Assembly: GCF_003977755.1 (NCBI RefSeq)
Contig: NZ_RQWN01000007.1
Location: 62,001 to 126,000 of the forward strand
Origin: Haloterrigena salifodinae
GTDB taxonomy: Archaea > Halobacteriota > Halobacteria > Halobacteriales > Natrialbaceae
Direction of reading: 5' to 3'
DNA length: 64,000 nucleotides
Part shown: piece after piece, positions 1-64,000 of the stretch
How the letters are laid out: each line of letters starts with the position of its first letter
How positions within the stretch are numbered: position 1 is the first letter of the stretch
Translations under genes and position numbers: made by a program
Notes under the pieces: generated by a model
Seen by the model: the letters and a program-made list of their open reading frames with translations, nothing else
Database searches by the model: none
Told to the model about the DNA's origin: nothing

Positions 1-399
1 GTCCTGAGCGAGGGAACCGGGGCCCACGAGCGGCTCGGGTCCCACGCGCTGACGATCGATCCGACCGACGTCGACGGCTTCGCGTCGCAACTCGAGGCGG
101 CGGTCACGATGGCGCCCCGCGAGCGACAGCGCCGGATGAACACGCTCCGAAACCGCGTCTTCGACGGCGACCTCGAGTGGTGGATGGAGACCCAGTTCGA
201 CTGGATTCGCCGGGTCCACGCCGACAAGCGACGCGAGGGCGGAGATCGCGGCTCCGATTCTGATCTCGATCGCGGTCCCGGTTCCGACGCCGGTTCGGAT
301 ACCGACGCGGGCCGGAGCACCGACCGCGCCGGCGACTCTCGATCGGAGTCCCGGTCGAGCTCGGACGGGGACACGAACGAACCGCCTTCGACAGTGTGA
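1..399 (+). CDS. otsA: Trehalose-6-phosphate synthase, C-terminal part (cut by window start)
   Basis: This is the last 132 codons of an OtsA-like glycosyltransferase, which joins UDP-glucose and glucose-6-phosphate to trehalose-6-phosphate in the cytoplasm. The frame is open from base 1. It starts with the family's conserved end of the GT20 fold (VLSEGTGAHERLG, then a helix with MNTLRNRVFDGDLEWWM). The last 50 residues are a charged Asp/Arg/Ser-rich tail that the family does not usually need. The stop lies 3 bases before otsB, so the two genes form one unit. The assignment rests on the conserved end plus the otsB neighbour; the catalytic domain is outside the window. Confidence 0.85.
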   Translation, partial: VLSEGTGAHERLGSHALTIDPTDVDGFASQLEAAVTMAPRERQRRMNTLRNRVFDGDLEWWMETQFDWIRRVHADKRREGGDRGSDSDLDRGPGSDAGSDTDAGRSTDRAGDSRSESRSSSDGDTNEPPSTV

Positions 400-402
400 T
401 CG

Positions 403-1287
403 ATGTCGGACGAAACCCCTCCCCGTCCGGTTGACGAGGCACGGGAACGGATCCGGTCGCGGCTCGCCGCCGGCTCGAGGCTGTGTTGCTGTCTGGACTT
501 CGACGGCACGCTCGCACCGATCGTCGAGGACCCCGACGCGGCGGCGCCGACGGCAGAAAACGAAGCGGCGGTCGCGTCGCTGTCGGCCGATCCGGCGGTC
601 TCGACGGCGATCGTCAGCGGCCGTGCGCTGGCCGACGTTCGCGAGCGAATCGACGGCCCGTCGATCTACGCCGGAAACCACGGGCTCGAACTCGAGCGAA
701 ACGACTCGCTCGCCGTCCACCCGGTCGCGCGCAAACGCGCCGCGCGCATCGACGAGGTGTGCGGGATCCTCGGGTCGGTGCTCGAGCCGATCCCGAACGC
801 CCGAATCGAAAACAAGCGATTGACCGGGACGGTCCACTACCGATCCGTGCCGCCGGCGATGCGGCCGATCGTCCAGCGGCGGACGCACGCGGTCGTCGAC
901 CGGTTCGGCGGCGACGCCCTCGAGGTGTCCTCCGGGAAGCGCATCCTCGAGATCGGACCGTCGATCCCGTGGGGAAAGGGGAACGCGGTTGCGTTGATCG
1001 CGGCTGATATGCCGCCGGGAGCCGTTCCGATCTATATCGGCGACGACGTGACCGACGAATCGGCGTTCCGGACCGTCGAATCCGACGGAATCGGGATTCG
1101 CGTCGGCGGCGACGAACCGTCGGCCGCCTCCTATCGGCTCGACTCGCCCGACGCCGTCGCTCGGTTCCTAGAGTGGCTCGAATCGATCGCGACCGAAACG
1201 CTCGAACGGACCGGGTCGCAAGCGAGTGCGTCGGCCGGAGCCGCGATTGCGGCCGACGGGTCGACGAATGATTACTCCGGGTCTTAA
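403..1287 (+). CDS. otsB: Trehalose-6-phosphate phosphatase
   Basis: OtsB removes phosphate from trehalose-6-phosphate to give trehalose, a compatible solute. The 294-residue protein belongs to the HAD superfamily. Motif I is DFDGTLAPI near residue 30, with the nucleophile Asp. A Ser/Gly motif (IVSGR) follows near residue 70, a Lys-bearing segment (GKGNAV) near 195, and the acidic motif GDDVTDESAF near 210. These are the usual trehalose-phosphatase landmarks and the length is normal. The ATG lies 3 bases after the otsA stop, so translation is probably coupled. The last 35 residues are Ala/Ser-rich and look disordered. Confidence 0.93.
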   Translation: MSDETPPRPVDEARERIRSRLAAGSRLCCCLDFDGTLAPIVEDPDAAAPTAENEAAVASLSADPAVSTAIVSGRALADVRERIDGPSIYAGNHGLELERNDSLAVHPVARKRAARIDEVCGILGSVLEPIPNARIENKRLTGTVHYRSVPPAMRPIVQRRTHAVVDRFGGDALEVSSGKRILEIGPSIPWGKGNAVALIAADMPPGAVPIYIGDDVTDESAFRTVESDGIGIRVGGDEPSAASYRLDSPDAVARFLEWLESIATETLERTGSQASASAGAAIAADGSTNDYSGS

Positions 1288-1564
1288 GTGATATCGAGAA
1301 CACATCCGTCCGCGTTGGCTGCCACGGCGACACCGGCCAGCGTCCTCCGGTTACACCGGCCGATTACCGCCGGCCGATCTCGAGATCGCCGGCGGTCGCG
1401 ACGCCGATACGAAAACCGTTTAGCCGGTCACTACTGAGTGACTCCGATCGATTATTCGAGGCTATCTCTCGTTTTCAATACCTTTCCTGACGTATAACCC
1501 AATCGATCAAGCCGAAAGTATTAGTTACCACTGGAAATATAGTTCCTACCGAGAGTGAACGATA

Positions 1565-1918
1565 GTGAAACTGCGTCAACCTACTGATTTCCTGATCCTT
1601 GAGGCGCTCGAGGAGAAAGGCCGGAACGTCGCAACGAATCTCGCCGAACACACGGGGAAGAGCCGCAAAAACATCAATACTCGGCTACCGGTACTCGAAG
1701 ATTACGGGCTGGTTCGCAAGATCGGCCCGGCCGAGCGGTCTGGACTGTACGAGGTTACGTCGGCGGGCAAGGCGGCGCTCGTCTATCGCGACCAGTACGA
1801 CGAGGTTGACGACTTCGAGTCGCTCATCGAAGGGCCCAGCGCCGGCGGAGTCGACGACAACGGCGACCTACAGGCGAGTTTCGTCCGCGGCGAGGACGAG
1901 AGCGACGACGACGAGTAA
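1565..1918 (+). CDS. Winged-helix regulator, phage PhiH1-repressor-like
   Basis: A 117-residue protein with a winged helix over residues 5-75. It has the pattern 'D..IL..L...GRN.A..LA...GKSRKNINTRLPVLEDYGLV', followed by a wing (GLYEVTSAGKAALV). This is the architecture of the haloarchaeal PhiH1-repressor/MarR-like group. The tail is acidic. The start is GTG at 1565; no ATG lies in frame nearby, and the preceding 60 bases are AT-rich, as expected for a promoter. The gene is monocistronic between otsB and a convergent metalloprotease. The target is unknown. Confidence 0.8.
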   Translation: MKLRQPTDFLILEALEEKGRNVATNLAEHTGKSRKNINTRLPVLEDYGLVRKIGPAERSGLYEVTSAGKAALVYRDQYDEVDDFESLIEGPSAGGVDDNGDLQASFVRGEDESDDDE

Positions 1919-2072
1919 TCCGTTTCTGCCTCGGTCCGTTCGGACGATCCGCCGCAAAGCTGCGAGTAGCGTGACGTTGTGTCGCCGGCCGGCCACCGAT
2001 AGCGCCGATGGGCCGATCTCGAGGCCGGTCGGAGCTGTCTTTTCGGCTCCCGCGTTCCGCTGCTCTCCTCGC

Positions 2073-2837
2073 TTATCCGAGTCCGCTGCCGCTGTACGCG
2101 GCGAGTTCGCGTCGCGCGCACGCGGATAATTCCAGACTGAGTTTTCGCGGTCGATCCGCCGGCTCCGGATATGGACGCCCGCACGCCGAGCGTTCGACGT
2201 CGGCGTCGCCGTTCCAGGCGTAACTGCTCACCATCGGCGTCGCGACGATCGCGCCGCCGTGCCGGAAGGAGACACCGTGTTCGTGATCCAGTCCGAGCGC
2301 ATGGCCGATCTCGTGGACGAGCACCTGTATTGAGCGCGTCGCCGGCTCGTTCGGCACGATAACTCGCTCGGCGTCCGCCGCCGGCGTCGAGAGCAGATCG
2401 TCGAACGACGCGAGCGAGGCGAGGTGCCGGGCGCCGCCGACCGACGCGACGTGCGGGAGCCCGTACCCGGTCGGCGTCCGTCGCATCTGGCCGTCCGTGA
2501 CGAGCAGGTTGACGTCGGCGACGGGGGTGACCGCGGGCGCTCCCACCGCGCCCGCCGCGAGCGTCAGCGGCCACTCCCCGTGGCTCGTGACGCGCGCCCC
2601 GTTTTCGGTCGAGACGTCGACGGTGCCGCCGATCGAGAGGTCGAGCGTCCAGTATTCGAGATTGAAGATCCGCTCGAGGTACTCCCGAAGCCGCTCGGCG
2701 ACGCCGTCGTACTCCGCGGCGCCGCTCGAGAGCCAGACGCGGATATCGAGGGCTTCGACCGGCTCTCGCGTCGTATACGCGAGCGTGCCGACCGAGGTGA
2801 GCGAGCCGACGGCCCCGAGAAACGCGCGTCGCTTCAC
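2073..2837 (-). CDS. Exported metzincin-type zinc metalloprotease
   Basis: A 254-residue protein with a Tat-like N-terminus (MKRRAFLG followed by a hydrophobic stretch), so it is probably exported and folded beforehand. Near residue 172 it carries VHEIGHALGLDHEHG, the HExxHxxGxxH zinc site with a catalytic Glu. About 25 residues later comes a Met-containing turn (ATPMVSSYAW), the second hallmark of metzincins (matrixin/astacin clan). The substrate is unknown. The first 150 residues have no recognisable domain. The ATG immediately before the twin arginines is the natural start. Confidence 0.82.
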   Translation of the reverse strand: MKRRAFLGAVGSLTSVGTLAYTTREPVEALDIRVWLSSGAAEYDGVAERLREYLERIFNLEYWTLDLSIGGTVDVSTENGARVTSHGEWPLTLAAGAVGAPAVTPVADVNLLVTDGQMRRTPTGYGLPHVASVGGARHLASLASFDDLLSTPAADAERVIVPNEPATRSIQVLVHEIGHALGLDHEHGVSFRHGGAIVATPMVSSYAWNGDADVERSACGRPYPEPADRPRKLSLELSACARRELAAYSGSGLG

Positions 2838-2930
2838 ACCGACGGCTCTCGCGGCCGACGGCCAGTTCCTATCGGTTCACATATTCGCCGCTTATCGGCG
2901 GCCCGCCGCAGCTGTCACAATCAGCGGCGA

Positions 2931-3392
2931 CTACTTCGGCAGCGAACCGTTCGGGACCGGCCGCCGCGTGTCGACGACGCGAGCGCCGCGGTCGTCGATT
3001 CGGAGCTCGATCCACGCGGGAAGGTTGTCGGTCGGCGTCAGCAACAGCAACGAGCCGTCGCTCGTTTCCACCAGCCGTCGGTCCGGATCGCGCTGTCGCA
3101 TGCACGGCGTCCAGCGGTCGGTTCGAAGCCGCCACCTGAGCTGCCAGTGGGTGTAGTAGCGACCGTTCGATCCCTCGTAGAGGCCCTTGACCGGTACGTC
3201 CGGCATCATGTCCGTGTACCCTCCCCCGAGCGGCGGCCGCTCGCCGCCGGAATACTCGTCGTTCCCATCGTAGTCGGAGGGGATCGACGCGTTCGCATTG
3301 TCGCTCGGGTTCATATAGCCCTCTTTTAACATCTCGTGAGTATCGGCGTTCGTGACGTATTCGCATCGACGTTCGGCGGGAGTCGGGAGCAA
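2931..3392 (-). CDS. Hypothetical protein
   Basis: Up to 153 residues with no family I can name. The C-terminal two thirds look like real protein (GRYYTHWQLRWRLRTDRWTPCM, then SLLLLTP, then IELRIDD), possibly a small beta-rich fold. The start is uncertain. Internal ATGs at 3332 and 3314 are alternatives, and the one at 3314 is preceded by an AGAGGG ribosome-binding-like stretch, which would give 127 residues. It sits on the same strand as the metzincin, 93 bases upstream of it, so co-transcription is possible. Confidence 0.5.
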   Translation of the reverse strand: MLPTPAERRCEYVTNADTHEMLKEGYMNPSDNANASIPSDYDGNDEYSGGERPPLGGGYTDMMPDVPVKGLYEGSNGRYYTHWQLRWRLRTDRWTPCMRQRDPDRRLVETSDGSLLLLTPTDNLPAWIELRIDDRGARVVDTRRPVPNGSLPK

Positions 3393-3617
3393 CGAGCGCG
3401 TCGACGGCCGGGCAGTGTCCGCAGTCGAGTGACGACCCGCTATGCCGTCTCTCCGCTCCGTCCCGACGGGCTTGATAGCAAGATCGGCTTTCGGTTCGAC
3501 ACACCGGGTTTCCGGTGAACGAATGGCGGCGATCGATCGACGATCGGCACCGCTGAGCGCTCGGGATCGGAACCGTCGCGTGCTTGCTCAGCGGTGCCGC
3601 CGGTCAACCGCCGCCGC

Positions 3618-5735
3618 TCAGGACGGCTGCGGGCCGCCGCTGGCTTCGAAGAACTCCTCGAGGACCGCCTTCATCCCCTTCCGGAGATGCTGGTGCATCG
3701 TCGGCGGCGAGACGTCCATCGCCTCGGCGATTTCCTCGCCGGTGCTCTCGCGGGGCCACTCGAAGAAGCCGCTGTAGTAGGCGAGTCGCAGCGTCGTCAG
3801 CTGTCGATCGGTCAGTTGGTCGAAGATGCGATCCCGCCGCTGGGCGGCGGTTCGAACCGGGCGGTCGATCTCGCGGCGCGCGGCGAGTTCGGTGTTCTCG
3901 TAGATCACCGTCAACGCCTTCGCGATCTCGCGGACGTTCGCGTCCTGCGAGACCTCGATCAGACAGGTTCCGACGCCGTCTTCGACGGTGACCTCGCGGA
4001 ACGTCGCGCCGTGGTTCGCGAGCGTCTGGACCCCCGACTTCGTGAGGCGAATCTCGATCGAGCAGTTCTCGCCGCCGTCGTGAATGAGCCGACAGTTCTC
4101 GATCGACGGATGTGCCTCGGCCTCCTCGAGGACGGTCTCGCCGTCGAGGCCGTCGATCGTGACGTACTGGACGGTACGGCCGTCCGTCGTCGTCCCGGCC
4201 CACTCGAGCGAGACGGTACAGTCGTACCGCTCGGTGAGGTCGAACGAGAAGGTATCGCCGCCGTCGATTCGGAACTCGAGTTCGACGACCGTGTCGGAAA
4301 ACAGCAGCTGGCGGTTCTTGACGGCCATGATCGTAAAGCCGATCGTCTCGCCGAGCAGGCCGAATCCGGATCGCTCGCTCTCTCCGAAGGCGTCTTCGCG
4401 GCCCGCGAGGACTGTCAGCACGCCGTAGACCGAGTCGTTGTGACTGATCGGAGCGACGATCGCGGACCGGACGCCGTCCGCCCGGGCGGCAGCCCGAAGC
4501 GGTTCGGGTATCGAATCGCTCGTCGGAATGTTCGTCTCCGTTTGGATCCTGCCGGTCTCGACGGCCTGCTGGACCAGACACGCGTGGCCCTCCTCGAGTT
4601 CCGTCGCGCGGTCGAGGTACGCGTCCACGTCGCCGGCGCCGGTTCGGAAGGCGAGGGTCCCCTCGCCCGTCCGCTCGGTGATCCAGGCCCCGCAGTACAG
4701 CTCCGACTCGACGAGCTGGTCGCAGACCTCCCGTTCGATGGCCTCCCGGGAGGGTGCCTCGACCAGCGTATCGATCACCCGCCCGACGACCGCGCTGATC
4801 CTGTTGAGCGTCTCGAGTTCGTCCCGTCGCGATCGCAGCTCCCGCTCCCGCTGCATCCGCTCGGTAATGTCCCTGGCGAGCCAGACGACGGCGTTCCGGC
4901 CGTCGATCGGTTCGTCGATCGGGACGACCCGCCCCTCGTACCGTCGGCAGCCGTCGGTCGTTCTCGCCTCGTACTCGATCGACTGGACGTCGCCGGTCCG
5001 GAGCGTTCGATCGACACACGCCTGCAACTCCGCGGCCCTGTCGTCGGGAAACACTTCCGTGAGGTTCTTCCCAGGCAGTTCGTCGGCCGTCGTCGTGTAG
5101 AGATCGGCGGCGTCGGGCCGGATCTTCGCCTCGAGGTAGGTGCCGTCGGCGGCGATGACGAAGGCCTCGTCGGGCAACTCGTTCGCCAGGATGCGGTGGT
5201 ACTCGCCGGTCGATTCCGTCGACGGCTGACTCTCGACCGGGGCTGCGGAGACGCCGACCGCCGGGCCTGCACCGTTCGCCGCCGTGGCGGACGTCGGTTC
5301 GCCGGCGGTCTCGCCGGCGTTGACTGCCCTGCCGAACGTACGGATCGCATCGACGATCCGCTGGACCGGGTCCCCGTCGCCGTCGAGGGGCGCGTACTCG
5401 TCGGCGCCGCCCCGAAGCGCCGCCGCCGCGAGCGTCTCACCGCCGGTCGGCGGGGCGACGATCGTCGGCGGGTTCGGCCACGCCTCGAACAGCCGTTCGA
5501 GGGCGGTCCGCACCCGTTTGGGACGCTCGAGTTCGAGGACGATCCCGGCGGGAACCGACGGCTCCGCGTCGGACTCGCTTTCCCCGTCGAAGACTGACTC
5601 AAGATTGTCCTCGAGGGCCGCTGGCGTGATCGATCGAACGCCGGCCGGAGATGCTTCGCAAAGCCGTCCCTGGAGCGACTCCGAGTGAGACGCCGAGATG
5701 TGTACGATCGGACCGGAACGGATCTCGGGGGACAT
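3618..5735 (-). CDS. Bat-like sensor-regulator (PAS-GAF-Bat-HTH10)
   Basis: A 705-residue relative of the bacterio-opsin activator Bat. From the N-terminus: a receiver-like segment (to about 165) of uncertain function; a PAS domain (about 176-295, ending WLARDITERMQRERELR); a short coiled coil; a GAF domain (about 315-465); the Bat-associated beta domain (about 465-640); and a C-terminal HTH_10 helix-turn-helix (about 645-695: LTDRQ.TTLRLAYYSGFFEWPRESTG.EIA..M). Family knowledge: such proteins sense light, oxygen or redox and activate transcription. No opsin or carotenoid gene is adjacent, so the target is open. A possible TATA element (rc of GGAATAAAAG) lies about 65 bases upstream. Confidence 0.9.
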   Translation of the reverse strand: MSPEIRSGPIVHISASHSESLQGRLCEASPAGVRSITPAALEDNLESVFDGESESDAEPSVPAGIVLELERPKRVRTALERLFEAWPNPPTIVAPPTGGETLAAAALRGGADEYAPLDGDGDPVQRIVDAIRTFGRAVNAGETAGEPTSATAANGAGPAVGVSAAPVESQPSTESTGEYHRILANELPDEAFVIAADGTYLEAKIRPDAADLYTTTADELPGKNLTEVFPDDRAAELQACVDRTLRTGDVQSIEYEARTTDGCRRYEGRVVPIDEPIDGRNAVVWLARDITERMQRERELRSRRDELETLNRISAVVGRVIDTLVEAPSREAIEREVCDQLVESELYCGAWITERTGEGTLAFRTGAGDVDAYLDRATELEEGHACLVQQAVETGRIQTETNIPTSDSIPEPLRAAARADGVRSAIVAPISHNDSVYGVLTVLAGREDAFGESERSGFGLLGETIGFTIMAVKNRQLLFSDTVVELEFRIDGGDTFSFDLTERYDCTVSLEWAGTTTDGRTVQYVTIDGLDGETVLEEAEAHPSIENCRLIHDGGENCSIEIRLTKSGVQTLANHGATFREVTVEDGVGTCLIEVSQDANVREIAKALTVIYENTELAARREIDRPVRTAAQRRDRIFDQLTDRQLTTLRLAYYSGFFEWPRESTGEEIAEAMDVSPPTMHQHLRKGMKAVLEEFFEASGGPQPS

Positions 5736-6118
5736 TTGATGTTGGAACGCGGATTTCGTGACCGCCTGAAAGCGTCACTTCAGGAAAAGATTTGCGCGGA
5801 ATAAAAGCGTACTGGTACTGGATATCCTGATCGGTTACGACGTCCGCACAGCAACCGCCGCGTTCGATGGCCGCCGCGATTGGTGTCTAGACGGAGTTGT
5901 TCTCCTCTCCGTCGCTCGACGATAGTTCGCTGCCGACGGGCCGCCTCGGACCGTTCACCCGTCCTCCCGTAATGAAGTACCGCTGGCATGAACACCGTCT
6001 ACACATTCTAAACAGTGCACACATTCTAAACGGTGTAAACCCGGAACTACACGTTTAGAACGCGTCTGCTGCGTAGATCCGCTGTCTTCCCGACTCAGCA
6101 AAAACCCCCTCGACCCGA
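5736..6118. other. Gap of about 380 bases with a repeated element and no gene
   Basis: No convincing ORF: the 71-codon minus-strand frame here is Arg-rich and looks like GC-driven noise. The left part should hold the bat-like promoter, and a small inverted repeat (CCTGAA/TTCAGG) sits at 5765-5784. The right part carries the TTCTAAAC repeats listed separately. Confidence 0.5.
6001..6060. promoter_or_regulatory. Triple TTCTAAAC element (possible operator)
   Basis: Two direct copies of ACACATTCTAAAC (6001-6013 and 6019-6031) are spaced 18 bases apart. The 8-base core TTCTAAAC recurs inverted at 6053-6060. Direct copies plus one inverted copy look like a multi-site binding region. The nearest gene starts are far away (bat-like gene at 5735), so the regulated gene is unclear. 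Confidence 0.35.
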
Positions 6119-6949
6119 TTAGAGTCGGCGCATGAACTTCGGCAGGATCCCGCGCTCGCTCGAGTCGGACGCGGCGGCCGGTTCGGCACCCGGGTGGTCG
6201 AACTCCGCCCCGTCTTCGGCGGACTCGGAATCGTCGAACACGTTGGCGCTCGTTCCCCCTTGGCCGGCCGTCTGCTGCCCGGTTGCGTTCTGTCCGGACG
6301 CCGACTGCCCGGCGGTGTTCGGTCCGGCGGGACTCGAGGCGGTTTCCGCGGCCGCTCCCGTTTCCGCTCCGCCGGCGGCTGCCTCGGGATCGGCGACGCC
6401 GCCACCAGCGGTTTCAGCACCGGGAGCGTTGTCGTCAGCCGGCGATCCCGCACCGATTTCGGTCTCGAGGATGGCGTCGAACTCCTCCTGGGTTCGCGGA
6501 CCGAAGTAGAAGGGCTGATCGGGCCGGAGGTACTCGCGGAACTGGAAGTTGGCGTACCCCGCCCCGGCCAGCGCGAGGACGACCAGCGGTTCGACGCCGA
6601 TCAGGGTGGGGCCGGCGGTCAGGATGACGAGAAAGACCGATAGCGGCGAGTAGACGTAGTAGGCGAGCAGTCGAAACCAGGTGGCGACGTAGCCGTCGAT
6701 GACGTAGGCATACAGCCCGTAGGCGCCGACGGCCAGTCCCGCGTCGGCGTAGATGGAGACCAGCAGGCCGGCTTCGCCGGCGACGAAGATGTGGATGTGC
6801 GTCGCCAGCGCCCCCATCAGGATCGTCGTCCGGTTGACGTACGTCTCGTCTAACGCCATGCCGACGACGAGCACCGCGATCTGGATCAACGGCGCCGCTA
6901 ACCACCAAGGGAGGGAACTGAGGAGGAACCCGAGGGACACGTCGATCAC
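6119..6949 (-). CDS. Multi-pass membrane protein with low-complexity tail
   Basis: An integral membrane protein with about 5-6 hydrophobic segments in its first 150 residues, then a conserved cytosolic-looking stretch (FQFREYLRPDQPFYFGPRTQ). A long Ala/Gly/Thr/Gln-rich tail follows and ends in a basic cap (LPKFMRRL). An ATG at 7069 would add 40 Arg-rich residues without protein character and would sit 30 bases from the divergent gene. The GTG at 6949 (VIDVSLGFLL) therefore seems the better start, leaving a 150-base divergent promoter region. Function unknown; seems haloarchaea-specific. Confidence 0.7.
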   Translation of the reverse strand: MIDVSLGFLLSSLPWWLAAPLIQIAVLVVGMALDETYVNRTTILMGALATHIHIFVAGEAGLLVSIYADAGLAVGAYGLYAYVIDGYVATWFRLLAYYVYSPLSVFLVILTAGPTLIGVEPLVVLALAGAGYANFQFREYLRPDQPFYFGPRTQEEFDAILETEIGAGSPADDNAPGAETAGGGVADPEAAAGGAETGAAAETASSPAGPNTAGQSASGQNATGQQTAGQGGTSANVFDDSESAEDGAEFDHPGAEPAAASDSSERGILPKFMRRL

Positions 6950-7099
6950 AGCTGTTCGTGTGGAGGGATCCGTCCCGCGTCCTTTAACGTTCGTCCCGTT
7001 TCGAGATTCGATACGAACGCCGAGTCTGTCGCCGATTCTTGTAACGGGACGTACAATTCTTCGAAACAATCATTAGCCCGCAGCGAACACCGTAACGGT

Positions 7100-7489
7100 A
7101 TGGCCAAAGATACCGTCAGGTACCCAGACGAGGTCGTCGAGACGATCGACGAACTGGTCGACGACGGTATGTTCGAGAGCAAATCCGAGTTCTACCGCTT
7201 CTCCGCGGAGTACGTCCTCACGCTGCTCAACAACGATCACGAGGTGAAGACGTTCAACTTCGACGAGATCAAGACCGAACTCGACATCTCCGAGGAGGAT
7301 CACGCGAAGGCGCTGGGTGCCGACGGTGGAACCTTCTTCCTCGACGCCGTGATCACCGTTCGTAAACACGGGCTTCGAGGCGACTACGAGGCCGCCGAGC
7401 GGTTCATCGACACCCACTACGAGTCGACCGATCAGGAGTGTATCATCCTCGAAGAACTGCTCGGAACCTACCGTTCGGAGCCGACGTAA
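7100..7489 (+). CDS. Ribbon-helix-helix (CopG-type) regulator
   Basis: A 129-residue protein starting with a ribbon-helix-helix domain (MAKDTVRYPDEVVETIDELVDDGMFESKSEFYRF...), residues 1-50. In this family the beta strand DTVRYP contacts DNA as a dimer. The rest (50-129) has a helical extension. Haloarchaeal cell-division regulators of the CdrS/CdrL type have a similar layout, but no ftsZ gene is adjacent, so I do not assign that role. It is divergent from the membrane protein gene and may control it. The ATG is preceded by AACGGT, and no strong ribosome-binding site is visible. Confidence 0.8.
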   Translation: MAKDTVRYPDEVVETIDELVDDGMFESKSEFYRFSAEYVLTLLNNDHEVKTFNFDEIKTELDISEEDHAKALGADGGTFFLDAVITVRKHGLRGDYEAAERFIDTHYESTDQECIILEELLGTYRSEPT

Positions 7490-7565
7490 CCCGACGCGAA
7501 GCCGTCGTTGTGCCGACTCCGTCCTGTCGCCCGTAGCGATTCGCTCGATCGCCCGCGACTCGAAC

Positions 7566-9182
7566 TCACGAATCGAACGGCGGACCGAGCGCCTCGAGAT
7601 CGACGTGTTCGCCGACCAGTTCCGCGGCGCGGTCGTACGGTGTCGATCCGGCCGTCTCACCGTTGCGACGCGGGCGATCCACTCCCGCCTCCGACGCGAC
7701 AGCCTCGAGAAACGCCGTTCGGACCGCCTCGTTGTCGAACAGGCCGTGGAGGTACGTCCCGAGCACCCGTCCGTGGGCCGCGCTCGAGTCGCCGAGCGGT
7801 CGGACGATTTCTTGGGCTTTCTCCTCGAGCACACGCGTCCGTCCGGCGTGGATCTCGTAGCCCGACGCGGTGCCGTCGGCGCCGGAAAGCAGCGGCGACG
7901 CTGACCCGTCGACGGGGACCGTCGTCTGCTCGACGCGCTTGGTCCCCTCGAACCGCGTCTCGACCGGCAACAGCCCGAGTCCCTCGACGACGGCGTCGTC
8001 GCCGGTCCCCTCGAGATCCGCGTTCGTAATCCGTTCCCCGAGTAGCTGGTAGCCGCCGCAGACGCCGACGATCGGCCCGTCGAACGCCGCGAGCGCGTCG
8101 GCGAAGCCGGCCTCGTGGAGCGCCAGCAGGTCGTCGACCGTGTTCTTGGTTCCCGGGAGGACGATCGCGTCGGCGTCGACGGCTGCGAGGGGATCAGTAC
8201 TGGCTGTCGCCCGCTCTTCAGTCGCCAATTCCGCGTCGACCGGCACGAACGCGACCGAGACGCCCGGCGCCGCGGCCAGCGCCTCGAGGTCCGTCGCGTT
8301 CGAAATTCGGGGGAGACGGGGGACGGCGACCGTGAGTCGGCGTTCGTCGGGAACACCGTCGTCGTCGCCCAGCACGCCGCGCTCGCTTTTCGACGGGAGG
8401 CCGACGCTGTCCTCCTCGGGCAGGCCGGGATCGTCGTACGGGAGGACGCCCAGGATCGGCACGCCCGTCTTTGACTCGATCTCCTCGATACCGGGCTCGA
8501 GCAGCGACCGGTCGCCGCGGAACTTGGTGATGACCGCGCCGACGACCCGCTCGCGTAGCGAGTCCGGCAGGAGCTCGATGGTGCCGTAGAGGCTGGCGAA
8601 GGCCCCGCCGCGCTCGATGTCGACCAGCAGGAGGATGTCGGCGTCGGCGAACTGCGCAGTTTCGACGTTCGCGAGGTCCCGATCGTGGAGGTTGATCTCG
8701 CCGATGCTGCCGGCGCCCTCCGCCACGATCACGTCGTGGTCGGCCGCGAGTCGCCGGTAGGACTCCTCGGCGGCCTCGCGGGCCTCGTCCCAGAACTCCT
8801 CGTAGTACCGGCCGGCCGGGACGTGTTCGTGGGCCCGTCCCTGCAGGACCAGTTGGCTCTCCCCGTCGCCGCGGGGTTTGAGCAGGACGGGATTACAGTC
8901 GGTCGTGGGCGTGACTCGAGCCGCTCGAGCCTGGACGAACTGGGAGACGCCGATCTCGCCCCACTTGTCGACGTCTGGTTCGTCGCTCTCGTCGGTGTCG
9001 CTTCGGTCGTCGCCGGCCGCTGCTTCGGGTCGAACGACCACTCGAGCGTTGTTGCTCATGTTCTGTCCCTTGAACGGGGCGACCGAAACGCCCCGATCGG
9101 CGAGCAGTCGACAGAGTCCGGCGGCGACCGTCGACTTGCCGACGTGGCTCGCGGTCCCGGCGACGAGCAGCGTTCTGGTCAT
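7566..9182 (-). CDS. cobQ: Cobyric acid synthase (glutamine-hydrolysing)
   Basis: CobQ/CbiP amidates adenosyl-cobyrinic acid a,c-diamide at four side chains in cobalamin synthesis, in the cytoplasm. The 538-residue protein opens with a dethiobiotin-synthetase-like P-loop domain ([17 protein letters not shown], then [12 protein letters not shown]). It ends with a class I glutamine amidotransferase domain: nucleophile Cys in [10 protein letters not shown] (about residue 375) and catalytic His in [11 protein letters not shown] (about 487). Acidic insertions make it a little longer than bacterial relatives. No other cob gene is directly adjacent, but cobA lies 4 kb away. Confidence 0.95.
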
Positions 9183-9360
9183 TCGCGTTGATCCCTACTC
9201 ACGCTCGATGGCCTATCGTCCTATCGATTCGACGTATCCCGGTTCCGCGACCGACCGCGTGACGCTCGATCCCACAGGCAGATTCTTTCGGTAGCCGAGT
9301 GAGGAGTGCGGAAGTCATATCCTCGGATGTCCCGAGAGCTCTCGGTTTTGATTGGGGACG

Positions 9361-9383
9361 GAGACACACCACCCATTCATTCG
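9361..9383 (+). repeat. Origin-box-like repeat A1
   Basis: GAGACACACCACCCATTC with a diverged end (ATTCG). It is a near-perfect mirror of A4 on the other side of the AT-rich segment. Confidence 0.75.
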
Positions 9384-9414
9384 TTATCACTCGAAAACCG
9401 GCATAATCATCGAA

Positions 9415-9439
9415 CCCCACCCACCACCAATTCAAACGT
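9415..9439 (+). repeat. Origin-box-like repeat A2
   Basis: Contains CACCACCAATTCAAACGT; one substitution (A for C after ACCACC) relative to A5. Confidence 0.7.
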
Positions 9440-9512
9440 AATACGGAAGAGCAGAGTGACTATCTGCCATTTTGCCCTCTTTTCTCCTCGATGGATAGCC
9501 TAGTCGAATAAC

Positions 9513-9532
9513 ATACCACCAATTCAAACGTT
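9513..9532 (+). repeat. Origin-box-like repeat A3
   Basis: ATACCACCAATTCAAACGTT, same core as A2, located directly before the AT-rich segment. Confidence 0.75.
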
Positions 9533-9633
9533 CTCAAAGAACTAGCACTACGGATTCTATTTTCCCCAGACTACATAAATATTTTCTATACTATATGCTA
9601 TATTATTTGAGGGGCTGCTCTATCGCACTCTAA

Positions 9634-9656
9634 CGATTGAATGGGTGGTGTGTCTC
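9634..9656 (-). repeat. Origin-box-like repeat A4 (inverted)
   Basis: Reverse complement reads GAGACACACCACCCATTC followed by AATCG. It is the inverted partner of A1. Confidence 0.8.
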
Positions 9657-9708
9657 TGTCCTCAATCGACAGTAACGAATGAACCGTTTGCAACGTTCGA
9701 ACCAATTG

Positions 9709-9715
9709 TTTTATT
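9709..9715 (+). promoter_or_regulatory. TATA box of orc (module A)
   Basis: TTTTATT ends 25 bases before the orc ATG. This spacing predicts a leaderless transcript and supports the start at 9740. Confidence 0.6.
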
Positions 9716-9739
9716 GGGCAGTAAAATAGCTAACATATA

Positions 9740-10978
9740 ATGACGCTCTTCGAGCGGTCCGAAGCTATTTTCGAGGATGAAAACGTCTTGCACGACGATT
9801 ATCAGCCCGAATCGCTCGAGGAACGCGACGACGAAATCGAGCAATACACCGCGTACCTACAGCCTGTCATCAACGGTTCACAGCCTCGAAATATTTTCCT
9901 CTACGGGAAGACTGGTGTCGGCAAGACAGCGGCGACGAAATATCTTCTTCACCATCTCGAGGAGGACGCAAAACAGTACGATGACCTCTCAGTCACCACT
10001 GTCTATCTCAACTGCGAGGATCTGACTAGTAGCTATCGCGTGGCCGTTGCACTCGTCAATACCTTACGGGATCCGTCTGATCAAATCAGTCGAACTGGGT
10101 ATCCGTTGAACGCGGTCTACGAAAAGCTGTGGACGGAACTCGACCGAATCGGTGGGACGATTTTGATCGTTTTAGACGAAGTCGATTACATTGGCGACGA
10201 CGATTCGATCCTCTATCAACTTCCGCGTGCTCGCAGTAACGAGAAAATAGAACGCGCTCGAATCGGGATTATCGGGATCAGCAACGATTTCAAATATCGA
10301 GAGAAACTCGATCCGCGCGTCGAAGACACGCTGTGTGAACGCGAACTACACTTCCCGCCATATGACGCGAACGAACTCCAGAACATTCTCGAACGACGTG
10401 CAACGTTAGCGTTCAAAGACGGCATTCTCGAGGAAGATGTTGTTCCGTTGTGTGCAGCGTTTGCCGCGCAAGATAAGGGAAGTGCCCGTCAAGGACTTGA
10501 CCTCCTTCTCGAGGCGGGTGATCTAGCCCGTCGACGAAACGATTCTATCGTTACAGAAGATCACGTTCGCGAGGCGAAACAGTTGCTGGAAAAGCAGCGG
10601 ATCGAAGAGAGCATGAAAGAGTTGACCTCTCACGGACATCTCACACTCTTGGCTGTAGTCGCATCGACGATTGCGGAACCGTCTGAAGTGCCATTTCAAA
10701 AGCAACGACTTTACGAACAGTATACCGATCTCGCGGTCGCGACCGACCGTGATCCTCTCGGCGGCAGGGCGTTTCACAATCACTTAGCCGAACTCTCGAT
10801 GCTCGGGATTCTCGATCGAACGAAGCGTAACGAAGGCAGGAGTGGTGGGATATACTACGAATATCAGGTCGATGTTTCGATCGATGGTGCGCTTTCGACA
10901 CTGGACAATTTGCATTTGAGCGGTAGTCTGAACCTCGACTCACTCTGGGAAACCGCGGAGGAGCAGGGGCTCGTGTAA
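9740..10978 (+). CDS. orc1: Orc1/Cdc6-family origin-binding protein (module A)
   Basis: The 412-residue replication initiator combines origin binding and helicase loading. Residues 50-240 form an AAA+ ATPase: Walker A YGKTGVGKTAATK (about 54-66), Walker B LIVLDEVDYIGDDD (about 140-152), sensor region IGISNDF (about 175). The lid follows, then a C-terminal winged helix (about 300-400: ELTSHGHLTLL, LSMLGILDRTKRNEG). The length is typical. Its closest relative in the window is the orc gene at 60169 (same N-terminal DDYQP motif and long identical blocks). Origin-box-like repeats lie upstream, and one lies 32 bases past the stop. Low GC compared with its neighbours. Confidence 0.93.
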   Translation: MTLFERSEAIFEDENVLHDDYQPESLEERDDEIEQYTAYLQPVINGSQPRNIFLYGKTGVGKTAATKYLLHHLEEDAKQYDDLSVTTVYLNCEDLTSSYRVAVALVNTLRDPSDQISRTGYPLNAVYEKLWTELDRIGGTILIVLDEVDYIGDDDSILYQLPRARSNEKIERARIGIIGISNDFKYREKLDPRVEDTLCERELHFPPYDANELQNILERRATLAFKDGILEEDVVPLCAAFAAQDKGSARQGLDLLLEAGDLARRRNDSIVTEDHVREAKQLLEKQRIEESMKELTSHGHLTLLAVVASTIAEPSEVPFQKQRLYEQYTDLAVATDRDPLGGRAFHNHLAELSMLGILDRTKRNEGRSGGIYYEYQVDVSIDGALSTLDNLHLSGSLNLDSLWETAEEQGLV

Positions 10979-11009
10979 CCGTCGAAATAGTCGGAGTAGG
11001 ATTCACCAC

Positions 11010-11028
11010 ACACCACCCATTCAAACGT
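11010..11028 (+). repeat. Origin-box-like repeat A5 (downstream of orc)
   Basis: ACACCACCCATTCAAACGT is the best-preserved copy. It sits just beyond the orc stop, so the repeats bracket the whole gene. Confidence 0.8.
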
Positions 11029-11137
11029 TTCCCACCTCGCGTTTGATATCTATTTTGGCGGCTCTAATGGTCTAAACTGCCGGTCTTCACGTGCAACGGT
11101 GGAGTGTCTTATCGACGAGTTCGAACCAATAATTCCG

Positions 11138-12597
11138 CTATTCGTTTCGAGACCGCTGCTCCCACCGCGGTCCGGCACGACTCGAGAGCACCATCCCAAC
11201 AACACCGAACCCGATTCCGGCCACCCCCAGTGCCACCGCAACGCTCCCAGTGGGCGGCACCACGACGAACCCGGTCACCAGCGTTGGAACGAGCGCGACC
11301 CCCACCCCGAGCGTGAACAGCGAGAACCGCACGGCGTCGAAGAGGAACTCGTTGGGATCGAAGCCGGCGATGTAGACGGTCAGCCCGTAGTAGTACAGCG
11401 CGTAGCCCGCCAGCAGGATCGCGCCGACGACCGCGTCGACGAGCGTCGCTTCGAACCAGATCACGGCCGCGAGGTACGGCACCGCGACCGTCGGTGCGCC
11501 GACGAGGACGAACGCGACCCGTTTCGCCCGGAAGACGTCGTCGATCGAGACGGGGTAGGCGAGGTAGGCCTCGAGCGAGTCGAACTGGGTCAGCCAGTTG
11601 TACGTCGTAAACGCGGTCAGTCCCAGCACGCCGCCGAAGAAGATGCCCGGCGCCGGCGCGATCCCGGTGATCGAGTCGACGACGCCGACGAGCGCGGCCA
11701 CCAGCGCCAGCAGGATGGCCGCGGAGACGAACGGTTTCATGACGCCGCCGGACGACCGGGCCAGATCGAGCAGTGTTTTCGAGACGAGCGCGCTGTCGGC
11801 GCCGATCGCCTCCACGGGAAGCGCGTCGCTGAGGCGGGCGAACCGATCGCTGGCGGTCCGCGACGGCCGGCCGTAGGTCGGATCGTACAGGGCGAGCGAC
11901 GCCGCGCCGACGACTCCGGTTCCGACCGCCAGTCTGAGCACACTGGCTGGTCCCCCCTCGATCGGCACGAACGCGTTCCAGACGGCCCCGCCGGTTCCCG
12001 TCAGCCACGCCGCGCCGGCGACGACGACGATCGCGCCGGCGATAGCCCACGTCGGCACGTCGCGGGTCCGGACCGCGATCAGCGCGACAGTCAGAGCCAT
12101 CCCGGCGGCGAACGCCAGCGACAGCGAGAGCCACAGCGCCCCCACCGCGGCCGGCGCCGCTGCGAGACGGTCGACCAGTACGGCGTTCGAAAGCGCCATC
12201 GGCAGGACGAACGCGACCGCATAGAACAGCGCGTCCTTCAACAGGAAAACGCCCAGCAGGCGCCGCCGGGACAGCGGAAGCGTCGTTGACGACGAGAGGA
12301 TCAGCGAGAGTTCGCCGAACACGTTCTCGAGCATGTCGGAACCCGCAAACCCGGCGGTCCCGCTGTAGAGACCGAAGCCGAGCGCGAGGACGTGAAGCCC
12401 CGTCAGAATCGTCCCGTCCGCGGTCCCCGTCTCCCGTAGGGCGACCGTCGCCCCCACCGCGAGGGCGGCGATGACCCCCGGGAAGAGCGCGAACCGCCAG
12501 CCGCCGAACAGCTGGGTGTGCAGCCGCCACTCCTCGCGGAAGAGCACGCCCAGCAGCCGCCGCGTCGAGGGTCCCGATCGGTCGGTCGTCGCCCCGC

Positions 12598-12601
<4 letters not shown>
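11138..12601 (-). CDS. ABC transporter permease (ABC-2 type)
   Basis: A 487-residue integral membrane protein with about ten hydrophobic segments and a short cytosolic N-terminus (RRLLGVLFREEWRLHTQLFG). This is the layout of ABC-2-type exporter permeases. Its ATG overlaps the stop of the ATPase gene by 4 bases, so the pair is translationally coupled and must form one exporter. The substrate is unknown; no exporter-specific cargo gene is adjacent. The 3' end faces origin module A. Confidence 0.88.
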
Positions 12602-13377
<776 letters not shown>

Positions 13378-13481
13378 TGAACGTCGATCCGTTCTCAGGA
13401 ATTGATATTAATTGTGTTGGTAGGAGAATAGTAACACGGTCGCCAAACCGACGGTTTCGCTCGAGCGGCCGCTGTTGCCGC

Positions 13482-14168
13482 TCAGAACTCAGTTCCGCGC
13501 CGCGCCCGCTGGCCGTCGTCGATCGGGTGTTTCACTTTTCGAACGTTCGTGATAAGATCGGCGCGGTCCTCGAGGTACGTCGGCTCCGCGTGGCTCCCAG
13601 AGAGCACCAACTCGAGGCCGTCGGGTTTCGCGTCGATGAGGCCGTGGACGTCGTCCTCCGAGAGCAGGCCGCGATCCGCGGCGTAGAGCACCTCGTCGAG
13701 AATCAGCATGTGCATTCCCGCTTCCGGCTCCGCGTCGAGACTGATCGGCGCGCCGAGGTCGGTCTCCCCGGCCGCCTCGAGCAACTCGTGGGCGCGCTCG
13801 AGGCCCGCCTGGGCCTGGGCCGCGTGATCTTCCTCGTCGCTGCCGTCTTCCATCCCGTGCCAGCCGTAGTGGCCGAGGTTCTCGTAGCTGATCCCCGGCA
13901 GCGCTGCGATGGCGTTGTACTCGCCGCGGACGGCGTCGACGCTCGAGGCGCCGCCCTTCATGAACTGGAGCATGTGCACGCGGTAGCCGTGACCCGCGGC
14001 GCGCATTCCCATGCCGAGCGTGGCCGTCGTCTTCCCCTTCCCGTCGCCCCACCAGACCTGTACGAGGCCGAACTCCTCGGGCGCCGCGGGTTCGATCCGT
14101 TCCGGTTCGGGCGTCCGTCCCTGTCCCGGTGTGTTCTCGACCGTCGAGTCGGGCGTCTCGTCGCTCAT
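13482..14168 (-). CDS. cobA: Cob(I)alamin / cobyrinic acid a,c-diamide adenosyltransferase
   Basis: A CobA/BtuR-type enzyme that transfers the adenosyl group of ATP to the corrinoid cobalt. The 228-residue protein has an acidic disordered N-terminus (1-30), then the P-loop VWWGDGKGKTTATLGMGMRA typical of this family. The conserved HMLQFMKGG segment follows, then LILDEVLYA (Walker B-like) and a C-terminal LVLSGSHAEP. This fits the corrinoid type rather than the PduO type. Together with cobQ 4 kb away it suggests complete late-stage cobalamin synthesis. Confidence 0.92.
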   Translation of the reverse strand: MSDETPDSTVENTPGQGRTPEPERIEPAAPEEFGLVQVWWGDGKGKTTATLGMGMRAAGHGYRVHMLQFMKGGASSVDAVRGEYNAIAALPGISYENLGHYGWHGMEDGSDEEDHAAQAQAGLERAHELLEAAGETDLGAPISLDAEPEAGMHMLILDEVLYAADRGLLSEDDVHGLIDAKPDGLELVLSGSHAEPTYLEDRADLITNVRKVKHPIDDGQRARRGTEF

Positions 14169-14291
14169 ACGCGGCCCGTCGGGCCGATCCTACATGTAGT
14201 TGACCCACCCGTCGCGGCTCGCGGCCGACACATCCGGTGCTTTCGGGACCAAACGTGTCTTTAGGCTTCGCTTCTAACGTGGTCGCAGTCC

Positions 14292-14657
14292 ATGCCACTC
14301 GAGTTCTCATCGTCCGAGGACGCCGCCGATCTCGCGGGCGTCGTTGCCGCGCTGGACGATGCTGACTGCCGGGAGATCATCGCGATTCTCGAGGCGCCCA
14401 AGACCGTTCCCGAGATCGCCGAAGCGGTCGATCTCCCCCTCTCGACGACCTATCGAAAACTCGATCGGCTGACCGACGCCGGACTCGCCAGCGAGACCGT
14501 CGGCGTTCGACGGGGTCGCCACCACGCGTCGCGGTACGTAGCGACGTTCGATCACATCGGTATCGGCCTCGACGACAACCACGAGTTCCGCGTCGATATC
14601 GACTGCTCGAACGACCAGTCGCTCGGCATCTGGTCGAACGTGCACGAGGAGTTTTGA
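14292..14657 (+). CDS. Winged-helix transcription regulator (ArsR-like)
   Basis: A 121-residue protein with a helix-turn-helix core at about 20-75 (IIAILEAPKTVPEIAEAVDLPLSTTYRKLDRLTDAGL) followed by a wing and a small beta domain. This is a common haloarchaeal ArsR/TrmB-like layout. It has no Cys metal site, so metal sensing is unlikely. The gene is divergent from cobA across 123 bases and could regulate it or the FAD enzyme gene downstream; neither is shown by the sequence. Confidence 0.82.
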   Translation: MPLEFSSSEDAADLAGVVAALDDADCREIIAILEAPKTVPEIAEAVDLPLSTTYRKLDRLTDAGLASETVGVRRGRHHASRYVATFDHIGIGLDDNHEFRVDIDCSNDQSLGIWSNVHEEF

Positions 14658-14803
14658 GCGTAAGCGCGCCGGTCTCCAGTCTCGATCCGATCCTGTCTGA
14701 CGGGCCGTCGACGGCTCGACAAACGACGCGAGACCCGCGCCTGTCGTCGACCCACCGTCGTTAGGGACGCCGTTTACTCCGCTGGCGACCCCAGTCTCGA
14801 CCG

Positions 14804-16501
14804 ATGCCAGACGTTGCCGTACTCGGCGGCGGAATCGGCGGTCTCACCGCGGCCCAGGAACTCGCCGAGCGGGGGCTCGAGGTGACGGTCTTCGAGGCCA
14901 CCGATCGCTTCGGGGGCAAGGCGCGATCGATTCCGATCGACGACGGACCGGCGCCGTTACACGGCGAACACGGCTTCCGGTTCTTTCCGGCGTTCTACCG
15001 CCACGTCATCGACACGATGGATCGCATCCCGGACGGCGACGGCACCGTCGCGGACAACCTCGTCGAGACCGAAGCGACCCTCGTCGCGAGCGAGACCGGC
15101 CCGGGGCGGATCGCCGATACCCGAACGCCGGACACCGTGAGGGGCTGGCTCGAGGCGCTGCGCCCGGCGTTCGCCGAGGACCTGCCCGCCGACGACGTTC
15201 GGTTCCTGCTCGAGCGGCTCCTGTACTTCCTGTCCGCCTGCGAGCGGCGTCGAATCGAGGAGTTCGACGACATCTCGTGGTGGGAGTTCATCGACGCTGA
15301 GAACCGCTCGCAGGCGCTTCGCGACCGCCTCGCCTTCGCGACGCAGTCGCTGGTCGCGTTGCGCCCGCAGGTCGGCAGCGCCAGGACGATCGGCGCAATC
15401 TACCTGCAGTTGCTGTTCGGCCAACTCGATCCGACCCGCCCCACGGAACGGATCCTGAACGCGCCGACCAGCGCGGCCTGGATCGATCCGTGGGTGTGCC
15501 ACCTCGAGTCCCTCGGCGTCGAATTTTGGCCGAACATGCCGATTCGGCGACTCGAGTTCAATGGTCGCCGCGTCACCGGCGCCCTCGTCGGCTCCGAGCG
15601 CGACGCCGACGGGCCGTCTCCCGAGCGGATCGAGGCCGACGACTACGTCCTCGCCGTCCCCGTCGACGTCGCGCCCCGGCTGCTCACTCCCGAACTGACC
15701 CGAACCGCGCCCGCACTCGGCCGGATCGAGCGCCTCGACACCGCCTGGATGAACGGGATCCAGTTCTACCTGACCGAAGACGTCGCGCTGTCGCGGGGCC
15801 ACCAGGTCTACGCCGACGCTCCGTGGGCGCTGACGTCGATCTCCCAGCGCCAGTTCTGGTCGGGATCGGACTACGACCTCGAGGACCGCGACGACGAGGT
15901 CGCGGGCGTCCTCTCGGTGATTGCCTCCGACTGGGAGACGCCGGGAATCCTGTACGAGAAGCCAGCCAGACGGTGCAGCCGCGAGGAGATCGCCGCGGAA
16001 GTCTGGGAACAGCTGAAAACCCACCTGAACGGACCCGACGAGCGGCTGCGAGACGACATGCTCGTCGACTGGTTCCTCGACCCGGCGATCGTCGAGACCG
16101 GCGGTGCGTCGGAGACGCAACGGGAAGACGGCGACGCCGTCGCCACCGGTGTCGAGAACCGCTCGCCGCTGTTGATCAATACTGTCGGCTCGCTGCGGAA
16201 TCGGCCGCCCGCCGACGTCGGCGTTTCGAACCTCGCGCTGGCCGGCGACTACATCCGAACGAACGCCGATCTGGCCTCCATGGAATCGGCCAACGAGGCC
16301 GGTCGCCGCGCGGCCAACGCCGTCCTCGAGCGCCGCGGCGTCCGCGCGTCGCCGGCGCGAATCTGGGATCTCGAGGAACCCGTCGTCTTCGACCCGCTCA
16401 AACGGGAGGATCGGGTTCGCTACCGGCTCGGACTCCCGCATCCAGCAGAAGTGACCCAGTCGTTGCGGACGGTCACGCGCGGGCTCGTCGGCGGTCGCTG
16501 A
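14804..16501 (+). CDS. FAD-dependent oxidoreductase (phytoene desaturase / amine oxidase fold)
   Basis: A 565-residue flavoenzyme. The N-terminus has the dinucleotide-binding fingerprint VAVLGGGIGGLTAAQELAERG, an acidic residue ending strand 2 (VFEATDRFGGKA) and HGFRFFPAFY. The C-terminus has the second FAD contact (NLALAGDYIRTN..SMESANEAGRRAANAVL). This is the organisation of the phytoene desaturase and hydroxysqualene dehydroxylase group, which acts on isoprenoid chains. The real substrate is not clear, as no crtB or squalene synthase gene is adjacent. The last 50 residues extend past the fold. Confidence 0.8.
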   Translation: MPDVAVLGGGIGGLTAAQELAERGLEVTVFEATDRFGGKARSIPIDDGPAPLHGEHGFRFFPAFYRHVIDTMDRIPDGDGTVADNLVETEATLVASETGPGRIADTRTPDTVRGWLEALRPAFAEDLPADDVRFLLERLLYFLSACERRRIEEFDDISWWEFIDAENRSQALRDRLAFATQSLVALRPQVGSARTIGAIYLQLLFGQLDPTRPTERILNAPTSAAWIDPWVCHLESLGVEFWPNMPIRRLEFNGRRVTGALVGSERDADGPSPERIEADDYVLAVPVDVAPRLLTPELTRTAPALGRIERLDTAWMNGIQFYLTEDVALSRGHQVYADAPWALTSISQRQFWSGSDYDLEDRDDEVAGVLSVIASDWETPGILYEKPARRCSREEIAAEVWEQLKTHLNGPDERLRDDMLVDWFLDPAIVETGGASETQREDGDAVATGVENRSPLLINTVGSLRNRPPADVGVSNLALAGDYIRTNADLASMESANEAGRRAANAVLERRGVRASPARIWDLEEPVVFDPLKREDRVRYRLGLPHPAEVTQSLRTVTRGLVGGR

Positions 16502-16535
16502 CGCGATTCTATAGGTCGCGGCCGATACCGACGTG

Positions 16536-17810
16536 TCAGCGACCGGCACCGACGAGATCCGCGTCAGTCGGCCCCTGCCCGTCGAACTCGCGGACGTACT
16601 CGTCGAGTGTCGACGGATCCGACGCGCCCGGGAGTTCGGTCGTCGCGGTGGCCGACTCGGCGTCGACGCCCAGTCGATCGCAGACGAGATCCGCGGTCGC
16701 CTCGGCCATCCGGCGGTAGGTCGTCAGTTTCCCGCCGACGATGCTGGCGAAGTTCTCGACGCCGTCGGAACCCAGCGCCGATGAGGACGTCCGCTCGTTC
16801 CCGTCGGCGGCGTGATCGAGCAGGTGAAAGCCCCGCGAAATTCCGCGTCCGCCCCGAGCGGCCTCCTCGGGTTCGTACAGCGGCCGCACGCCCCACCACG
16901 TTCGAACCCGTTCCGCCTCGGTAACGGCCGGGAGGATCGTCGCGCACTCCTCGATCGTTCGCTCGATTTCCCAGTCGGCCCGCTCGTAGTCGTCCGGATC
17001 GTCGACCGGAACGCTCGTCGTTCCCAGCACGGCCTCGTCCTCGTGGGGGACGACGATGTCGCCGTCGGCCGGGTCGCGACAGCGGTTGAGGACGGGCTCG
17101 AGGCCGTCGTACTCGACCGAGACCATGACGCCCCGCGCCGGGCGCATCGGGACGGTGACGCCGGCCATCGCCGCGATTCGGCCGGCGTGGGCGCCCGTCG
17201 CGTTCACGACGTACGTCGGCTCGAGGGTCCTCCCGGCGTCGCCGCCAAGCGAGACCGACGCGATGCGGCCGTCGTCGACGGTTATCTCGGTGACGGGCGC
17301 GTGCGGCAGGATGTCGGCGCCGCAGTCCCGAGCGGCCGCCGCGTTGGCCGCGACCAACCGCGACGGGACGACGACCCCGTCGGGAACCCACATCGCGCGT
17401 TCGACCTCGTCGCTGAGTCCCGGAACCGCGTCTCGAGCCGTCTCACCGTCGATCACGTCGACCGGAATTCCGACGTCCTCGCAGGCCGCGCGCTTTGCCT
17501 CGAAGTAGTCCGGGTCGTCCTCGGCCAACTGGACGAACAGCCCGCGGGTCTCGCGGACGCACGCGCCGCCGATATCGCGGAGGATGCGGTTCTCCTCGAG
17601 GCACTCGCGGGCGCCCTCGGGATCGCTCTCAGCGTAGCGGGCGCCGCTGTGCAACAGGCCGTGCGAGCGTCCGGAGGCGCCCGCCGAGAGTCCGTCGCGT
17701 TCGGCCAGCGTCACGTCTACGCCCCGCAGCGCGAGGTCCCTGGCGAGTCCCGTGCCGGTCGCGCCGCCGCCGATGACGAGGACGTCCGGATGGGTCGATC
17801 GACTGTTCAT
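16536..17810 (-). CDS. glpA: FAD-dependent glycerol-3-phosphate dehydrogenase-like protein
   Basis: A 424-residue DAO-family flavoprotein resembling GlpA, which oxidises glycerol-3-phosphate to dihydroxyacetone phosphate. The FAD fingerprint is VLVIGGGATGTGLARDLALRG; the subgroup motif is SGRSHGLLHSGARYAESDPEGARECLEEN. Near residue 370 it has SIVGGKLTTYRRMAEATAD, the typical GlpA/GlpD C-terminal signature. It lacks the C-terminal [2Fe-2S]/Bfd-like part of longer GlpA proteins, and no glpB, glpC or glpK is adjacent. It may be a stand-alone paralogue with an altered electron acceptor. Confidence 0.8.
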   Translation of the reverse strand: MNSRSTHPDVLVIGGGATGTGLARDLALRGVDVTLAERDGLSAGASGRSHGLLHSGARYAESDPEGARECLEENRILRDIGGACVRETRGLFVQLAEDDPDYFEAKRAACEDVGIPVDVIDGETARDAVPGLSDEVERAMWVPDGVVVPSRLVAANAAAARDCGADILPHAPVTEITVDDGRIASVSLGGDAGRTLEPTYVVNATGAHAGRIAAMAGVTVPMRPARGVMVSVEYDGLEPVLNRCRDPADGDIVVPHEDEAVLGTTSVPVDDPDDYERADWEIERTIEECATILPAVTEAERVRTWWGVRPLYEPEEAARGGRGISRGFHLLDHAADGNERTSSSALGSDGVENFASIVGGKLTTYRRMAEATADLVCDRLGVDAESATATTELPGASDPSTLDEYVREFDGQGPTDADLVGAGR

Positions 17811-17903
17811 AGTCGGACCACGTGCTCGAGCGGGAGGTACCTTTCACAATCGGACGGCGGACGAGCGACGCGAGACGTCCGGAGGCTGAAAAATCGACGG
17901 TCG

Positions 17904-18329
17904 CTACGGACTGTAGTCGGGTGACTGGGCTTCGATCGTGTCGGCGACGTTGTCGAGTTCCTCGCCAATTGTCGCGATCAGGTCGTCCAGCGTCGCGATC
18001 CCGGCCAGTTCGCCGTCGTCATCGACGATCGGGAACCGGCGCACGTTGTGCTCTTTGATCGCTTCCGAAATCGCGAGCGGATCGTCGTCCGCGTGAATCG
18101 TCGTCGGATCCTCCGTCATGATCTCCTCGACCGAGAGCGAGCCGACGTCGTCGTGGTCGTGGATCGCGAGCGCGGCGTCGCGGTCGGTGAGCATTCCGAT
18201 CGGTTCGTCGTCCTTGGTGACGACGATCGCGCCGACGTTTTCGTTCTCGAGCGTCTGCGTGGCCTCCTCGAGGTCGCTGTCGGGGCTGGTCGTGACGACG
18301 TTTTCGGGGCCGAGTTTTCCGATTGACAT
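17904..18329 (-). CDS. Two-CBS-domain protein
   Basis: A 141-residue protein made of two CBS motifs: VVTTSPDSDLEEAT...GAIVVTKDDEPIGMLTDRDAA (about 10-55) and EIMTEDPTTIHADDDPL...RRFPIVDDDGELAGIATLDDLI (about 75-125). Such pairs bind adenosyl nucleotides and act as energy or ligand sensors; partners cannot be told from the sequence. The start is set at MSIGKLGPENVV, because the upstream 37 codons of the frame are Arg/Ser-rich and unlike protein. Confidence 0.88.
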   Translation of the reverse strand: MSIGKLGPENVVTTSPDSDLEEATQTLENENVGAIVVTKDDEPIGMLTDRDAALAIHDHDDVGSLSVEEIMTEDPTTIHADDDPLAISEAIKEHNVRRFPIVDDDGELAGIATLDDLIATIGEELDNVADTIEAQSPDYSP

Positions 18330-19185
18330 GATCCGTCGGAACGGACGCCGAGAAGGGTATTCAATCTGGACCCTTCGAGTGAATACAGACCGAGTCAGCC
18401 GCGCTGTGGTGGCGGCGGGTCTCGAGGGAGACACCACCATACGGCGACTACAGCCGTTGTACGGCAGCTACTGGCGAACAGCGCCCGTCCGAAGAAATGG
18501 TGACAGCCGAGGATTGTAGCATGGTGTCAGGGTCGGGTACCGGCGTGTCGTGGGATCCACAGAGGTACAGTGTCACAGGACCACGATGGATACGTCGCGG
18601 TTATCGTTCGTCTCGGTATATGTTATCGCCACTCTGACAGAAGTTATGATACATACAATAATAAAGCCTTTTGACCGAGAAATAATTGTGATATAGTGGG
18701 TATTAGGGCACGAATATCTGGAAAACTCGAATATAATGGGGTACATTGAATTCAGGGTCCGAGAAGACTTCTTCAGTGGCTGTTTTCCAAATTGGACTCC
18801 GGGCGGCTGCTCTCGGGACGATTCTGTTTCAGCCGATCTGACAGGAGAACCCAGTCGTTAGTGAGTGTGAGAGCCACGTCACGGACACAAAATCGGACTC
18901 GAGGTCGTGGCTGGGATGGTCGCAACGACGTTTTCAGGAGTAGGTCTCCCGGTGAAGATTGATCACGATCGTCGGTGACGGAAGTGTCTTTCGAACTAAC
19001 TAGTTGCCCTGCCTTCCATCTCTTCTGCATAATGTGTGTTATTTTGACCTATCTGAGTACAAACTTTTCTTGCCATCTATTAGATCTACATTCACGATAA
19101 GTAATCTATAAAGACGCCATATATGAAGTGTTGGATCTCTCACATAGGAATGTTTAAGAATTGAGTGTCCCTCTAACAAAACATA
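18330..19185. other. 856-base stretch without a clear gene
   Basis: GC falls sharply, especially at 18640-18740 and 19030-19180. The only frame with some protein character is the 85-codon minus-strand ORF at 18773-19030. The right end should hold the promoter of the secreted protein at 19186 (TTTAAGAATT about 35 bases upstream). I see no tRNA, repeat array or insertion-sequence ends. Confidence 0.5.
18773..19030 (-). CDS. Doubtful small ORF, possible gene remnant
   Basis: 85 codons with an ATG start. The middle (RVRFCVRDVALTLTNDWVLLSDRL) looks like a genuine helix pair, and the ends are polar. The composition is less acidic than that of neighbouring haloarchaeal proteins. It could be the tail of a decayed mobile-element protein or chance. 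I do not recognise a family. Confidence 0.25.
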   Translation of the reverse strand: MQKRWKAGQLVSSKDTSVTDDRDQSSPGDLLLKTSLRPSQPRPRVRFCVRDVALTLTNDWVLLSDRLKQNRPESSRPESNLENSH

Positions 19186-19872
19186 ATGGACCAGGAGAAA
19201 TTCAAATTAAATGATATAAATTATCGGTTACTTCTCGTTGTGGCAATCGTCGGAATGGTTCTCGTCTCGGCAACTGCCCCCGCTCTCGCCGTTCAAGGGA
19301 ACGAAACGACCGCCAACGAGTCGTCTGAACCAGCGGACGCGGTCTGCGAACCCGGTGCAAACGAACCGGAGATGGAACAGGCGCGGTTACACGCCAGCGA
19401 TACGACCGTTGAGACGGGTAGTCCGGGACGAATCTCGGGCGGATTTCAGGTCAGTCCGACTGCGAACTGCCCCGTCGTTGTCCACATCACGATGAGCGTT
19501 CCCAGCGGCGTGACGATTTCCGGAGGGTCTGATTTCACCTCCAGCGGGGCCGGAATGGTCACCAGTCGCTTTACCGTTTCACCCGGAGCGAATATCAAGG
19601 ATATCGCTGCCGAAGTGTACAGCGACGAGACCGGCGAACGAACCGTCACCGCGGACATCCAGTACTGGCCCGAGGGCCACGAGGACCGTTCGCGGGAGAT
19701 TGACGGCCTGAGCTTTACCTTCGATGTTGAAGAGCCGACGACGCCGAACGACGAGTCTAACGCCGAGAGCGACGACGCGAACGCACTCTCCGGCGGGTTC
19801 ACGACGCCGGCGATTCTTGGCGTTCTGTTGTCAACAGCGGCGGTACTGATCGCTCGTTCATTCGACCGATAA
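19186..19872 (+). CDS. Secreted or surface-anchored protein, beta-rich
   Basis: A 228-residue protein with a Sec-type signal peptide (hydrophobic stretch at about 14-33, cut probably after ALA) and a C-terminal transmembrane helix (about 208-224) followed by a short basic end. It is therefore probably anchored to the membrane facing outside. The ectodomain (about 60-185) looks beta-rich (VHITMSVPSGVTISGG.DFTSSGAGMVTSRFTVSPG). N-glycosylation sequons (NETT, NESS) sit near the N-terminus. It lies 96 bases before the PKD protein gene on the same strand, so they may be expressed together. Confidence 0.78.
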   Translation: MDQEKFKLNDINYRLLLVVAIVGMVLVSATAPALAVQGNETTANESSEPADAVCEPGANEPEMEQARLHASDTTVETGSPGRISGGFQVSPTANCPVVVHITMSVPSGVTISGGSDFTSSGAGMVTSRFTVSPGANIKDIAAEVYSDETGERTVTADIQYWPEGHEDRSREIDGLSFTFDVEEPTTPNDESNAESDDANALSGGFTTPAILGVLLSTAAVLIARSFDR

Positions 19873-19968
19873 CGGTCCACTCATGATTATTTATCAACAT
19901 GTCATCAGATCGTTCGAGAACACAATGACTACGCTCTTTAGCACGGATCATCACGAATATCGGCTGCC

Positions 19969-22176
19969 ATGATACGGACTACGTTTATTTTCATCGCTTA
20001 TATTCTGTTATTCATACCGGTCGTCGCGGGGATCAGCGGAAGCGCGACGCTGGGAGCATCAAACGCCGATATCAAATCGATTACCTCTTCGTCGCCGACC
20101 GCGTCGTTCGACTATACGCCCGAAACGCCGAATCCTGACGACACGATCACCCTCGACGCCAGTAACTCGAGCGACAATGGTTCGATTACATCCTACGAGT
20201 GGGATACCGACGGTGATGGCGACTACGGCGACGGTTACGACGCCAGCGACGGTCAAACAACGACTATCGAGTTCGACACTGGGGGCACCTACACGGTCGG
20301 ACTCAGAGTCATCGATGATCAAGGAAATACGGATACGATCAGAAAACAGATTACCGTCGAAAATCCAGCACCCGAGGCATCATTTACCTACTCTCCGTCA
20401 CCGCCGAACCCCGACGACACGATCACCCTCGACGCCAGTAACTCGAGTGATCCCGATGGCACGATCATGTCCTATGAATGGGATACCGACGGTGACGGCG
20501 ACTACGGCGACGGTTACGACGCCAGCGACGGTCAAACAACGACTATCGAGTTCGATACTGGAGGCACCTATACGGTCGGACTCAGAGTAACAGATAATGG
20601 TGGCAAAACAGCTACTCAGACCCAGCAAGTCACCGTCGAGAACCCTGCCCCCTCGGCCTCGTTCGAGTATTCACCTGAGACGCCGAATCCCGACGACACG
20701 ATCACCCTCGACGCCAGTAACTCGAGTGATCCCGATGGCACGATCATGTCCTATGAATGGGATACCGACGGTGACGGCGACTACGGCGACGGTTACGACG
20801 TCAATGACGGTCAAACAACGACTATCGAATTCGATACTGGAGGCACCTATACGGTCGGACTCAGAGTAACAGATAATGGTGGCAAAACAGCCACTCAGAC
20901 CCAGCAAGTCACCGTCGAGAATCCTGCCCCCTCGGCTAGATTCACTGTCTCACCAGCGAAGCCGACACCTACCGACGAAATTACGCTCGATGCTAGCAAT
21001 TCCAGTGATCCCGATGGCACAATCATATCCTATGAGTGGGATACCGACGGTGACGGTGACTACGGCGACGGTTACGACGCCAACGACGGCCAAACGACGA
21101 CCGTCACCTATAATTCCGATGGGAGTTACACAGTCCGTCTGAAAGTGACTGACAACGGGGGCACGAGCACGACGAACAGCACAACGATAGCGGTCAGTAT
21201 GCCACCAGTGCCTTCGCTGGATACGTCGTCCAATGTTGTCGGTCGGAATCGTCCTATCACCTTCGATGCGAGCCGATCGACCGATCCGGACGGAACTATT
21301 TCGGAGTACATCTGGCAGTTCGACGACGGCGAAACCGAACGCGGCGAGTCGATCAATCGGTCGTTCTCGGAACTCGGCCGCCACGAGGTAACGCTGATCG
21401 TCGCCGACGATTCGGGACACCGGGTCGAACGGTCGAGCGTGGTTACTGTTCTTCCGAAGCCGTCGGCAGCTATCACGGTCGATCCAGAGGATCCCATCGC
21501 GGGATCGTCCGTCAGACTCGAGGCGCGTTCCAATGACGATACTGATGAGTATGAGTGGGACGTCGACGGCGACGGGAACATGGACTACACGGGTGCGTCC
21601 GTCACACACACGTTCGACGACGCCGGCGATCATACGGTAACGGTAACCGCGACTAGCCAAGACGGTGTTGCAAATCAAACATCACGCGTGGTCTCGGTCG
21701 ACCCCGACGCGTCGGTCGAGCTCACGTCGAATCTCGGAACGATCGAAGCGGGCGAGACGTCGATCGTCACGTTCAGTATTACGAACAATGTCCCGGACCG
21801 ATCGGTCGATGCCCGCCTCCAGCTAGATCTACCCTCGACCGGTGTCTCGATCGCCGGCGTCGAAGGCGGGAGCGTCGAGAGCCGGAGTTCGACGAATTTT
21901 GTTACCGTCTCCGGTGGCGAACAGCAGTCGCTCCGGGTCCGAATGCGGTTCAACGAACCCGGCGACTACTCGATCGGCGCGGAGTCGATCTACTACTACG
22001 ACAACTCGTCGAACGACCGGAAACAGTCGATTGAACCGATCACGGTGACCGTGACCGACCCCGGTTCCGAGTCTGATCAGTCTGGTTCCGCCAGTGGGAC
22101 GCCCGGATTCGGCGCGTACGGTGCGCTCGTCGCGATCTGTCTCGGAGCCGCCGCGACAGCACGCAAAACCCAGTAA
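19969..22176 (+). CDS. Surface protein with six PKD domains and PGF-CTERM-like anchor
   Basis: 735 residues: signal peptide (1-25); four near-identical PKD-like domains (about 44-136, 137-229, 230-322, 323-413), each with SDPDGTI.SYEWDTDGDGDYGDGYD and ending in VTVENPAP; two diverged PKD domains (about 414-585); an NEW3/CARDB-like domain (about 586-705); and a C-terminal GTPGFGAYGALVAICLGA helix plus basic end, matching PGF-CTERM sorting signals handled by archaeosortase. The DxDxDGD loops suggest calcium binding. PKD domains usually mediate adhesion or carbohydrate contact. Many N-x-S/T sites (ASNSSD) are potential glycosylation points. Confidence 0.88.
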   Translation: MIRTTFIFIAYILLFIPVVAGISGSATLGASNADIKSITSSSPTASFDYTPETPNPDDTITLDASNSSDNGSITSYEWDTDGDGDYGDGYDASDGQTTTIEFDTGGTYTVGLRVIDDQGNTDTIRKQITVENPAPEASFTYSPSPPNPDDTITLDASNSSDPDGTIMSYEWDTDGDGDYGDGYDASDGQTTTIEFDTGGTYTVGLRVTDNGGKTATQTQQVTVENPAPSASFEYSPETPNPDDTITLDASNSSDPDGTIMSYEWDTDGDGDYGDGYDVNDGQTTTIEFDTGGTYTVGLRVTDNGGKTATQTQQVTVENPAPSARFTVSPAKPTPTDEITLDASNSSDPDGTIISYEWDTDGDGDYGDGYDANDGQTTTVTYNSDGSYTVRLKVTDNGGTSTTNSTTIAVSMPPVPSLDTSSNVVGRNRPITFDASRSTDPDGTISEYIWQFDDGETERGESINRSFSELGRHEVTLIVADDSGHRVERSSVVTVLPKPSAAITVDPEDPIAGSSVRLEARSNDDTDEYEWDVDGDGNMDYTGASVTHTFDDAGDHTVTVTATSQDGVANQTSRVVSVDPDASVELTSNLGTIEAGETSIVTFSITNNVPDRSVDARLQLDLPSTGVSIAGVEGGSVESRSSTNFVTVSGGEQQSLRVRMRFNEPGDYSIGAESIYYYDNSSNDRKQSIEPITVTVTDPGSESDQSGSASGTPGFGAYGALVAICLGAAATARKTQ
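20098..21208 (+). repeat. Tandem repeat of about 279 bp inside the PKD gene
   Basis: Units begin near 20098, 20377, 20656 and 20935. The shared marker ACACGATCACCCTCGACGCC recurs at 20141, 20417 and 20696 (spacing 276 and 279). Units 2 and 3 are nearly identical at the DNA level and unit 4 is more diverged. This indicates recent duplication of whole domains. Confidence 0.85.
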
Positions 22177-22257
22177 CCGGTGTCTCGGTAACGGGCATGA
22201 AATGGATCAGGACTGAATACGAACCGGAACGAATGCAATGAAAGCGGTGCCGAAACG

Positions 22258-22791
22258 TCAGGCGTCGGCGGGAGTCTCTTCGACGAACTTCTCCCGAACT
22301 TTCTCGACTTTCGGGGCCGCGTGCATCGAACAGTAGGCGTCGTTGGGGTTCTTCTCGAAGTAGTCCTGGTGGTGCTCCTCGGCCTCGTAGAACGTCTCGA
22401 ACGGCTCGATCTCGGTGACGATCCTGTCGTAGAGGCCCTCGTTCTCGAGTTCCGCGGCGAACGCCGCGGCGGTCTCGAGCTGGTCGTCGTCGTGGGCGTA
22501 GATCGCCGACCGGTACTGGCTGCCGACGTCCGGACCCTCGCGGTCCTTCGTGGTCGGGTCGTGGATCGTGAAGAAGACCTCGAGCAGGTCCGCGTAGGCG
22601 ATCGCGTCGGGATCGTACTCGATCTGAACCACTTCCGCGTGGCCCGTCTTTCCGGAACAGACCGCCTTGTACGTCGGGTCTTCGGTATGGCCGCCGGCGT
22701 AGCCGGAGGTGACCGACTGGACCCCCTCGAGTTCCTTGAACGCCGCTTCGACACACCAGAAACATCCGCCGCCGAACGTGGCTCGTTCCAT
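22258..22791 (-). CDS. msrA: Peptide methionine-S-sulfoxide reductase
   Basis: MsrA reduces methionine-S-sulfoxide in proteins with thioredoxin as electron donor. The 177-residue protein has the catalytic motif GGGCFWCVEAAF at residues 7-18, the conserved GYAGG (about 31), VVQIEYDP, HDPTT and QYRS. Near the C-terminus it has a Cys (YCSMHAAPKVEKVREKF) that can act as resolving residue. Length and order are standard. A thioredoxin-like gene at 38123 is a possible, unproven partner. The gene is divergent from the enoyl-CoA hydratase gene. Confidence 0.96.
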   Translation of the reverse strand: MERATFGGGCFWCVEAAFKELEGVQSVTSGYAGGHTEDPTYKAVCSGKTGHAEVVQIEYDPDAIAYADLLEVFFTIHDPTTKDREGPDVGSQYRSAIYAHDDDQLETAAAFAAELENEGLYDRIVTEIEPFETFYEAEEHHQDYFEKNPNDAYCSMHAAPKVEKVREKFVEETPADA

Positions 22792-22920
22792 GGACTCGAG
22801 TAGGGCGCGCTCGAGGAAAGATGTGACGGGTCCAGACTCGACGGTCGCTTTCGTCCGCGCTCATGGACCAAGACTACCGCGGTGCCAAGGGATTTCACGG
22901 CGGCCATTGAACCCCGGCGT

Positions 22921-23694
22921 ATGTCCTGGGAGACCGTCGAACTCGAGTGGGACGGAGACGTGGCAACGATAACGGTCGATCGACCCGAGGCGCTCAACGC
23001 CTTGAACGTCGAGACTCTCGAGGCGATGGGCGAGGCCATCTCTGAGGCGGCCGACGAGGACGCCCGCGCCCTCGTCCTGACCGGCGCCGGCGACGACGCG
23101 TTCATCGCCGGCGCGGACATCGGCTACATGCAGGATCTCTCGACCGCTGAAGCCCAGGAGTGGGGCGCCCTCGGGCACGACGTCGCCGACACGCTCGCGG
23201 CGTTCCCCGCACCGACGATCGCCGCGGTCAACGGCTACGCGTTCGGCGGCGGCTGCGAGATGGCCATCGCCTGCGACCTCCGCGTCGCCGGCGAGTCGGC
23301 TGTCATCGGCAACACGGAGATCGACCTCGGAATCATCCCGGGCTGGGGCGCGACCCAGCGCCTGCCGGAACTCGTCGGCGACGAGACTGCCCGCCGCATG
23401 ATCTTCCTCGGCGAGCGACTGGACGCTGAATCCGCGGCGGAGGCAGGCCTGTTCGGCGAAGTGGTGGCCGACGACGCTCTCGAGGAGACCGTCGACGAGT
23501 TGGCCTCGCGGATTGCCGCGAAGCCAGCCGTCGCGATGCGCGCCGCGAAACAGGCACTCAACCAGCGCCACGAGGGGTCGCAGACCAGCGGCCTTGAGTA
23601 CGAGAAGCGGGCGTTCGCCAGCCTGTTCGGGACGCCGGATCAGCGCGAGGGGATGGCGGCGTTCGTGGAGGATCGAGAGCCCGAGTTCGAATAG
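22921..23694 (+). CDS. Enoyl-CoA hydratase (crotonase family)
   Basis: A 257-residue enzyme that hydrates trans-2-enoyl-CoA in fatty acid or hydroxybutyrate metabolism. It has both oxyanion-hole segments (AFIAGADIGYM and NGYAFGGGCEMAIACDLR) and the two catalytic glutamates of hydratases (Glu in GGCEMA, Glu in GNTEIDLGIIPGWGATQRL). The start is at the ATG of MSWETVELEWDGDVATI. A frame 13 codons longer exists but is unlike the family. No beta-oxidation partner is adjacent; the thiolase at 61520 and a MaoC fragment are elsewhere in the window. Confidence 0.92.
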   Translation: MSWETVELEWDGDVATITVDRPEALNALNVETLEAMGEAISEAADEDARALVLTGAGDDAFIAGADIGYMQDLSTAEAQEWGALGHDVADTLAAFPAPTIAAVNGYAFGGGCEMAIACDLRVAGESAVIGNTEIDLGIIPGWGATQRLPELVGDETARRMIFLGERLDAESAAEAGLFGEVVADDALEETVDELASRIAAKPAVAMRAAKQALNQRHEGSQTSGLEYEKRAFASLFGTPDQREGMAAFVEDREPEFE

Positions 23695-23744
23695 GAGCGT
23701 CCATTTGTAGCATTTACTCGCCCTCCCCTACCAAGCGGTGTCTC

Positions 23745-24407
23745 TCAGTGCTCCACCGTCCAGCACAGCAATGCTCCCTCGTCCAGTCGCTCGAGGCGCT
23801 CAAGGCGCAACTGCGGAAACGCCTCGACGAACCCCTCGCCGTCGGCCAGCGTCGGGGCGTCGCGGCCGCCGATGACTTTCGGGCCGACGAACGTCCGTAA
23901 CTCGTCGACCAACCCGGCCTCGAACAGCGAGAAGATGAGTTCGCCGCCGCCCTCGACCATGATCTGCTTGAGGCCCGCCGACTCGAGCGCCGCGAACGCC
24001 CGCAGGAGGTCGACGCGCTCGTCGCCGGCGGTCACGAGCTCCGCGCGGTCGGCCAGCTCCAGCCGCGTATCGACTGGGGCGGCCTCGCTGAGACAGACGT
24101 AGGTCGCCGCCGCGTCGTCCAGCACCGCGGCGTCGGTCGGGGTGCGCCCCTTCGAATCGACGACGACGCGAGCCGGCTGTTTCGGTTCGCCCCGCTCGAG
24201 GCGCTCGTTGCACAGCGATTCGTCCTTCACTGTCAGGTGCGGATCGTCGGCGAGGACGGTTCCGACGCCGACGACGACGGCGTCGCTGTTGGCTCGGAGT
24301 CGGTCGACGCGCTCGAAGTCTGCTTCGCCGCTGATCGCGATCTGCTCGCGACGCCGCGAGGAGAGTTTACCGTCTGCGCTCGCGGCGGCGTTGACGACGA
24401 CGTGCAT
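23745..24407 (-). CDS. arfC: 2,5-diamino-6-ribosylaminopyrimidinone 5'-phosphate reductase
   Basis: The 220-residue enzyme of the RibD C-terminal (dihydrofolate reductase-like) fold reduces the ribosyl group in archaeal riboflavin and deazaflavin synthesis. It starts with VVVNAAASADGKLSSRRREQIAISGEADF, the family's NADPH/substrate region. VVVGVGTVLADDPHLTVK, RVVVDSKGRTPTDA and the C-terminal IMVEGGGELIFSLFEAGLVDEL follow. The start is set at MHVVV; an upstream ATG adds 11 Arg-rich residues. A decayed, internally deleted copy of its 5' half lies at 26346-26484. Confidence 0.93.
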   Translation of the reverse strand: MHVVVNAAASADGKLSSRRREQIAISGEADFERVDRLRANSDAVVVGVGTVLADDPHLTVKDESLCNERLERGEPKQPARVVVDSKGRTPTDAAVLDDAAATYVCLSEAAPVDTRLELADRAELVTAGDERVDLLRAFAALESAGLKQIMVEGGGELIFSLFEAGLVDELRTFVGPKVIGGRDAPTLADGEGFVEAFPQLRLERLERLDEGALLCWTVEH

Positions 24408-24530
24408 GGGTCTCCTCCGTGGCCGTCCGTAAAGAAACACCGTGAACTGACCGCCGTAACCGCTCGGCTCGACCGTCGATGCTATCGGTCACGATTCTCG
24501 CCGCTGCTCGCGACCGTCGCCGGCGATCGG

Positions 24531-25124
24531 TTACTGGACTTCGATGTCGCCGTTCATCGTCGCCTGATGGGGCTCGCAGATGTACTGGGACATCTCGCCG
24601 GTGACCTCATCGATCGAGAGGGTCTGGGTCTCCCCTTGCTCCGTCATGATTTCGGTCTCGTAGTCGTCGACGACCTCGTCGTTGTCGTCGAGAATCTGGA
24701 TGTTGTGGCCGGCGCCGTCCAGGTTCTCCCACGTGATATCGTAGGATTCGCCCTCTTGCAGGACCAGCGTCGGGTTCGTTTGGTCGGCGATCTGTTGGGG
24801 TTCTTGGCCCTGCCAGCCCTGAGTCTCGCCGCCGAGCATGATCTCTGTGCCGGGTTCGATCGCGCTGCCACCGCCACTGCCTCCTTCCGTCTCGTTAGCA
24901 GTCTCATTGCCGGTTTCGTTGCCGGTTTCGTTAGCAGTCTCGTTGCTGGTTTCGTTGCCGGTTTCGTTAGCAGTCTCGTTGCCAGTCTCGTTCCCGGTCT
25001 CGTTCCCGTTTCCGTTACCGTCCGGTCCCCCACCACCGCCGCACCCGGCGAGCGCGGCCGCGATGGCCGCGCCACCGCCGAGTCGAAGCACCGTCCGCCG
25101 AGACGTCTGGCTCCCTCTTGTCAT
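24531..25124 (-). CDS. Cupredoxin (halocyanin-like) lipoprotein with sequon-rich linker
   Basis: An electron carrier anchored outside the membrane. The N-terminus has a Tat signal (SRRTVLRLGGG) ending in a lipobox (LAGC), then a linker with ten NET triplets, all N-x-T glycosylation sequons. The cupredoxin domain (about 95-197) has candidate copper ligands: His in GAGHNIQI, then Cys, His and Met in YICEPHQATM. The His-Met spacing is 3 residues, one shorter than I expect for pseudoazurin-type sites. The ATG at 25124 is chosen; one at 25139 adds 5 residues. Confidence 0.85.
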   Translation of the reverse strand: MTRGSQTSRRTVLRLGGGAAIAAALAGCGGGGGPDGNGNGNETGNETGNETANETGNETSNETANETGNETGNETANETEGGSGGGSAIEPGTEIMLGGETQGWQGQEPQQIADQTNPTLVLQEGESYDITWENLDGAGHNIQILDDNDEVVDDYETEIMTEQGETQTLSIDEVTGEMSQYICEPHQATMNGDIEVQ

Positions 25125-25243
25125 GATACCTCTTACCATGGGTGGTCAAATCGCATAAATCGGTGGCAAGAACCTTAATGGCGACTGATTTCGCTATCGG
25201 CCCTTCGAACTCGCGATCCGTTGCCGGCCGGTACCTGCCGCGC

Positions 25244-26113
25244 TCAGACGGCGAGTCCGACGTCGACGACGACCATCACGACGAAGCCGACGACGAACGT
25301 CAGCGTGGCCTCGTCGGCGTAGCCGTGGCCGTGGCTCGCGGGGATCATCTCCCGGAAAATGACCGCGAGCATCGTTCCGGCGGCGAAGCCGGCCGCCACC
25401 GGGAAGAGCCCGGTGACGACCGCGACGAGGGCGAAGCCGATCGCGGCCGCGATCGGTTCGGGGACCGCGCCGGAGAGCGTCGTGTAGAGGATCGTCTTCG
25501 GCTTCGAGAGGCCGGTTTGACTCGCCGGGATCGCCATCGCGAAGCCGTCAGGAACGTTCTGGACGGCGATCGCGACCGCCAGTGCGATCCCGACGCTCTC
25601 GAGGCCGCCGGCGAAGGCGATGCCGATCGCCAGCCCCTCCGGGACGTTGTGGATGGTGATCGCGCTGCCAACGAGAATCGCCTGCCGGAGGTCGTCGTCC
25701 GGCGCGGGAACGACGTCCTCGCCGCGCGCGTCGGCGTCGGTCCCTTCGCCGGACGGCGACGACGATGGCGGCGCGGCCTCGAGTTCCACCTCCGATCCCG
25801 AAATCGGCGGATAGGTCCCGTCCGTCTCGCCCGTGATGAGCAGGTGAATGTGTGGGATGAGCCGGTTCGCGGCCAACAGGAAGACGCTGCCGAGAAGAAC
25901 GCCGGCGACGACCTCCCACAGCGAGCCGAACTCGAGGCCGGGGACGACCAGCGCGAAGACGGCCGCGCCGAACATGATCCCGGCCGCGAGGCCGAGCGCG
26001 GCGTCGTAGAAGCGGTGGCTGATCCGCTCGGTCACGTACACCGGCAGTGCGCCGAGCCCGGTCGCTGCGCCGGCCAACGCTGCGATCATCACGACTTCTC
26101 CGAGCGTGCTCAC
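25244..26113 (-). CDS. ZIP-family metal transporter
   Basis: A 289-residue membrane protein with eight hydrophobic segments and the ZIP signature helices: HNVPEGLAIGIAFAGG (helix 4) and QNVPDGFAMAIPA (helix 5), whose His, Asn, Glu and Asp line the metal path for zinc or related divalent ions. The loop between helices 3 and 4 is acidic with a Ser/Pro stretch rather than the usual His-rich run; only HIHLL precedes it. It belongs to the GufA/ZupT-like branch. Uptake is the likely direction. Monocistronic. Confidence 0.93.
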   Translation of the reverse strand: MSTLGEVVMIAALAGAATGLGALPVYVTERISHRFYDAALGLAAGIMFGAAVFALVVPGLEFGSLWEVVAGVLLGSVFLLAANRLIPHIHLLITGETDGTYPPISGSEVELEAAPPSSSPSGEGTDADARGEDVVPAPDDDLRQAILVGSAITIHNVPEGLAIGIAFAGGLESVGIALAVAIAVQNVPDGFAMAIPASQTGLSKPKTILYTTLSGAVPEPIAAAIGFALVAVVTGLFPVAAGFAAGTMLAVIFREMIPASHGHGYADEATLTFVVGFVVMVVVDVGLAV

Positions 26114-26197
26114 GAGTGTCTCACTATCGCAGGTACTCTGGGAAAACGTTCACGATCGATGAAATTCGACGTCGTTCGCTCGACTATCGGCGCTCGA

Positions 26198-26345
26198 TCA
26201 CTCGGGACGACGGGGATCGTCGCTCGAATCGGGCAGGATCCGGTAGACGAGGTAACCGATCAGCAGGGCGAAGGCGAACGTGGCGACGGTTTCGCCGAAC
26301 AGGCCGGCGGCGTACAGGGCTCGCGTCAGGATTCGGATGACGACG
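26198..26345 (-). pseudogene. Small membrane-protein reading frame lacking a start codon
   Basis: About 49 codons reading RLVVIRILTRALYAAG, a transmembrane helix, then VYRILPDSSDDPRRPE and a stop. It looks like real coding sequence (one hydrophobic helix, acidic end). However, no ATG, GTG or TTG is in frame before it merges into the arfC-derived DNA upstream. Its 5' end was probably replaced by the duplicated arfC fragment, or it is read from a start within that fragment in a shifted frame. Confidence 0.5.
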
Positions 26346-26484
26346 AGTCTGCCGACTCGAGCGCTGCGGATGCCCCCAGGAGGTCGACGCGCTCGAAGTC
26401 CGCTTCGCCGCTGATCGCGATCTGCTCGCGGCGCCGAGGAGAGTTTATCGTCCGCGCTCGCGGCGGCGTTGACGACGACGTGTA
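26346..26484 (-). pseudogene. Decayed internal-deletion copy of arfC
   Basis: The DNA matches the 5' end of arfC (24302-24407), joined directly to an internal part (about 23977-24021). The join falls exactly on the 14-base direct repeat GGTCGACGCGCTCG, present at 24008 and 24302 in the intact gene, which implies a 294-base deletion. The start codon is changed (ATG to ATA at 26484-26482). A 2-base loss near 26431 shifts the frame. It cannot make the enzyme. Confidence 0.85.
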
Positions 26485-26673
26485 TACCGTCTCTTCGGAG
26501 GGGATCCCCAAGAAGATCCGGTGTTTCGCCGCCGTCGGTGACGGCCACGACCGGACGATTTGGCCGCGACGAGCGGCGAACCGATCGCGGGCGCGGTGAA
26601 CTTGAACCTCGATTCACGTTGGACATCGTGGTAACAATCGCCATCGCGTTTATTATTTCCCGAGTTATCATCC

Positions 26674-26711
26674 GATAATATTATGGTCATTATGAATGAA
26701 TAGTCATTCAT
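26674..26711 (+). promoter_or_regulatory. TATA-like element and inverted repeat at the sulfatase-like start
   Basis: GATAATATTA at 26674-26683 lies 27-36 bases before the ATG, a suitable TATA position. A perfect 8-base inverted repeat, ATGAATGA (26692-26699) and TCATTCAT (26704-26711), overlaps the ATG. It could be an operator or an RNA hairpin. Confidence 0.5.
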
Positions 26712-27699
26712 GGCCCTACAGGAAAAACTGAATATGGCGAAGGGGACACTTACCACCCCCTTTATGCGACGTCAACTCCTGCTGTCCTCTGTTCTCGGTC
26801 CGATCCAGAAGCGGATCCGGGGAAACGACGGCGAGTACGTCATGGATGCGGACTGGGATAACCTGATTATCCTCGACGGCTGTCGATACGACCTGTTCAC
26901 GCAGATCTATGCCAAGCATTCGTTAGACGGAGAACTCTCCCGGTTTCAGTCCCGAGGTAGTTCGTCGCCGGAGTTCCTCTCCGAGAACTTCGAGGGGCGG
27001 TCCTACAACGACACCGTCTACGTTACCGCAAACCCTCACGAGAAACGCGTTCTTGACGACGTGTTTTACGATACGGACCGCGCCTGGATCGACGACTGGG
27101 ACGACGAAGACGGGACCGTCCTCCCGGGGGTTCTTTCCGAACACGCTCGGGCCGCTCACGACGCTTATCCGAACAAGCGGCTGATCGTCCACTTCATGCA
27201 GCCTCACGTCCCGTTCATCGGCGAAACGCAACTCGATGTCGACAGCGAAATCACGAACGGACTTCGGGATATGATGCTCGAAGGTTCGATGGACGACGCG
27301 CCCGGATTCGTCTGGGAGGAGTTGCAAAACGGCGCGATCGAAGAGGGCGTCTTCTGGGAAGCCTATCGCGATAACCTGATTCGGGTGCTCGAGGAGGCCG
27401 TTCCGCTCGCCGAGGATCTCCCGGGGAAGACGGTGATCACGGCCGATCACGGAAACGCGCTCGGCGAGTGGGCGACGCCGTTCCCGGTCCCGGTTTACTT
27501 CCACCCGACGAACATCCGTATGCCGGAACTGAACACCGTCCCGTGGTTCGTTCCGCCCTATTCGGAGCGAAAACGGATCGTGCGATCGGGCGCCGCTCCC
27601 GCGGAGACGATCGAGGAGCCTGCTGCAGCCGACGAATCGGCCGAATCCGACGAGAGCGCTGTCGAAGACCGCCTCTCGGCGCTTGGCTACGTGGACTAA
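26710..27699 (+). CDS. Sulfatase-like / alkaline phosphatase-superfamily protein
   Basis: A 329-residue protein with the metal-binding opening NLIILDGCRYDLF (about 55-67), FMQPHVPFIG (about 165) and TADHGNALGE (about 245). This is the order found in the alkaline phosphatase superfamily. The C-x-P-x-R motif that becomes formylglycine in true sulfatases is absent, so phosphotransfer or phosphodiester chemistry is more likely. It ends in an acidic linker and EDRLSALGYVD, common in this group. Related genes occur in haloarchaeal polysaccharide loci, but none is adjacent here. No signal peptide is evident. Confidence 0.8.
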   Translation: MALQEKLNMAKGTLTTPFMRRQLLLSSVLGPIQKRIRGNDGEYVMDADWDNLIILDGCRYDLFTQIYAKHSLDGELSRFQSRGSSSPEFLSENFEGRSYNDTVYVTANPHEKRVLDDVFYDTDRAWIDDWDDEDGTVLPGVLSEHARAAHDAYPNKRLIVHFMQPHVPFIGETQLDVDSEITNGLRDMMLEGSMDDAPGFVWEELQNGAIEEGVFWEAYRDNLIRVLEEAVPLAEDLPGKTVITADHGNALGEWATPFPVPVYFHPTNIRMPELNTVPWFVPPYSERKRIVRSGAAPAETIEEPAAADESAESDESAVEDRLSALGYVD

Positions 27700-27897
27700 T
27701 ACTGCCGGACGGACCGACTTCGGAGTGACTGCTGTCCGGGAGTCTATCGACTCCACTGCACACCCACCTCCACTGCTTACTCGGCCGTACTCGCGGTCCG
27801 GTTGAGCAACTGTGACCGCCTGCCAAAATCCATTCGAACTTTTTACTTTCACCCTGTTGCGGGAACGCTTTTGAAGCCCCCGCACGAAGGGCAAGTG

Positions 27898-29181
27898 ATG
27901 GAACTCGACGATCATGCCGAGGATCTCGCCTCCGACCTCGGTGTCGACAAAGAGGAGGTCAAATCCGACCTGCAGAACTTGGTGGAGTACAGCGTTCCCG
28001 TCGACGAGGCCAAACAGAGCCTACGACGGAAGTACGGCGGCGGCTCGAGCGGCGGCGGCGTCCCCTCGAGCAAGGACATCGCCGAGATTACGCCCGAGGA
28101 CGGCAACGTCACCGTGACTGGTGTGGTCCTGACGTCCGGCAAGCGCTCGATCCGCTACCAGGGCTCGGACCACGTTATCGTCGAAGGCCGACTGGCCGAC
28201 GAGACCGGCGCGATCGATTACACCGCCTGGGAGGACTTCGGGCTCTCGGCCGGCGACACGATCACCGCGGGCAACGCGGGCGTCCGCGAGTGGGACGGCG
28301 AACCCGAGCTCAACTTGGGCGAGAGCACCTCGCTGTCCTTCGAGGACGACTCGCTCGACATTCCCGCGGCCTACGCCGACGAGATCGGCGGCGACGCCCA
28401 GTTAGCCGATCTCCAGACCGGCGACCGCGCGGTGAACATCGAGGTGGCCGTCGTCGAGTGCGAACGACGGACGATCGACGGCCGCGACGGCGAGACCGAA
28501 ATCTTGAGCGGCGTCTTCGGCGACGAGAGCGGCCGCCTGCCCTTCACGAACTGGGATCCCGCCCCCGAAATCGAGGACGGCGGTGCCGTCCGGATCGAGA
28601 ACGCCTACGTACAGGAGTTCCGGGGCGTTCCGGAAGTGAACGTCTCGGAGTTCTCGACGGTCACCGCCCTCGACCGCGAGATCGAGGTTGGGGCTGATTC
28701 GACGACGATGGACGTCGGCGAGGCCGTCCGAACCGGCGGCATCTACGACGTCGAACTCGTCGGCAACGCCATCGCGGTTCGCGACGGATCCGGACTGATC
28801 CAGCGCTGCCCCGAGTGTTACCGCGTCATTCAGAAGGGCCAGTGTCGCACCCACGGCGACGTCGACGGGATCGACGACCTCCGGGTGAAGGCGATCCTCG
28901 ACGACGGCACCGGCGCCGTCACCGTCGTCCTGGACGACGAACTTACCGAGGACGTCTACGGCGGTACGCTCGAGGATGCCTTAGAACAGGCCCGCGAGGC
29001 GATGGACCAGGAGGTCGTCGCCGACACGATCCGCGAGCATATCGTCGGGAAGGAGTACCGCGTTCGCGGCCACCTCTCGGTCGACGAGTACGGCGCGAAC
29101 GTAGACGCCGAGAGCTTCGAGGAGAGCGCCGACGATCCTGAGGCGCGTGCCGCCGCCTTCCTCGAGGAGGTGAGAGCATGA
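27898..29181 (+). CDS. rpa1: Replication protein A (single-strand DNA-binding)
   Basis: A 427-residue ssDNA-binding protein with three OB-fold regions: about 58-140 (VTVTGVVLTSGKRSIRYQG), about 165-250 (VNIEVAVVECERRTIDG) and a third carrying a zinc finger CPECYRVIQKGQCRTH (about 302-317, CxxC-x8-CxxH). The N-terminal 45 residues form a helical domain (EDLASDLGVDKEEVKSDL). The start is at MELDDHAEDLA; the longer frame has no protein character. The 3' end overlaps the next gene by ATGA. It is first in rpa-rpap-rpe, an arrangement known from Haloferax. Confidence 0.93.
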   Translation: MELDDHAEDLASDLGVDKEEVKSDLQNLVEYSVPVDEAKQSLRRKYGGGSSGGGVPSSKDIAEITPEDGNVTVTGVVLTSGKRSIRYQGSDHVIVEGRLADETGAIDYTAWEDFGLSAGDTITAGNAGVREWDGEPELNLGESTSLSFEDDSLDIPAAYADEIGGDAQLADLQTGDRAVNIEVAVVECERRTIDGRDGETEILSGVFGDESGRLPFTNWDPAPEIEDGGAVRIENAYVQEFRGVPEVNVSEFSTVTALDREIEVGADSTTMDVGEAVRTGGIYDVELVGNAIAVRDGSGLIQRCPECYRVIQKGQCRTHGDVDGIDDLRVKAILDDGTGAVTVVLDDELTEDVYGGTLEDALEQAREAMDQEVVADTIREHIVGKEYRVRGHLSVDEYGANVDAESFEESADDPEARAAAFLEEVRA

Positions 29182-31037
29182 GCGCGAACGGCAACGGCGA
29201 GGACGACGAGGAGATTCCGGGACGCGAAGTCGCCTACCGACTGTTCGCCGCGGAGTACGACGACGCGTCGTTCTCCTACGCCGAAAGCGACGAGGAACGG
29301 GCACCAAACTACGTCATCTCGCCGACCGGCGCACGGCTCAACCGCGTCTTCACCGTCGGGACCCTCACCGAGATCACCGCGGTCAACGACGAGATGGTCC
29401 GGGCCCGCGTCGTCGATCCGACCGGCGCCTTCGTCGTCTATGCCGGCCAGTACCAGCCCGACGAACTCGCGACGCTCGAGCAACTCGAGCCGCCCGAATT
29501 CGTCGCGGTGACCGGGAAGGCCCGCACCTTCCAGCCCGACGACTCGGATCAGGTCTACACCTCGCTCCGCCCGGAGAGCATTGCGACGGTCGACGCCGAC
29601 ACCCGCGATCGCTGGGTCGTCAGCGCGGCTGAGCAGACCGTCGAGCGCGTCGGCACCTATGCCGCGGCCGTGGAAAGCGGCACCAGCGGCGAGGCGCTGA
29701 CCGACGCGCTCCTCGAGGCCGGCGTCGACAAAGGCCTCGCGGCGGGAATCCCGCTCGCACAGGACCACTACGGGACGACGCCGGACTACCTCGCGGCCCT
29801 GCGCGACTGCGCCCTCGAGGCCGTCGAGGTCGTCGCGGGCGAGCGCGACCAGGTCGAGGCGTTTTCGCTTTCGCCCGAGGACTCGAGTCCCGACGCCGAC
29901 GCCTCGTTCGCGTCGCTGGCCGACCTCGTCGACCTCGATCTCGAGGGTCTCGAGACGGCACCGGCGGTCGAAACTGGGTCCGACTCCGACTCCGAGCCTG
30001 AGCCCGAACCGGAGCCGGCCGCGGCGACGGCCGGTACCGGTTCCGCCGCGGGGACGGCGACGAGCACCGACCGCGAGGCTTCGACGACCGACGTCGAGGT
30101 CGAATCCGAAGAGGCGGACGCCGTCGAGTCGGAATCCGAGACGGAGCCGCCGACGGAATCGACCCCCGAAAGCGCCGACCCGGCCGCCGAGACGACCGAG
30201 GCGACGCCCACCGGAACGGGCGTGACCGACGCCGAGGCCGACGCGACGGCCGACGTCGCCGCCACCGACGATCCGAGCGCCACCGACTCTGAGCCGGCCA
30301 AAGCAGACACCGGACTCGACGAGACGGACCTCGACGAGTCCGAGACGACGGACGAAGCCACCGAGGCTGACGTCAACCTCGAGAGCGACACTGAGACGGG
30401 TGCCGACCTCGAGACTGGTGCCGAGACCGACGAGGATCTTGGCGACTTCGACGCCGACGACGTCGGTGACGGCGGGATGTACGAGATGGACGAAGAGGAG
30501 CGCGAACAGCTCGAAGAGGAGTTCGGCGCCGAGTTCACGACCGGCGCGGAGGTCAAGGAACCCGGCGAGGCCGACATCGACGTGCCCGAACCCGACGACG
30601 AACCCGTCGACGAGTTCGAGACCGAAAGTGAGGCGGCTGCTGACGCCACGACGAGCGACGAACTCGACGCGTCCGACGAAGCCGAAACCGAGTCGGCCGA
30701 CGACCTCGGCGCGCCGCCGTCGTCGGGACTCGAGGCCGACGCGGAAGCGGAACCCGACGAAGACGACGCGACCGCTGAATCCGCCGCGACGGAGCCCGAC
30801 GAGGGCGCGACCGACGACTCCGAGGAGGAGTCTGCGGCGGACGTCGACCTTGAGGACTACGTCGTCGAAACGATGGAGGACCTCGACGACGGCGATGGCG
30901 CCGACCGGACCGAACTCGTCGAGCGAGTCGCCGACGAGACCGGCGCCGCCGAGGGCGAGGTCGAGGACGCGATCCAGGATGCCCTGATGGGCGGCCAGTG
31001 TTACGAGCCCGACGACGAGACGCTGAAGGCGATCTGA
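29178..31037 (+). CDS. rpap1: RPA-associated protein
   Basis: A 619-residue partner of Rpa, translated through a 4-base overlap with it. The N-terminal part (about 10-205) has an OB-like fold (REVAYRLFAAEYDDASFSY, NRVFTVGTLTEITAVNDEMVRARVVDPTG) found in haloarchaeal Rpa-associated proteins. Then comes a very long acidic Glu/Asp/Thr/Ser/Ala linker (about 245-555) without fold. A C-terminal helical, winged-helix-like domain follows (ADRTELVERVADETGAAEGEVEDAIQDALMGGQCYEPDDETLKAI). The linker makes up half the protein and is longer than the known roles require; it may vary in length among strains. Confidence 0.9.
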   Translation: MSANGNGEDDEEIPGREVAYRLFAAEYDDASFSYAESDEERAPNYVISPTGARLNRVFTVGTLTEITAVNDEMVRARVVDPTGAFVVYAGQYQPDELATLEQLEPPEFVAVTGKARTFQPDDSDQVYTSLRPESIATVDADTRDRWVVSAAEQTVERVGTYAAAVESGTSGEALTDALLEAGVDKGLAAGIPLAQDHYGTTPDYLAALRDCALEAVEVVAGERDQVEAFSLSPEDSSPDADASFASLADLVDLDLEGLETAPAVETGSDSDSEPEPEPEPAAATAGTGSAAGTATSTDREASTTDVEVESEEADAVESESETEPPTESTPESADPAAETTEATPTGTGVTDAEADATADVAATDDPSATDSEPAKADTGLDETDLDESETTDEATEADVNLESDTETGADLETGAETDEDLGDFDADDVGDGGMYEMDEEEREQLEEEFGAEFTTGAEVKEPGEADIDVPEPDDEPVDEFETESEAAADATTSDELDASDEAETESADDLGAPPSSGLEADAEAEPDEDDATAESAATEPDEGATDDSEEESAADVDLEDYVVETMEDLDDGDGADRTELVERVADETGAAEGEVEDAIQDALMGGQCYEPDDETLKAI

Positions 31038-31047
31038 TCGACGACTG

Positions 31048-31908
31048 ATGTCCGACGCGCCTCGCGGTTCGGCACCACCCCGCGTCGAGCCCGTCCCCGG
31101 CGAACCGGCCGCGACCGCGACCGTCGGGACCGAGCGCGTCCTGCTCGTCGCCGACTATCACGCCGGCTACGAGGCCGGACTGCGCTACGAACGCGGCGTC
31201 GACGTCCCGAGTCGCGCCCCCGACCGACGGGAGCGACTGCTGCGTTTGATCGAGCGCACCAACCCCGACCGCCTCGTCGTGCTCGGCGATCTGATGCACT
31301 CGATCGGCGACCCGGGCGGCGCCGAGCGCGGCGAACTCGAGGTGCTCTTCGAGGCGTTCCCGACCTCGCTCTCGGTGACGGTCGTGAAGGGCAACCACGA
31401 CGGCGGAATCGAGGACTGGCTCACCCCCGAAAGCGAGCGCGAGGTCGCCGCCCTCGAGTTCGATCCCGAAGCCGTGACGGTTACGCCCGGCGCCGGCGTC
31501 GCGCTCGGTGGTGGTGCCGTCGGCGTCTGCCACGGCCACACGTGGCCTGCCCCCGAGGTGCTCGAGTGCGACGTCGTCTGTCTGGGCCACGAACACCCCT
31601 GCGTCCGCCTCGAGGACGAGGTCGGCGGCAGCCGCGTCGAACGGGCGTGGCTCCGCGGCCGTCTCGATCCGGCGCCGTTCCGCGAGCGTTCCGAGTACGA
31701 GCACGTCTCGTGGCTCGAGCGGGACGGCGAGACGCCGCCCCGGCCGCCACGGATCGTGGTCGTGCCGGCGTTCAACGACCTCGTCGGCGGCACGTGGGTG
31801 AACCTGGCGAACCAGTCGTTTCTCTCACCGTTCCTGCCCGCGGGGCTGGCCGACGGCGAGGCCTATCTGTTAGACGGGACGCGGCTCGGGCCGTACGACG
31901 CGGTTTGA
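31048..31908 (+). CDS. rpe: Calcineurin-like phosphoesterase of the rpa operon
   Basis: A 286-residue metallophosphoesterase with all the metal-site motifs: LLVADYHAGYEAG (D-x-H, about 32), LVVLGDLMHSIGD (G-D, about 75), VVKGNHDGG (G-N-H-D, about 113) and VCHGHTWP followed by LGHEHP (His pairs, about 155 and 175). It follows rpap by 10 bases and completes the rpa-rpap-rpe operon, so it probably acts on nucleic acid or in repair; the exact reaction is not known. No signal peptide. Confidence 0.92.
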   Translation: MSDAPRGSAPPRVEPVPGEPAATATVGTERVLLVADYHAGYEAGLRYERGVDVPSRAPDRRERLLRLIERTNPDRLVVLGDLMHSIGDPGGAERGELEVLFEAFPTSLSVTVVKGNHDGGIEDWLTPESEREVAALEFDPEAVTVTPGAGVALGGGAVGVCHGHTWPAPEVLECDVVCLGHEHPCVRLEDEVGGSRVERAWLRGRLDPAPFRERSEYEHVSWLERDGETPPRPPRIVVVPAFNDLVGGTWVNLANQSFLSPFLPAGLADGEAYLLDGTRLGPYDAV

Positions 31909-32003
31909 CCGCTCGCAGCGCCCGTCCATCGTTCACCGGTACCGACCCGAGCGCCAGCGCATGTAAGCCGAACCGCCAACACGGGACCGAGTGAACGGGA
32001 CGT

Positions 32004-32306
32004 ATGACCATGGAAACCTACCGGCTCGAGGTGCGGGAGGTCGAGACCAACGGAATCGACGCCGACGTCTACGGCGCTGACGACGTGATCGAGGAGTCGA
32101 CTCGAGTCGTCTACGCGGACCACAACCTCGAGCCGCCGGCCTCACGGGACGAAGAGCCGTCCTACACGGAGGAGGTCACGGCCGACGTGACGACGCTCGA
32201 CCTGCAGTACGAGCGCGACGACGGTGGCTTCGAGTTCCGCCTGCTTGGCGATCGCGACGAACTGACACGAGTCAGGGTCGACGACGAGGAGTGGGACCTG
32301 AACTGA
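32004..32306 (+). CDS. Conserved-looking acidic hypothetical protein
   Basis: A 100-residue acidic protein, probably mostly beta strands (YRLEVREVETNGIDADVYG, then VTTLDLQYERDDGGFEFRLLGDRDELTRVRVDDEEW). I do not recognise a family. A second ATG six bases in (METYRL) is an equally good start. It stands alone after the rpa operon, 95 bases from rpe. Confidence 0.65.
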   Translation: MTMETYRLEVREVETNGIDADVYGADDVIEESTRVVYADHNLEPPASRDEEPSYTEEVTADVTTLDLQYERDDGGFEFRLLGDRDELTRVRVDDEEWDLN

Positions 32307-32335
32307 GGGGGTCGCGGCCGCGATCGACCGTCGTC

Positions 32336-32695
32336 TCAGGCCTGCCGAGTGGCCTCGGGGAAATTGAGATTTTGGGCGACGACCTCGGCCAGTCGCTCGG
32401 CCAGCGGACTGCGGTCGATTGTCGCCGTCCGGTGGAACCACGCCTGAACGAAACACGGGAGCGCGGCGGCGAGACTCGCGACCCCGCTTACTGGCCAGAG
32501 CGTTCCACCGCTTGCGAGCCACGCGACGCTTCCGACGCCAACGAGACAGCAGACCGCGCCGCTGGCGGCGTACGCTCGCCAGAGCCGCGGCGCTCGAGCC
32601 CGCTGCTCGTCGGTGTACGAGCGCGCCTCGGCGACGCAGAAGACGCCGCCGACCGTGAGGACGAGCGCGAGGAAGCCGAAGAACGCGGTGAGCAT
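32336..32695 (-). CDS. Small membrane protein
   Basis: 119 residues with three hydrophobic segments (about 2-22, 45-63 and 66-90) and a soluble C-terminal end (ERLAEVVAQNLNFPEATRQA). The start is at MLTAFFGFLALVL; the much longer frame upstream is Arg/Ser/Thr-rich antisense noise. It is convergent with the hypothetical gene at 32004. Function unknown; no transporter motif seen. Confidence 0.75.
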   Translation of the reverse strand: MLTAFFGFLALVLTVGGVFCVAEARSYTDEQRARAPRLWRAYAASGAVCCLVGVGSVAWLASGGTLWPVSGVASLAAALPCFVQAWFHRTATIDRSPLAERLAEVVAQNLNFPEATRQA

Positions 32696-32792
32696 ATTCG
32701 GACGTTCTCTCCGGGCGCACATAATTGTTTCCCGACTAACACGTTCAGACGACGAAACCGGACGCCGTTTCGCGGGGCGGAGTATCGTCCTC

Positions 32793-33167
32793 TCACCAAC
32801 TGCTGTTCTCTCGTTGGACCGTCTTCGACTCGATGCGGTCCCCGTCGCGCCACTGGTAGTAGTAGTAGGCCGTGCCGGCGATCTCCTTGACCGTGACCGT
32901 CGCTCGGTCCGGGACGCCCTCGGGGTACTCGTGGCCGTCGTCGATATCCTCACCGACGTCGCCGTCGGGGTTGCTCGGAGTCGAACCCGTCGCCGCTCGT
33001 TCGTCCGACTCATCCGTGGCCGATTCCGTCCACGCTGCGAGGTCCTCGAGGTAGGCGGCGATAGCGCGGAGGTCGTCGGCGTCTCGATCCTCGAGTCGGG
33101 CCAGCGCCTCCCCGGCGTCGCGGTCGAGATCTGATGGCGGCGTCGGGCGGTCGCGATCGTTCGTCAT
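32793..33167 (-). CDS. Hypothetical protein with beta-rich C-terminal motif
   Basis: 124 residues. A helical N-terminus (EALARLEDRDADDLRAIAAYLEDLAAW) leads to a disordered acidic middle. The C-terminus has VTVKEIAGTAYYYYQWRDGDRIESKTV, a three-stranded pattern seen in small haloarchaeal proteins of unknown function (DUF6788-like, from memory). It is upstream of and on the same strand as the small membrane protein, 97 bases apart. No role can be given. Confidence 0.7.
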   Translation of the reverse strand: MTNDRDRPTPPSDLDRDAGEALARLEDRDADDLRAIAAYLEDLAAWTESATDESDERAATGSTPSNPDGDVGEDIDDGHEYPEGVPDRATVTVKEIAGTAYYYYQWRDGDRIESKTVQRENSSW

Positions 33168-33354
33168 CGGGTCGTCTCGAAGGTGGGTCGACGCCCGTAA
33201 AACTCCCGTCGGTTCCGACCCGTTGCCCGGTCGATCGGACGCCGCTGCACTACTCCGGGAGCGCCGCGGTCGTCAGCCGTCATGGCTGCTATCACCAACC
33301 ATATTTTCCGCCCGACGAAAGTGTATCGAACCCTGTACTGTACTCCTTTATCCG

Positions 33355-33388
33355 ATATATACACAATCCACGTGTGGATTTATATACA
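33355..33388 (+). promoter_or_regulatory. Palindrome adjoining the TATA box of a small regulator
   Basis: AATCCAC (33365-33371) and GTGGATT (33374-33380) form a perfect inverted repeat with a 2-base spacer. It is framed by TATATACAC on both sides (33356-33364 and 33381-33389). The right copy sits 24-32 bases before the ATG at 33413 and probably is the TATA box. A protein bound to the palindrome would block TBP/TFB, so autoregulation is plausible. Confidence 0.6.
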
Positions 33389-33412
33389 CGAACGGGGACT
33401 CCACTGGTGACA

Positions 33413-33646
33413 ATGAGTTCACAGAAGCAGCGACCGGAGCCCCAGATCGAACCGATTCCCGAGGAACTCGACTCCGCGCAGGCGAAACTCGTCTTCCTCT
33501 GTCTCGAGGCGACGGGCGGTGCCACGGTCGACGATCTGGGAGACCTGCTGGCGATGAAGAAACTCTCGATTCTGAGTCTTCTGAACGAACTCTCGAGCGA
33601 GAACCTGATCGAACGGCGCGGCGAGGAGTACGTCGTCCCGAACTGA
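33413..33646 (+). CDS. Small winged-helix regulator (MarR/TrmB-like)
   Basis: 77 residues, essentially one winged helix: LDSAQAKLVFLCLEATGGATVDDLGDLLAMKKLSILSLLNELSSENLIERRGEEYVV. The start at MSSQKQRPEP is supported by the TATA element 24-32 bases upstream, which implies a leaderless message. The palindrome covering the promoter suggests self-control. The gene is convergent with the orc gene of module B, 50 bases away, but there is no sign that it belongs to the module. Confidence 0.85.
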   Translation: MSSQKQRPEPQIEPIPEELDSAQAKLVFLCLEATGGATVDDLGDLLAMKKLSILSLLNELSSENLIERRGEEYVVPN

Positions 33647-33696
33647 GCGGGATGAGCAGGACGTTGGGATCTGTCGTTACAATCACCACACCGTGA

Positions 33697-34962
33697 CTAC
33701 TGGCGATTTTCTATGACGGCTTCGACCGTCGAGTCTAGTCTCGAGTCTCCACTCAGTTTCTCGATCACGATATCGATATCAACAGCTAGTTGATATTTAT
33801 TTGTCATTCCGCGACCACGACCGCGCCCTGTTCGAGATCCATCGATGATGTTCCCATGAGCTAAATCATTGAGTTTCTCTCGGAACGTTCCCCGCTGATA
33901 CACCTCGATACCAGCGTGTCTTCCGAGTCGCTTGTATCGTTTGTACAGGTCTGTCGTCGATTCTGGCGATGCGTCTGCTAACTCGGCTTCTAGAACAGTT
34001 AAGAGTGCAACCTTCCGCTGTGTCGTTTCTCCACTGATCGCCTTCCCTACGGTTTCTTCTTGGATCTCCTTCTGTGCTTTTCGGACGTGCTTCTCCTCGA
34101 CGGTCGTTACCCCTTCGTCAAGCGCGAGGTCACAGGCTGTCGACAAAAGCCTAATTGCCTGCCTCGCGTCGCCCGTATCTCGCCCTGAAATTGCAGCGCA
34201 GAGCGGAATTACGTCCGATGCGAGAACGTCGCTCTCCAAGTAAGCGTACTCTTCTTTCCCATCTTCGAAATATGTGTTCTGAAGCCCTCGAACTGAGCGT
34301 CGAGCGAGAATATCTCGCAACTGATTTGCATCGTACGGACTGAAAACTACTTCGCGACTACCAAGCGAGGATCGGACATCAGAATCGAGATTTTCGTGAA
34401 ATTGATAATCATTGGTAATACCGATTACGCCAAGCGAAACACCTTCGACTGTCGCCCGAGGTAACTCGTAGAGAACGTAATTGTCTTCTTCGATCCCGTC
34501 AATTTCGTCGAGCACGATCACTACAATTCCACCAATCTCCTCCAGAATTTCCTTCAGACGATCGAATAACTCCGTTTTGGTGTTTCCTCTCGGTTTATCT
34601 ACGCTCCGATCGAGTCGCGTCTCTTCGGCTGCTTTTACGAGGTTGGAGAGAACGTTCCACGACTTTCGTGCGCCCTTGCAACTGATTCTCAATACGGTAA
34701 GATCGGTATCAGCGGTACCGTCGGCCCAGTTGACCAATTGCTGCGTCTTGAGATTTACAGCAACGGTTTTCCCTTGACCAGTTGGCCCGTATACTAAGAT
34801 ATTCCGTGGTGAGCCACCGAGGGTAATCGGTCGGAGCGCCGAATGAATCGTCGAGAGTTCCGTTTCCCGTTCGGGAAGTTTATTTGGTCGATACAGATCC
34901 GGTTCTGGATCCAGTACGTCGATGTTTTCGTAGATCGCCTGCCCTTCTCCGAACGACTCCAT
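33697..34962 (-). CDS. orc1: Orc1/Cdc6-family origin-binding protein (module B)
   Basis: A 421-residue initiator: AAA+ domain with Walker A YGPTGQGKTVAVN (about 62-74), Walker B GIVVIVLDEIDGIEEDN (about 140-156), sensor IGITNDYQF (about 178), lid, and a C-terminal winged helix (about 300-400: KVALLTVLEAELADASPESTT, LNDLAHGNIIDGSRTGRGRGRGMTNKY). The start at MESFGEGQAIYEN is supported by a TATA box 27 bases upstream; a longer frame adds 58 residues read from the origin repeats and is rejected. It is clearly distinct from the module A and C proteins. Low GC. Confidence 0.92.
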   Translation of the reverse strand: MESFGEGQAIYENIDVLDPEPDLYRPNKLPERETELSTIHSALRPITLGGSPRNILVYGPTGQGKTVAVNLKTQQLVNWADGTADTDLTVLRISCKGARKSWNVLSNLVKAAEETRLDRSVDKPRGNTKTELFDRLKEILEEIGGIVVIVLDEIDGIEEDNYVLYELPRATVEGVSLGVIGITNDYQFHENLDSDVRSSLGSREVVFSPYDANQLRDILARRSVRGLQNTYFEDGKEEYAYLESDVLASDVIPLCAAISGRDTGDARQAIRLLSTACDLALDEGVTTVEEKHVRKAQKEIQEETVGKAISGETTQRKVALLTVLEAELADASPESTTDLYKRYKRLGRHAGIEVYQRGTFREKLNDLAHGNIIDGSRTGRGRGRGMTNKYQLAVDIDIVIEKLSGDSRLDSTVEAVIENRQ

Positions 34963-34987
34963 GGATGTGATTGTCTTGACACTCCTC

Positions 34988-34997
34988 CTATAAATAA
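34988..34997 (-). promoter_or_regulatory. TATA box of orc (module B)
   Basis: Reverse strand TTATTTATAG, 27-36 bases before the ATG at 34962, indicating leaderless transcription. Confidence 0.7.
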
Positions 34998-35007
34998 GGC
35001 CTGAAAT

Positions 35008-35040
35008 AGTGAACAGAGTGAACAGAGTGATCGGAGTGAC
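35008..35040 (+). repeat. Iteron-like 9-base repeats
   Basis: AGTGAACAG twice in tandem, then AGTGATCGG and AGTGACC, directly next to the orc TATA box. The third unit overlaps a half origin box (ATCGGAGTG). Confidence 0.6.
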
Positions 35041-35042
35041 CA

Positions 35043-35064
35043 GGGGGGTGGTCGGAGTGAAAAC
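35043..35064 (+). repeat. Origin-box-like repeat B1
   Basis: A run of six G, then TG and GTCGGAGTGAAAAC. Confidence 0.7.
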
Positions 35065-35109
35065 CGATCGATTCGGAGAACTGGCTAACCTCGTGGGGAG
35101 AGAGGGAGA

Positions 35110-35128
35110 GGGGGGATCGGAGTGTAAA
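35110..35128 (+). repeat. Origin-box-like repeat B2
   Basis: Six G, then ATCGGAGTGTAAA; lacks the TG spacer of B1 and B3. Confidence 0.7.
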
Positions 35129-35424
35129 TCCCTCAAAAGACGGAGTGAGAGGCACTCAAGGACGATTCTCCAATTAGAGCGGTTTTCTCCGCTGTGTACG
35201 CTCGTTTATAGTCTGTACTGTAGTCTCTGATCATGTCTTTCTTGAAAACAAGCGGTCTGCTATTTCCCATAGATAAATTTTACTGTTACGGATATAATTG
35301 ATGCTCTTGCATATACTAATCAGCCTTCTAAGGCGTGCTAACTAGAATTGTGAGTACACAGAGGAGATGCTGTGAACGTCCTTTATTTGTAGTTAACTCT
35401 ATAGGTCCTTCCATCCCCGATAGC

Positions 35425-35447
35425 TTTTCACTCCGATCACCCCCCCC
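35425..35447 (-). repeat. Origin-box-like repeat B3 (inverted)
   Basis: Reverse complement is a G-run, TG, then ATCGGAGTGAAAA. It faces B1 and B2 across the AT-rich segment. Confidence 0.75.
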
Positions 35448-35711
35448 TCTCTCCCTCGGATGGTTTTCTCACTAATCTGGGTTAGATATCTCGAGAATAT
35501 CCCCTCTTTGTCAAAGACACTAAAATGATGGGGTTGAGGAGAAGACACTGGACTGGACAGACTGGGGTGAGTCTGGGATACTCGAGGCGATGCAATCTCT
35601 AGTCCTGTGAAGATCGCAGTCGATGCATGGGCAGTGTTGATCCTGCTCTAGCAACACCGACAAAAACGAGTGAACAGGCGGAACGGAAACGGAGGTCGAC
35701 TGCTGATATCG

Positions 35712-37067
35712 TCAGTACTGCTCGAGGTAGCGGTCGATCTCCCACTGAGAGACATCGACGAGGTATTCCTCGAACTCTTGACTCTTGGCTTCGATGAACT
35801 TCGGCGCGACGTGCTCGCCGAGCGCGTTATAGATGACTTCGTCCTCCTCGAGGGCCTCGACGGCCTCGCCGAGGTTCGACGGGAGCGTCTCGATGCCGTA
35901 CTCCTCGCGTTTCTGTTCGTCGAACTCGTAGATGTTCTCCCGAACCGGGTCGGGACACTCGAGGTCTTGCTCGATGCCGTCGAGACCCGCGTGGATCATG
36001 ACGGCGAAGGCGAGGTATGGATTACACGAGGGGTCCGGCGAGCGCAGTTCGACGCGCGAGGCCGCAGGGACGCGGGCGGCCGGCTTGCGGACCAGGGCCG
36101 AGCGGTTACGATCCGACCAGGCGACGTAGACCGGCGCCTCGTAGCCCGGAACCAGGCGCTTGTAGCTGTTGACCGTCGGGTTCGCGACCGCCGTGATCGC
36201 CGGCGCGTGCTCCAAGATACCCGCGAGGTAGGAGTGGGCGGTGTCGGAGAGGTTGAACTCGTCGTCCTCGTCGTGGAACGCGTTCTCGCCGCCCTCGGTC
36301 ATCAGCGACATGTGCGTGTGCATCCCCGAGCCGTTGATCTTCGGGATCGGCTTGGGCATGAACGTCGCGTGCAGGTCGTGTTCGGCGGCGATGGCGCGAA
36401 CGACGGTGCGGAACGTGGCGACGTTGTCCGCGGTCGCGAGCGCGTCGTCGTACTCGAAGTTGATCTCGTACTGGCCGCGAGCGACCTCGTGGTGGCTGGC
36501 CTCGATCTCGAAGCCCATGTCCTCGAGACCGTAGATGATGTCTCGGCGGACGTCGGAGGCGAGGTCTTTCGGCGCGAGGTCGAAGTAGCCGCCGTAGTCG
36601 GCGGTATCGGTCGTCGCGCGGCCCTCTTCGTCCTCCTCGAACATGAAGAACTCCGGCTCGGGCGCGAAGTTAACCTCGTACCCCATGTCGTTGGCGCGCT
36701 CGATGGCCCCTTTGAGGACGTTGCGCGGGTCGCCCTCGAAGGGCTCGCCTGTCGAGGTGTTGTAGACGTCACAGATCATCCGGGCGGAGGCCCCGTCCTC
36801 GCGCTGTCTCCAGGGGAGGACGGCGAACGTGTCCGGATCAGGAACCAGACGCATGTCCGATTCCTGAATGCGGACGAAGCCCTCGATCGAGGAGCCGTCG
36901 AAGTAGATACCTTCGGTGAAGGCCTTCTCGGCCTGGCGAGCCGGCACGGAGACGTTCTTTACCGTCCCCAGAATGTCGGTAAACTGCAGTCGAAGGAAGT
37001 CGATATCCTGTTCTTCGATCTCGTCCAGTACCTCCTCTTCCGCGGACGTGAGATTTCCGCTTGTCAT
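35712..37067 (-). CDS. glnA: Glutamine synthetase
   Basis: A 451-residue type I glutamine synthetase that makes glutamine from glutamate, ammonia and ATP. Visible motifs: [16 protein letters not shown] (N-terminal latch and active site), [11 protein letters not shown] (metal-binding Glu), ATP site [11 protein letters not shown] (about 250), [14 protein letters not shown] and [13 protein letters not shown] (substrate and Arg contacts). The length is normal. A TATA-like element (reverse strand TTTTAGTA, 37098-37105) lies 31-38 bases upstream. The opposite strand has a long spurious open frame caused by GC bias. The 3' end borders origin module B. Confidence 0.97.
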
Positions 37068-37384
37068 CTTCTGACTGAGTAACCCATTGGATTCTACTAC
37101 TAAAACTCTACTGTTGTTGGCGAATACTCCTATAGTGGAACAGATTTGGACGTGTGTTGTTTAGGAAAGGGTGTATGAGGGGTTGCAACTAACAACGACT
37201 GAAAAACGTCGGGGAAAACTGAATAGTCGTGTAGCGGTTACTGATCGACCGCTACGAACGGAGCAGAGACTGACACTGATCGGGACGCTCATCAGTCACC
37301 CATCGGGACGTCAGTCGCGACCGCACGCGACCAGCAGGGACGACCGCGACTCGCGGCGAGAGTGATCGGGTTCGGCCGGCGCCG
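37068..37384. other. 317-base gap: glnA promoter region
   Basis: Contains the glnA promoter (TTTTAGTA on the minus strand at 37098-37105). The rest (37150-37384) has no ORF, repeat or RNA gene that I can support. Confidence 0.5.
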
Positions 37385-37720
37385 TCAGCGCCGCAGTCGG
37401 TCGCTCGAGGGAACCGATATGGCCGCGACGCCAGCCAGTCCGACGTCGATGGTCGCTCGCCAGACCTGGATCGTGGTTCGAATCGTTCGCTGCCACGTCG
37501 CGGTCGGCCGAGCGGTCGATCGATCGGTCGTCGCGTCGTCGGGGAGCGGTCGCTTCGTCAGCGTCGTCTCGCAGACGGGGCAGTCGTATTCGACGTATCG
37601 GTCCCGCGTCCGGCGAACCCAGTCGCCGTCGATCGGGTTCGCGTGGTCGCACTCCCAGCAAAATAGGGTCGATTTCCGGGGTACTGACGGATTCTCGTTG
37701 GTAGTTGCGGGCCGAGTCAT
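37385..37720 (-). CDS. Zinc-ribbon protein
   Basis: 111 residues. A treble-clef or ribbon-like zinc site is formed by FCWECDHANP (C-x2-C, about 20) and YDCPVCETTL (C-x2-C, about 45), with an aromatic stretch between them (VEYDCP). The C-terminal third is basic and may be amphipathic (WQRTIRTTIQVWRATIDVGLAGVAAI). The start MTRPATTNEN is chosen; a longer frame adds 71 Arg/Ser/Pro-rich residues. Probably a nucleic acid or protein adaptor, but no specific role is visible. Confidence 0.75.
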   Translation of the reverse strand: MTRPATTNENPSVPRKSTLFCWECDHANPIDGDWVRRTRDRYVEYDCPVCETTLTKRPLPDDATTDRSTARPTATWQRTIRTTIQVWRATIDVGLAGVAAISVPSSDRLRR

Positions 37721-38122
37721 CGACTGGACCGACGGGTTCGGCGCGTAAAGCCATCGGCTACGGTTCGGATCGTCCACGCGAGTCGTCGTTCGTATACGAA
37801 CGATTTCGTCCGAAACGGTGCGATCTCCCGGTTCGAAAACCGGCCGCGTCGGCGGCGGCTGCGGAGCGGTTGCGAGGGCCGCCGACGGTCGTCGGGGCGA
37901 TCGACTCGAGGCCGCGCCCCGGTAACGCTTCAAACGAATTCATCCGAGTAGACCGCCGGCGAGTCCGTTCATCGCACGGGATCTCTCCGCCGACGGCGAG
38001 TCCGGTCGTCGTCGCGGACCGCTCCGCTTGCTCTACGGGAGACTCGTTTCGGTTCGGCTCACGTGACCCCCACCAGCGTCCGCCGACGGTACCGATTTCA
38101 GCGCGAAGCCGATAGGGATAGT
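37721..38122. other. 402-base divergent intergenic region
   Basis: Lies between the zinc-ribbon gene and the thioredoxin-like gene. GC-rich with no supported ORF. It must hold both promoters, but I see no clear TATA box. Confidence 0.4.
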
Positions 38123-38473
38123 ATGGACGACCCGACCAAACCGACACACCTCGAGACCGGCGACGAGCTCGACGCCTTCCTCGAGGGCCACGACGTCGCC
38201 CTCGTCGAGTTCTACACCAGCGGCTGTACCATGTGTCAGGCGATGGAACCGGTTCTGGGCAACGTTGCCCGAGCGACCGGCGTCCCGGTCGCGCTGATCA
38301 ACCCCGGGGACGATATCGGACTCGTCGAGCGGTTCGAGATCCGCTCGGTGCCGACGCTGATCCTGTTTTCCGACGGCGAGGAGATCGACCGTCGCGCCGA
38401 GGGGTTCGTCGGCGCCGACGACGTCGTTGCGATGCTCGAAGCCGACGTTCCCGAGGCCGTCGACGCGGCGTAG
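38123..38473 (+). CDS. Thioredoxin-like protein
   Basis: A 116-residue thioredoxin fold with redox motif CTMC (YTSGCTMCQAMEPVL, about 35) instead of the common CGPC. It keeps the cis-Pro loop RSVPTLILF (about 77) and the C-terminal helix (ADDVVAMLEA). Such proteins reduce disulfides in cytoplasmic targets and may serve MsrA. The start is set at MDDPTKPTHLE; 20 extra upstream codons are Arg-rich. Monocistronic. Confidence 0.88.
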   Translation: MDDPTKPTHLETGDELDAFLEGHDVALVEFYTSGCTMCQAMEPVLGNVARATGVPVALINPGDDIGLVERFEIRSVPTLILFSDGEEIDRRAEGFVGADDVVAMLEADVPEAVDAA

Positions 38474-38536
38474 GTCCGGCCTTCTGCGAGGGCGCCCGAG
38501 CGTCGCCGCGCCGTCGTGCCGGCCGTCAGCCGCGAG

Positions 38537-38899
38537 TTACTCGTCCTCGGGCTCGAGCTCTGTCGGATCGACCTCGCCTTCGAGGTACTGCTCCCCTAAC
38601 TCCGTGATGTCGTACATTCCGATGGCCTGTTTCACCAGCAGGCCGCGCTTGCTGAGCTCTCGACAGCGGTACGCGGCGTGGGGCGCGCGACAGACGTCCT
38701 CCGTTTCGATGTGGTCGGGATCGAAAATGTAACTCTCCCGCATCAACTCGAGGATCTTGTCGTCGACGGGGTCCATCCACTCGGCGGGGACGTCCGGTTC
38801 CGATTCCGCTTCTCCTTCTGCTTCTTCGGCCCCGTCGGTCGCGTCCGGGGCGTTCTCGTCCGGTACCTCATCACCGTCGTTCGCGTGCGGATCGGTCAT
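38537..38899 (-). CDS. PhiH1-repressor-like winged-helix protein
   Basis: 120 residues: an acidic disordered N-terminus (1-40), then a winged helix (WMDPVDDKILELMRESYIFDPDHIE...APHAAYRCRELSKRGLLVKQAIGMYDITELGEQYLEGE). The R-C-R-E-L recognition helix and the Y-x-I-T-E-L-G wing are typical of the haloarchaeal PhiH1-repressor group. It is the second such protein in the window (after 1565). Target unknown. Confidence 0.85.
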   Translation of the reverse strand: MTDPHANDGDEVPDENAPDATDGAEEAEGEAESEPDVPAEWMDPVDDKILELMRESYIFDPDHIETEDVCRAPHAAYRCRELSKRGLLVKQAIGMYDITELGEQYLEGEVDPTELEPEDE

Positions 38900-39003
38900 G
38901 CTGATTCTCCCCGTGAATACGGTCGCGTCGGCCGGAAAAACGCAGTCGGGCTACAAGACACTGTTGCATCGTACCGTCGCGCTCGGGAGCTGAGACCGCC
39001 GAG

Positions 39004-39423
39004 CTACGTCTGCGATTCGGGGGCGGCGTAGTCCACGTGGACGTTCGGGACGGCGGCCGGGGACAGGCCCGTGATCCGGCGGTCGACGAGCGTCACGTCC
39101 GCGAGGTCGCCGGTGAACCGGAACCGGAGCGTCCCGGACTCGATCGTCCCCTCGAGGGTCGATCCCGAGAGGATCGTCGCCGATTCGCTCTCGTCGTCGA
39201 CCAGTTCGATCGTCCCGTCGACCGTAATCTCGAAACTCGAGGGGGTGCCGTGTCCGATGATCGTCAGCGTGTTCGCTGACGAGTCGGCGTCCCGCGTGGT
39301 CGCGGCGATCGTGGCGGTCGTCGATTCGGCCGTCGCCGCCGCGGGCGTTCGATCGGCGAGATCGACGGCGACCGATCGATCGTCGTCCGTCTGCGCATCG
39401 TGGGTCGCGTACTGCCGTTCCAT
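39004..39423 (-). CDS. Hypothetical protein, beta-rich
   Basis: 139 residues without signal peptide. After a charged N-terminus it contains a run of likely beta strands (NTLTIIGHGTPSSFEITVDGTIELVDD, GTLRFRFTGDLADVTLVDRRI). This pattern is found in secreted-type beta sandwiches, but the missing leader argues for a cytoplasmic location. I do not recognise a family. The ATG sits at the end of an AT-richer region, consistent with a promoter. Confidence 0.65.
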   Translation of the reverse strand: MERQYATHDAQTDDDRSVAVDLADRTPAAATAESTTATIAATTRDADSSANTLTIIGHGTPSSFEITVDGTIELVDDESESATILSGSTLEGTIESGTLRFRFTGDLADVTLVDRRITGLSPAAVPNVHVDYAAPESQT

Positions 39424-39615
39424 ATACCGGATGATGTCGAGTATACAAGCATAAACTTTCCCACCTAACTATCGATCGGATTTGGTGGAATATGGTCTTC
39501 TATTTCAGATTCAATCGATATTTTCACTTCTCGGTGATGGTCCTGGCGTTTGACTCGACGACCAATCGCGAAACACTTATACCCGAATCGAAAGAAGCAC
39601 CGGTAACCGAGTTCT

Positions 39616-39822
39616 ATGTCACTCTCTCGCCTGCTCTCCGGTCTCTTTACCGGATCGGAGCCCAACACCGAGTCACCAGCGACGACACAGCACAGTGGCG
39701 AGAGCGAGCCGTCGTCGACGGTCATCTACGAGTGTCGCACCTGCGGAACGACCGTCTCGGCGGACACGGTCAGGTGTCCGGCGTGTGAGGACGACGATAT
39801 CGTTCGTTATTCGATCGACTGA
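39616..39822 (+). CDS. Small zinc-ribbon protein
   Basis: 68 residues. The C-terminus holds a rubredoxin-like zinc ribbon YECRTCGTTVSADTVRCPACEDDDIVRYSI (C-x2-C...C-x2-C). The N-terminus (MSLSRLLSGLF) is amphipathic, then Ser/Thr-rich. The layout matches the 54-residue protein at 62964 (short helix, linker, ribbon), so they are likely paralogues. It overlaps the 3' end of the convergent glycosyltransferase gene by 16 bases. ACTTATAC, 33-40 bases upstream, is a possible TATA box. Confidence 0.82.
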   Translation: MSLSRLLSGLFTGSEPNTESPATTQHSGESEPSSTVIYECRTCGTTVSADTVRCPACEDDDIVRYSID

Positions 39823-40865
39823 TCGGGCGTCTCGACCTCGGTCCTCGCGCCGCTGTACTCGTATCTGGTCGTCTCGAGCGATTCGTTTTCGTCGAAGTCG
39901 AGGTAGATCGCGAACCCGAGTGCGATCAGGCCGACCAGGACGGCCACGAACGAGCCGATCGCACCGGTGTACCCGTCCTTTCCGCGAAGGGCTCGGACGA
40001 TCGAGTTGCCGAGTCCGGCGCTGCCGCCGAGGAGTCCCGTGGCGCCGGCGCCGTAGAGGATGACGGCGGGATGGAACTTCTCGACCACGTAGCGGGTCTT
40101 CAGCCGCCAGATGAAGCTCCGGAGCAACAGCAAGGAGACAAACCGCACGAACGGAACGTAGCGGATGCTGCTGTTTTCCTCGCCGTAGACGGCCGACATC
40201 GAGACGTCCGCGACGCGACACTCGTTGACATTGAGATGCGTCAGCACGTGGTTGAGGAAGCCGTACCGATTGGTGATCACCTCGAGGTCGAGCCGTTCGA
40301 TCGTCTCCCGCGAAATGGCGGTGTAGCCGTTTTGCGGGTCTCCGATGGTCCAGTACCCCGAGGCGAACTTCGAGAGGCCGGTGAGCAGGGCGTTGCCGAA
40401 GAACCGGAACGTCGACATTCCCTCGCGGTCCTCGGGGTGGAGCAGCCGGTTGCCCTTCGCGTAGTCGGCCTCGCCCTCGACGACCGGATCGATGATCCGA
40501 TCGAGGATCGCGGGGTCCATCTGGCCGTCCCCGTTCATCACGGCGACGACGTCCATCTCGTCGTTGGCGGCGTGTTTGTACCCCGTCTTGACCGCCGCTC
40601 CGTAGCCGCGGTTCTCTTCGTGGCGGATCGGCACGACCCGCCGGGAGTCGCCGCCGTCGGCCAGCGCGAGCGCCGGCTCGGGCTCGGCGTCCTCGTTGAT
40701 CCGCGCGGCGACGCGCCGGATCTCCCGCCAGCTGTCGTCCGGCGAGGCGTCGTCGATGGCGTAGATCCGGTCGACGAAGTCCGGAACCGTCTCGATGACG
40801 GTCCCGACGAACGACTCCTCGTCGTAGGCCGTGACGACGACGCCGATTCGTTTGCCTTTATACAT
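39807..40865 (-). CDS. Family 2 glycosyltransferase (polyprenyl-phosphate type)
   Basis: A 352-residue membrane-bound enzyme. The GT2 catalytic domain starts with RIGVVVTAYDEESFVGTVIETVP, then YAIDDASPDDS and VMNGDGQMDP (metal-binding acidic residues), GNRLLHPEDREGMSTFRFFGN and YTAISRETIERL. Two transmembrane helices at about 265-285 and 300-325 anchor it, as in dolichyl-phosphate sugar transferases of N-glycosylation. It is last in the sugar operon and overlaps the dehydrogenase gene by 8 bases, so it probably moves the sugar made by the operon, or a primer sugar, onto a lipid. Confidence 0.9.
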   Translation of the reverse strand: MYKGKRIGVVVTAYDEESFVGTVIETVPDFVDRIYAIDDASPDDSWREIRRVAARINEDAEPEPALALADGGDSRRVVPIRHEENRGYGAAVKTGYKHAANDEMDVVAVMNGDGQMDPAILDRIIDPVVEGEADYAKGNRLLHPEDREGMSTFRFFGNALLTGLSKFASGYWTIGDPQNGYTAISRETIERLDLEVITNRYGFLNHVLTHLNVNECRVADVSMSAVYGEENSSIRYVPFVRFVSLLLLRSFIWRLKTRYVVEKFHPAVILYGAGATGLLGGSAGLGNSIVRALRGKDGYTGAIGSFVAVLVGLIALGFAIYLDFDENESLETTRYEYSGARTEVETPDQSIE

Positions 40866-42354
40866 CGTCTGCCTCGGTGTTCTCGAGGGTACCGTCGGTC
40901 TCCGTTGGTCGTTCGTCGGTGCCGCCGTCAGTGGTCAGCGAGCGTTCGGCCGCCGCGATCGCGTCCGCTCCGCCGTCGCCTCGCGGCGGCCGTCCGTCCG
41001 CCGTTCCGCCGAGGGTGTACCGCCGGTGTGGCGTTCCCGAGAGGTCGACCGCGTCCCGGCCGTCAACGACGATCATCGGCTCGAGGTCGGCCCACGGAAT
41101 CGCCTCGAATTCGGCGTGGGGCGTCACGACGATCGCGGCGTCGAACGATTCGTCCGCGAGGTCGTCGATCTCGACCGCTCGAGCGCCGTAGTCGGCGGGA
41201 TCGACCAGCGGATCGACCCCGGCGACGTCCGCGCCGGCGTCCCGTAGCGCGTCGATCACGCCGATCGCCGGCGACGCGCGCGTCTCCTCGACGCCGGGCC
41301 GGTAGGTGATGCCCAGCACGACCACGGACGTGTCCGCGAGGGCGTCGCCGGTCGCCTCGAGTTCCTGCTCGAGTCTGCCGACGGTGACCGCCGGCATCTC
41401 GTCGTTGAGCCGGCGGGCCGTCCGCGTCAGGTCCATCGGTTCCTCGGCCTGCGAGAGCAGGAAGTGCGGGTAGAAGGGGATACAGTGACCCCCGACGCCC
41501 GGGCCGGGATCGTGAAGCTGGCACATCGGCAGGTCGTTGGCCGTCCCGATCGCCTCGCGGACCGAGATGCCGAGCTCGTCTGCCAGCCGTCCCAGTTCGT
41601 TGGCCAGCCCGATGTTGACGTCGCGGTAGACGCCCTCGAACACCTTGACGGCCTCCGCGGTCGTCGCGTCCGAGACCGGGTGTACCTCGTTGCTCGAGAG
41701 TTCGTCGTAGACGACCGCGGCGGCGCGGGTGCTCTCCGAATCGATCCCGCCGACGACCTTCGGATACGCGCCGCGGATGTCCTCCAGCGCGCGGCCGCTT
41801 GACGTCCGCTCCGGACAGAACGCCAGCCCGAACTCGTCGGCTGCGAGGCCGCTCTCCTGTTCGAGGTGCGGCCGAATGACGTCCCGGCAGGTTCCCGGCG
41901 GGAGCGTCGACTCGGCGATGACCAGATCGCCCGGCGCCAGCCCGGCGGCGATATCGTCGACGACGGATTCGACCGTCGCCAGGTTCGGCTGGTCGTCGTC
42001 GTCCAGCAGCGTCGGGACGATGATCACGTGGATTCGCGCGTTCGCGGCCGCTTCGGGGCCCTCGGTCGTCGCCTCGAGCCGACCGGCGTCGACCTGCTCG
42101 GCGACGAGCTCGTCCAGTCCCGGTTCGCCGATGACGTGGTTCTCGCCGTCGTTGATCCGGTCGACGACGTCGGGGTCGATGTCGACGCCCGTGACGTTGC
42201 CCGTCGTTTCGGCGTAGACGCCCGCCAGCGGCAGCCCCATCTTCCCGAGGCCGTAGACGGCGACCGGGATCTCGCCGTCAGTGAGCAGGTCGCGTTGGCG
42301 GTCCGGCTCGATGGCTGCGTCGTAGAGCCCGACGTCGGTTTCGTCGCCGACCAT
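40858..42354 (-). CDS. UDP-N-acetyl-sugar 6-dehydrogenase (WbpA/WecC type)
   Basis: The 498-residue enzyme oxidises C6 of a UDP-acetamido sugar twice to a uronic acid, using NAD. It has the Rossmann motif VAVYGLGKMGLPLA (about 30), VIAESTLPPGTCRDVI, FCPERTSSGRALEDI and the catalytic Cys in VGGHCIPFYPHFLL (about 288). It also has the GITYRPGVEETRASPA stretch of the C-terminal domain. An acidic 60-residue tail follows. Stop and start codons overlap with the oxidoreductase gene upstream. Context (oxidoreductase, aminotransferase, acetyltransferase) points to the UDP-GlcNAc(3NAc)A-type route. Confidence 0.92.
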   Translation of the reverse strand: MVGDETDVGLYDAAIEPDRQRDLLTDGEIPVAVYGLGKMGLPLAGVYAETTGNVTGVDIDPDVVDRINDGENHVIGEPGLDELVAEQVDAGRLEATTEGPEAAANARIHVIIVPTLLDDDDQPNLATVESVVDDIAAGLAPGDLVIAESTLPPGTCRDVIRPHLEQESGLAADEFGLAFCPERTSSGRALEDIRGAYPKVVGGIDSESTRAAAVVYDELSSNEVHPVSDATTAEAVKVFEGVYRDVNIGLANELGRLADELGISVREAIGTANDLPMCQLHDPGPGVGGHCIPFYPHFLLSQAEEPMDLTRTARRLNDEMPAVTVGRLEQELEATGDALADTSVVVLGITYRPGVEETRASPAIGVIDALRDAGADVAGVDPLVDPADYGARAVEIDDLADESFDAAIVVTPHAEFEAIPWADLEPMIVVDGRDAVDLSGTPHRRYTLGGTADGRPPRGDGGADAIAAAERSLTTDGGTDERPTETDGTLENTEADDV

Positions 42355-43337
42355 CAGACCTCCACCTCTCGTTTCTCGGTCTCCTCGGTGACCAGCGAAT
42401 CGATCGTCTGGACCATCTCGAGGGCCCGGATGCCGTCTTCGGCGGTGACGACCGGCTCGGAGTCGTTCCGGGCGGCCTCGACGAACGACTCGAGTTCGTG
42501 GCGCAGCGGCTCGCCGTTGTCGACGCGGGGTCGTTCGACCACGCTTTCGTGGCGGTACCGACGCTTTCCGTCGTCGGTGAGATACTCCGGATAGGAGTCG
42601 CGGTGGATCAGCACTGACTGCTCAAGATAGTCGACCTCGACCAGACACTCGCGGGCGGTGACGGTCAGCGTCCGGACTTTCTTCTGCGTGACGCGACTGG
42701 CCGTCAGGGAGGCGACGACGTCGTCGAACTCGAGCGTCGCCGTCGCGTACTGGCCGCTCTCGGTTCCCGTCGCGGTCACCGAATCGGGCTGATCCTCGAG
42801 CAGCGAGGCGACGATGTCGAGATCGTGGACCATCAGGTCGAAGACGACGTTGCCCAGTGCGGTCCGATCGAGCGGCGGACCGAGTCGCTCGGCCTCGACG
42901 CTGATGACGTCGAGATCCTCGACCAGGTCCGTCACCGTCTGGACGGCCGGGTTGAACCGCTCGATGTGGCCGACCTGCAGGACGAGACCACGTTCCTCGG
43001 CCAGTTCAGCCAGAGCGCGGCCCTGTTCGGTCGTCTCGGCGATCGGCTTTTCGACCAGGACGTGGACGTCGGCGTTCAGACAGTCCGAGACGACGTCGTA
43101 GTGAGCCCGCGTCGGGACGGCGACCGTGACGACGTCACAGCGCTCGAGGACGGTCTCGAACGCGACGGCGTCGGTGGCGTACGCGTCGGCGACTCGCCGC
43201 GCGACCTCCTCGTCGTGGTCGGCCACGCAGGCGAGTTCGACGTCCTGTAGTTCGCTGTACACGCGCGCGTGGTTCTCGCCCATGGAGCCGACGCCGATGA
43301 CGCCGGCCCGAATCGGTCGTGAAGGTGTTTCGTTCAT
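42354..43337 (-). CDS. Gfo/Idh/MocA oxidoreductase (WbpB-like)
   Basis: A 327-residue NAD-dependent sugar oxidoreductase. The N-terminal Rossmann fold has RAGVIGVGSMGENHARVY. The family signature VLVEKPIAETTEQ (Glu-Lys-Pro) is near residue 96 and GHIERFNPAV near 122, a motif I associate with UDP-sugar 3-dehydrogenases of this group. In the operon it would make the 3-keto sugar that the aminotransferase then uses. Its stop overlaps the next start by one base, and its ATG overlaps the aminotransferase stop by 4. Confidence 0.9.
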   Translation of the reverse strand: MNETPSRPIRAGVIGVGSMGENHARVYSELQDVELACVADHDEEVARRVADAYATDAVAFETVLERCDVVTVAVPTRAHYDVVSDCLNADVHVLVEKPIAETTEQGRALAELAEERGLVLQVGHIERFNPAVQTVTDLVEDLDVISVEAERLGPPLDRTALGNVVFDLMVHDLDIVASLLEDQPDSVTATGTESGQYATATLEFDDVVASLTASRVTQKKVRTLTVTARECLVEVDYLEQSVLIHRDSYPEYLTDDGKRRYRHESVVERPRVDNGEPLRHELESFVEAARNDSEPVVTAEDGIRALEMVQTIDSLVTEETEKREVEV

Positions 43338-44578
43338 TGGGAGTGGAAGTGGTCGGTCACTGCTTCGACGACGGTTCGTCGATCGCGCTCCGAGAGGGTC
43401 GGATGCACCGGCAGCGAGAGCACGGTCTCGGCTGCCCGCTCGGCCTCGGGAAGCGACGCAGCGGCCGTGCTCACCGTCTCGTAGGCCGGCTGGCGGTGAA
43501 TCGGCGTCCCGTAGTAGACGCCGGTGTCGACGCCCCGCTCGTCGAGGGTCGCCGCCAGCTCGTCGCGCTCGTCGGTCCGGATCGTATACTGGTGGTAGGC
43601 GTGTCGGTAGCCGTCTGGCTCCGTCGGCGTCTCGACCGGCAGCTCGGCCAACTGCTCGTCGTAGTAGGCGGCGTTTTCCCGGCGCGCCCGGTTGAAATCG
43701 GGCAGCCGCTCGAGTTGCTCGCGGCCGATGGCGGCGGCGAGGCTCGTCATGCGGTAGTTGTGGCCGAGGTCGACGTGCTCGTAGCTGCCGCCCTCGCCGA
43801 CGTCCCGGCCGTGGTTGACGAAGCTCGCGGCTCGGTCGGCGAGGTCGTCGCGATCGGTCGTGATCATCCCGCCCTCACCGGTCGTCATGTTCTTCGTCGG
43901 GTAGAACGAGAAGCAGGCCGCGTCGCCGAGCGAACCGACTCGCTCGCGATCGATCGCCGCGCCGTGGGCCTGGCAGGCGTCCTCGAGGACGAACAGGTCG
44001 CGCTCGTCGGCGATCTCGCGGAGCCGCTTCATGTCGGCCGCAAGCCCGTAGAGGTGGACCGGCAGCAGGCCGACGACGTCGTCGCGCTCCTCGAGGACCG
44101 CTTCGACAGCGTCCGGATCGAGCGTGTACGTTTCCGGATCGATGTCGGCGAAGACGGGCCGGGCGCCGGCGAGTCTGATCGCGTTCGCGCTCGCGACGAA
44201 GGAAAACGGCGACGTGAGCACCGCGTCGCCCTCCTCGAGGCCCAGCGCCTCGAGGGCCGCGTGTAGGGCGGTCGTCCCGTTGGAGGTCGCGACGGCCCGG
44301 TCGGTGCCGCAGTAGGCGGCGTACTCGTCCTCGAAGGCTCTGACTTCCGGCCCGTCGGCGAGCATGCCGCTCTCGAGGATCGATTCGACTCGCTCGACCG
44401 CGTCGTCGCTGAGCGTCGGGTTCGCGATGGAGACGGAGTCGCTGGTCTCGGTTCCCTCGTCGCTCGGCTCCGGCGCATCGCTTTCGGCCTCGGCCTCGGC
44501 GACGCCGCCGTCGGCCTCGGCTACTGGCTCAGTGCCTGGCTCGCGTCCGGCGTCGGTGTCGGTATCGGGATCAGTCAT
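43334..44578 (-). CDS. DegT/DnrJ/EryC1 sugar aminotransferase (WbpE-like)
   Basis: A 414-residue PLP enzyme that puts an amino group on the 3-keto sugar. The fold is clear from about residue 46: ILESGMLADGPEVRAFEDEYAAYCG, VATSNGTTALHAALEALGLEEGD, FVLEDACQAHGA (Asp near the PLP ring), and CFSFYPTKNMTTGEGGMI with the Schiff-base Lys. GHNYRMTSLAAAIGREQLERL completes the group signature. The first 45 residues are an acidic disordered extension not needed by the fold. It overlaps both neighbours by ATGA. Confidence 0.93.
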   Translation of the reverse strand: MTDPDTDTDAGREPGTEPVAEADGGVAEAEAESDAPEPSDEGTETSDSVSIANPTLSDDAVERVESILESGMLADGPEVRAFEDEYAAYCGTDRAVATSNGTTALHAALEALGLEEGDAVLTSPFSFVASANAIRLAGARPVFADIDPETYTLDPDAVEAVLEERDDVVGLLPVHLYGLAADMKRLREIADERDLFVLEDACQAHGAAIDRERVGSLGDAACFSFYPTKNMTTGEGGMITTDRDDLADRAASFVNHGRDVGEGGSYEHVDLGHNYRMTSLAAAIGREQLERLPDFNRARRENAAYYDEQLAELPVETPTEPDGYRHAYHQYTIRTDERDELAATLDERGVDTGVYYGTPIHRQPAYETVSTAAASLPEAERAAETVLSLPVHPTLSERDRRTVVEAVTDHFHSQ

Positions 44579-45153
44579 GCGATTTGGTTTGCTCCCTCGA
44601 GCGGTTCGGGCAACGCCTGAACCGTCGCCGGCGTGCCGACGGCGAGCGTGTCCGGCGGGACGTCCTCGGTGACGACCGACCCGGCGGCGACGAAGGCGTT
44701 CTCGCCGACGGTGACGCCGGGCAACAGCGTCGCGTTCGCGCCGATCGATGCGCCGTCCTCGATCGTCGGCCCTTCGAGGCCGTTGTCCGTCCTGATCGGG
44801 TACTCGTCGTTCGTCAGGGCCGCGCTCGGCCCGATGAAGACGTTATCACCGATCGTCGTCTCGGTCGGAATGTAGACGTTCGTCTGGAGGCTGACGTGGG
44901 AGCCAATCGTCGTCTGGCCGTCGATGACCGTCTTGGTGCCGACGAGGACGTCGTCGCCCATCGTCGTCCCTTCCCGGACCAGGACGTCGTGGCCGGTCGT
45001 GAACTCGTCGCCGATCGTCACGTCGCCGTAGACGATCGAGCCGGCCCTAATCGTCGCGCCGTCGCCGACTCGCGTTGGTTCGTCGAACTCGCCGTATCCA
45101 ACCGTCGCATCGTCGTCGACCGTGCAATCCTCCCCGTGGACGAACTCGCTCAC
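44575..45153 (-). CDS. Left-handed beta-helix sugar N-acetyltransferase (WbpD-like)
   Basis: A 192-residue acyltransferase of the hexapeptide-repeat family. Regular I/V-G-D-x-x repeats run through the protein (VGDGATIRAGSIVYGDVTIGDEFTTG...VGTKTVIDGQTTIGSHV). The C-terminal NATLLPGVTVGENAFVAAGSVVTEDVPP is the usual end of the coil in sugar N-acetyltransferases. As first gene of the operon it would acetylate the amino group set by the aminotransferase. Trimeric by family rule. Confidence 0.9.
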   Translation of the reverse strand: MSEFVHGEDCTVDDDATVGYGEFDEPTRVGDGATIRAGSIVYGDVTIGDEFTTGHDVLVREGTTMGDDVLVGTKTVIDGQTTIGSHVSLQTNVYIPTETTIGDNVFIGPSAALTNDEYPIRTDNGLEGPTIEDGASIGANATLLPGVTVGENAFVAAGSVVTEDVPPDTLAVGTPATVQALPEPLEGANQIA

Positions 45154-45567
45154 GGCATCTCACCTCCGGAGCTGTTCCTCGAGATCGTGCCAGGTGTGCG
45201 AAACTGTCGTGTTGGCTGATACATGAGTACTCGATACCCGCGTGGGCAATCGTGCTGATACAGCCGGTAACACGGCTTTGTTATCCCTGCCCTGAGGCTG
45301 CCGTAGTCACGAACTATACACGTGAGGACTGCCGACCTGGTGAAATTACCGCGATACAGGCGATTCCGAGTGCATTTAGCCGATCCGAACTACTATTCCT
45401 CGAAAAATGTCGGATTAGACGTCAGTCACGGCCGGAAACTGGTATAAATCCCTTTCGTACGGGTAGCCGAGTGATAGTAAAGTGCCAATCCCTGGCATTC
45501 AGTGACGTGAGGTATCCGAATAGCCCCGGAGACCGGATTCAGAAACCGGTCTGGGAACGCGAGGACT
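45154..45567. other. 414-base divergent promoter region
   Basis: Lies between the sugar operon and the DUF7344-type gene. A plus-strand TATA-like element (TATAAAT, 45443-45449) would start transcription near 45475, giving a leader of roughly 90 bases for the gene at 45568. No ORF is supported. Confidence 0.45.
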
Positions 45568-46101
45568 ATGTCTGAACACGAACTGACACAGGCCGAACTG
45601 TTCGACGTCTTCAGCAACGCTCGTCGGCGACGGACCGTCCAGTATCTCAAGCGGCAGGGCGGCGCCTGCGATCTCGCTCCGCTCGTCGAACAGGTCGCTG
45701 CCTGGGAAAACGACGTTGACCCGGACGAGGTAACGCGCACGCAGCGTCGGCGAGTGTACATTTCCCTGTACCAAACCCACCTGCCGATGCTCGAAGAACA
45801 CGGGATCGTCGACTGGGATCCCGACGATCACACCATCGATCTCCTCCCCCACGAGGACGTCTTCGACCCCTACCTCGATCACCGACTCGAGGATCAACGG
45901 GAGTGGCACCGGCCGTACGTGACGGTAACGGCGTTGGGTGTCCTCGGACTCGTAATCTCGTGGCTCTCGATCGGTCCCCTGACGGCGGCCGCCGCCCCGG
46001 TCGTCGCACTGACGCTTTGCCTGCTCGTTCTCGCCCTCGCAGTGGTCCAGCACGTCTCGCGGCGACCCGACCTCGAGTTGCCCCTCGGCTTGACGAGCTA
46101 G
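45568..46101 (+). CDS. DUF7344-like helix-turn-helix membrane protein
   Basis: 177 residues. The N-terminal helix-turn-helix domain (about 8-95) has ELFDVFSNARRRRTVQYLKRQGG and RRRVYISLYQTHLPMLEEHGIVDWD, a pattern shared with the protein at 49850. Two hydrophobic helices follow (about 120-155), then a short polar end. This combination, a DNA-binding-like head on a membrane anchor, is common in haloarchaea, and its role is not established. It is divergent from the sugar operon and could regulate it. Confidence 0.85.
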   Translation: MSEHELTQAELFDVFSNARRRRTVQYLKRQGGACDLAPLVEQVAAWENDVDPDEVTRTQRRRVYISLYQTHLPMLEEHGIVDWDPDDHTIDLLPHEDVFDPYLDHRLEDQREWHRPYVTVTALGVLGLVISWLSIGPLTAAAAPVVALTLCLLVLALAVVQHVSRRPDLELPLGLTS

Positions 46102-46686
46102 CGACCGTTCCCTACGCCGCCCGACCGGTTCTGCGCGCCATTTGTTCCCGCCGAGACTCGCGTCTCCCTTCCCCGTCTAGTTCGTTCGCTGGCCTCCGGG
46201 TTCGCCGTTCGCGCGGCCCGCGGGACCGTCGGCCTTGCGTCGGCGCAACCGGCTCCGCTACCAAAATTGTTTGCTCTCGTTACGGACGACACCGACTACT
46301 AATCCTGTATTACCAACTGCCGATGTAAAAAATCTCATTTTTCTCATTGGCCAGTCTCTCAATGTGGACTTCGACTCCCGCGGAAACGCCCTCTGGACGA
46401 ACGATGACAGCACTCACTGGACGAACGACGACTGGGACGTCGAGCGCGCGCCGTCGATCGACGACGCCCCTCGCCTCGGCTGGCGGATTCCGTCCGTTTT
46501 CCGGATGTCCGGATCGGCTTCCCTGACGTTCCTGAAACAGCCGCGCTCCGGTCAAAACGGGATCCGAGCGGTGCGGCCAAGGAACGGAGCGGTCGTCGAG
46601 CGCTCCGCCACAGCGGGGCCGTCGCCGTCGGCGCTCGAGACCGGCGGGCGAATCGCGATCGTCGCGTCTCCGGCGTCGGAGACGCG
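46102..46686. other. 585-base gap without a supported gene
   Basis: Frames on both strands here are Arg/Ser/Pro-rich and lack protein character. A short AT-rich patch at 46315-46345 (GTAAAAAATCTC) could be a promoter or terminator. Otherwise nothing recognisable. Confidence 0.5.
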
Positions 46687-47673
46687 TCACTCCTCGACGG
46701 TTACCCAGAAGTAGGTGTCTTCCTCGGCGTTCTCGTTCGTCGGCTCTTCCGGCGGCTCTCCCTCGTACAGGAGGACGCTAATCCGGACGGTTTCGCCCTC
46801 CGATGCCGTCGGCGTGACGCTCAGCTCGCCGGTCCCCGTCGTCCCGTCGTCGAGGGTGGTCTCGAGGTCCTCGAGCCGCGTCCGTTCGACGACACTGTCG
46901 TCTTCGATCACCTGCTCCTGGACGACGACCGTGTAGTCGGTCGCCTCGCCTTCTTGATTCGTGATCGAGACGGTCACCGGGACGGATTCGCCAGGCGCGA
47001 CCTCGTCGGTGATGTTGCCGGCGACCATCTCCTCGCCGCTGTTGTCGCTGTACAGCGCCAGTTCGGTGTAGCCGCCGGTCGACGGCGGCACGAGAAAACC
47101 GAACAGGAGCGCGCCCGCAGCCGCCCCAATCGCGAGCACGACCAGTATCGAGGAGGCCGTCGCAACGGCGCTCTCGTCGCCCCGGAGTCGCGCGAGCGAC
47201 GCGAGCGGGGAGACGGTAAACCGCTCCGACGCCGGCGTTCGGAACCGCCTGATGACGCCGAGCTGTGCGAGCACGACGGTGACGACACAGAGCGTCGCCG
47301 CCGTCGAAATGGTCGTAAAGCCCCACTGGGTAAACGGCAGGGCGATCCCGGCGATCGGAACAACCGCCAGCGAGAGCGCGACCGCAAGCCCCAGTCGCTC
47401 GACGACGTCGATGCCGCGGGACTGTCGATCGATCGCCGTCGATGTCGCCTCTCGCCCGCTCCGATCGGCCGCCGGGAACAGAATCGAGACCAGCGCGTAC
47501 CCCGGGAGGAACAGCACCAGCGGGAAGGTGACGAGCAACCGCACCACGTTCCCGTCCGGGGTAGCCGTTGCGATTCCGTACGCCAGTATTGCGGCGATCG
47601 AGACGACGGCGAGATCGAACGGATACTGGCGGATGACACCGACTCCCGTCAGGCGACTCGTTCCGTGACTCAT
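46687..47673 (-). CDS. DUF1616 family membrane protein
   Basis: 328 residues. The N-terminal half has four hydrophobic segments, with LVTFPLVLFLPGYALVSILFP (helix 2) as the typical DUF1616 stretch. The third and fourth precede a loop, and another helix comes at about 170-190. The C-terminal part (about 195-328) is an extracellular beta domain (TELALYSDNSGEEMVAGNITDEVAPGESVPVTVSITNQEGEATDYTVVVQEQVI). In other haloarchaea these sit in cell-surface polysaccharide loci; here the sugar operon is 1.5 kb away. Function unknown. Confidence 0.88.
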   Translation of the reverse strand: MSHGTSRLTGVGVIRQYPFDLAVVSIAAILAYGIATATPDGNVVRLLVTFPLVLFLPGYALVSILFPAADRSGREATSTAIDRQSRGIDVVERLGLAVALSLAVVPIAGIALPFTQWGFTTISTAATLCVVTVVLAQLGVIRRFRTPASERFTVSPLASLARLRGDESAVATASSILVVLAIGAAAGALLFGFLVPPSTGGYTELALYSDNSGEEMVAGNITDEVAPGESVPVTVSITNQEGEATDYTVVVQEQVIEDDSVVERTRLEDLETTLDDGTTGTGELSVTPTASEGETVRISVLLYEGEPPEEPTNENAEEDTYFWVTVEE

Positions 47674-47892
47674 CGGTTAGCCACCGGGAGTTGATCGGGG
47701 GGGCGTAATCCGTCTGAAGACGACACGTAGAGCATTCTCGCTTCGGTCTCTCTTCCGGGAATCGCTTTGTTATGGTCGGGTTACCGCGCCGTCGGTCGGA
47801 TCGATCGTCGACACCGGTCTCGTGCGTGATACGTTTTCGCCGGCTACCGCCGACAGACGCCAGTCGGCTTCACCTGCGGCTCCCGAATACCG

Positions 47893-48168
47893 CTAGAAAT
47901 CGACGTACTGTTCTTCCCACTCACGACGTTCCTGGATTCGTTCCTGGCCCGTCTCCGTGATCGCGTAGTAGTTCGTCCGTCTGTCGAGCTCTCCCTTCTC
48001 GACGAGTTCCTTGTTGACGAGCGTATCGAGGTTCGGATACAGTCGCCCGTGATTGATCTCGGAGCTGTAATACTTCTCGACTTCGTCCTTGACGGTCTGT
48101 CCTGACGGCTGATCTGCGCCTGCGATCACGTACAGGAGGTCCCGCTGGAAGCCGGTCAGATCGTGCAT
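47893..48168 (-). CDS. PadR-family transcription regulator
   Basis: 91 residues forming one winged helix of the PadR type: LTGFQRDLLYVIAGADQPSGQTVKDEVEKYYSSEINHGRLYPNLDTLVNKELVEKGELDRRTNYYAITETGQERI. PadR proteins bind as dimers to operators of their own and neighbouring genes. It lacks the usual C-terminal ligand or dimer arm, as many haloarchaeal members do. Monocistronic; target unknown. Confidence 0.92.
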   Translation of the reverse strand: MHDLTGFQRDLLYVIAGADQPSGQTVKDEVEKYYSSEINHGRLYPNLDTLVNKELVEKGELDRRTNYYAITETGQERIQERREWEEQYVDF

Positions 48169-48409
48169 TGCTCAATCACAGTGACCATTCCCCTGAGTAG
48201 ATATTTGTTATCCGTATCATACAGGGATGTTAGAACTCCTTTCAAGACATATCCGCGGAACTAAAGTGCACGTTCCGGCGATTCTCTCTCCAGAGAGACG
48301 ATCCGTACCTGTCGCGTCGGGCGACAACTGTCGCTCACTTGCCTCTCGGCGTCCCTGTTGATCCGCTCGGTCGGGCAGCCCCCAATGAGACCGATCTCGT
48401 CGGCCGCGC

Positions 48410-48754
48410 TCACTCGTCAGTGGACGGCATCGAAACGTCGATCCCGTCCGCACAGATCTCTACCTCGAGCGTTTCGATCGTCGCTTCGTAGGCCGTCGTA
48501 TGCGAGCCGTCGTCGTCGAAACGAACGCACTCGGAGAGGAGTCCGCTCTCGAGGAGGTTGTTGATCCGTCGATACACCGTCGCCGACGAACTGTCCGTTC
48601 GCTTCGTCAGCTCCTTTGCCGTCTTCGGCCCGTCGCTCGTGGCGACGAGAATCATTCGTGCGCATTCGTCACCGAGCACGTCGAGCTGGGCGGACGGGTC
48701 GGGCGTGGATTCCGTTCGTGTATCGCTTGCTTGCATTGACATCGTCGTATTCAC
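48410..48754 (-). CDS. ArsR-like winged-helix regulator
   Basis: A 114-residue protein. The winged helix (about 22-80) reads LDVLGDECARMILVATSDGPKTAKELTKRTDSSSATVYRRINNLLESGLLSECVRFDDDGSHTTAYEATIETLEVEI, a haloarchaeal ArsR-like form. Three Met codons crowd the N-terminus (MNTTMSMQ), so the start may be a few residues later. No metal-binding cysteines cluster. Monocistronic. Confidence 0.85.
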   Translation of the reverse strand: MNTTMSMQASDTRTESTPDPSAQLDVLGDECARMILVATSDGPKTAKELTKRTDSSSATVYRRINNLLESGLLSECVRFDDDGSHTTAYEATIETLEVEICADGIDVSMPSTDE

Positions 48755-49271
48755 CGAGTTCGTGGAGATCGACTTCGTTCGCTCTCGCGGGAGAGGGCTC
48801 GATACGGATCGACTGGACGTGGTCCGCCCCGGTCGCGGATACCACCGTTACATTCCAGCACGACGATCGGTAAGCGATAGTGGTATTTTATAACGATGTA
48901 CCTTATCGGTTGGAAACATCAGTATTCGACGCCGAAACTCGACGTTTCTCGCTCGAAATACCGTATTTCGAGCCGGCTCGAGACGCTCAATACGACCTTT
49001 GAACGCCGAATGCGGGCAAAGCCATCTGAATTCACTGTCCCAATCACTGGGACGAAATCTCTCCAGGCAGTCCTTCGACGGCAGTACAGCACGCTACGGG
49101 GTCGGAAACTACGTATTTCGCGGTTCTCGGAACCGCTTGTGAGGTGAACGGTCTCCGTCCTTTATTCATATCTACCCCCCTCGGTAGGATGTCGTTCGGA
49201 CGAGTGCGATAGTCTCGCGGTCGGATCCGCCGCCGTTCGTCACTGCTCGTCCGCGTACCACCCCCCCAACC
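48755..49271. other. 517-base gap with several perfect inverted repeats
   Basis: No gene with protein character; the 83-codon plus frame at 48896 is basic and lacks a fold signature. The gap contains a TATA-like element (48884-48891) followed by four hairpin-forming inverted repeats (see the ncRNA entry) and an AT-rich patch at 49161-49170. Confidence 0.5.
48915..49150 (+). ncRNA. Candidate structured non-coding RNA
   Basis: About 25 bases after a TATA-like TATTTTAT (48884-48891) come four inverted repeats in 200 bases: GAAAC/GTTTC (48934-48948); GCTCGAAATA/TATTTCGAGC, 10-base perfect arms with a 3-base loop (48951-48973); GTCCCA/TGGGAC with a 5-base loop (49037-49053); and GCGGTTC/GAACCGC with a 3-base loop (49120-49136). 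Such density without an ORF suggests a folded transcript. The two middle repeats could also be operators or terminators. Strand and ends are guesses. Confidence 0.3.
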
Positions 49272-49463
49272 ATGAAATCCACCCAACAAGACTGGAAGCC
49301 CATGGAATCGTCGACGGCAGGCGCTCGCTGTCGAAACTGCGGCACCCACGTCACACAGCAGTTCGCACGCGTTTTCGGCGATAACGGCGATATCGTCCAC
49401 GGGTGTCCGGCCTGTACGACGTACCGCGAAATGCAGTCCGGCGGCCACCTCCCCGGTGAGTAA
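49272..49463 (+). CDS. Small zinc-finger protein (DUF7563-like)
   Basis: 63 residues with one zinc site: RCRNCGTHVTQQFARVFGDNGDIVHGCPACTTYREM (C-x2-C, 18 residues, C-x2-C). The 'CGxxVTxxFxRVFG' pattern resembles the haloarchaeal DUF7563 family (from memory). Two in-frame Met codons (1 and 11) are possible starts. It may act as a small protein or nucleic-acid binding module. No operon partner. Confidence 0.8.
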   Translation: MKSTQQDWKPMESSTAGARCRNCGTHVTQQFARVFGDNGDIVHGCPACTTYREMQSGGHLPGE

Positions 49464-49849
49464 CGCGCCGGGCTCCAACTGTGACGTTCTGACTGCGGTT
49501 GACTGTTTTTCGCGACGACGCGTAACTCGAGATCCCTAGTCCCATCGCTGGACGATACGCCCCGTGTTCCGGACTCGATCGATTCCTCCGCCGGTCGCTC
49601 GGTGGTGCGAACCGCCCGTCTCCGAGGGAGACGTGGTCGTATCACGAGGCAACTGCAGGTGCCCTCGAGTGCGGCGTCGCGGTCCCAGTGTACCCTCGCC
49701 TTACTCGATAGCCCGCGTCGCCGCGCGTCCTCGAAGGCGAACAGCGACGTCCTAGCCTGCAAAAGTTAAAGTCGGTGGTCTGCGAAAGGCAAGCGTGCAT
49801 GGTAGCTGGTGGTGGACTGTTCGTGGAGCACGCGTTCGCTTTCTGATCG
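49464..49849. other. 386-base gap without a supported gene
   Basis: GC-rich, with no ORF of protein character on either strand. The right end (49760-49849) is likely the promoter region of the next gene. Confidence 0.4.
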
Positions 49850-50353
49850 ATGTCTGTCCAGACGAACCGAACTGAGTCGCTCGAGGAAAGTGAAGTCTTT
49901 CACATCCTCGGGAACGACAGACGACGGGCGATCGTACAGTTGCTCGCCGAAGAGGCCGGACAGGTCGACGTCTCGGATATCGCCTCGGAGATCGCCGCCA
50001 GCGAGACGGATACGACCCCCGTTCCGAACAACCTCTACAAGAGCGTTTACGTCTCCCTCCAGCAGACGCATCTCCCGCAGCTGCAGGAGGACGCCGTCAT
50101 CGAGTACGACTCCGACTCGAAGACGATCACGCCGGGACCGAACTTCGAGGACGTCTTACAGTACATCGACGGCCACGGCGAACTGCAGGCCTCGGTTCTG
50201 CAACTCCACCTGGCCTTCTGTATCGTCGGCCTCGCGATCATCGCGTTCGCCGGTCTCGGTATCCCGCTCGTCTCGAGCATCGATCCGGTGCTCTCGAGCG
50301 TCCTCGTGTTCCTGATCGTCGCCGCGAGCAGTCTGTATCGCCTACTCAGCTGA
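49850..50353 (+). CDS. DUF7344-like helix-turn-helix membrane protein
   Basis: 167 residues, paralogue of the protein at 45568. The HTH-like domain (about 10-100) has EVFHILGNDRRRAIVQLLAEEAG and LYKSVYVSLQQTHLPQLQEDAVIEYDSDSKTI. Two hydrophobic helices follow (about 115-162), and the protein ends right after the second. The start ATG lies just after TGATCG. Role unknown; the pair may regulate membrane or surface genes nearby. Confidence 0.85.
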   Translation: MSVQTNRTESLEESEVFHILGNDRRRAIVQLLAEEAGQVDVSDIASEIAASETDTTPVPNNLYKSVYVSLQQTHLPQLQEDAVIEYDSDSKTITPGPNFEDVLQYIDGHGELQASVLQLHLAFCIVGLAIIAFAGLGIPLVSSIDPVLSSVLVFLIVAASSLYRLLS

Positions 50354-50440
50354 TCGTCTCGCCTTTCCGCGGGGACCCGTCGTCACTTCTCCCGCCGTCC
50401 GCTCGAAAAAAGTCCGCCCGCCTGCGTCGCGTCGTTCGAC

Positions 50441-52426
50441 TCAGTTCGTGGCGGTAGTGTTCGTCGTCGTGTTAGCGCTCTCGTTGACGGTGACGTTGGT
50501 GTCTCCGTCGACGGTCGTATCGTTCTCGAGGTCGCCGTCACCGCTCGTCGGCGCGGTGATCTCGATCGCGCTGACTTCGCCGGAGAATTCGCTGAGGACC
50601 ATGTGGACGTACTGCCCGGACTCGAGGTCGCTCGTATCGACCTCGAATTGGACGTCAGTGGTTTCGCCGGCTGCCAGCGTTACCCCCTGAGCTTCGATCA
50701 GGTCACCGTCCAGACGGAACTGGACCGCTTCGGTTCGTTCCGCATCTGTCGGGTTCGTGACTGTTGCCGTGACGGTGAGCGGCTCACCGGCTTCGGCGGT
50801 GTCGGGCGCCTGGAGGTTCTCTACCGTGAATGAGTCAGCGGCCTCGGGTTGCTCTTCGACCGGCTCCTCGGTCTCGTTCGGCTCTTCGACGACCGGTTCT
50901 TCGGTTTCGTTCGGCTCTTCGACGACCGGTTCTTCGGTTTCGTTCGGCTCTTCGATGACCGGTTCTTCAGTCTCGTTCGGCTCTTCGACGACCGGTTCTT
51001 CGGTTTCGTTCGGCTCTTCGACGACCGGTTCTTCGGTTTCGTTCGGCTCTTCGATGACCGGTTCTTCAGTCTCGTTTGGCTCCTCGACGACTGGTTCTTC
51101 GGGTTCTTCGATCGGTTCTTCGGTCTCGTTAGGTTCCTCGACCGGCTGCTGAGGGAGTTCACCGATGTCACCGATGAATACGAAGACGGTCGCCTCTTCG
51201 ATGACGATCTCGGCGTTGCCGTCATCGGTCATTCCGAACTGCATCTCGTCCGACGAGTCGGTCTCGTTTGCCTGCTCGTGGACCGAGTCGCTCATTCCGG
51301 CGTGGTGCTGGCTGACTGGAACGACCGTGACCTGCCCGACCGTGACGTCTATCTGCTGCTCACCCATCTCGAGCGTGGTCTCGGTGGCAGCGTCGGTCTC
51401 GCCGGACACATTGGAGTCGGTCTCGTTAGCAGTATCGGTGCCGTCCTCGACGGGGACACCGTTACCTTCGTACCCGGAGTCGCCCGCATCGGTTGCAGGA
51501 GTGTCCGCGTGGTCGCCGGTGAACACGAAAACGGTCAGGTTTTCGATGACAACGTTGATCCTGCCATCATCGATTTCCTCGGGCTGTTCTTCGGTTTCGT
51601 TCGGCACCTCCACCGGTTCTTCCTCGACCGGCTCTTCAGTCTCGTTCGGCACCTCGACTGGTTCCTCGGTCTCGTTCGGCACCTCGACCGGCTCTTCAGT
51701 CTCGTTCGGTTCCTCGACCGGTTCTTCAGTCTCGTTCGGCACCTCGACCGGCTCTTCAGTCTCGTTCGGCTCCTCGGCTGTCGGTTCGCCAACGGTGACG
51801 ACGGCCTGATCGGTGACCGGATCATCCGTCGCCGTCAGGTACGGAATGTCGGCTGCACCCTGGGTTTCGACGAAATCGTATGTCTCGTTCGCGTTCGTGT
51901 CGCGATGTGGCATCGCGATCAGCGTCTCGTCTTCCGCGAGCGGTTCGTCGAGTGTCACCTCAACGTTCTCGTGCGTTCCTGCCTCGAGATACGCGGACGT
52001 CCCGATGACACTCGTGAAGACGTTTTCACCGCCGGCCAGCAGGCTGCTGTCGTGGATGACCACGAAGCCGCCGCTCGCCATCGTCACGTTGTCGACGACG
52101 ACCGTCTCGCCCTCGGTCGCCTGATCGCTGAAGTTGACGTAGGCGTCCTGCTCGCTGTCAACTTCCTCGTCGATCAGTTCGTCCGACTGGTTTTCCTCGC
52201 CAGTCGGTTCTTCCGCATCGCTGTCGTTCGGTTCCTCCGCGACACCATCGGTAGAGTCCGCTGCTGTCGATGTGTCGTTCCCCTCCTCGAGTACGTCGGT
52301 CCCATCGTCGTCGTCTTGGGTGTGCTCGTCGACGGTTGCCGGCGCCGCACCGGCGACCATCGCCCCGCTCGAGCACACCATCATCAACGAGATGAGTACC
52401 ACGAGTAGCTGATTGCGTGCGTTCAT
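50441..52426 (-). CDS. Secreted surface protein with DUF7282-like domain and sequon repeats
   Basis: 661 residues: signal peptide (1-30); acidic Thr/Ser linker; a DUF7282-like beta domain (about 95-215: AYVNFSDQATEGETVVVDNVTMASGGFVVIHD); a first block of PNETEEP repeats (6 copies); two related short beta segments ending in VFVFTGD and VFVFIGD; a second block (8 copies, 11-residue period); and a CARDB-like domain (about 555-640: APDTAEAGEPLTVTATVTNPTDAERTEAVQFRLDGD). Every PNET is an N-x-T glycosylation sequon. No C-terminal anchor is seen, so it is probably released or held by glycans. The start MNARNQLLVVL is chosen over a longer frame without leader character. Confidence 0.82.
   Translation of the reverse strand: MNARNQLLVVLISLMMVCSSGAMVAGAAPATVDEHTQDDDDGTDVLEEGNDTSTAADSTDGVAEEPNDSDAEEPTGEENQSDELIDEEVDSEQDAYVNFSDQATEGETVVVDNVTMASGGFVVIHDSSLLAGGENVFTSVIGTSAYLEAGTHENVEVTLDEPLAEDETLIAMPHRDTNANETYDFVETQGAADIPYLTATDDPVTDQAVVTVGEPTAEEPNETEEPVEVPNETEEPVEEPNETEEPVEVPNETEEPVEVPNETEEPVEEEPVEVPNETEEQPEEIDDGRINVVIENLTVFVFTGDHADTPATDAGDSGYEGNGVPVEDGTDTANETDSNVSGETDAATETTLEMGEQQIDVTVGQVTVVPVSQHHAGMSDSVHEQANETDSSDEMQFGMTDDGNAEIVIEEATVFVFIGDIGELPQQPVEEPNETEEPIEEPEEPVVEEPNETEEPVIEEPNETEEPVVEEPNETEEPVVEEPNETEEPVIEEPNETEEPVVEEPNETEEPVVEEPNETEEPVEEQPEAADSFTVENLQAPDTAEAGEPLTVTATVTNPTDAERTEAVQFRLDGDLIEAQGVTLAAGETTDVQFEVDTSDLESGQYVHMVLSEFSGEVSAIEITAPTSGDGDLENDTTVDGDTNVTVNESANTTTNTTATN
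50866..51165 (-). repeat. 33-base repeats with a 99-base higher-order period
   Basis: Encodes EEPNETEEPVV/VI units of 11 residues. TTCGATGACC marks every third unit (50951-50960 and 51050-51059, 99 bases apart), so three-unit blocks were duplicated. A related but less regular block is at about 51585-51780. Confidence 0.8.
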
Positions 52427-52579
52427 GTCTGTGCCGTAATGGCACCGATTACTCCGTCCGTTCGCCGCATAAACCGCCACAACCATTTCATCACGTAACA
52501 GGAAACTACGGCTACGAGAACCGAAGTCCGGTTTCGGACCGGTTCCGGAAAACAACGGTTGTTGATAGCTTCGCGGTCC

Positions 52580-53086
52580 TCATTCGTTTTTCGGCGTCTC
52601 GGGCGACTGGGAGGCCGTCGGCTCGTGACCCGGCAAACAGACCAGGTTCTCGCGGCCGAGCCGGAGTTTCGTGATGTGGCCCTCCTCCTCGAGTTCGGCG
52701 AGCAGTCGGCTGACCTTCGCTTTCGACCAGTCGACGTCGTTGACGATCTTCGACTGTTTCATCCGCCCGCCGTTCTCGCGGATGAGCTGCTGGACGTGCT
52801 CGCGATCGGTGAGAAACTCCTCGCGGCGCGGTTCCGGATCGGCCACGAAGGCGTTCTGTTGATCGAACCGGTTGCGGGCGACGAGGACGCCCCCCAGAAG
52901 TGCGAGCGCAACGATTCCCGCAAGCGCCGCGACGTGCGGGCTCCACTCGAGCTGGAGTGGCCGAGTCAACGGGCTCACGTCACCCAGTGACTCGGAGGAA
53001 AGTGTCGATACGATTGGTTCGTTGCCGATGCTACTCGGACCGGAGTCGGCGATCATCGCGAGACTAGCTCGGAAGTGAATGCTCAT
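52580..53086 (-). CDS. Membrane-anchored winged-helix regulator
   Basis: 168 residues: an N-terminal non-cytoplasmic stretch (1-50), one transmembrane helix (about 52-71: AALAGIVALALLGGVLVAR), then a cytoplasmic winged helix (about 90-150: EEFLTDREHVQQLIRENGGRMKQSKIVNDVDWSKAKVSRLLAELEEEGHITKLRLGRENL). The start is at MSIHFRASLA; the upstream frame is basic noise. It lies directly upstream of the sequon-rich surface protein gene on the same strand (153 bases between) and may control it in response to an outside signal. Confidence 0.85.
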   Translation of the reverse strand: MSIHFRASLAMIADSGPSSIGNEPIVSTLSSESLGDVSPLTRPLQLEWSPHVAALAGIVALALLGGVLVARNRFDQQNAFVADPEPRREEFLTDREHVQQLIRENGGRMKQSKIVNDVDWSKAKVSRLLAELEEEGHITKLRLGRENLVCLPGHEPTASQSPETPKNE

Positions 53087-53933
53087 GTGAATTGGATGGG
53101 CCTTGATTCGCTCACGCTCTCGTTTCCCTGTACCGTCGATACCGCTCCCCAAAATGTTTTTTATCGATCATTTATCGTTCCTGTACAGTATTTCACGATC
53201 GGTGATGGGGTTGGTCGCTCGGTGGATCGTCGAGGTTCCCGCTGCGGTTAGCGATCCCTACGCGCCCGGTGCACGCCGCTCCAGCGCCCCGTCGGTTCGC
53301 GCGATTCCCCCGTAGACGGCCGTTGCAGCCGATCGGATTTCGACTGCCGAACTTGTCAGCTATTTTGCCGATGGTGGGAGGCGCAACGGTGCTTCGGAGA
53401 GCCGTAGACCGAGGGTTCGAATAAACTGGGTCGGACGTTTGAAACGACTAGCCGGGATTCGTTCCGATTCAGACGGTAAGCGATCAATTCGATGAGTGTC
53501 TCGAGAACCGAAATCAGCCGAGCGCCGATTGATCGGCGTCTCGGGCTCCCTCTGAACCGATCTCGCGTGAGCCGTTTCATTCACTCGAGTAGACCGGAAC
53601 CGGGGCATTAGCGAGACGGATCGTCCGCTTCGTTCGGGTCAGTCCAGTCACCTGACACCACTTGAGCGAGTCGCGACAACGACCGGAGCTGCACGCGGCT
53701 ACGGGTGCCGCTGCGTCAACGAGCGATACCGTGCTGCGAGTAGTGTTACGGTGTGATTCGATCGCGCTTGAGGTGGTGCACGTCACGGCTCAGGACCGAG
53801 GGTGCGCGGGACAGTTCAGGATCAGTCACCGCTCCTGTGGTGGTACGGTTTCGGACTGTAAACGGTCCCGCGCGAGAAGAGACCGAGAATGAGCGGCCAG
53901 CCGCGACGCTGGCGCGGGCGGCTCTCGTCTGCT
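53087..53933. other. 847-base gap without a supported gene
   Basis: Frames of 60-80 codons occur, but all are Arg/Ser-rich and overlap each other, which fits GC-driven noise. An AT-rich patch at 53140-53200 (ATGTTTTTTATCGATC) is probably the promoter of the regulator at 53086. No repeats, tRNA or IS ends seen. Confidence 0.5.
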
Positions 53934-54341
53934 CTAGACGCCCGGCACGCCAGCGGCCTCGAATCCGGTGACGCCGATAAGCGCGAGGACGTAGAGCACG
54001 ACCAGGACCGACAGCCAGGCGACGATCGTAATCGCGGCGGCGTCGATCCAGCCGCCCGGATACCGGGAGTTGATCACCGCGAGGTAGGCCACGAAGACCA
54101 GCAGCGGACCGAGCAGCGGAATCCAGCCGAGGAAGAACCCGACGACGCCCCAGACGACCGCCCCGATCAACGCCGTGACGAGCGCGTACGTGTAGTCCTC
54201 GGAGTCGACGATCACCTTCGCGCCGACGTAGATGCCGACCGCGCCGATCAGCAGGCTGACGGCGAAGACGATGAGACTCTGTACGGGCGTTGCGCCGCTC
54301 TGACCGGGCACCGTGGCGACACCGGTGAGACTCTCGATCAT
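53934..54341 (-). CDS. Four-helix membrane protein
   Basis: 135 residues with four hydrophobic segments (about 22-45, 52-75, 78-92 and 103-125) and very short loops. It looks like a small conserved integral membrane protein of haloarchaea. A loop carries SRYPGGW. No transport motif or catalytic residue is visible. Function unknown. Monocistronic, 182 bases from the epimerase gene. Confidence 0.8.
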   Translation of the reverse strand: MIESLTGVATVPGQSGATPVQSLIVFAVSLLIGAVGIYVGAKVIVDSEDYTYALVTALIGAVVWGVVGFFLGWIPLLGPLLVFVAYLAVINSRYPGGWIDAAAITIVAWLSVLVVLYVLALIGVTGFEAAGVPGV

Positions 54342-54523
54342 ACCCGTTCGTGAGGCGGCGTATTCCGTTAGTTATCTTTCACCTACACTCACGGAAACGC
54401 CGTTCCATCCGCTACTAACTCGGTTTTCGAGCGTCTCCCGAGAAGAGCGTCCAACATTGGTAGTCGATATCAAACTCTTCCGCTGGGAGCAGTTCCGGTC
54501 GTTTGCTACCCTGCACACTAGCT

Positions 54524-55501
54524 TCAGCTGATGGTTCGTTCTTCTTGGCTCGATTCGACGTCGGCGTCCGACGGCGTCAGCCGCGTCCCGTCAACGAGCG
54601 ATTGAATCCCACTTTTGAGGCTCACGCGCGGTTCGAACCCGAGCGTCCGCTTCGCTTTGGAGACGTCCGCGCCGCTGTGTCTGATGTCGCCGGGACGGGA
54701 ATCGCGGTGGACGATCGGCGAGTCGGAGTCGGTCGCATCCGTGATCGTCTCCGCCAGTTCCTTGATCGACGTCCGGCTTCCCGTGCCGATGTTGTAGGCC
54801 TCGCCGACCGCATCGGTCGTCGCCGCCCGGAGGTTCGCCCGGATGATATCGCTGACGTGGACGAAGTCCCGGGTCTGTTCGCCGTCGCCCTCGATCGTAA
54901 CGGGTTCTCCCGCGCGCGCCTGCTCGAGAAACGTCGAGATGACGCCGCTGTAGGGGCCCTGCTGGCGCGGCCCGTAGGCGTTGAAGTACCGCAGCGCGAC
55001 CGTCTCGAGATCGTACAGCTCCGCGTAGCGGCGAGCGTACTGGTCGACGGCGAGCTTCTGGATGCCGTAGGGCGAGGCCGGATCGGTCGACGCGGTTTCC
55101 GAGATGGGAAGCTCATCGGGGTGGCCGTACACCGCGGCGCTCGAGGCGACGACGACCCGGGCGTCCTCCTGGCGAGCCTGTTCCAAGACCAGCAGGCTCG
55201 CGTCGAGATTCGTCTCGTTGCTCCGCCGCGGAGCGTCGACGCTACGGGAGACGCTGACGAGCGCGGCGTGGTGGAAGATGACGTCGACGCCGCGGGCCGC
55301 CCGCTGGAGGGCGATCGGATCGCCGACGTCGCCCTCGACGATCGTCACGCCGTCGGGGAGATAGCTCCGGTCGCCCGACGAGAAGTTATCGAGGACCCGG
55401 ACCTCGTTGTGCGGCGCCAATGCCCCGACGAGGTGGCTCCCGATAAAGCCCGCACCGCCGGTGACGAGCACCGTTTTGTCGCGAATCGCTGCTGTATCCA
55501 T
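54524..55501 (-). CDS. NAD-dependent sugar epimerase/dehydratase (GalE-like)
   Basis: A 325-residue extended short-chain dehydrogenase. NAD site VLVTGGAGFIGSHLVGAL (about 11), VFHHAALVSV-type loop (IFHHAALVSVSRSV), Ser and catalytic Tyr-x3-Lys in SPYGIQKLAVDQY (about 145), RYFNAYGPRQQGPYSGVIS and the C-terminal sugar-binding end. The full set suggests UDP-glucose 4-epimerase or a related C4 epimerase of UDP-GlcNAc. It may feed the sugar pathway at 39.8-45.2 kb, but it stands 9 kb away in its own unit. Confidence 0.9.
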   Translation of the reverse strand: MDTAAIRDKTVLVTGGAGFIGSHLVGALAPHNEVRVLDNFSSGDRSYLPDGVTIVEGDVGDPIALQRAARGVDVIFHHAALVSVSRSVDAPRRSNETNLDASLLVLEQARQEDARVVVASSAAVYGHPDELPISETASTDPASPYGIQKLAVDQYARRYAELYDLETVALRYFNAYGPRQQGPYSGVISTFLEQARAGEPVTIEGDGEQTRDFVHVSDIIRANLRAATTDAVGEAYNIGTGSRTSIKELAETITDATDSDSPIVHRDSRPGDIRHSGADVSKAKRTLGFEPRVSLKSGIQSLVDGTRLTPSDADVESSQEERTIS

Positions 55502-55724
55502 TGGGTCGTCCCACCAGCCACCCGCTGTTTAGTATCCGATTCGTACCGTCGCACGCGCGGGCGCGCACCTCGGTAAGGCGCTGCTTACACCGGGATTCAT
55601 CGTCCTGCTCGAGCGGAGCGGACGGTGAGACAGTTCGCGGACGGTGGGTGGGCGAACGCCGCGGATACCGTCAGCCTGTAGCGGCGGTCGACGGACAACC
55701 GACTCGAGTACGGGCGCTCCGTTT

Positions 55725-55946
55725 CTACCGGGGATTCTCTCCCTGGTCGGCTTCGACGGGGTATTTCTTGACGAGCGTTGTGCCGGCCTCGATCAGAACG
55801 TAGATTGGGAGGAGAACAAAGAGCAGGAGGCCGACGAGATCGACGAGATCAGCAAACGGCGGTTTCGCCATCCCAGACTCCATATTGAAATAGATCACCA
55901 CGATGAACCACAGTGTTGCCGCCCGGAATATCGTCTCTGCTTCCAT
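55725..55946 (-). CDS. Small two-helix membrane protein
   Basis: 73 residues with two hydrophobic helices (about 6-21, TIFRAATLWFIVVIYF, and 35-55) and a basic-polar end (KKYPVEADQGENPR). It has the codon and composition pattern of a real protein in a low-GC neighbourhood, and an AT-rich run lies directly upstream (55947-55985). Probably a subunit or phage-type small membrane protein; function unknown. Confidence 0.6.
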   Translation of the reverse strand: MEAETIFRAATLWFIVVIYFNMESGMAKPPFADLVDLVGLLLFVLLPIYVLIEAGTTLVKKYPVEADQGENPR

Positions 55947-56089
55947 ATTTGAATATATTATAGTTATCCGTAAATATCAATTGAACACCTTCTCTGCTAT
56001 CGACTCCGTTCGTTCGGCGTCACTCGTCGAATTAGAGATGCGAGTCGTTTGGGGAAGCTATATGCGCGCCCCTCAGCAACCACTCGGCA

Positions 56090-57481
56090 ATGACCGTTGA
56101 TCTCGTCGTACGCAACTGTACCGTCGTCACGCCGGCGGGCCGCTCGCCCGACTCGGGCGTCGCCGTCGAGGACGGTGAGATCGTCGCCGTCGCCCACAGC
56201 GACCGCCTTCCCGAGGCGGACCGCGTCGTCGACGGCGAAAGGAACGCGCTGGTGCCGGGGATCGTCGACGGCCACATCCACAACCGCGAGCCTGGCCTCG
56301 AGTACAAGGAAGACTGGGAGTCGGCCACGCGGGCCGCGGCCGCCGGCGGCGTGACGACCGTCGTCGGGATGCCCAACACGGACCCGGTCATCGACCGACC
56401 CGAGAACCTCGAGTTGAAGTTCGAGCGCGGCGAGGCGTCGGCCCACGTCGACTTCCAGAGCTACGCGGTCGTCACGAGCGAGAACATTGACTTGATCCCC
56501 GAAATCAACGCGGTCGGGCCGCTCGGGTTCAAGATTTTCCTCGGATCGACGGTGGGCGACGTCCCGCCGCCGAACGACGGCGAGATCCTCGAGGCGATGG
56601 AGACGATCCGCGAGACCGGCAAACGGCTGGGCTTCCACGAGGAGAACGGGGAGATCATCGACCACTACACGGAGCGGTTCAAGGCCGAGGGGCGAAACGA
56701 CCCCATCGATCACTCCCACTCCCGGCCTGTGATCGCCGAGCGGGAGGCCGTCGAGCGGATGATCACCTTCGCCGAGGAGACCGGCGCGAAGGTCCACATG
56801 TTCCACGTCTCTTCGGGGTCGGCCGCCGAGGCCGTCGCCCGCGGCAAGGAACGCGGCGTCGACGTCACCGCCGAGACGACGCCCCACTACCTCTGGTTCA
56901 CCGAGGAAGTCATGCGCGAGAAGGGGAATCCGGCCCGCATTCAGCCCCCCATTCGGGACGCCGACGAGCGCGAGAAGCTCTGGGAAGTCGGTATCGACGA
57001 GGGCGCGATCGACATCGTCGCGACCGACCACGCCCCTCACACCCCCGAGGAGAAGAAAGTCGACGACCCGTTCGGCAATACCTGGGACGCCATCTCGGGC
57101 TTCGTCGGCCTCGAGACCGAGGTTCCGGTCATGCTCACCTTCGTCGATCAGGGCCGACTCTCCCTCGAGGAGTGGGTGCGACGGCACTCCACCCGTCCGG
57201 CACAGGTCTGGGGCATGTACCCCCAGAAGGGCTCGCTACAGGTCGGCACCGACGCCGACTTCACGATTGTCGATCCCGATCGGGAGTGGACCCTCGAGGA
57301 CGCCGACGAACTTCACTCCAAGAACTGCGTGACGCCCTTCATCGGCGAGTCCTTTACCGGCAAGGCGGTGACGACCGTCGTCCGCGGCGAGGTCGTCTAC
57401 GAGGGCGGCGAAGTCGTCGGCGACTCCGGCTACGGGACTCGCGTCGCGGTCGACGAGACGAACGATATCGACGACGTGTAG
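56090..57481 (+). CDS. pyrC: Dihydroorotase
   Basis: A 463-residue amidohydrolase of pyrimidine synthesis that closes carbamoyl-aspartate to dihydroorotate. Metal-site motifs are complete: VDGHIHNREPG (H-x-H, about 59), Lys in LGFKIFLGS (carboxylated bridge, about 145), HSHSRPV and VHMFHVSSGSA (His, about 208 and 235), and IVATDHAPH (Asp, about 308). NCVTPF-type ends follow. The size fits the type I class found in archaea; allantoinases look similar, but the nearby pyrD supports pyrimidine synthesis. AT-rich DNA upstream is the probable promoter. Confidence 0.95.
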   Translation: MTVDLVVRNCTVVTPAGRSPDSGVAVEDGEIVAVAHSDRLPEADRVVDGERNALVPGIVDGHIHNREPGLEYKEDWESATRAAAAGGVTTVVGMPNTDPVIDRPENLELKFERGEASAHVDFQSYAVVTSENIDLIPEINAVGPLGFKIFLGSTVGDVPPPNDGEILEAMETIRETGKRLGFHEENGEIIDHYTERFKAEGRNDPIDHSHSRPVIAEREAVERMITFAEETGAKVHMFHVSSGSAAEAVARGKERGVDVTAETTPHYLWFTEEVMREKGNPARIQPPIRDADEREKLWEVGIDEGAIDIVATDHAPHTPEEKKVDDPFGNTWDAISGFVGLETEVPVMLTFVDQGRLSLEEWVRRHSTRPAQVWGMYPQKGSLQVGTDADFTIVDPDREWTLEDADELHSKNCVTPFIGESFTGKAVTTVVRGEVVYEGGEVVGDSGYGTRVAVDETNDIDDV

Positions 57482-57651
57482 CGACGACGGCCCCGACAAC
57501 ATCGGACAGTGCCGGTACCGGCCGCTTCCGATTATTCCGTTCGTTCGGACGGGAACGGATGTCGTTGATACCGACGATTCTCATTTCGTGAAAGTGGCGG
57601 AGGGTTTATATTCATCGTCCGATCCATCGAATTCGATGAGGGTCACCACCC

Positions 57652-57891
57652 ATGACCGAATCCGAACCCGAGGCAGACGAGGACCGAGAGACGGACGAAG
57701 CAGACAAGACGGCGGAGCTTCGGTCGGTGTACCTCTCCGTGACCGACGGTGACACCGATCCCGTCGTCGAGTCCCAACAGGAGGACTCGACCTCCCGCGA
57801 GATCCGCGAGGAACGCGCCGACGAAGCCGTCGGCCCGGCGGAACTGCACGGACTCGACGACGCGATCGACGACGCCGAACCCGCCGACTAA
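57652..57891 (+). CDS. Small acidic protein
   Basis: 79 residues, strongly acidic (D/E about one third). It starts with a charged disordered stretch (SEPEADEDRETDEADKTAEL), has one possible beta segment (RSVYLSVTDG) and ends in acidic helix (LHGLDDAIDDAEPAD). Low-complexity composition makes its coding status less certain, but the ATG is well placed after an AT-rich stretch (57590-57630). No family recognised. Confidence 0.6.
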   Translation: MTESEPEADEDRETDEADKTAELRSVYLSVTDGDTDPVVESQQEDSTSREIREERADEAVGPAELHGLDDAIDDAEPAD

Positions 57892-58040
57892 CGGTCGGCG
57901 CCGTCCCCGTTCGGTGAGAGCCGCCTGCCGCTACTGCGGATCCACGTTGTCCGCCGTAGCGGATGCTCCCCGCTACGCCCGCATTCCGAGGGTCGCCCCT
58001 TATGACTCGAGAACCGTAGCTGTCGGTCCGCGCCGCGACG

Positions 58041-59111
58041 CTACTCGAGATCGGCGCCGACCGCCGCTTCGATCGACGAGAAGCCGTCGCGCTCGAGCAG
58101 TTCGACCAGCCCCTGGTTGATCCGCTCGGCTGTCGACGGTCCCTGGTAGACAAACCCCGTATAGAGTTGCACGAGCGACGCGCCCGCGCGAATCTTCTCG
58201 TAGGCGCTCGCGGCCGAATCGACGCCGCCGACGCCGACGATCGGCAGTTCGCCGTCCGTGTGCTCGGCGATCGTTCGGATCACGTCGGTGGACCTGTCTT
58301 CGATGGGGGCGCCGCTGAGGCCGCCCCACTCCTCGCGGGCGGGCGACTCGAGTCCTTCGCGGGTCGTCGAGGTGTTAGTTGCGACGATCCCGTCCAGACC
58401 GAACTCTTGAACGATGTCGACGAGATCCAGAATCGCGTCCTCGGGCTCGTCAGGACCGATCTTTACCAGCATCGGCACGTTCTCGTCGTTTTCGGCCTCG
58501 AGGGTTTCGAAGATCGCCCGCAGGTGCTCGGGCGAGGCCTCGTCGAACTCGTCGGGCGTGTTCGGACAGGAGACGTTAACGACGACGTAGTCGGCGAAGG
58601 GCGAGAGTCGATCGAAGACGCGTCGGTAGTCCTCGATCGCCTCCCGTTCGGTCGAGGAGTTCATCTTCCCGATGTTGACTCCCAGTGGGAAACCGGGCGT
58701 GCCGTCTTCCTCGAGTCGCTCCTTGACGGCCTCCATTCCCTGCCCGTTGAATCCCATCCGGTTGACCATCCCCTCGTCCTCCCGCAGGCGGAACAGCCGG
58801 GGTCGGTCGTTGCCGTCCTGCGGGTAGGGCGTGACGGTGCCGATTTCGACGAACCCGAAGCCGAGCGCCTCGAGGGCGTGGGTCACCTCGGCGTTCTTGT
58901 CGAAGCCGGCCGCGATCCCCACCGGGTTCGGAAACGTCGAGTCGAACAGGTCGACCTCGAGCGCGGGATGATCGTACTGGTAGGCCGCGGCGAGGGCCCG
59001 CCGCGTCGGCCACGTGGACTGGGCCGCCCGGAGCGTTCGCTTGCCGAGATCGTGGGCAGTCTCGGCCGGCAGTTTGAACGCGAGGGGGCGAACCCGCGAG
59101 TACAGCGTCAT
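58041..59111 (-). CDS. pyrD: Dihydroorotate dehydrogenase (class 2-like)
   Basis: A 356-residue FMN enzyme that oxidises dihydroorotate, probably at the membrane using quinone. The N-terminal helical extension (YSRVRPLAFKLPAETAHDLGKRTL) and NPVGIAAGFDKNAEV are class 2 traits. PYPQDGNDRPRLFRL and MVNRMGFNGQG follow. The catalytic-base motif reads NVSCPNTP, with Cys where E. coli class 2 has Ser and as class 1 enzymes have. GLSGAPIEDRSTD and the Gly-rich phosphate loop GVGGVDSA finish the barrel. It is convergent with the small acidic gene. Confidence 0.95.
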   Translation of the reverse strand: MTLYSRVRPLAFKLPAETAHDLGKRTLRAAQSTWPTRRALAAAYQYDHPALEVDLFDSTFPNPVGIAAGFDKNAEVTHALEALGFGFVEIGTVTPYPQDGNDRPRLFRLREDEGMVNRMGFNGQGMEAVKERLEEDGTPGFPLGVNIGKMNSSTEREAIEDYRRVFDRLSPFADYVVVNVSCPNTPDEFDEASPEHLRAIFETLEAENDENVPMLVKIGPDEPEDAILDLVDIVQEFGLDGIVATNTSTTREGLESPAREEWGGLSGAPIEDRSTDVIRTIAEHTDGELPIVGVGGVDSAASAYEKIRAGASLVQLYTGFVYQGPSTAERINQGLVELLERDGFSSIEAAVGADLE

Positions 59112-59195
59112 TTGCCGACAGTCGGGACGGCCGGTAGGTAAACGTCTCGAAGACGAGAGCCGGACACCTCGATTTCGACCACGGGCTTGGTGACT

Positions 59196-59355
59196 CGGTC
59201 AGTACGTCTCGAGCAGCCCCACGACCGCGCCGCCGCCGATTCTCATCACCCCAAGGCGCCGATCGGGTGGCCGAACGCGACCGCATCCCCTTGTGGATTC
59301 GTCTTCTCGCGAGGATTCGAACCGACCGTTACGTAGACCACCCGTGCGGTCGTTG
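59196..59355 (-). pseudogene. Decayed copy of the thiolase 3' end
   Basis: DNA at 59196-59252 matches 61517-61575 (stop codon and last 19 codons of the thiolase, encoding GGGAVVGLLETY in place of GGGAIMGLLETY). After an internal deletion of about 70 bases, 59254-59347 matches 61645-61738. The direction is the same as the intact gene. Substitutions and lost codons show that it is non-functional. Confidence 0.85.
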
Positions 59356-59555
59356 CGCTCGAGGGGAACCTCGAGTCCAGACACCGTTGGGTGGGTATCG
59401 ATTAGTCAATATTCATCCCGTCTTTCCGCTCCGTGATCGGTGCCATCAACCGGCCGATCGGTGATCCATTGCTCGAATTTGTACGTGGACGCGTACTTGA
59501 ACTCGTTCACGATTAGCACGACTCTGGATGTGGAACGATGTCGATTTCTTCAAAG

Positions 59556-59577
59556 AGAACAGCGGACACGGTGGTGT
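59556..59577 (+). repeat. Origin-box-like repeat C1
   Basis: AGAA followed by CAGCGGACACGGTGGTGT, the consensus. Confidence 0.85.
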
Positions 59578-59590
59578 AATCGAGACAGTC

Positions 59591-59612
59591 ACACCACTAT
59601 GTCCGCAGTTCT
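59591..59612 (-). repeat. Origin-box-like repeat C2 (inverted)
   Basis: Reverse complement AGAA plus CTGCGGACATAGTGGTGT, three changes from consensus. Confidence 0.8.
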
Positions 59613-59630
59613 GGACCCGAAAACGAATGC

Positions 59631-59652
59631 AGAACAGCGGACACGGTGGTGT
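59631..59652 (+). repeat. Origin-box-like repeat C3
   Basis: Identical to C1 over 22 bases. Confidence 0.85.
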
Positions 59653-59788
59653 GGGATCAATCGTTCACTACTCTGTTCGTAGAAGTAGGAGTAAATGAGT
59701 AGCATGTCGGCTGGTACGTTACGAAATTCTCAAATCACTCTATCTGGAGTGGCAGCAGCGCTGTTGTTGTATATGAATCGGCACACCC

Positions 59789-59810
59789 ACACCACCGTGT
59801 CCGCTGTTCT
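59789..59810 (-). repeat. Origin-box-like repeat C4 (inverted)
   Basis: Perfect inverted copy of C1 and C3. Confidence 0.85.
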
Positions 59811-60049
59811 TGATTTCTTGACGGGCCATTGATTCCTCTCGCACTGTAAGCGAGACTCACTGCCGTTTCAACGATTCTTATCTAAGAGAACACGGATCGA
59901 CCGTCTTCAGCTAATTAAATACCCATTTATATATTTGAATGAAGCCGTACAAAATGTACACTAAGGGGCTGAGACATAGATTTAATACTGGTGACCCAAA
60001 CGCTTATCAACTAGATGGGGAATGGCCTATCTCGTTCTTCGTCGACGTT

Positions 60050-60068
60050 TCTGCGGACATGGTGGTGT
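60050..60068 (+). repeat. Origin-box-like repeat C5
   Basis: CTGCGGACATGGTGGTGT, located after the AT-rich segment. Confidence 0.75.
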
Positions 60069-60098
60069 GGGTGTGCTGTCTATAATTTATAAGCAGAT

Positions 60099-60127
60099 AG
60101 AACAGCGGACACTCCGGACACGATGGT
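60099..60127 (+). repeat. Degenerate origin-box-like repeat C6
   Basis: AGAACAGCGGACACTCC followed by GGACACGATGGT, as if two partial boxes were merged. It ends at the presumed TATA box of orc. Confidence 0.6.
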
Positions 60128-60135
60128 TTTATAAA
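60127..60135 (+). promoter_or_regulatory. TATA-like element of orc (module C)
   Basis: TTTTATAAA ends 34 bases before the ATG. A short leader with GAGGA just before the start may exist. It abuts box C6, so the initiator could repress its own gene. Confidence 0.5.
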
Positions 60136-60168
60136 TTCTATGTAGGAAATATACTTTAGGTAAGAGGA

Positions 60169-61395
60169 ATGTTTGAACGGGACACTGATATCTACAAGAA
60201 CCGCGATGCTTTGCGGGAGGATTATCAGCCAGATGAACTCGTGGGACGTGATGAGGAAATCCAGAAGTATCGGGCAGCACTTCAGCCAGTGATCAACGGT
60301 GAACAACCAAATAATATCTTTTTGTATGGGAAAACGGGTGTCGGGAAGACTGCAGCGACCCGGTATCTTCTCTCTCACCTTGAGGAAGATGCGTCCCAGT
60401 ACGACGATCTCGATCTTCACCTCTCATTTCTCAACTGTGATGGGCTTACGTCATCATACCAAGTCGCGACCCGTTTAGTCAACGAATTTCGAGATGAGAG
60501 GGAACAAATCAGCTCGACAGGCTATCCGCGAGCTACCGTCTACGAAATGCTGTGGAAAGAACTCGACGAAATCGGCGGAACTAATCTGATCGTTCTCGAC
60601 GAAGTCGACCACGTCGAAGACGATTCCATCCTCTATCAGCTCCCCCGTGCTCGAGCAAACAGTAACATCTCTGAAGCGAACATTGGGATAATCGGTATCT
60701 CGAACGATTTCTCGTTTCGTGACGATCTTTCGCCGAAAGTCAAAAGTTCGCTCTGTGAGCAAGAGATACATTTCCCTGCTTACGATGCTGGTGATCTTCA
60801 GAAGATTCTCGAACGACGTGGACAGGTGGCATTTCGCGATGGTGTTCTCAACAATGCAGTTGTTCGTCTCTGTGCTGCCTACGGAGCGAAAGATGCCGGT
60901 GATGCACGCCAATCGATTGATCTTCTGATGAAAGCCGGCGATCTCGCTCGAGAAGAAGGGGCGGAGACCATTCGGGAGAGTCACGTCGAAACCGGCCGTC
61001 ACGACCTCGAACGGGGACGAATTGAAGAGGGAATTAGAGGACTGACCCAACACGGGCATCTAGTACTGTACTCCTTGCTCACGATACATTTGCAGGACGA
61101 AACACCGGTTCGATCACGGGATATCCGACCTCGCTATACGAATTTCGCTCAGCGAGCCGGTCGGGATCCACTCGTGCCGCGACGAATGCGCGATCATCTC
61201 TCTGAACTGGCCATGCTCGGACTCGTCTCTGTAACCGAACGGAATGAAGGTCGACGCGGTGGGACGTATCGCGAATATACGCTTTCTATGAACGTTGATC
61301 TCATCCTTTCTGCCTTAGATGAAGTTGTTGACGAGGTCGGCATCCACGAATCGATTCATGCTCTCGTAACCGATGATATTTCTCAGGACTCATAA
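60169..61395 (+). CDS. orc1: Orc1/Cdc6-family origin-binding protein (module C)
   Basis: A 408-residue initiator and paralogue of the module A protein. AAA+ domain with Walker A YGKTGVGKTAATR (about 54-66), Walker B LIVLDEVDHVEDD (about 140-152), sensor IGISNDFSF (about 175). The C-terminal winged helix (about 290-390: GLTQHGHLVLYSLLTIHLQDETPVRSRDIRPRYTNFAQRAGRDPLVPRRMRDHLSELAMLGLVSVTERNEGRRG) differs most from module A. This agrees with its different repeat sequence. Low GC. It ends 9 bases before box C7. Confidence 0.93.
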   Translation: MFERDTDIYKNRDALREDYQPDELVGRDEEIQKYRAALQPVINGEQPNNIFLYGKTGVGKTAATRYLLSHLEEDASQYDDLDLHLSFLNCDGLTSSYQVATRLVNEFRDEREQISSTGYPRATVYEMLWKELDEIGGTNLIVLDEVDHVEDDSILYQLPRARANSNISEANIGIIGISNDFSFRDDLSPKVKSSLCEQEIHFPAYDAGDLQKILERRGQVAFRDGVLNNAVVRLCAAYGAKDAGDARQSIDLLMKAGDLAREEGAETIRESHVETGRHDLERGRIEEGIRGLTQHGHLVLYSLLTIHLQDETPVRSRDIRPRYTNFAQRAGRDPLVPRRMRDHLSELAMLGLVSVTERNEGRRGGTYREYTLSMNVDLILSALDEVVDEVGIHESIHALVTDDISQDS

Positions 61396-61404
61396 TATCC
61401 TGTA

Positions 61405-61426
61405 ACACCACTATGTCCGCAGTAAC
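61405..61426 (-). repeat. Origin-box-like repeat C7 (inverted, downstream of orc)
   Basis: Reverse complement ACTGCGGACATAGTGGTGT; close to C2. It lies 9 bases after the orc stop, as A5 does in module A. Confidence 0.8.
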
Positions 61427-61519
61427 CTCGTCGGATACGGTCTGTCTCGCGGCATTTCTCTTTCCAGATATGGGACCTATCCAGTAGTGACTCGAGACCT
61501 CAAGCGGAGATCGATCCGG

Positions 61520-62707
61520 TCAGTACGTCTCGAGCAGCCCCATGATCGCGCCGCCGCCACCGATGCTCATCCCGACGAAGCCGCGTTCGACGTCGGGATC
61601 GTCGCGGAGCTGGTAGGCGAGGCTGGTCGCGAGCATTCCGCCGGAGGCGCCGATCGGGTGGCCGAACGCGACCGCGCCCCCCTGAGGGTTCATCCGCTCG
61701 CGCGGAATCCCGATGCGGTCCATGACGTACGCCGCCTGCGCGGCGAAGGCCTCGTTGATCCAGTAGGCGTCGACATCGTCGACCGCGAGTTCGTTGCGCT
61801 CGAGGAGTCGCTCGACGACGTCGCCGACGGCCTCGTTGAACCGGTCGGGATCGCGGTAGGCGGTGGCGTAGTCGACGAGCCGAGCCATCGGCTCGAGGCC
61901 CCGCTGGTCGGCGGTCTCCTCGTCGGCCAGCAGCACCGCCCCCGCGCCGTCGCTGAGTTTGGATGCGTTGCCCGGCGTGATGGTGCCGTCCTCACGAAAC
62001 GACGTCGGTAGCCGGGCCAGGTCCTCGAGCGTAGAGTCGGGTCGCGGTCCCTCGTCGGTGTCGACCGTGCCTCCGCTGGTTTCGACGGGCACGACCTCGT
62101 CGTCGAACGCGCCCGAATCGATCGCGTCGGCGGCCCACCGGTGGCTCTCGAGGGCGTACTCGTCCTGGGCTTCTCTCGAGATCCCTTCGCGGTCGACCAG
62201 CCCCTCCGTGATCTCGCCCATGTGGACGTCCAGGTTGACGTCCCAGAGCGAGTCGAGGAGCATCGAGTCCTTGATCTCGACGTCGCCGTGGCGGCGCCCT
62301 TTCCGGTAGTCGGGGAGGATCCACGGCGCGTTCGTCATCGACTCGAACCCGCCCGCGATCGCCAGGCCGGCGCGGCCGGCCGCGATCCGATCGGCCGCGA
62401 GCCCGATCGCGCTCATCCCGGAGCCCGAGGCTTCGTTAATCGTCGTCGCCCGCGTCTCGTTGGGAAGTTCTGACTCGACGACGACCTGCCGTCCCGGAAC
62501 CTGTCCGATGCCGGCCTGGATGGCGTTTCCGAGTCCGACCCAGTCGATAGCGGCGCTGTCGACGTCGACGCGCTCGAGGAGGCCGTCGACGGCCGTCCGA
62601 CCGAGTTCGACCGCCTCGACGTCCGCGAGCGATCCGAGTAGCGTTCCGTGGGGCGTTCGCGCGCCGTCGATGAGGACGATGTCGGGCGCGCTGTCAGCGC
62701 CGGTCAT
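61520..62707 (-). CDS. Thiolase family protein with Ser in both catalytic Cys positions
   Basis: A 395-residue acyl-CoA thiolase homologue. The overall order is standard: DGARTPHGTLLG at the start, the nucleophile region, INEAFAAQ (Asn, about 311), GGAVAFGHPIGASGG (His, about 343) and a glycine-rich end. But the nucleophile motif reads NEASGSGMSAI (Ser instead of Cys) and the end reads GMSIGGGG (Ser instead of Cys). From memory, haloarchaeal beta-ketothiolases with a Ser nucleophile have been described and need a small OB-fold partner; none is adjacent. The ATG at 62707 is chosen over one 16 codons earlier. Its 3' end is partly duplicated at 59196. Confidence 0.85.
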   Translation of the reverse strand: MTGADSAPDIVLIDGARTPHGTLLGSLADVEAVELGRTAVDGLLERVDVDSAAIDWVGLGNAIQAGIGQVPGRQVVVESELPNETRATTINEASGSGMSAIGLAADRIAAGRAGLAIAGGFESMTNAPWILPDYRKGRRHGDVEIKDSMLLDSLWDVNLDVHMGEITEGLVDREGISREAQDEYALESHRWAADAIDSGAFDDEVVPVETSGGTVDTDEGPRPDSTLEDLARLPTSFREDGTITPGNASKLSDGAGAVLLADEETADQRGLEPMARLVDYATAYRDPDRFNEAVGDVVERLLERNELAVDDVDAYWINEAFAAQAAYVMDRIGIPRERMNPQGGAVAFGHPIGASGGMLATSLAYQLRDDPDVERGFVGMSIGGGGAIMGLLETY

Positions 62708-62963
62708 GGACGCCCGGTCGACGCGAACGCGAATGAAGGTTGGCCGTGACCGCACGCCTCGAGACTCGGTCCCTCAGTTGGGGCGGGTCCACCGTTCTCG
62801 AAGCAACCGATCACCGCTTCCCGAATACGTGCCGGTTCAATGTTCGATCAAACGAGATCCTCGGCTAGCAAACTGACCATATGTCTAGTTATAGATCGAT
62901 TACAAATACATCTTTCACAATGTATATGCCGAGCCGACCATCAGGATTCGATGACAGTAACGA

Positions 62964-63128
62964 ATGAGCGTACTAGACGAACTATTCGACCGCATTGGCG
63001 GCTTTCGCGAGACCGGCGAGCGAACGACCGTTCACTACGAATGTCGCCGCTGCGGACTCACGCTCTCGAAGGACGACGCATGCTGTTCGTCCTGTGGCTC
63101 CGAGGAAATCGCGGCCATCCTTCTCTAA
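62964..63128 (+). CDS. Small zinc-ribbon protein (54 residues)
   Basis: Reads MSVLDELFDRIGGFRETGER..., then YECRRCGLTLSKDDACCSSCGSEEIAAILL. A zinc ribbon has C-x2-C and C-x2-C (a third Cys precedes the second pair). A short amphipathic N-terminal helix and the same layout as the protein at 39616 make them paralogues. An AT-rich stretch upstream (62870-62930) can serve as promoter. It is convergent with a truncated MaoC gene. Confidence 0.78.
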   Translation: MSVLDELFDRIGGFRETGERTTVHYECRRCGLTLSKDDACCSSCGSEEIAAILL

Positions 63129-63159
63129 CCGAACCCGAGGGTCTAGTGTCTACGCGGGC

Positions 63160-63402
63160 TCACATCGCGGCAGCTGACGCCGACGCGTAGGCCTCGTTGA
63201 AGTGCATCGGGTTGCGGTTCATCGTGACGTTGGTCATCCAGACGTTGTCCGTCTCGGTGACGGTCCGGCCGAACGGATGCTTGCAGATATCGCCGACTGC
63301 GAAATCCTCGTAGTAGCGACCGTGCCAGCCCGAAACGAGTCGCTTCTCGGCCGATTCGTCGCCGCTCCGTGCGCTGTCGGTATCGTCCAGTGAGTCAGCC
63401 AT
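63160..63402 (-). pseudogene. Truncated MaoC-family dehydratase
   Basis: 80 codons: an acidic N-terminus, then HGRYYEDFAVGDICKHPFGRTVTETDNVWMTNVTMNRNPMHFNEAYA. This is the beginning of a MaoC-like (R)-hydratase including the region with the catalytic His (NPMHFNEAYA). It then breaks off into ASASAAAM and a stop, while family members go on for another 80 or more residues. The lost part is not found in any frame nearby, so the gene is a remnant. Confidence 0.8.
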
Positions 63403-63519
63403 CTCTCCCGTCTACCAGTCGGACGTACGTAGTCCCGACCGTCGGCAAACCCGTCGTCTCGCGAGACCGTGGCACGCTCGAGGCGCACTCGAGAACGGAC
63501 GCGATTTCGAGACGGAGAG

Positions 63520-63888
63520 TCACGCAGCGTCGGAGTCGCTCGCCTCCTGCCGTCGGCGATACGCTGCTCCAACCCGTTCGGCGTCGGGACCGAACTCGCT
63601 CTCGAGCAGGTCGGGAACCTCCGCCGGCCGGACCGCCGAGTACCACTCGTCGCGCGGTTGGATCGCAATGGCGGTCCCGTTCTCACTGCACAGTCCCAGA
63701 CAGCCGGTCTCGATCACCGAGATCGGGTTCCAGAACGCGTTTCGATCGCGCAGCCACGATTTGACCGCCTCGAGCGTCTCCTCGCCGCCGGCGTCTGCAC
63801 AGCAGGCGTGGTCGGCGTCGCGGTCGTTCGTACAGACGAAAACCTGTGCGGCGAGCCGGTCGCGCTGTCGGTCAGTTTGGCGTTGCAT
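63520..63888 (-). CDS. Thioredoxin-fold [2Fe-2S] ferredoxin
   Basis: A 122-residue protein. The cluster-binding cysteines are visible: VFVCTNDRDADHACCADAGG at the N-terminus and IETGCLGLCSENGTAIAIQP in the middle, the spacing of thioredoxin-like [2Fe-2S] ferredoxins. An additional Cys in the first cluster (HACC) gives more candidates than needed. The C-terminus is charged. It follows the edge gene by 6 bases, so it is in its operon. Relatives lie in haloarchaeal cobalamin clusters (from memory), where they may be electron donors for corrin steps. Confidence 0.88.
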   Translation of the reverse strand: MQRQTDRQRDRLAAQVFVCTNDRDADHACCADAGGEETLEAVKSWLRDRNAFWNPISVIETGCLGLCSENGTAIAIQPRDEWYSAVRPAEVPDLLESEFGPDAERVGAAYRRRQEASDSDAA

Positions 63889-63894
63889 TTGTAC

Positions 63895-64000
63895 TCAGGG
63901 GCTCGCCATCAACTGGTCGTGTGAGTCCGCGTCCGCGGCGTCGACGGCGGGGTCGGCCCGTCGGTGGAGCCGGTTGAACGCGCCCGCGATCAGCACCCAG
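63895..64000 (-). CDS. C-terminal end of an unidentified gene (cut by window edge)
   Basis: The frame is open to the right edge and reads WVLIAGAFNRLHRRADPAVDAADADSHDQLMASP and stop. The composition (hydrophobic end of a helix, then a charged acidic tail) is that of a real haloarchaeal protein, perhaps a membrane protein. Its stop is 6 bases before the ferredoxin start, so the two are co-transcribed. A cobalt transporter subunit would fit the context, but the visible part is too short to tell. Confidence 0.55.
   Translation of the reverse strand, partial: WVLIAGAFNRLHRRADPAVDAADADSHDQLMASP

Follow-up and report, generated by a model that had tools for sequence, protein, structure and literature searches.

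How did a replication initiator gene of the Orc1/Cdc6 family come to lie between a broken and an intact copy of the same thiolase gene? In the window, by which we mean the whole 64,000-nucleotide stretch of Haloterrigena DNA that was analysed, the gene orcC (60169-61395) and all six perfect boxes that accompany it (59562-61420) sit between the two thiolase copies, and the first-pass annotation had read this arrangement as the scar of an orc-bearing element that arrived at the 3′ end of the gene. The broken copy itself is as described there. It is in direct orientation and has an internal deletion, with 59196-59247 matching 61517-61571 at 49 of 55 positions and 59254-59318 matching 61645-61709 at 55 of 65. 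The deletion removed 73 nt of the gene (thiolase nt 1063-1136), and at the protein level the reading frame is kept, with weak similarity (52%), as far as ~59380. Chance similarity is ruled out: the best local score between relic and thiolase is 80, compared to a maximum of 35 in 500 dinucleotide shuffles and a maximum of 43 in 200 real 1.2-kb pieces of the window. A different intact thiolase as the source of the left copy is likewise rejected, since nothing in the genome matches besides the two copies at this locus. The features of the locus are listed in Table 1.

Table 1. Features of the pyrD-orcC-thiolase locus (positions in the window)
Feature	Position	Strand	Remarks
pyrD, quinone-dependent dihydroorotate dehydrogenase (DHODH)	58041..59111	-	
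Native thiolase-pyrD spacer	59112..59195		Homologous to the spacer of the uninterrupted G001 (83-88% over ~137 nt, gene end included)
thi2 relic, thiolase 3′ end (nt 1136-1191, with stop codon)	59196..59247	-	
thi2 relic, thiolase nt 998-1063	59254..59318	-	Weak protein-level similarity beyond its end
ORB core GCGGACAYRGTGGTGT (perfect)	59562..59577	+	
ORB core (perfect)	59591..59606	-	
ORB core (perfect)	59637..59652	+	
ORB core (perfect), left arm of inverted ORB pair	59789..59804	-	
AT-rich stretch between inverted ORBs, 42% GC	59805..60052		Probable unwinding element
ORB core (perfect), right arm of inverted ORB pair	60053..60068	+	
Degenerate ORB-like box with TTTATAAA, just before orcC	60114..60136	+	Probable promoter
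orcC, Orc1/Cdc6 initiator, Cdc6K/oriP family, 408 aa, intact	60169..61395	+	
ORB core (perfect), downstream of orcC	61405..61420	-	
Probable deletion junction between the orcC end and the 3′ flank of the intact thiolase	61421..61519		G002 and G003 carry a maoC 3′ fragment and orcD at the equivalent position
thi1, intact thiolase (acetyl-CoA C-acyltransferase family)	61520..62707	-	
sZn, 54-aa four-cysteine (zinc-ribbon-like) protein, in second unit	62964..63128	+	
maoC1 fragment (MaoC-like dehydratase, residues 10-76 only)	63193..63399	-	Full length in G003

The orcC module has the features of a known family of plasmid origins. OrcC scores 440.9 bits against TIGR02928 (cut-off 181.3), as expected of an Orc1/Cdc6-family initiator, and is 73.8% identical to the orc product of Haloarcula hispanica pHH400 (NC_015944, 7-1206); since pHH400 has a single Cdc6 in the list of Wu et al. 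(PMC3528665), we take that product to be Cdc6K. The oriP-cdc6K origin of that plasmid has autonomous replication activity (PMC3528665) and is its sole and essential origin, the deletion of which was not achievable (PMC3936714). The perfect ORB core GCGGACAYRGTGGTGT is present in six copies in the module and nowhere else in the window, and the same core, with 0-2 mismatches, is found around the pHH400 orc and other members of the family. As at oriP-cdc6K, several inverted and direct copies lie upstream of the gene and the core also occurs downstream of it. Two inverted ORBs (59781-59804 and 60053-60076) are 96% complementary and flank the AT-rich stretch, while the position of the TTTATAAA box before orcC is conserved in several relatives within the origin family; judged from its sequence, this box may be the orcC promoter, and may mediate auto-regulation. 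The module thus combines an initiator closest to Cdc6K, linked family-specific ORBs and an AT-rich stretch between inverted ORBs, the combination that marks the oriP/Cdc6K type. By binding to its ORBs and opening the AT-rich stretch, OrcC would start replication, presumably from a secondary origin. The plasmid affinity suggested by the first-pass annotation holds, in that the orcC/ORB family is found mostly on haloarchaeal plasmids and has been proven experimentally on pHH400 (PMC3936714). Together with the empty sites described below, these comparisons support the view of the module as a plasmid-type origin that has not occupied this site from the start.

The molecule that carries the module is itself plasmid-like. 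The ends of the 178,847-bp contig (G000:C7) overlap by 92 bp, implying a circle of 178,755 bp. This circular replicon of ~179 kb is a homologue of the Haloterrigena salifodinae plasmid pHTS171, which is 98.1% identical in the module region and has the same arrangement and the same thiolase relic; in other members of the genus, the pyrD cluster is on contigs of 162-212 kb. Four full-length orc genes are present on the replicon, at least three of them in addition to orcC. One of these, orcA (C7:57880-59058), lies immediately to the left of the window; all six members of the genus (6/6) have it on the homologous replicon or contig, and it is probably the core origin. The host molecule is therefore a plasmid-like replicon with another, genus-wide orc, rather than a chromosome with an integrated origin: the orcC module is an extra origin on a chromid-like replicon, and the main chromosome is not involved. 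The replicon has a mean GC content of 63.6%, and its GC and AT skew curves, computed over the 178,755 bp to find the active origin, gave no clear signal and did not single out the module. The pyrD gene, which belongs to de novo pyrimidine biosynthesis, encodes the only full-length dihydroorotate dehydrogenase of the genome.

If the module was added to a pre-existing gene cluster, relatives with an uninterrupted junction are expected, and the check proposed in the first-pass annotation found them. Thiolase and pyrD are directly adjacent in 22 genomes, with a gap of 55-420 nt, and several of these junctions are on contigs of 4 Mb or more. This direct adjacency indicates that pyrD-thiolase-fdx is the old order; in extended clusters, thiolase and fdx are separated by sZn, maoC and a CoA-ligase. 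The idea that the orc element came from elsewhere as an integrated plasmid is consequently upheld in part, by the plasmid-type origin and the empty sites, but not with respect to its target, since the host is itself a plasmid-like replicon. No source was found in 60 relatives for the 1 kb upstream of the G001 thiolase, so that G001 may either never have had the module or have lost it secondarily.

The nature of the broken copy is revealed by its counterparts in relatives. Beside pyrD, and above the scores of shuffled sequences, the relic retains thiolase nt 23-63 and 1107-1202 in G002, nt 25-138 and about 881-937 in G003, and nt 27-73 in Natronolimnohabitans innermongolicus JCM 12255 (G025); the start codons are readable in G002 and G025. 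The 3′ end and spacer of the G002 relic are closest to the pyrD-adjacent thiolase of G004, which has no module, and the 5′ pieces in G002 and G003 are closest to G001. As these pieces reach both the 5′ end and the native pyrD spacer, the broken copy is what is left of a complete resident thiolase. The opposite flank of the module is equally informative. At the place taken by orcC in the window and in H. salifodinae, G002 and G003 have a different initiator gene, orcD, the product of which is 28% identical to OrcC. A 3′ fragment of maoC lies between thi1 and orcD in both (86/105 in G003, 84/107 in G002), with a further maoC beyond sZn that is complete in G003. In G025 the order is pyrD, thiolase relic, orcC, decayed maoC, ligase and fdx, with no second thiolase or unit. 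With a maoC fragment beyond the module in all three genomes, the module lies inside one unit, where it separates thiolase from maoC, and the intact thiolase belongs to a different unit. No trace of maoC2 was found in the window, nor any of orcD above noise apart from orcC itself; with both absent, the module only seems to sit exactly between two thiolase ends. The relic and maoC pieces, like the anatomy of the locus, the family of its initiator and the empty sites, are read directly from aligned sequence.

We favor the view, with a probability of roughly 0.6, that an origin of the oriP/Cdc6K type lies inside the thiolase-maoC interval of an old cluster, that thi2 is the resident thiolase that it cut off and that thi1 belongs to a second unit in tandem. 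The module would have entered the thiolase-maoC interval of an old pyrD-thiolase-maoC cluster and severed thi2, the pyrD-adjacent resident, from its upstream partner, after which thi2 would have decayed through deletions. In this history thi1 would be part of a second, module-free thiolase-sZn-maoC unit in tandem beyond the module, the module-bearing and module-free versions of the cluster most likely having been joined by recombination between related replicons. A later deletion in the window would have removed the maoC2 fragment and probably also the alternative initiator, orcD. We infer this order of events, and the recombination step, from the maps of present-day loci. Pairing of orcC with a convergent orcD-like neighbor is seen at only 4 of 48 orcC loci, all in Natrinema, which, together with the lack of a maoC2 trace in the window, speaks against this account; the same count weakens the candidate explanation that orcC and orcD were one ancestral convergent module.

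Several observations weigh against the favored history or call for additional losses or exchange. In the pyrD tree the carriers of the module are not monophyletic, and G001 nests among them without a module, so that extra losses or allele exchange are needed. The thiolase bodies of G001 and G004 track the species tree with no clean split between thi1 and thi2, which implies gene conversion. Similarly, over the final 55 nt of the relic, identity to the intact copy is 100% in H. salifodinae and 89% in the window, although the two modules as a whole share 98-99% identity; this discrepancy points to gene conversion, and dating the event by the divergence of the copies, as had been proposed, is therefore rejected. 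No obvious homology to explain a crossover was found where the thi1 3′ flank joins maoC2.

The interpretation originally drawn from the window, that an orc element entered at the thiolase 3′ end, by insertion or by recombination, and that its arrival created the broken duplicate, now appears very improbable. It agrees with the position and orientation of the repeat in the window alone and with the existence of empty sites, but the relics of three relatives contain 5′ and middle parts of thiolase, and the maoC fragment is on the other side of the module; if the relics of G002, G003 and G025 share ancestry with that of the window, they contradict it. In addition, an element that uses gene ends would rebuild the 3′ end of its target by means of a short, nearly exact repeat, and a second whole gene would not be expected. 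We found no integrase within or beside the module (orcC is the only credible gene between 59112 and 61519), and no tRNA or short exact att repeats at the locus. An integrase/att-site model is rejected on these grounds and because the repeats are 85-89% identical, have an internal deletion and reach the 5′ end of the gene in relatives.

Two other routes to a similar map are unlikely, in our estimate to the same degree. A single, Campbell-type crossover between a circular, thiolase-bearing orc plasmid and the resident thiolase would leave two copies, with most plasmid genes lost afterwards. Direct repeats do flank an origin of a plasmid family, the upstream region of the intact copy is shared with the module-free G004, and the relic, whose 3′ spacer is the native one, differs from the intact copy at its 5′ end. 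However, the maoC fragment after the 3′ end of the intact copy would demand an odd thiolase-maoC order on the plasmid, as maoC is normally upstream of thiolase; no plasmid backbone genes are left, and G025 has the module without a second thiolase. A free plasmid with thiolase-orc linkage was sought as well; apart from the homologous replicon pHTS171, no plasmid record matches the module region with a coverage of 80% or more. Alternatively, the thiolase-sZn-maoC unit was duplicated in tandem before the module entered the pyrD-proximal copy. The final map would be identical, and the gene bodies of both thiolase copies look native to the genus, but G025 has the module in the same interval with no duplicated unit, ligase-fdx following directly beyond maoC, and the 5′ ends of the relic and intact thiolases differ. 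Independent of this history is whether the module is a dead remnant without a role in replication, which we consider possible though doubtful. In H. salifodinae, orcC is interrupted at codon 248 by an in-frame stop (CAA to TAA), orcD is frameshifted in G003, three other orc genes are on the replicon and the skew curves do not pick out the module. On the other hand, the window has an intact orcC, six ORBs without a mismatch and the AT-rich stretch.

The thiolase-maoC interval has held more than one initiator. The ORB regions of orcC and orcD carriers are about 70% alike, and in two genomes of genus g5 (G140 and G134) an orcA-like gene (45%) lies upstream of thiolase in this interval. By lineage, the initiators found there are orcC or orcD in Haloterrigena, orcC in Natronolimnohabitans and the orcA-like gene in genus g5. 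We suggest, tentatively, that the thiolase-upstream interval beside pyrD may be a recurrent docking site for unrelated initiators on haloarchaeal chromid-like replicons, with conserved metabolic genes as homology arms for swap or erasure between module-bearing and module-free clusters.

Much of this has precedent among haloarchaea. Origin families with linked ORBs, later-acquired origins with mobile elements, and the addition, loss and disruption of origins in variable regions have already been described (PMC3528665, PMC4441112), as has rearrangement of replicons through recombination of duplicated genes (PMC6063281); Haloterrigena turkmenica pHTUR04 has three origin-associated cdc6 genes according to Wu et al. 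(PMC3528665). Unlike oriP-cdc6K, the sole and essential origin of pHH400 (PMC3528665, PMC3936714), the module described here coexists with at least three other orc genes, varies within the genus and has a pseudogene as its initiator in H. salifodinae. It resembles the variable-region origins of Haloarcula, such as oriC3-cdc6D (Wu et al. 2014, PMC4441112), in its strain-specific addition, loss and disruption between conserved flanks, but the flanks of oriC3-cdc6D contain transposases whereas the traces here are metabolic genes, duplicated and decayed, and initiators that differ at a single megaplasmid site. As in the sod1/sod2 and ISH18 recombination of Haloferax volcanii (PMC6063281), recombination between duplicated sequences rearranges origin-bearing replicons; there the exchanges are recent and the repeats near-identical, and here the repeats are old, broken and now short. 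Origin gain and loss is known in haloarchaea, and the locus adds an example that is unusually well resolved; it demonstrates no new mechanism.

It also counsels caution, as an origin between a broken and an intact copy of a gene is not by itself proof of insertion at that gene. Events of origin gain and loss are usually blurred, but at this locus a nucleotide-by-nucleotide alignment is possible for the empty sites, the decayed residents, the relatives with the module and the reciprocal loss of initiators. The favored history would show concretely how an origin of plasmid type can be incorporated into a chromid-like molecule, here one that holds the genome's only full-length dihydroorotate dehydrogenase.

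Replicon C7, the circular replicon that holds the window, carries a total of four orc genes. One of them, orcA, is found on the corresponding contig in all six of the genus members (6/6) and is 36-38% identical to orcC, the initiator gene of module C; we consider orcA likely to be the core origin of the replicon.

Features discussed and their coordinates
Feature	Position	Remark
orcA	G000:C7:57880-59058	2.9 kb left of window
Further orc gene	window 9746-10912	57% identical to orcC
Further orc gene	window 33754-34935	34% identical to orcC
orcC of pHTS171	L064 6001-7224	
Relic end, H. salifodinae	L064 5031-5085	
Relic end, window	window 59196-59247	
DHODH gene (pyrD)	window 58041-59111	
maoC1 remnant	window 63193-63399	
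orc genes, genus g5	L093 3210-4400; L095 3909-5102	
5' region of G001 thiolase	L067 4100-5150	
G025 ORB region	L082 10377-11600	

The whole module is 98-99% identical between the window and H. salifodinae pHTS171, the homologue of C7. In pHTS171, orcC is interrupted by a stop at codon 248 (CAA to TAA), and the PLSDB table annotates no CDS for it. In H. salifodinae, the final 55 nt of the thiolase relic match the intact thiolase at 100% identity, but the same end reaches only 89% in the window; on these identities, the relic 3' end looks like a short gene-conversion tract. Decay of the second unit (thi1-sZn-maoC1) is still under way, since only residues 10-76 of maoC1 are left in the window, while in the genus relative G003 this gene is full length.

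The thiolase-maoC interval occupied by module C also holds an orc gene in genus g5 genomes, an unrelated one with 45% identity to orcA. For the ~1 kb 5' of the thiolase in the module-free relative G001, we found no counterpart among 60 relatives. In Natronolimnohabitans innermongolicus (G025), the ORB region, with about a dozen ORBs, has been enlarged via imperfect tandem duplication (repeats of ~500 nt, 67%).

C7 resembles a chromid, because the genome's sole full-length DHODH gene resides there and pHTS171 carries glmS, glmU, glnA and genes for ribonucleotide reductase beta, shikimate kinase, chorismate mutase, TFB and SSB.
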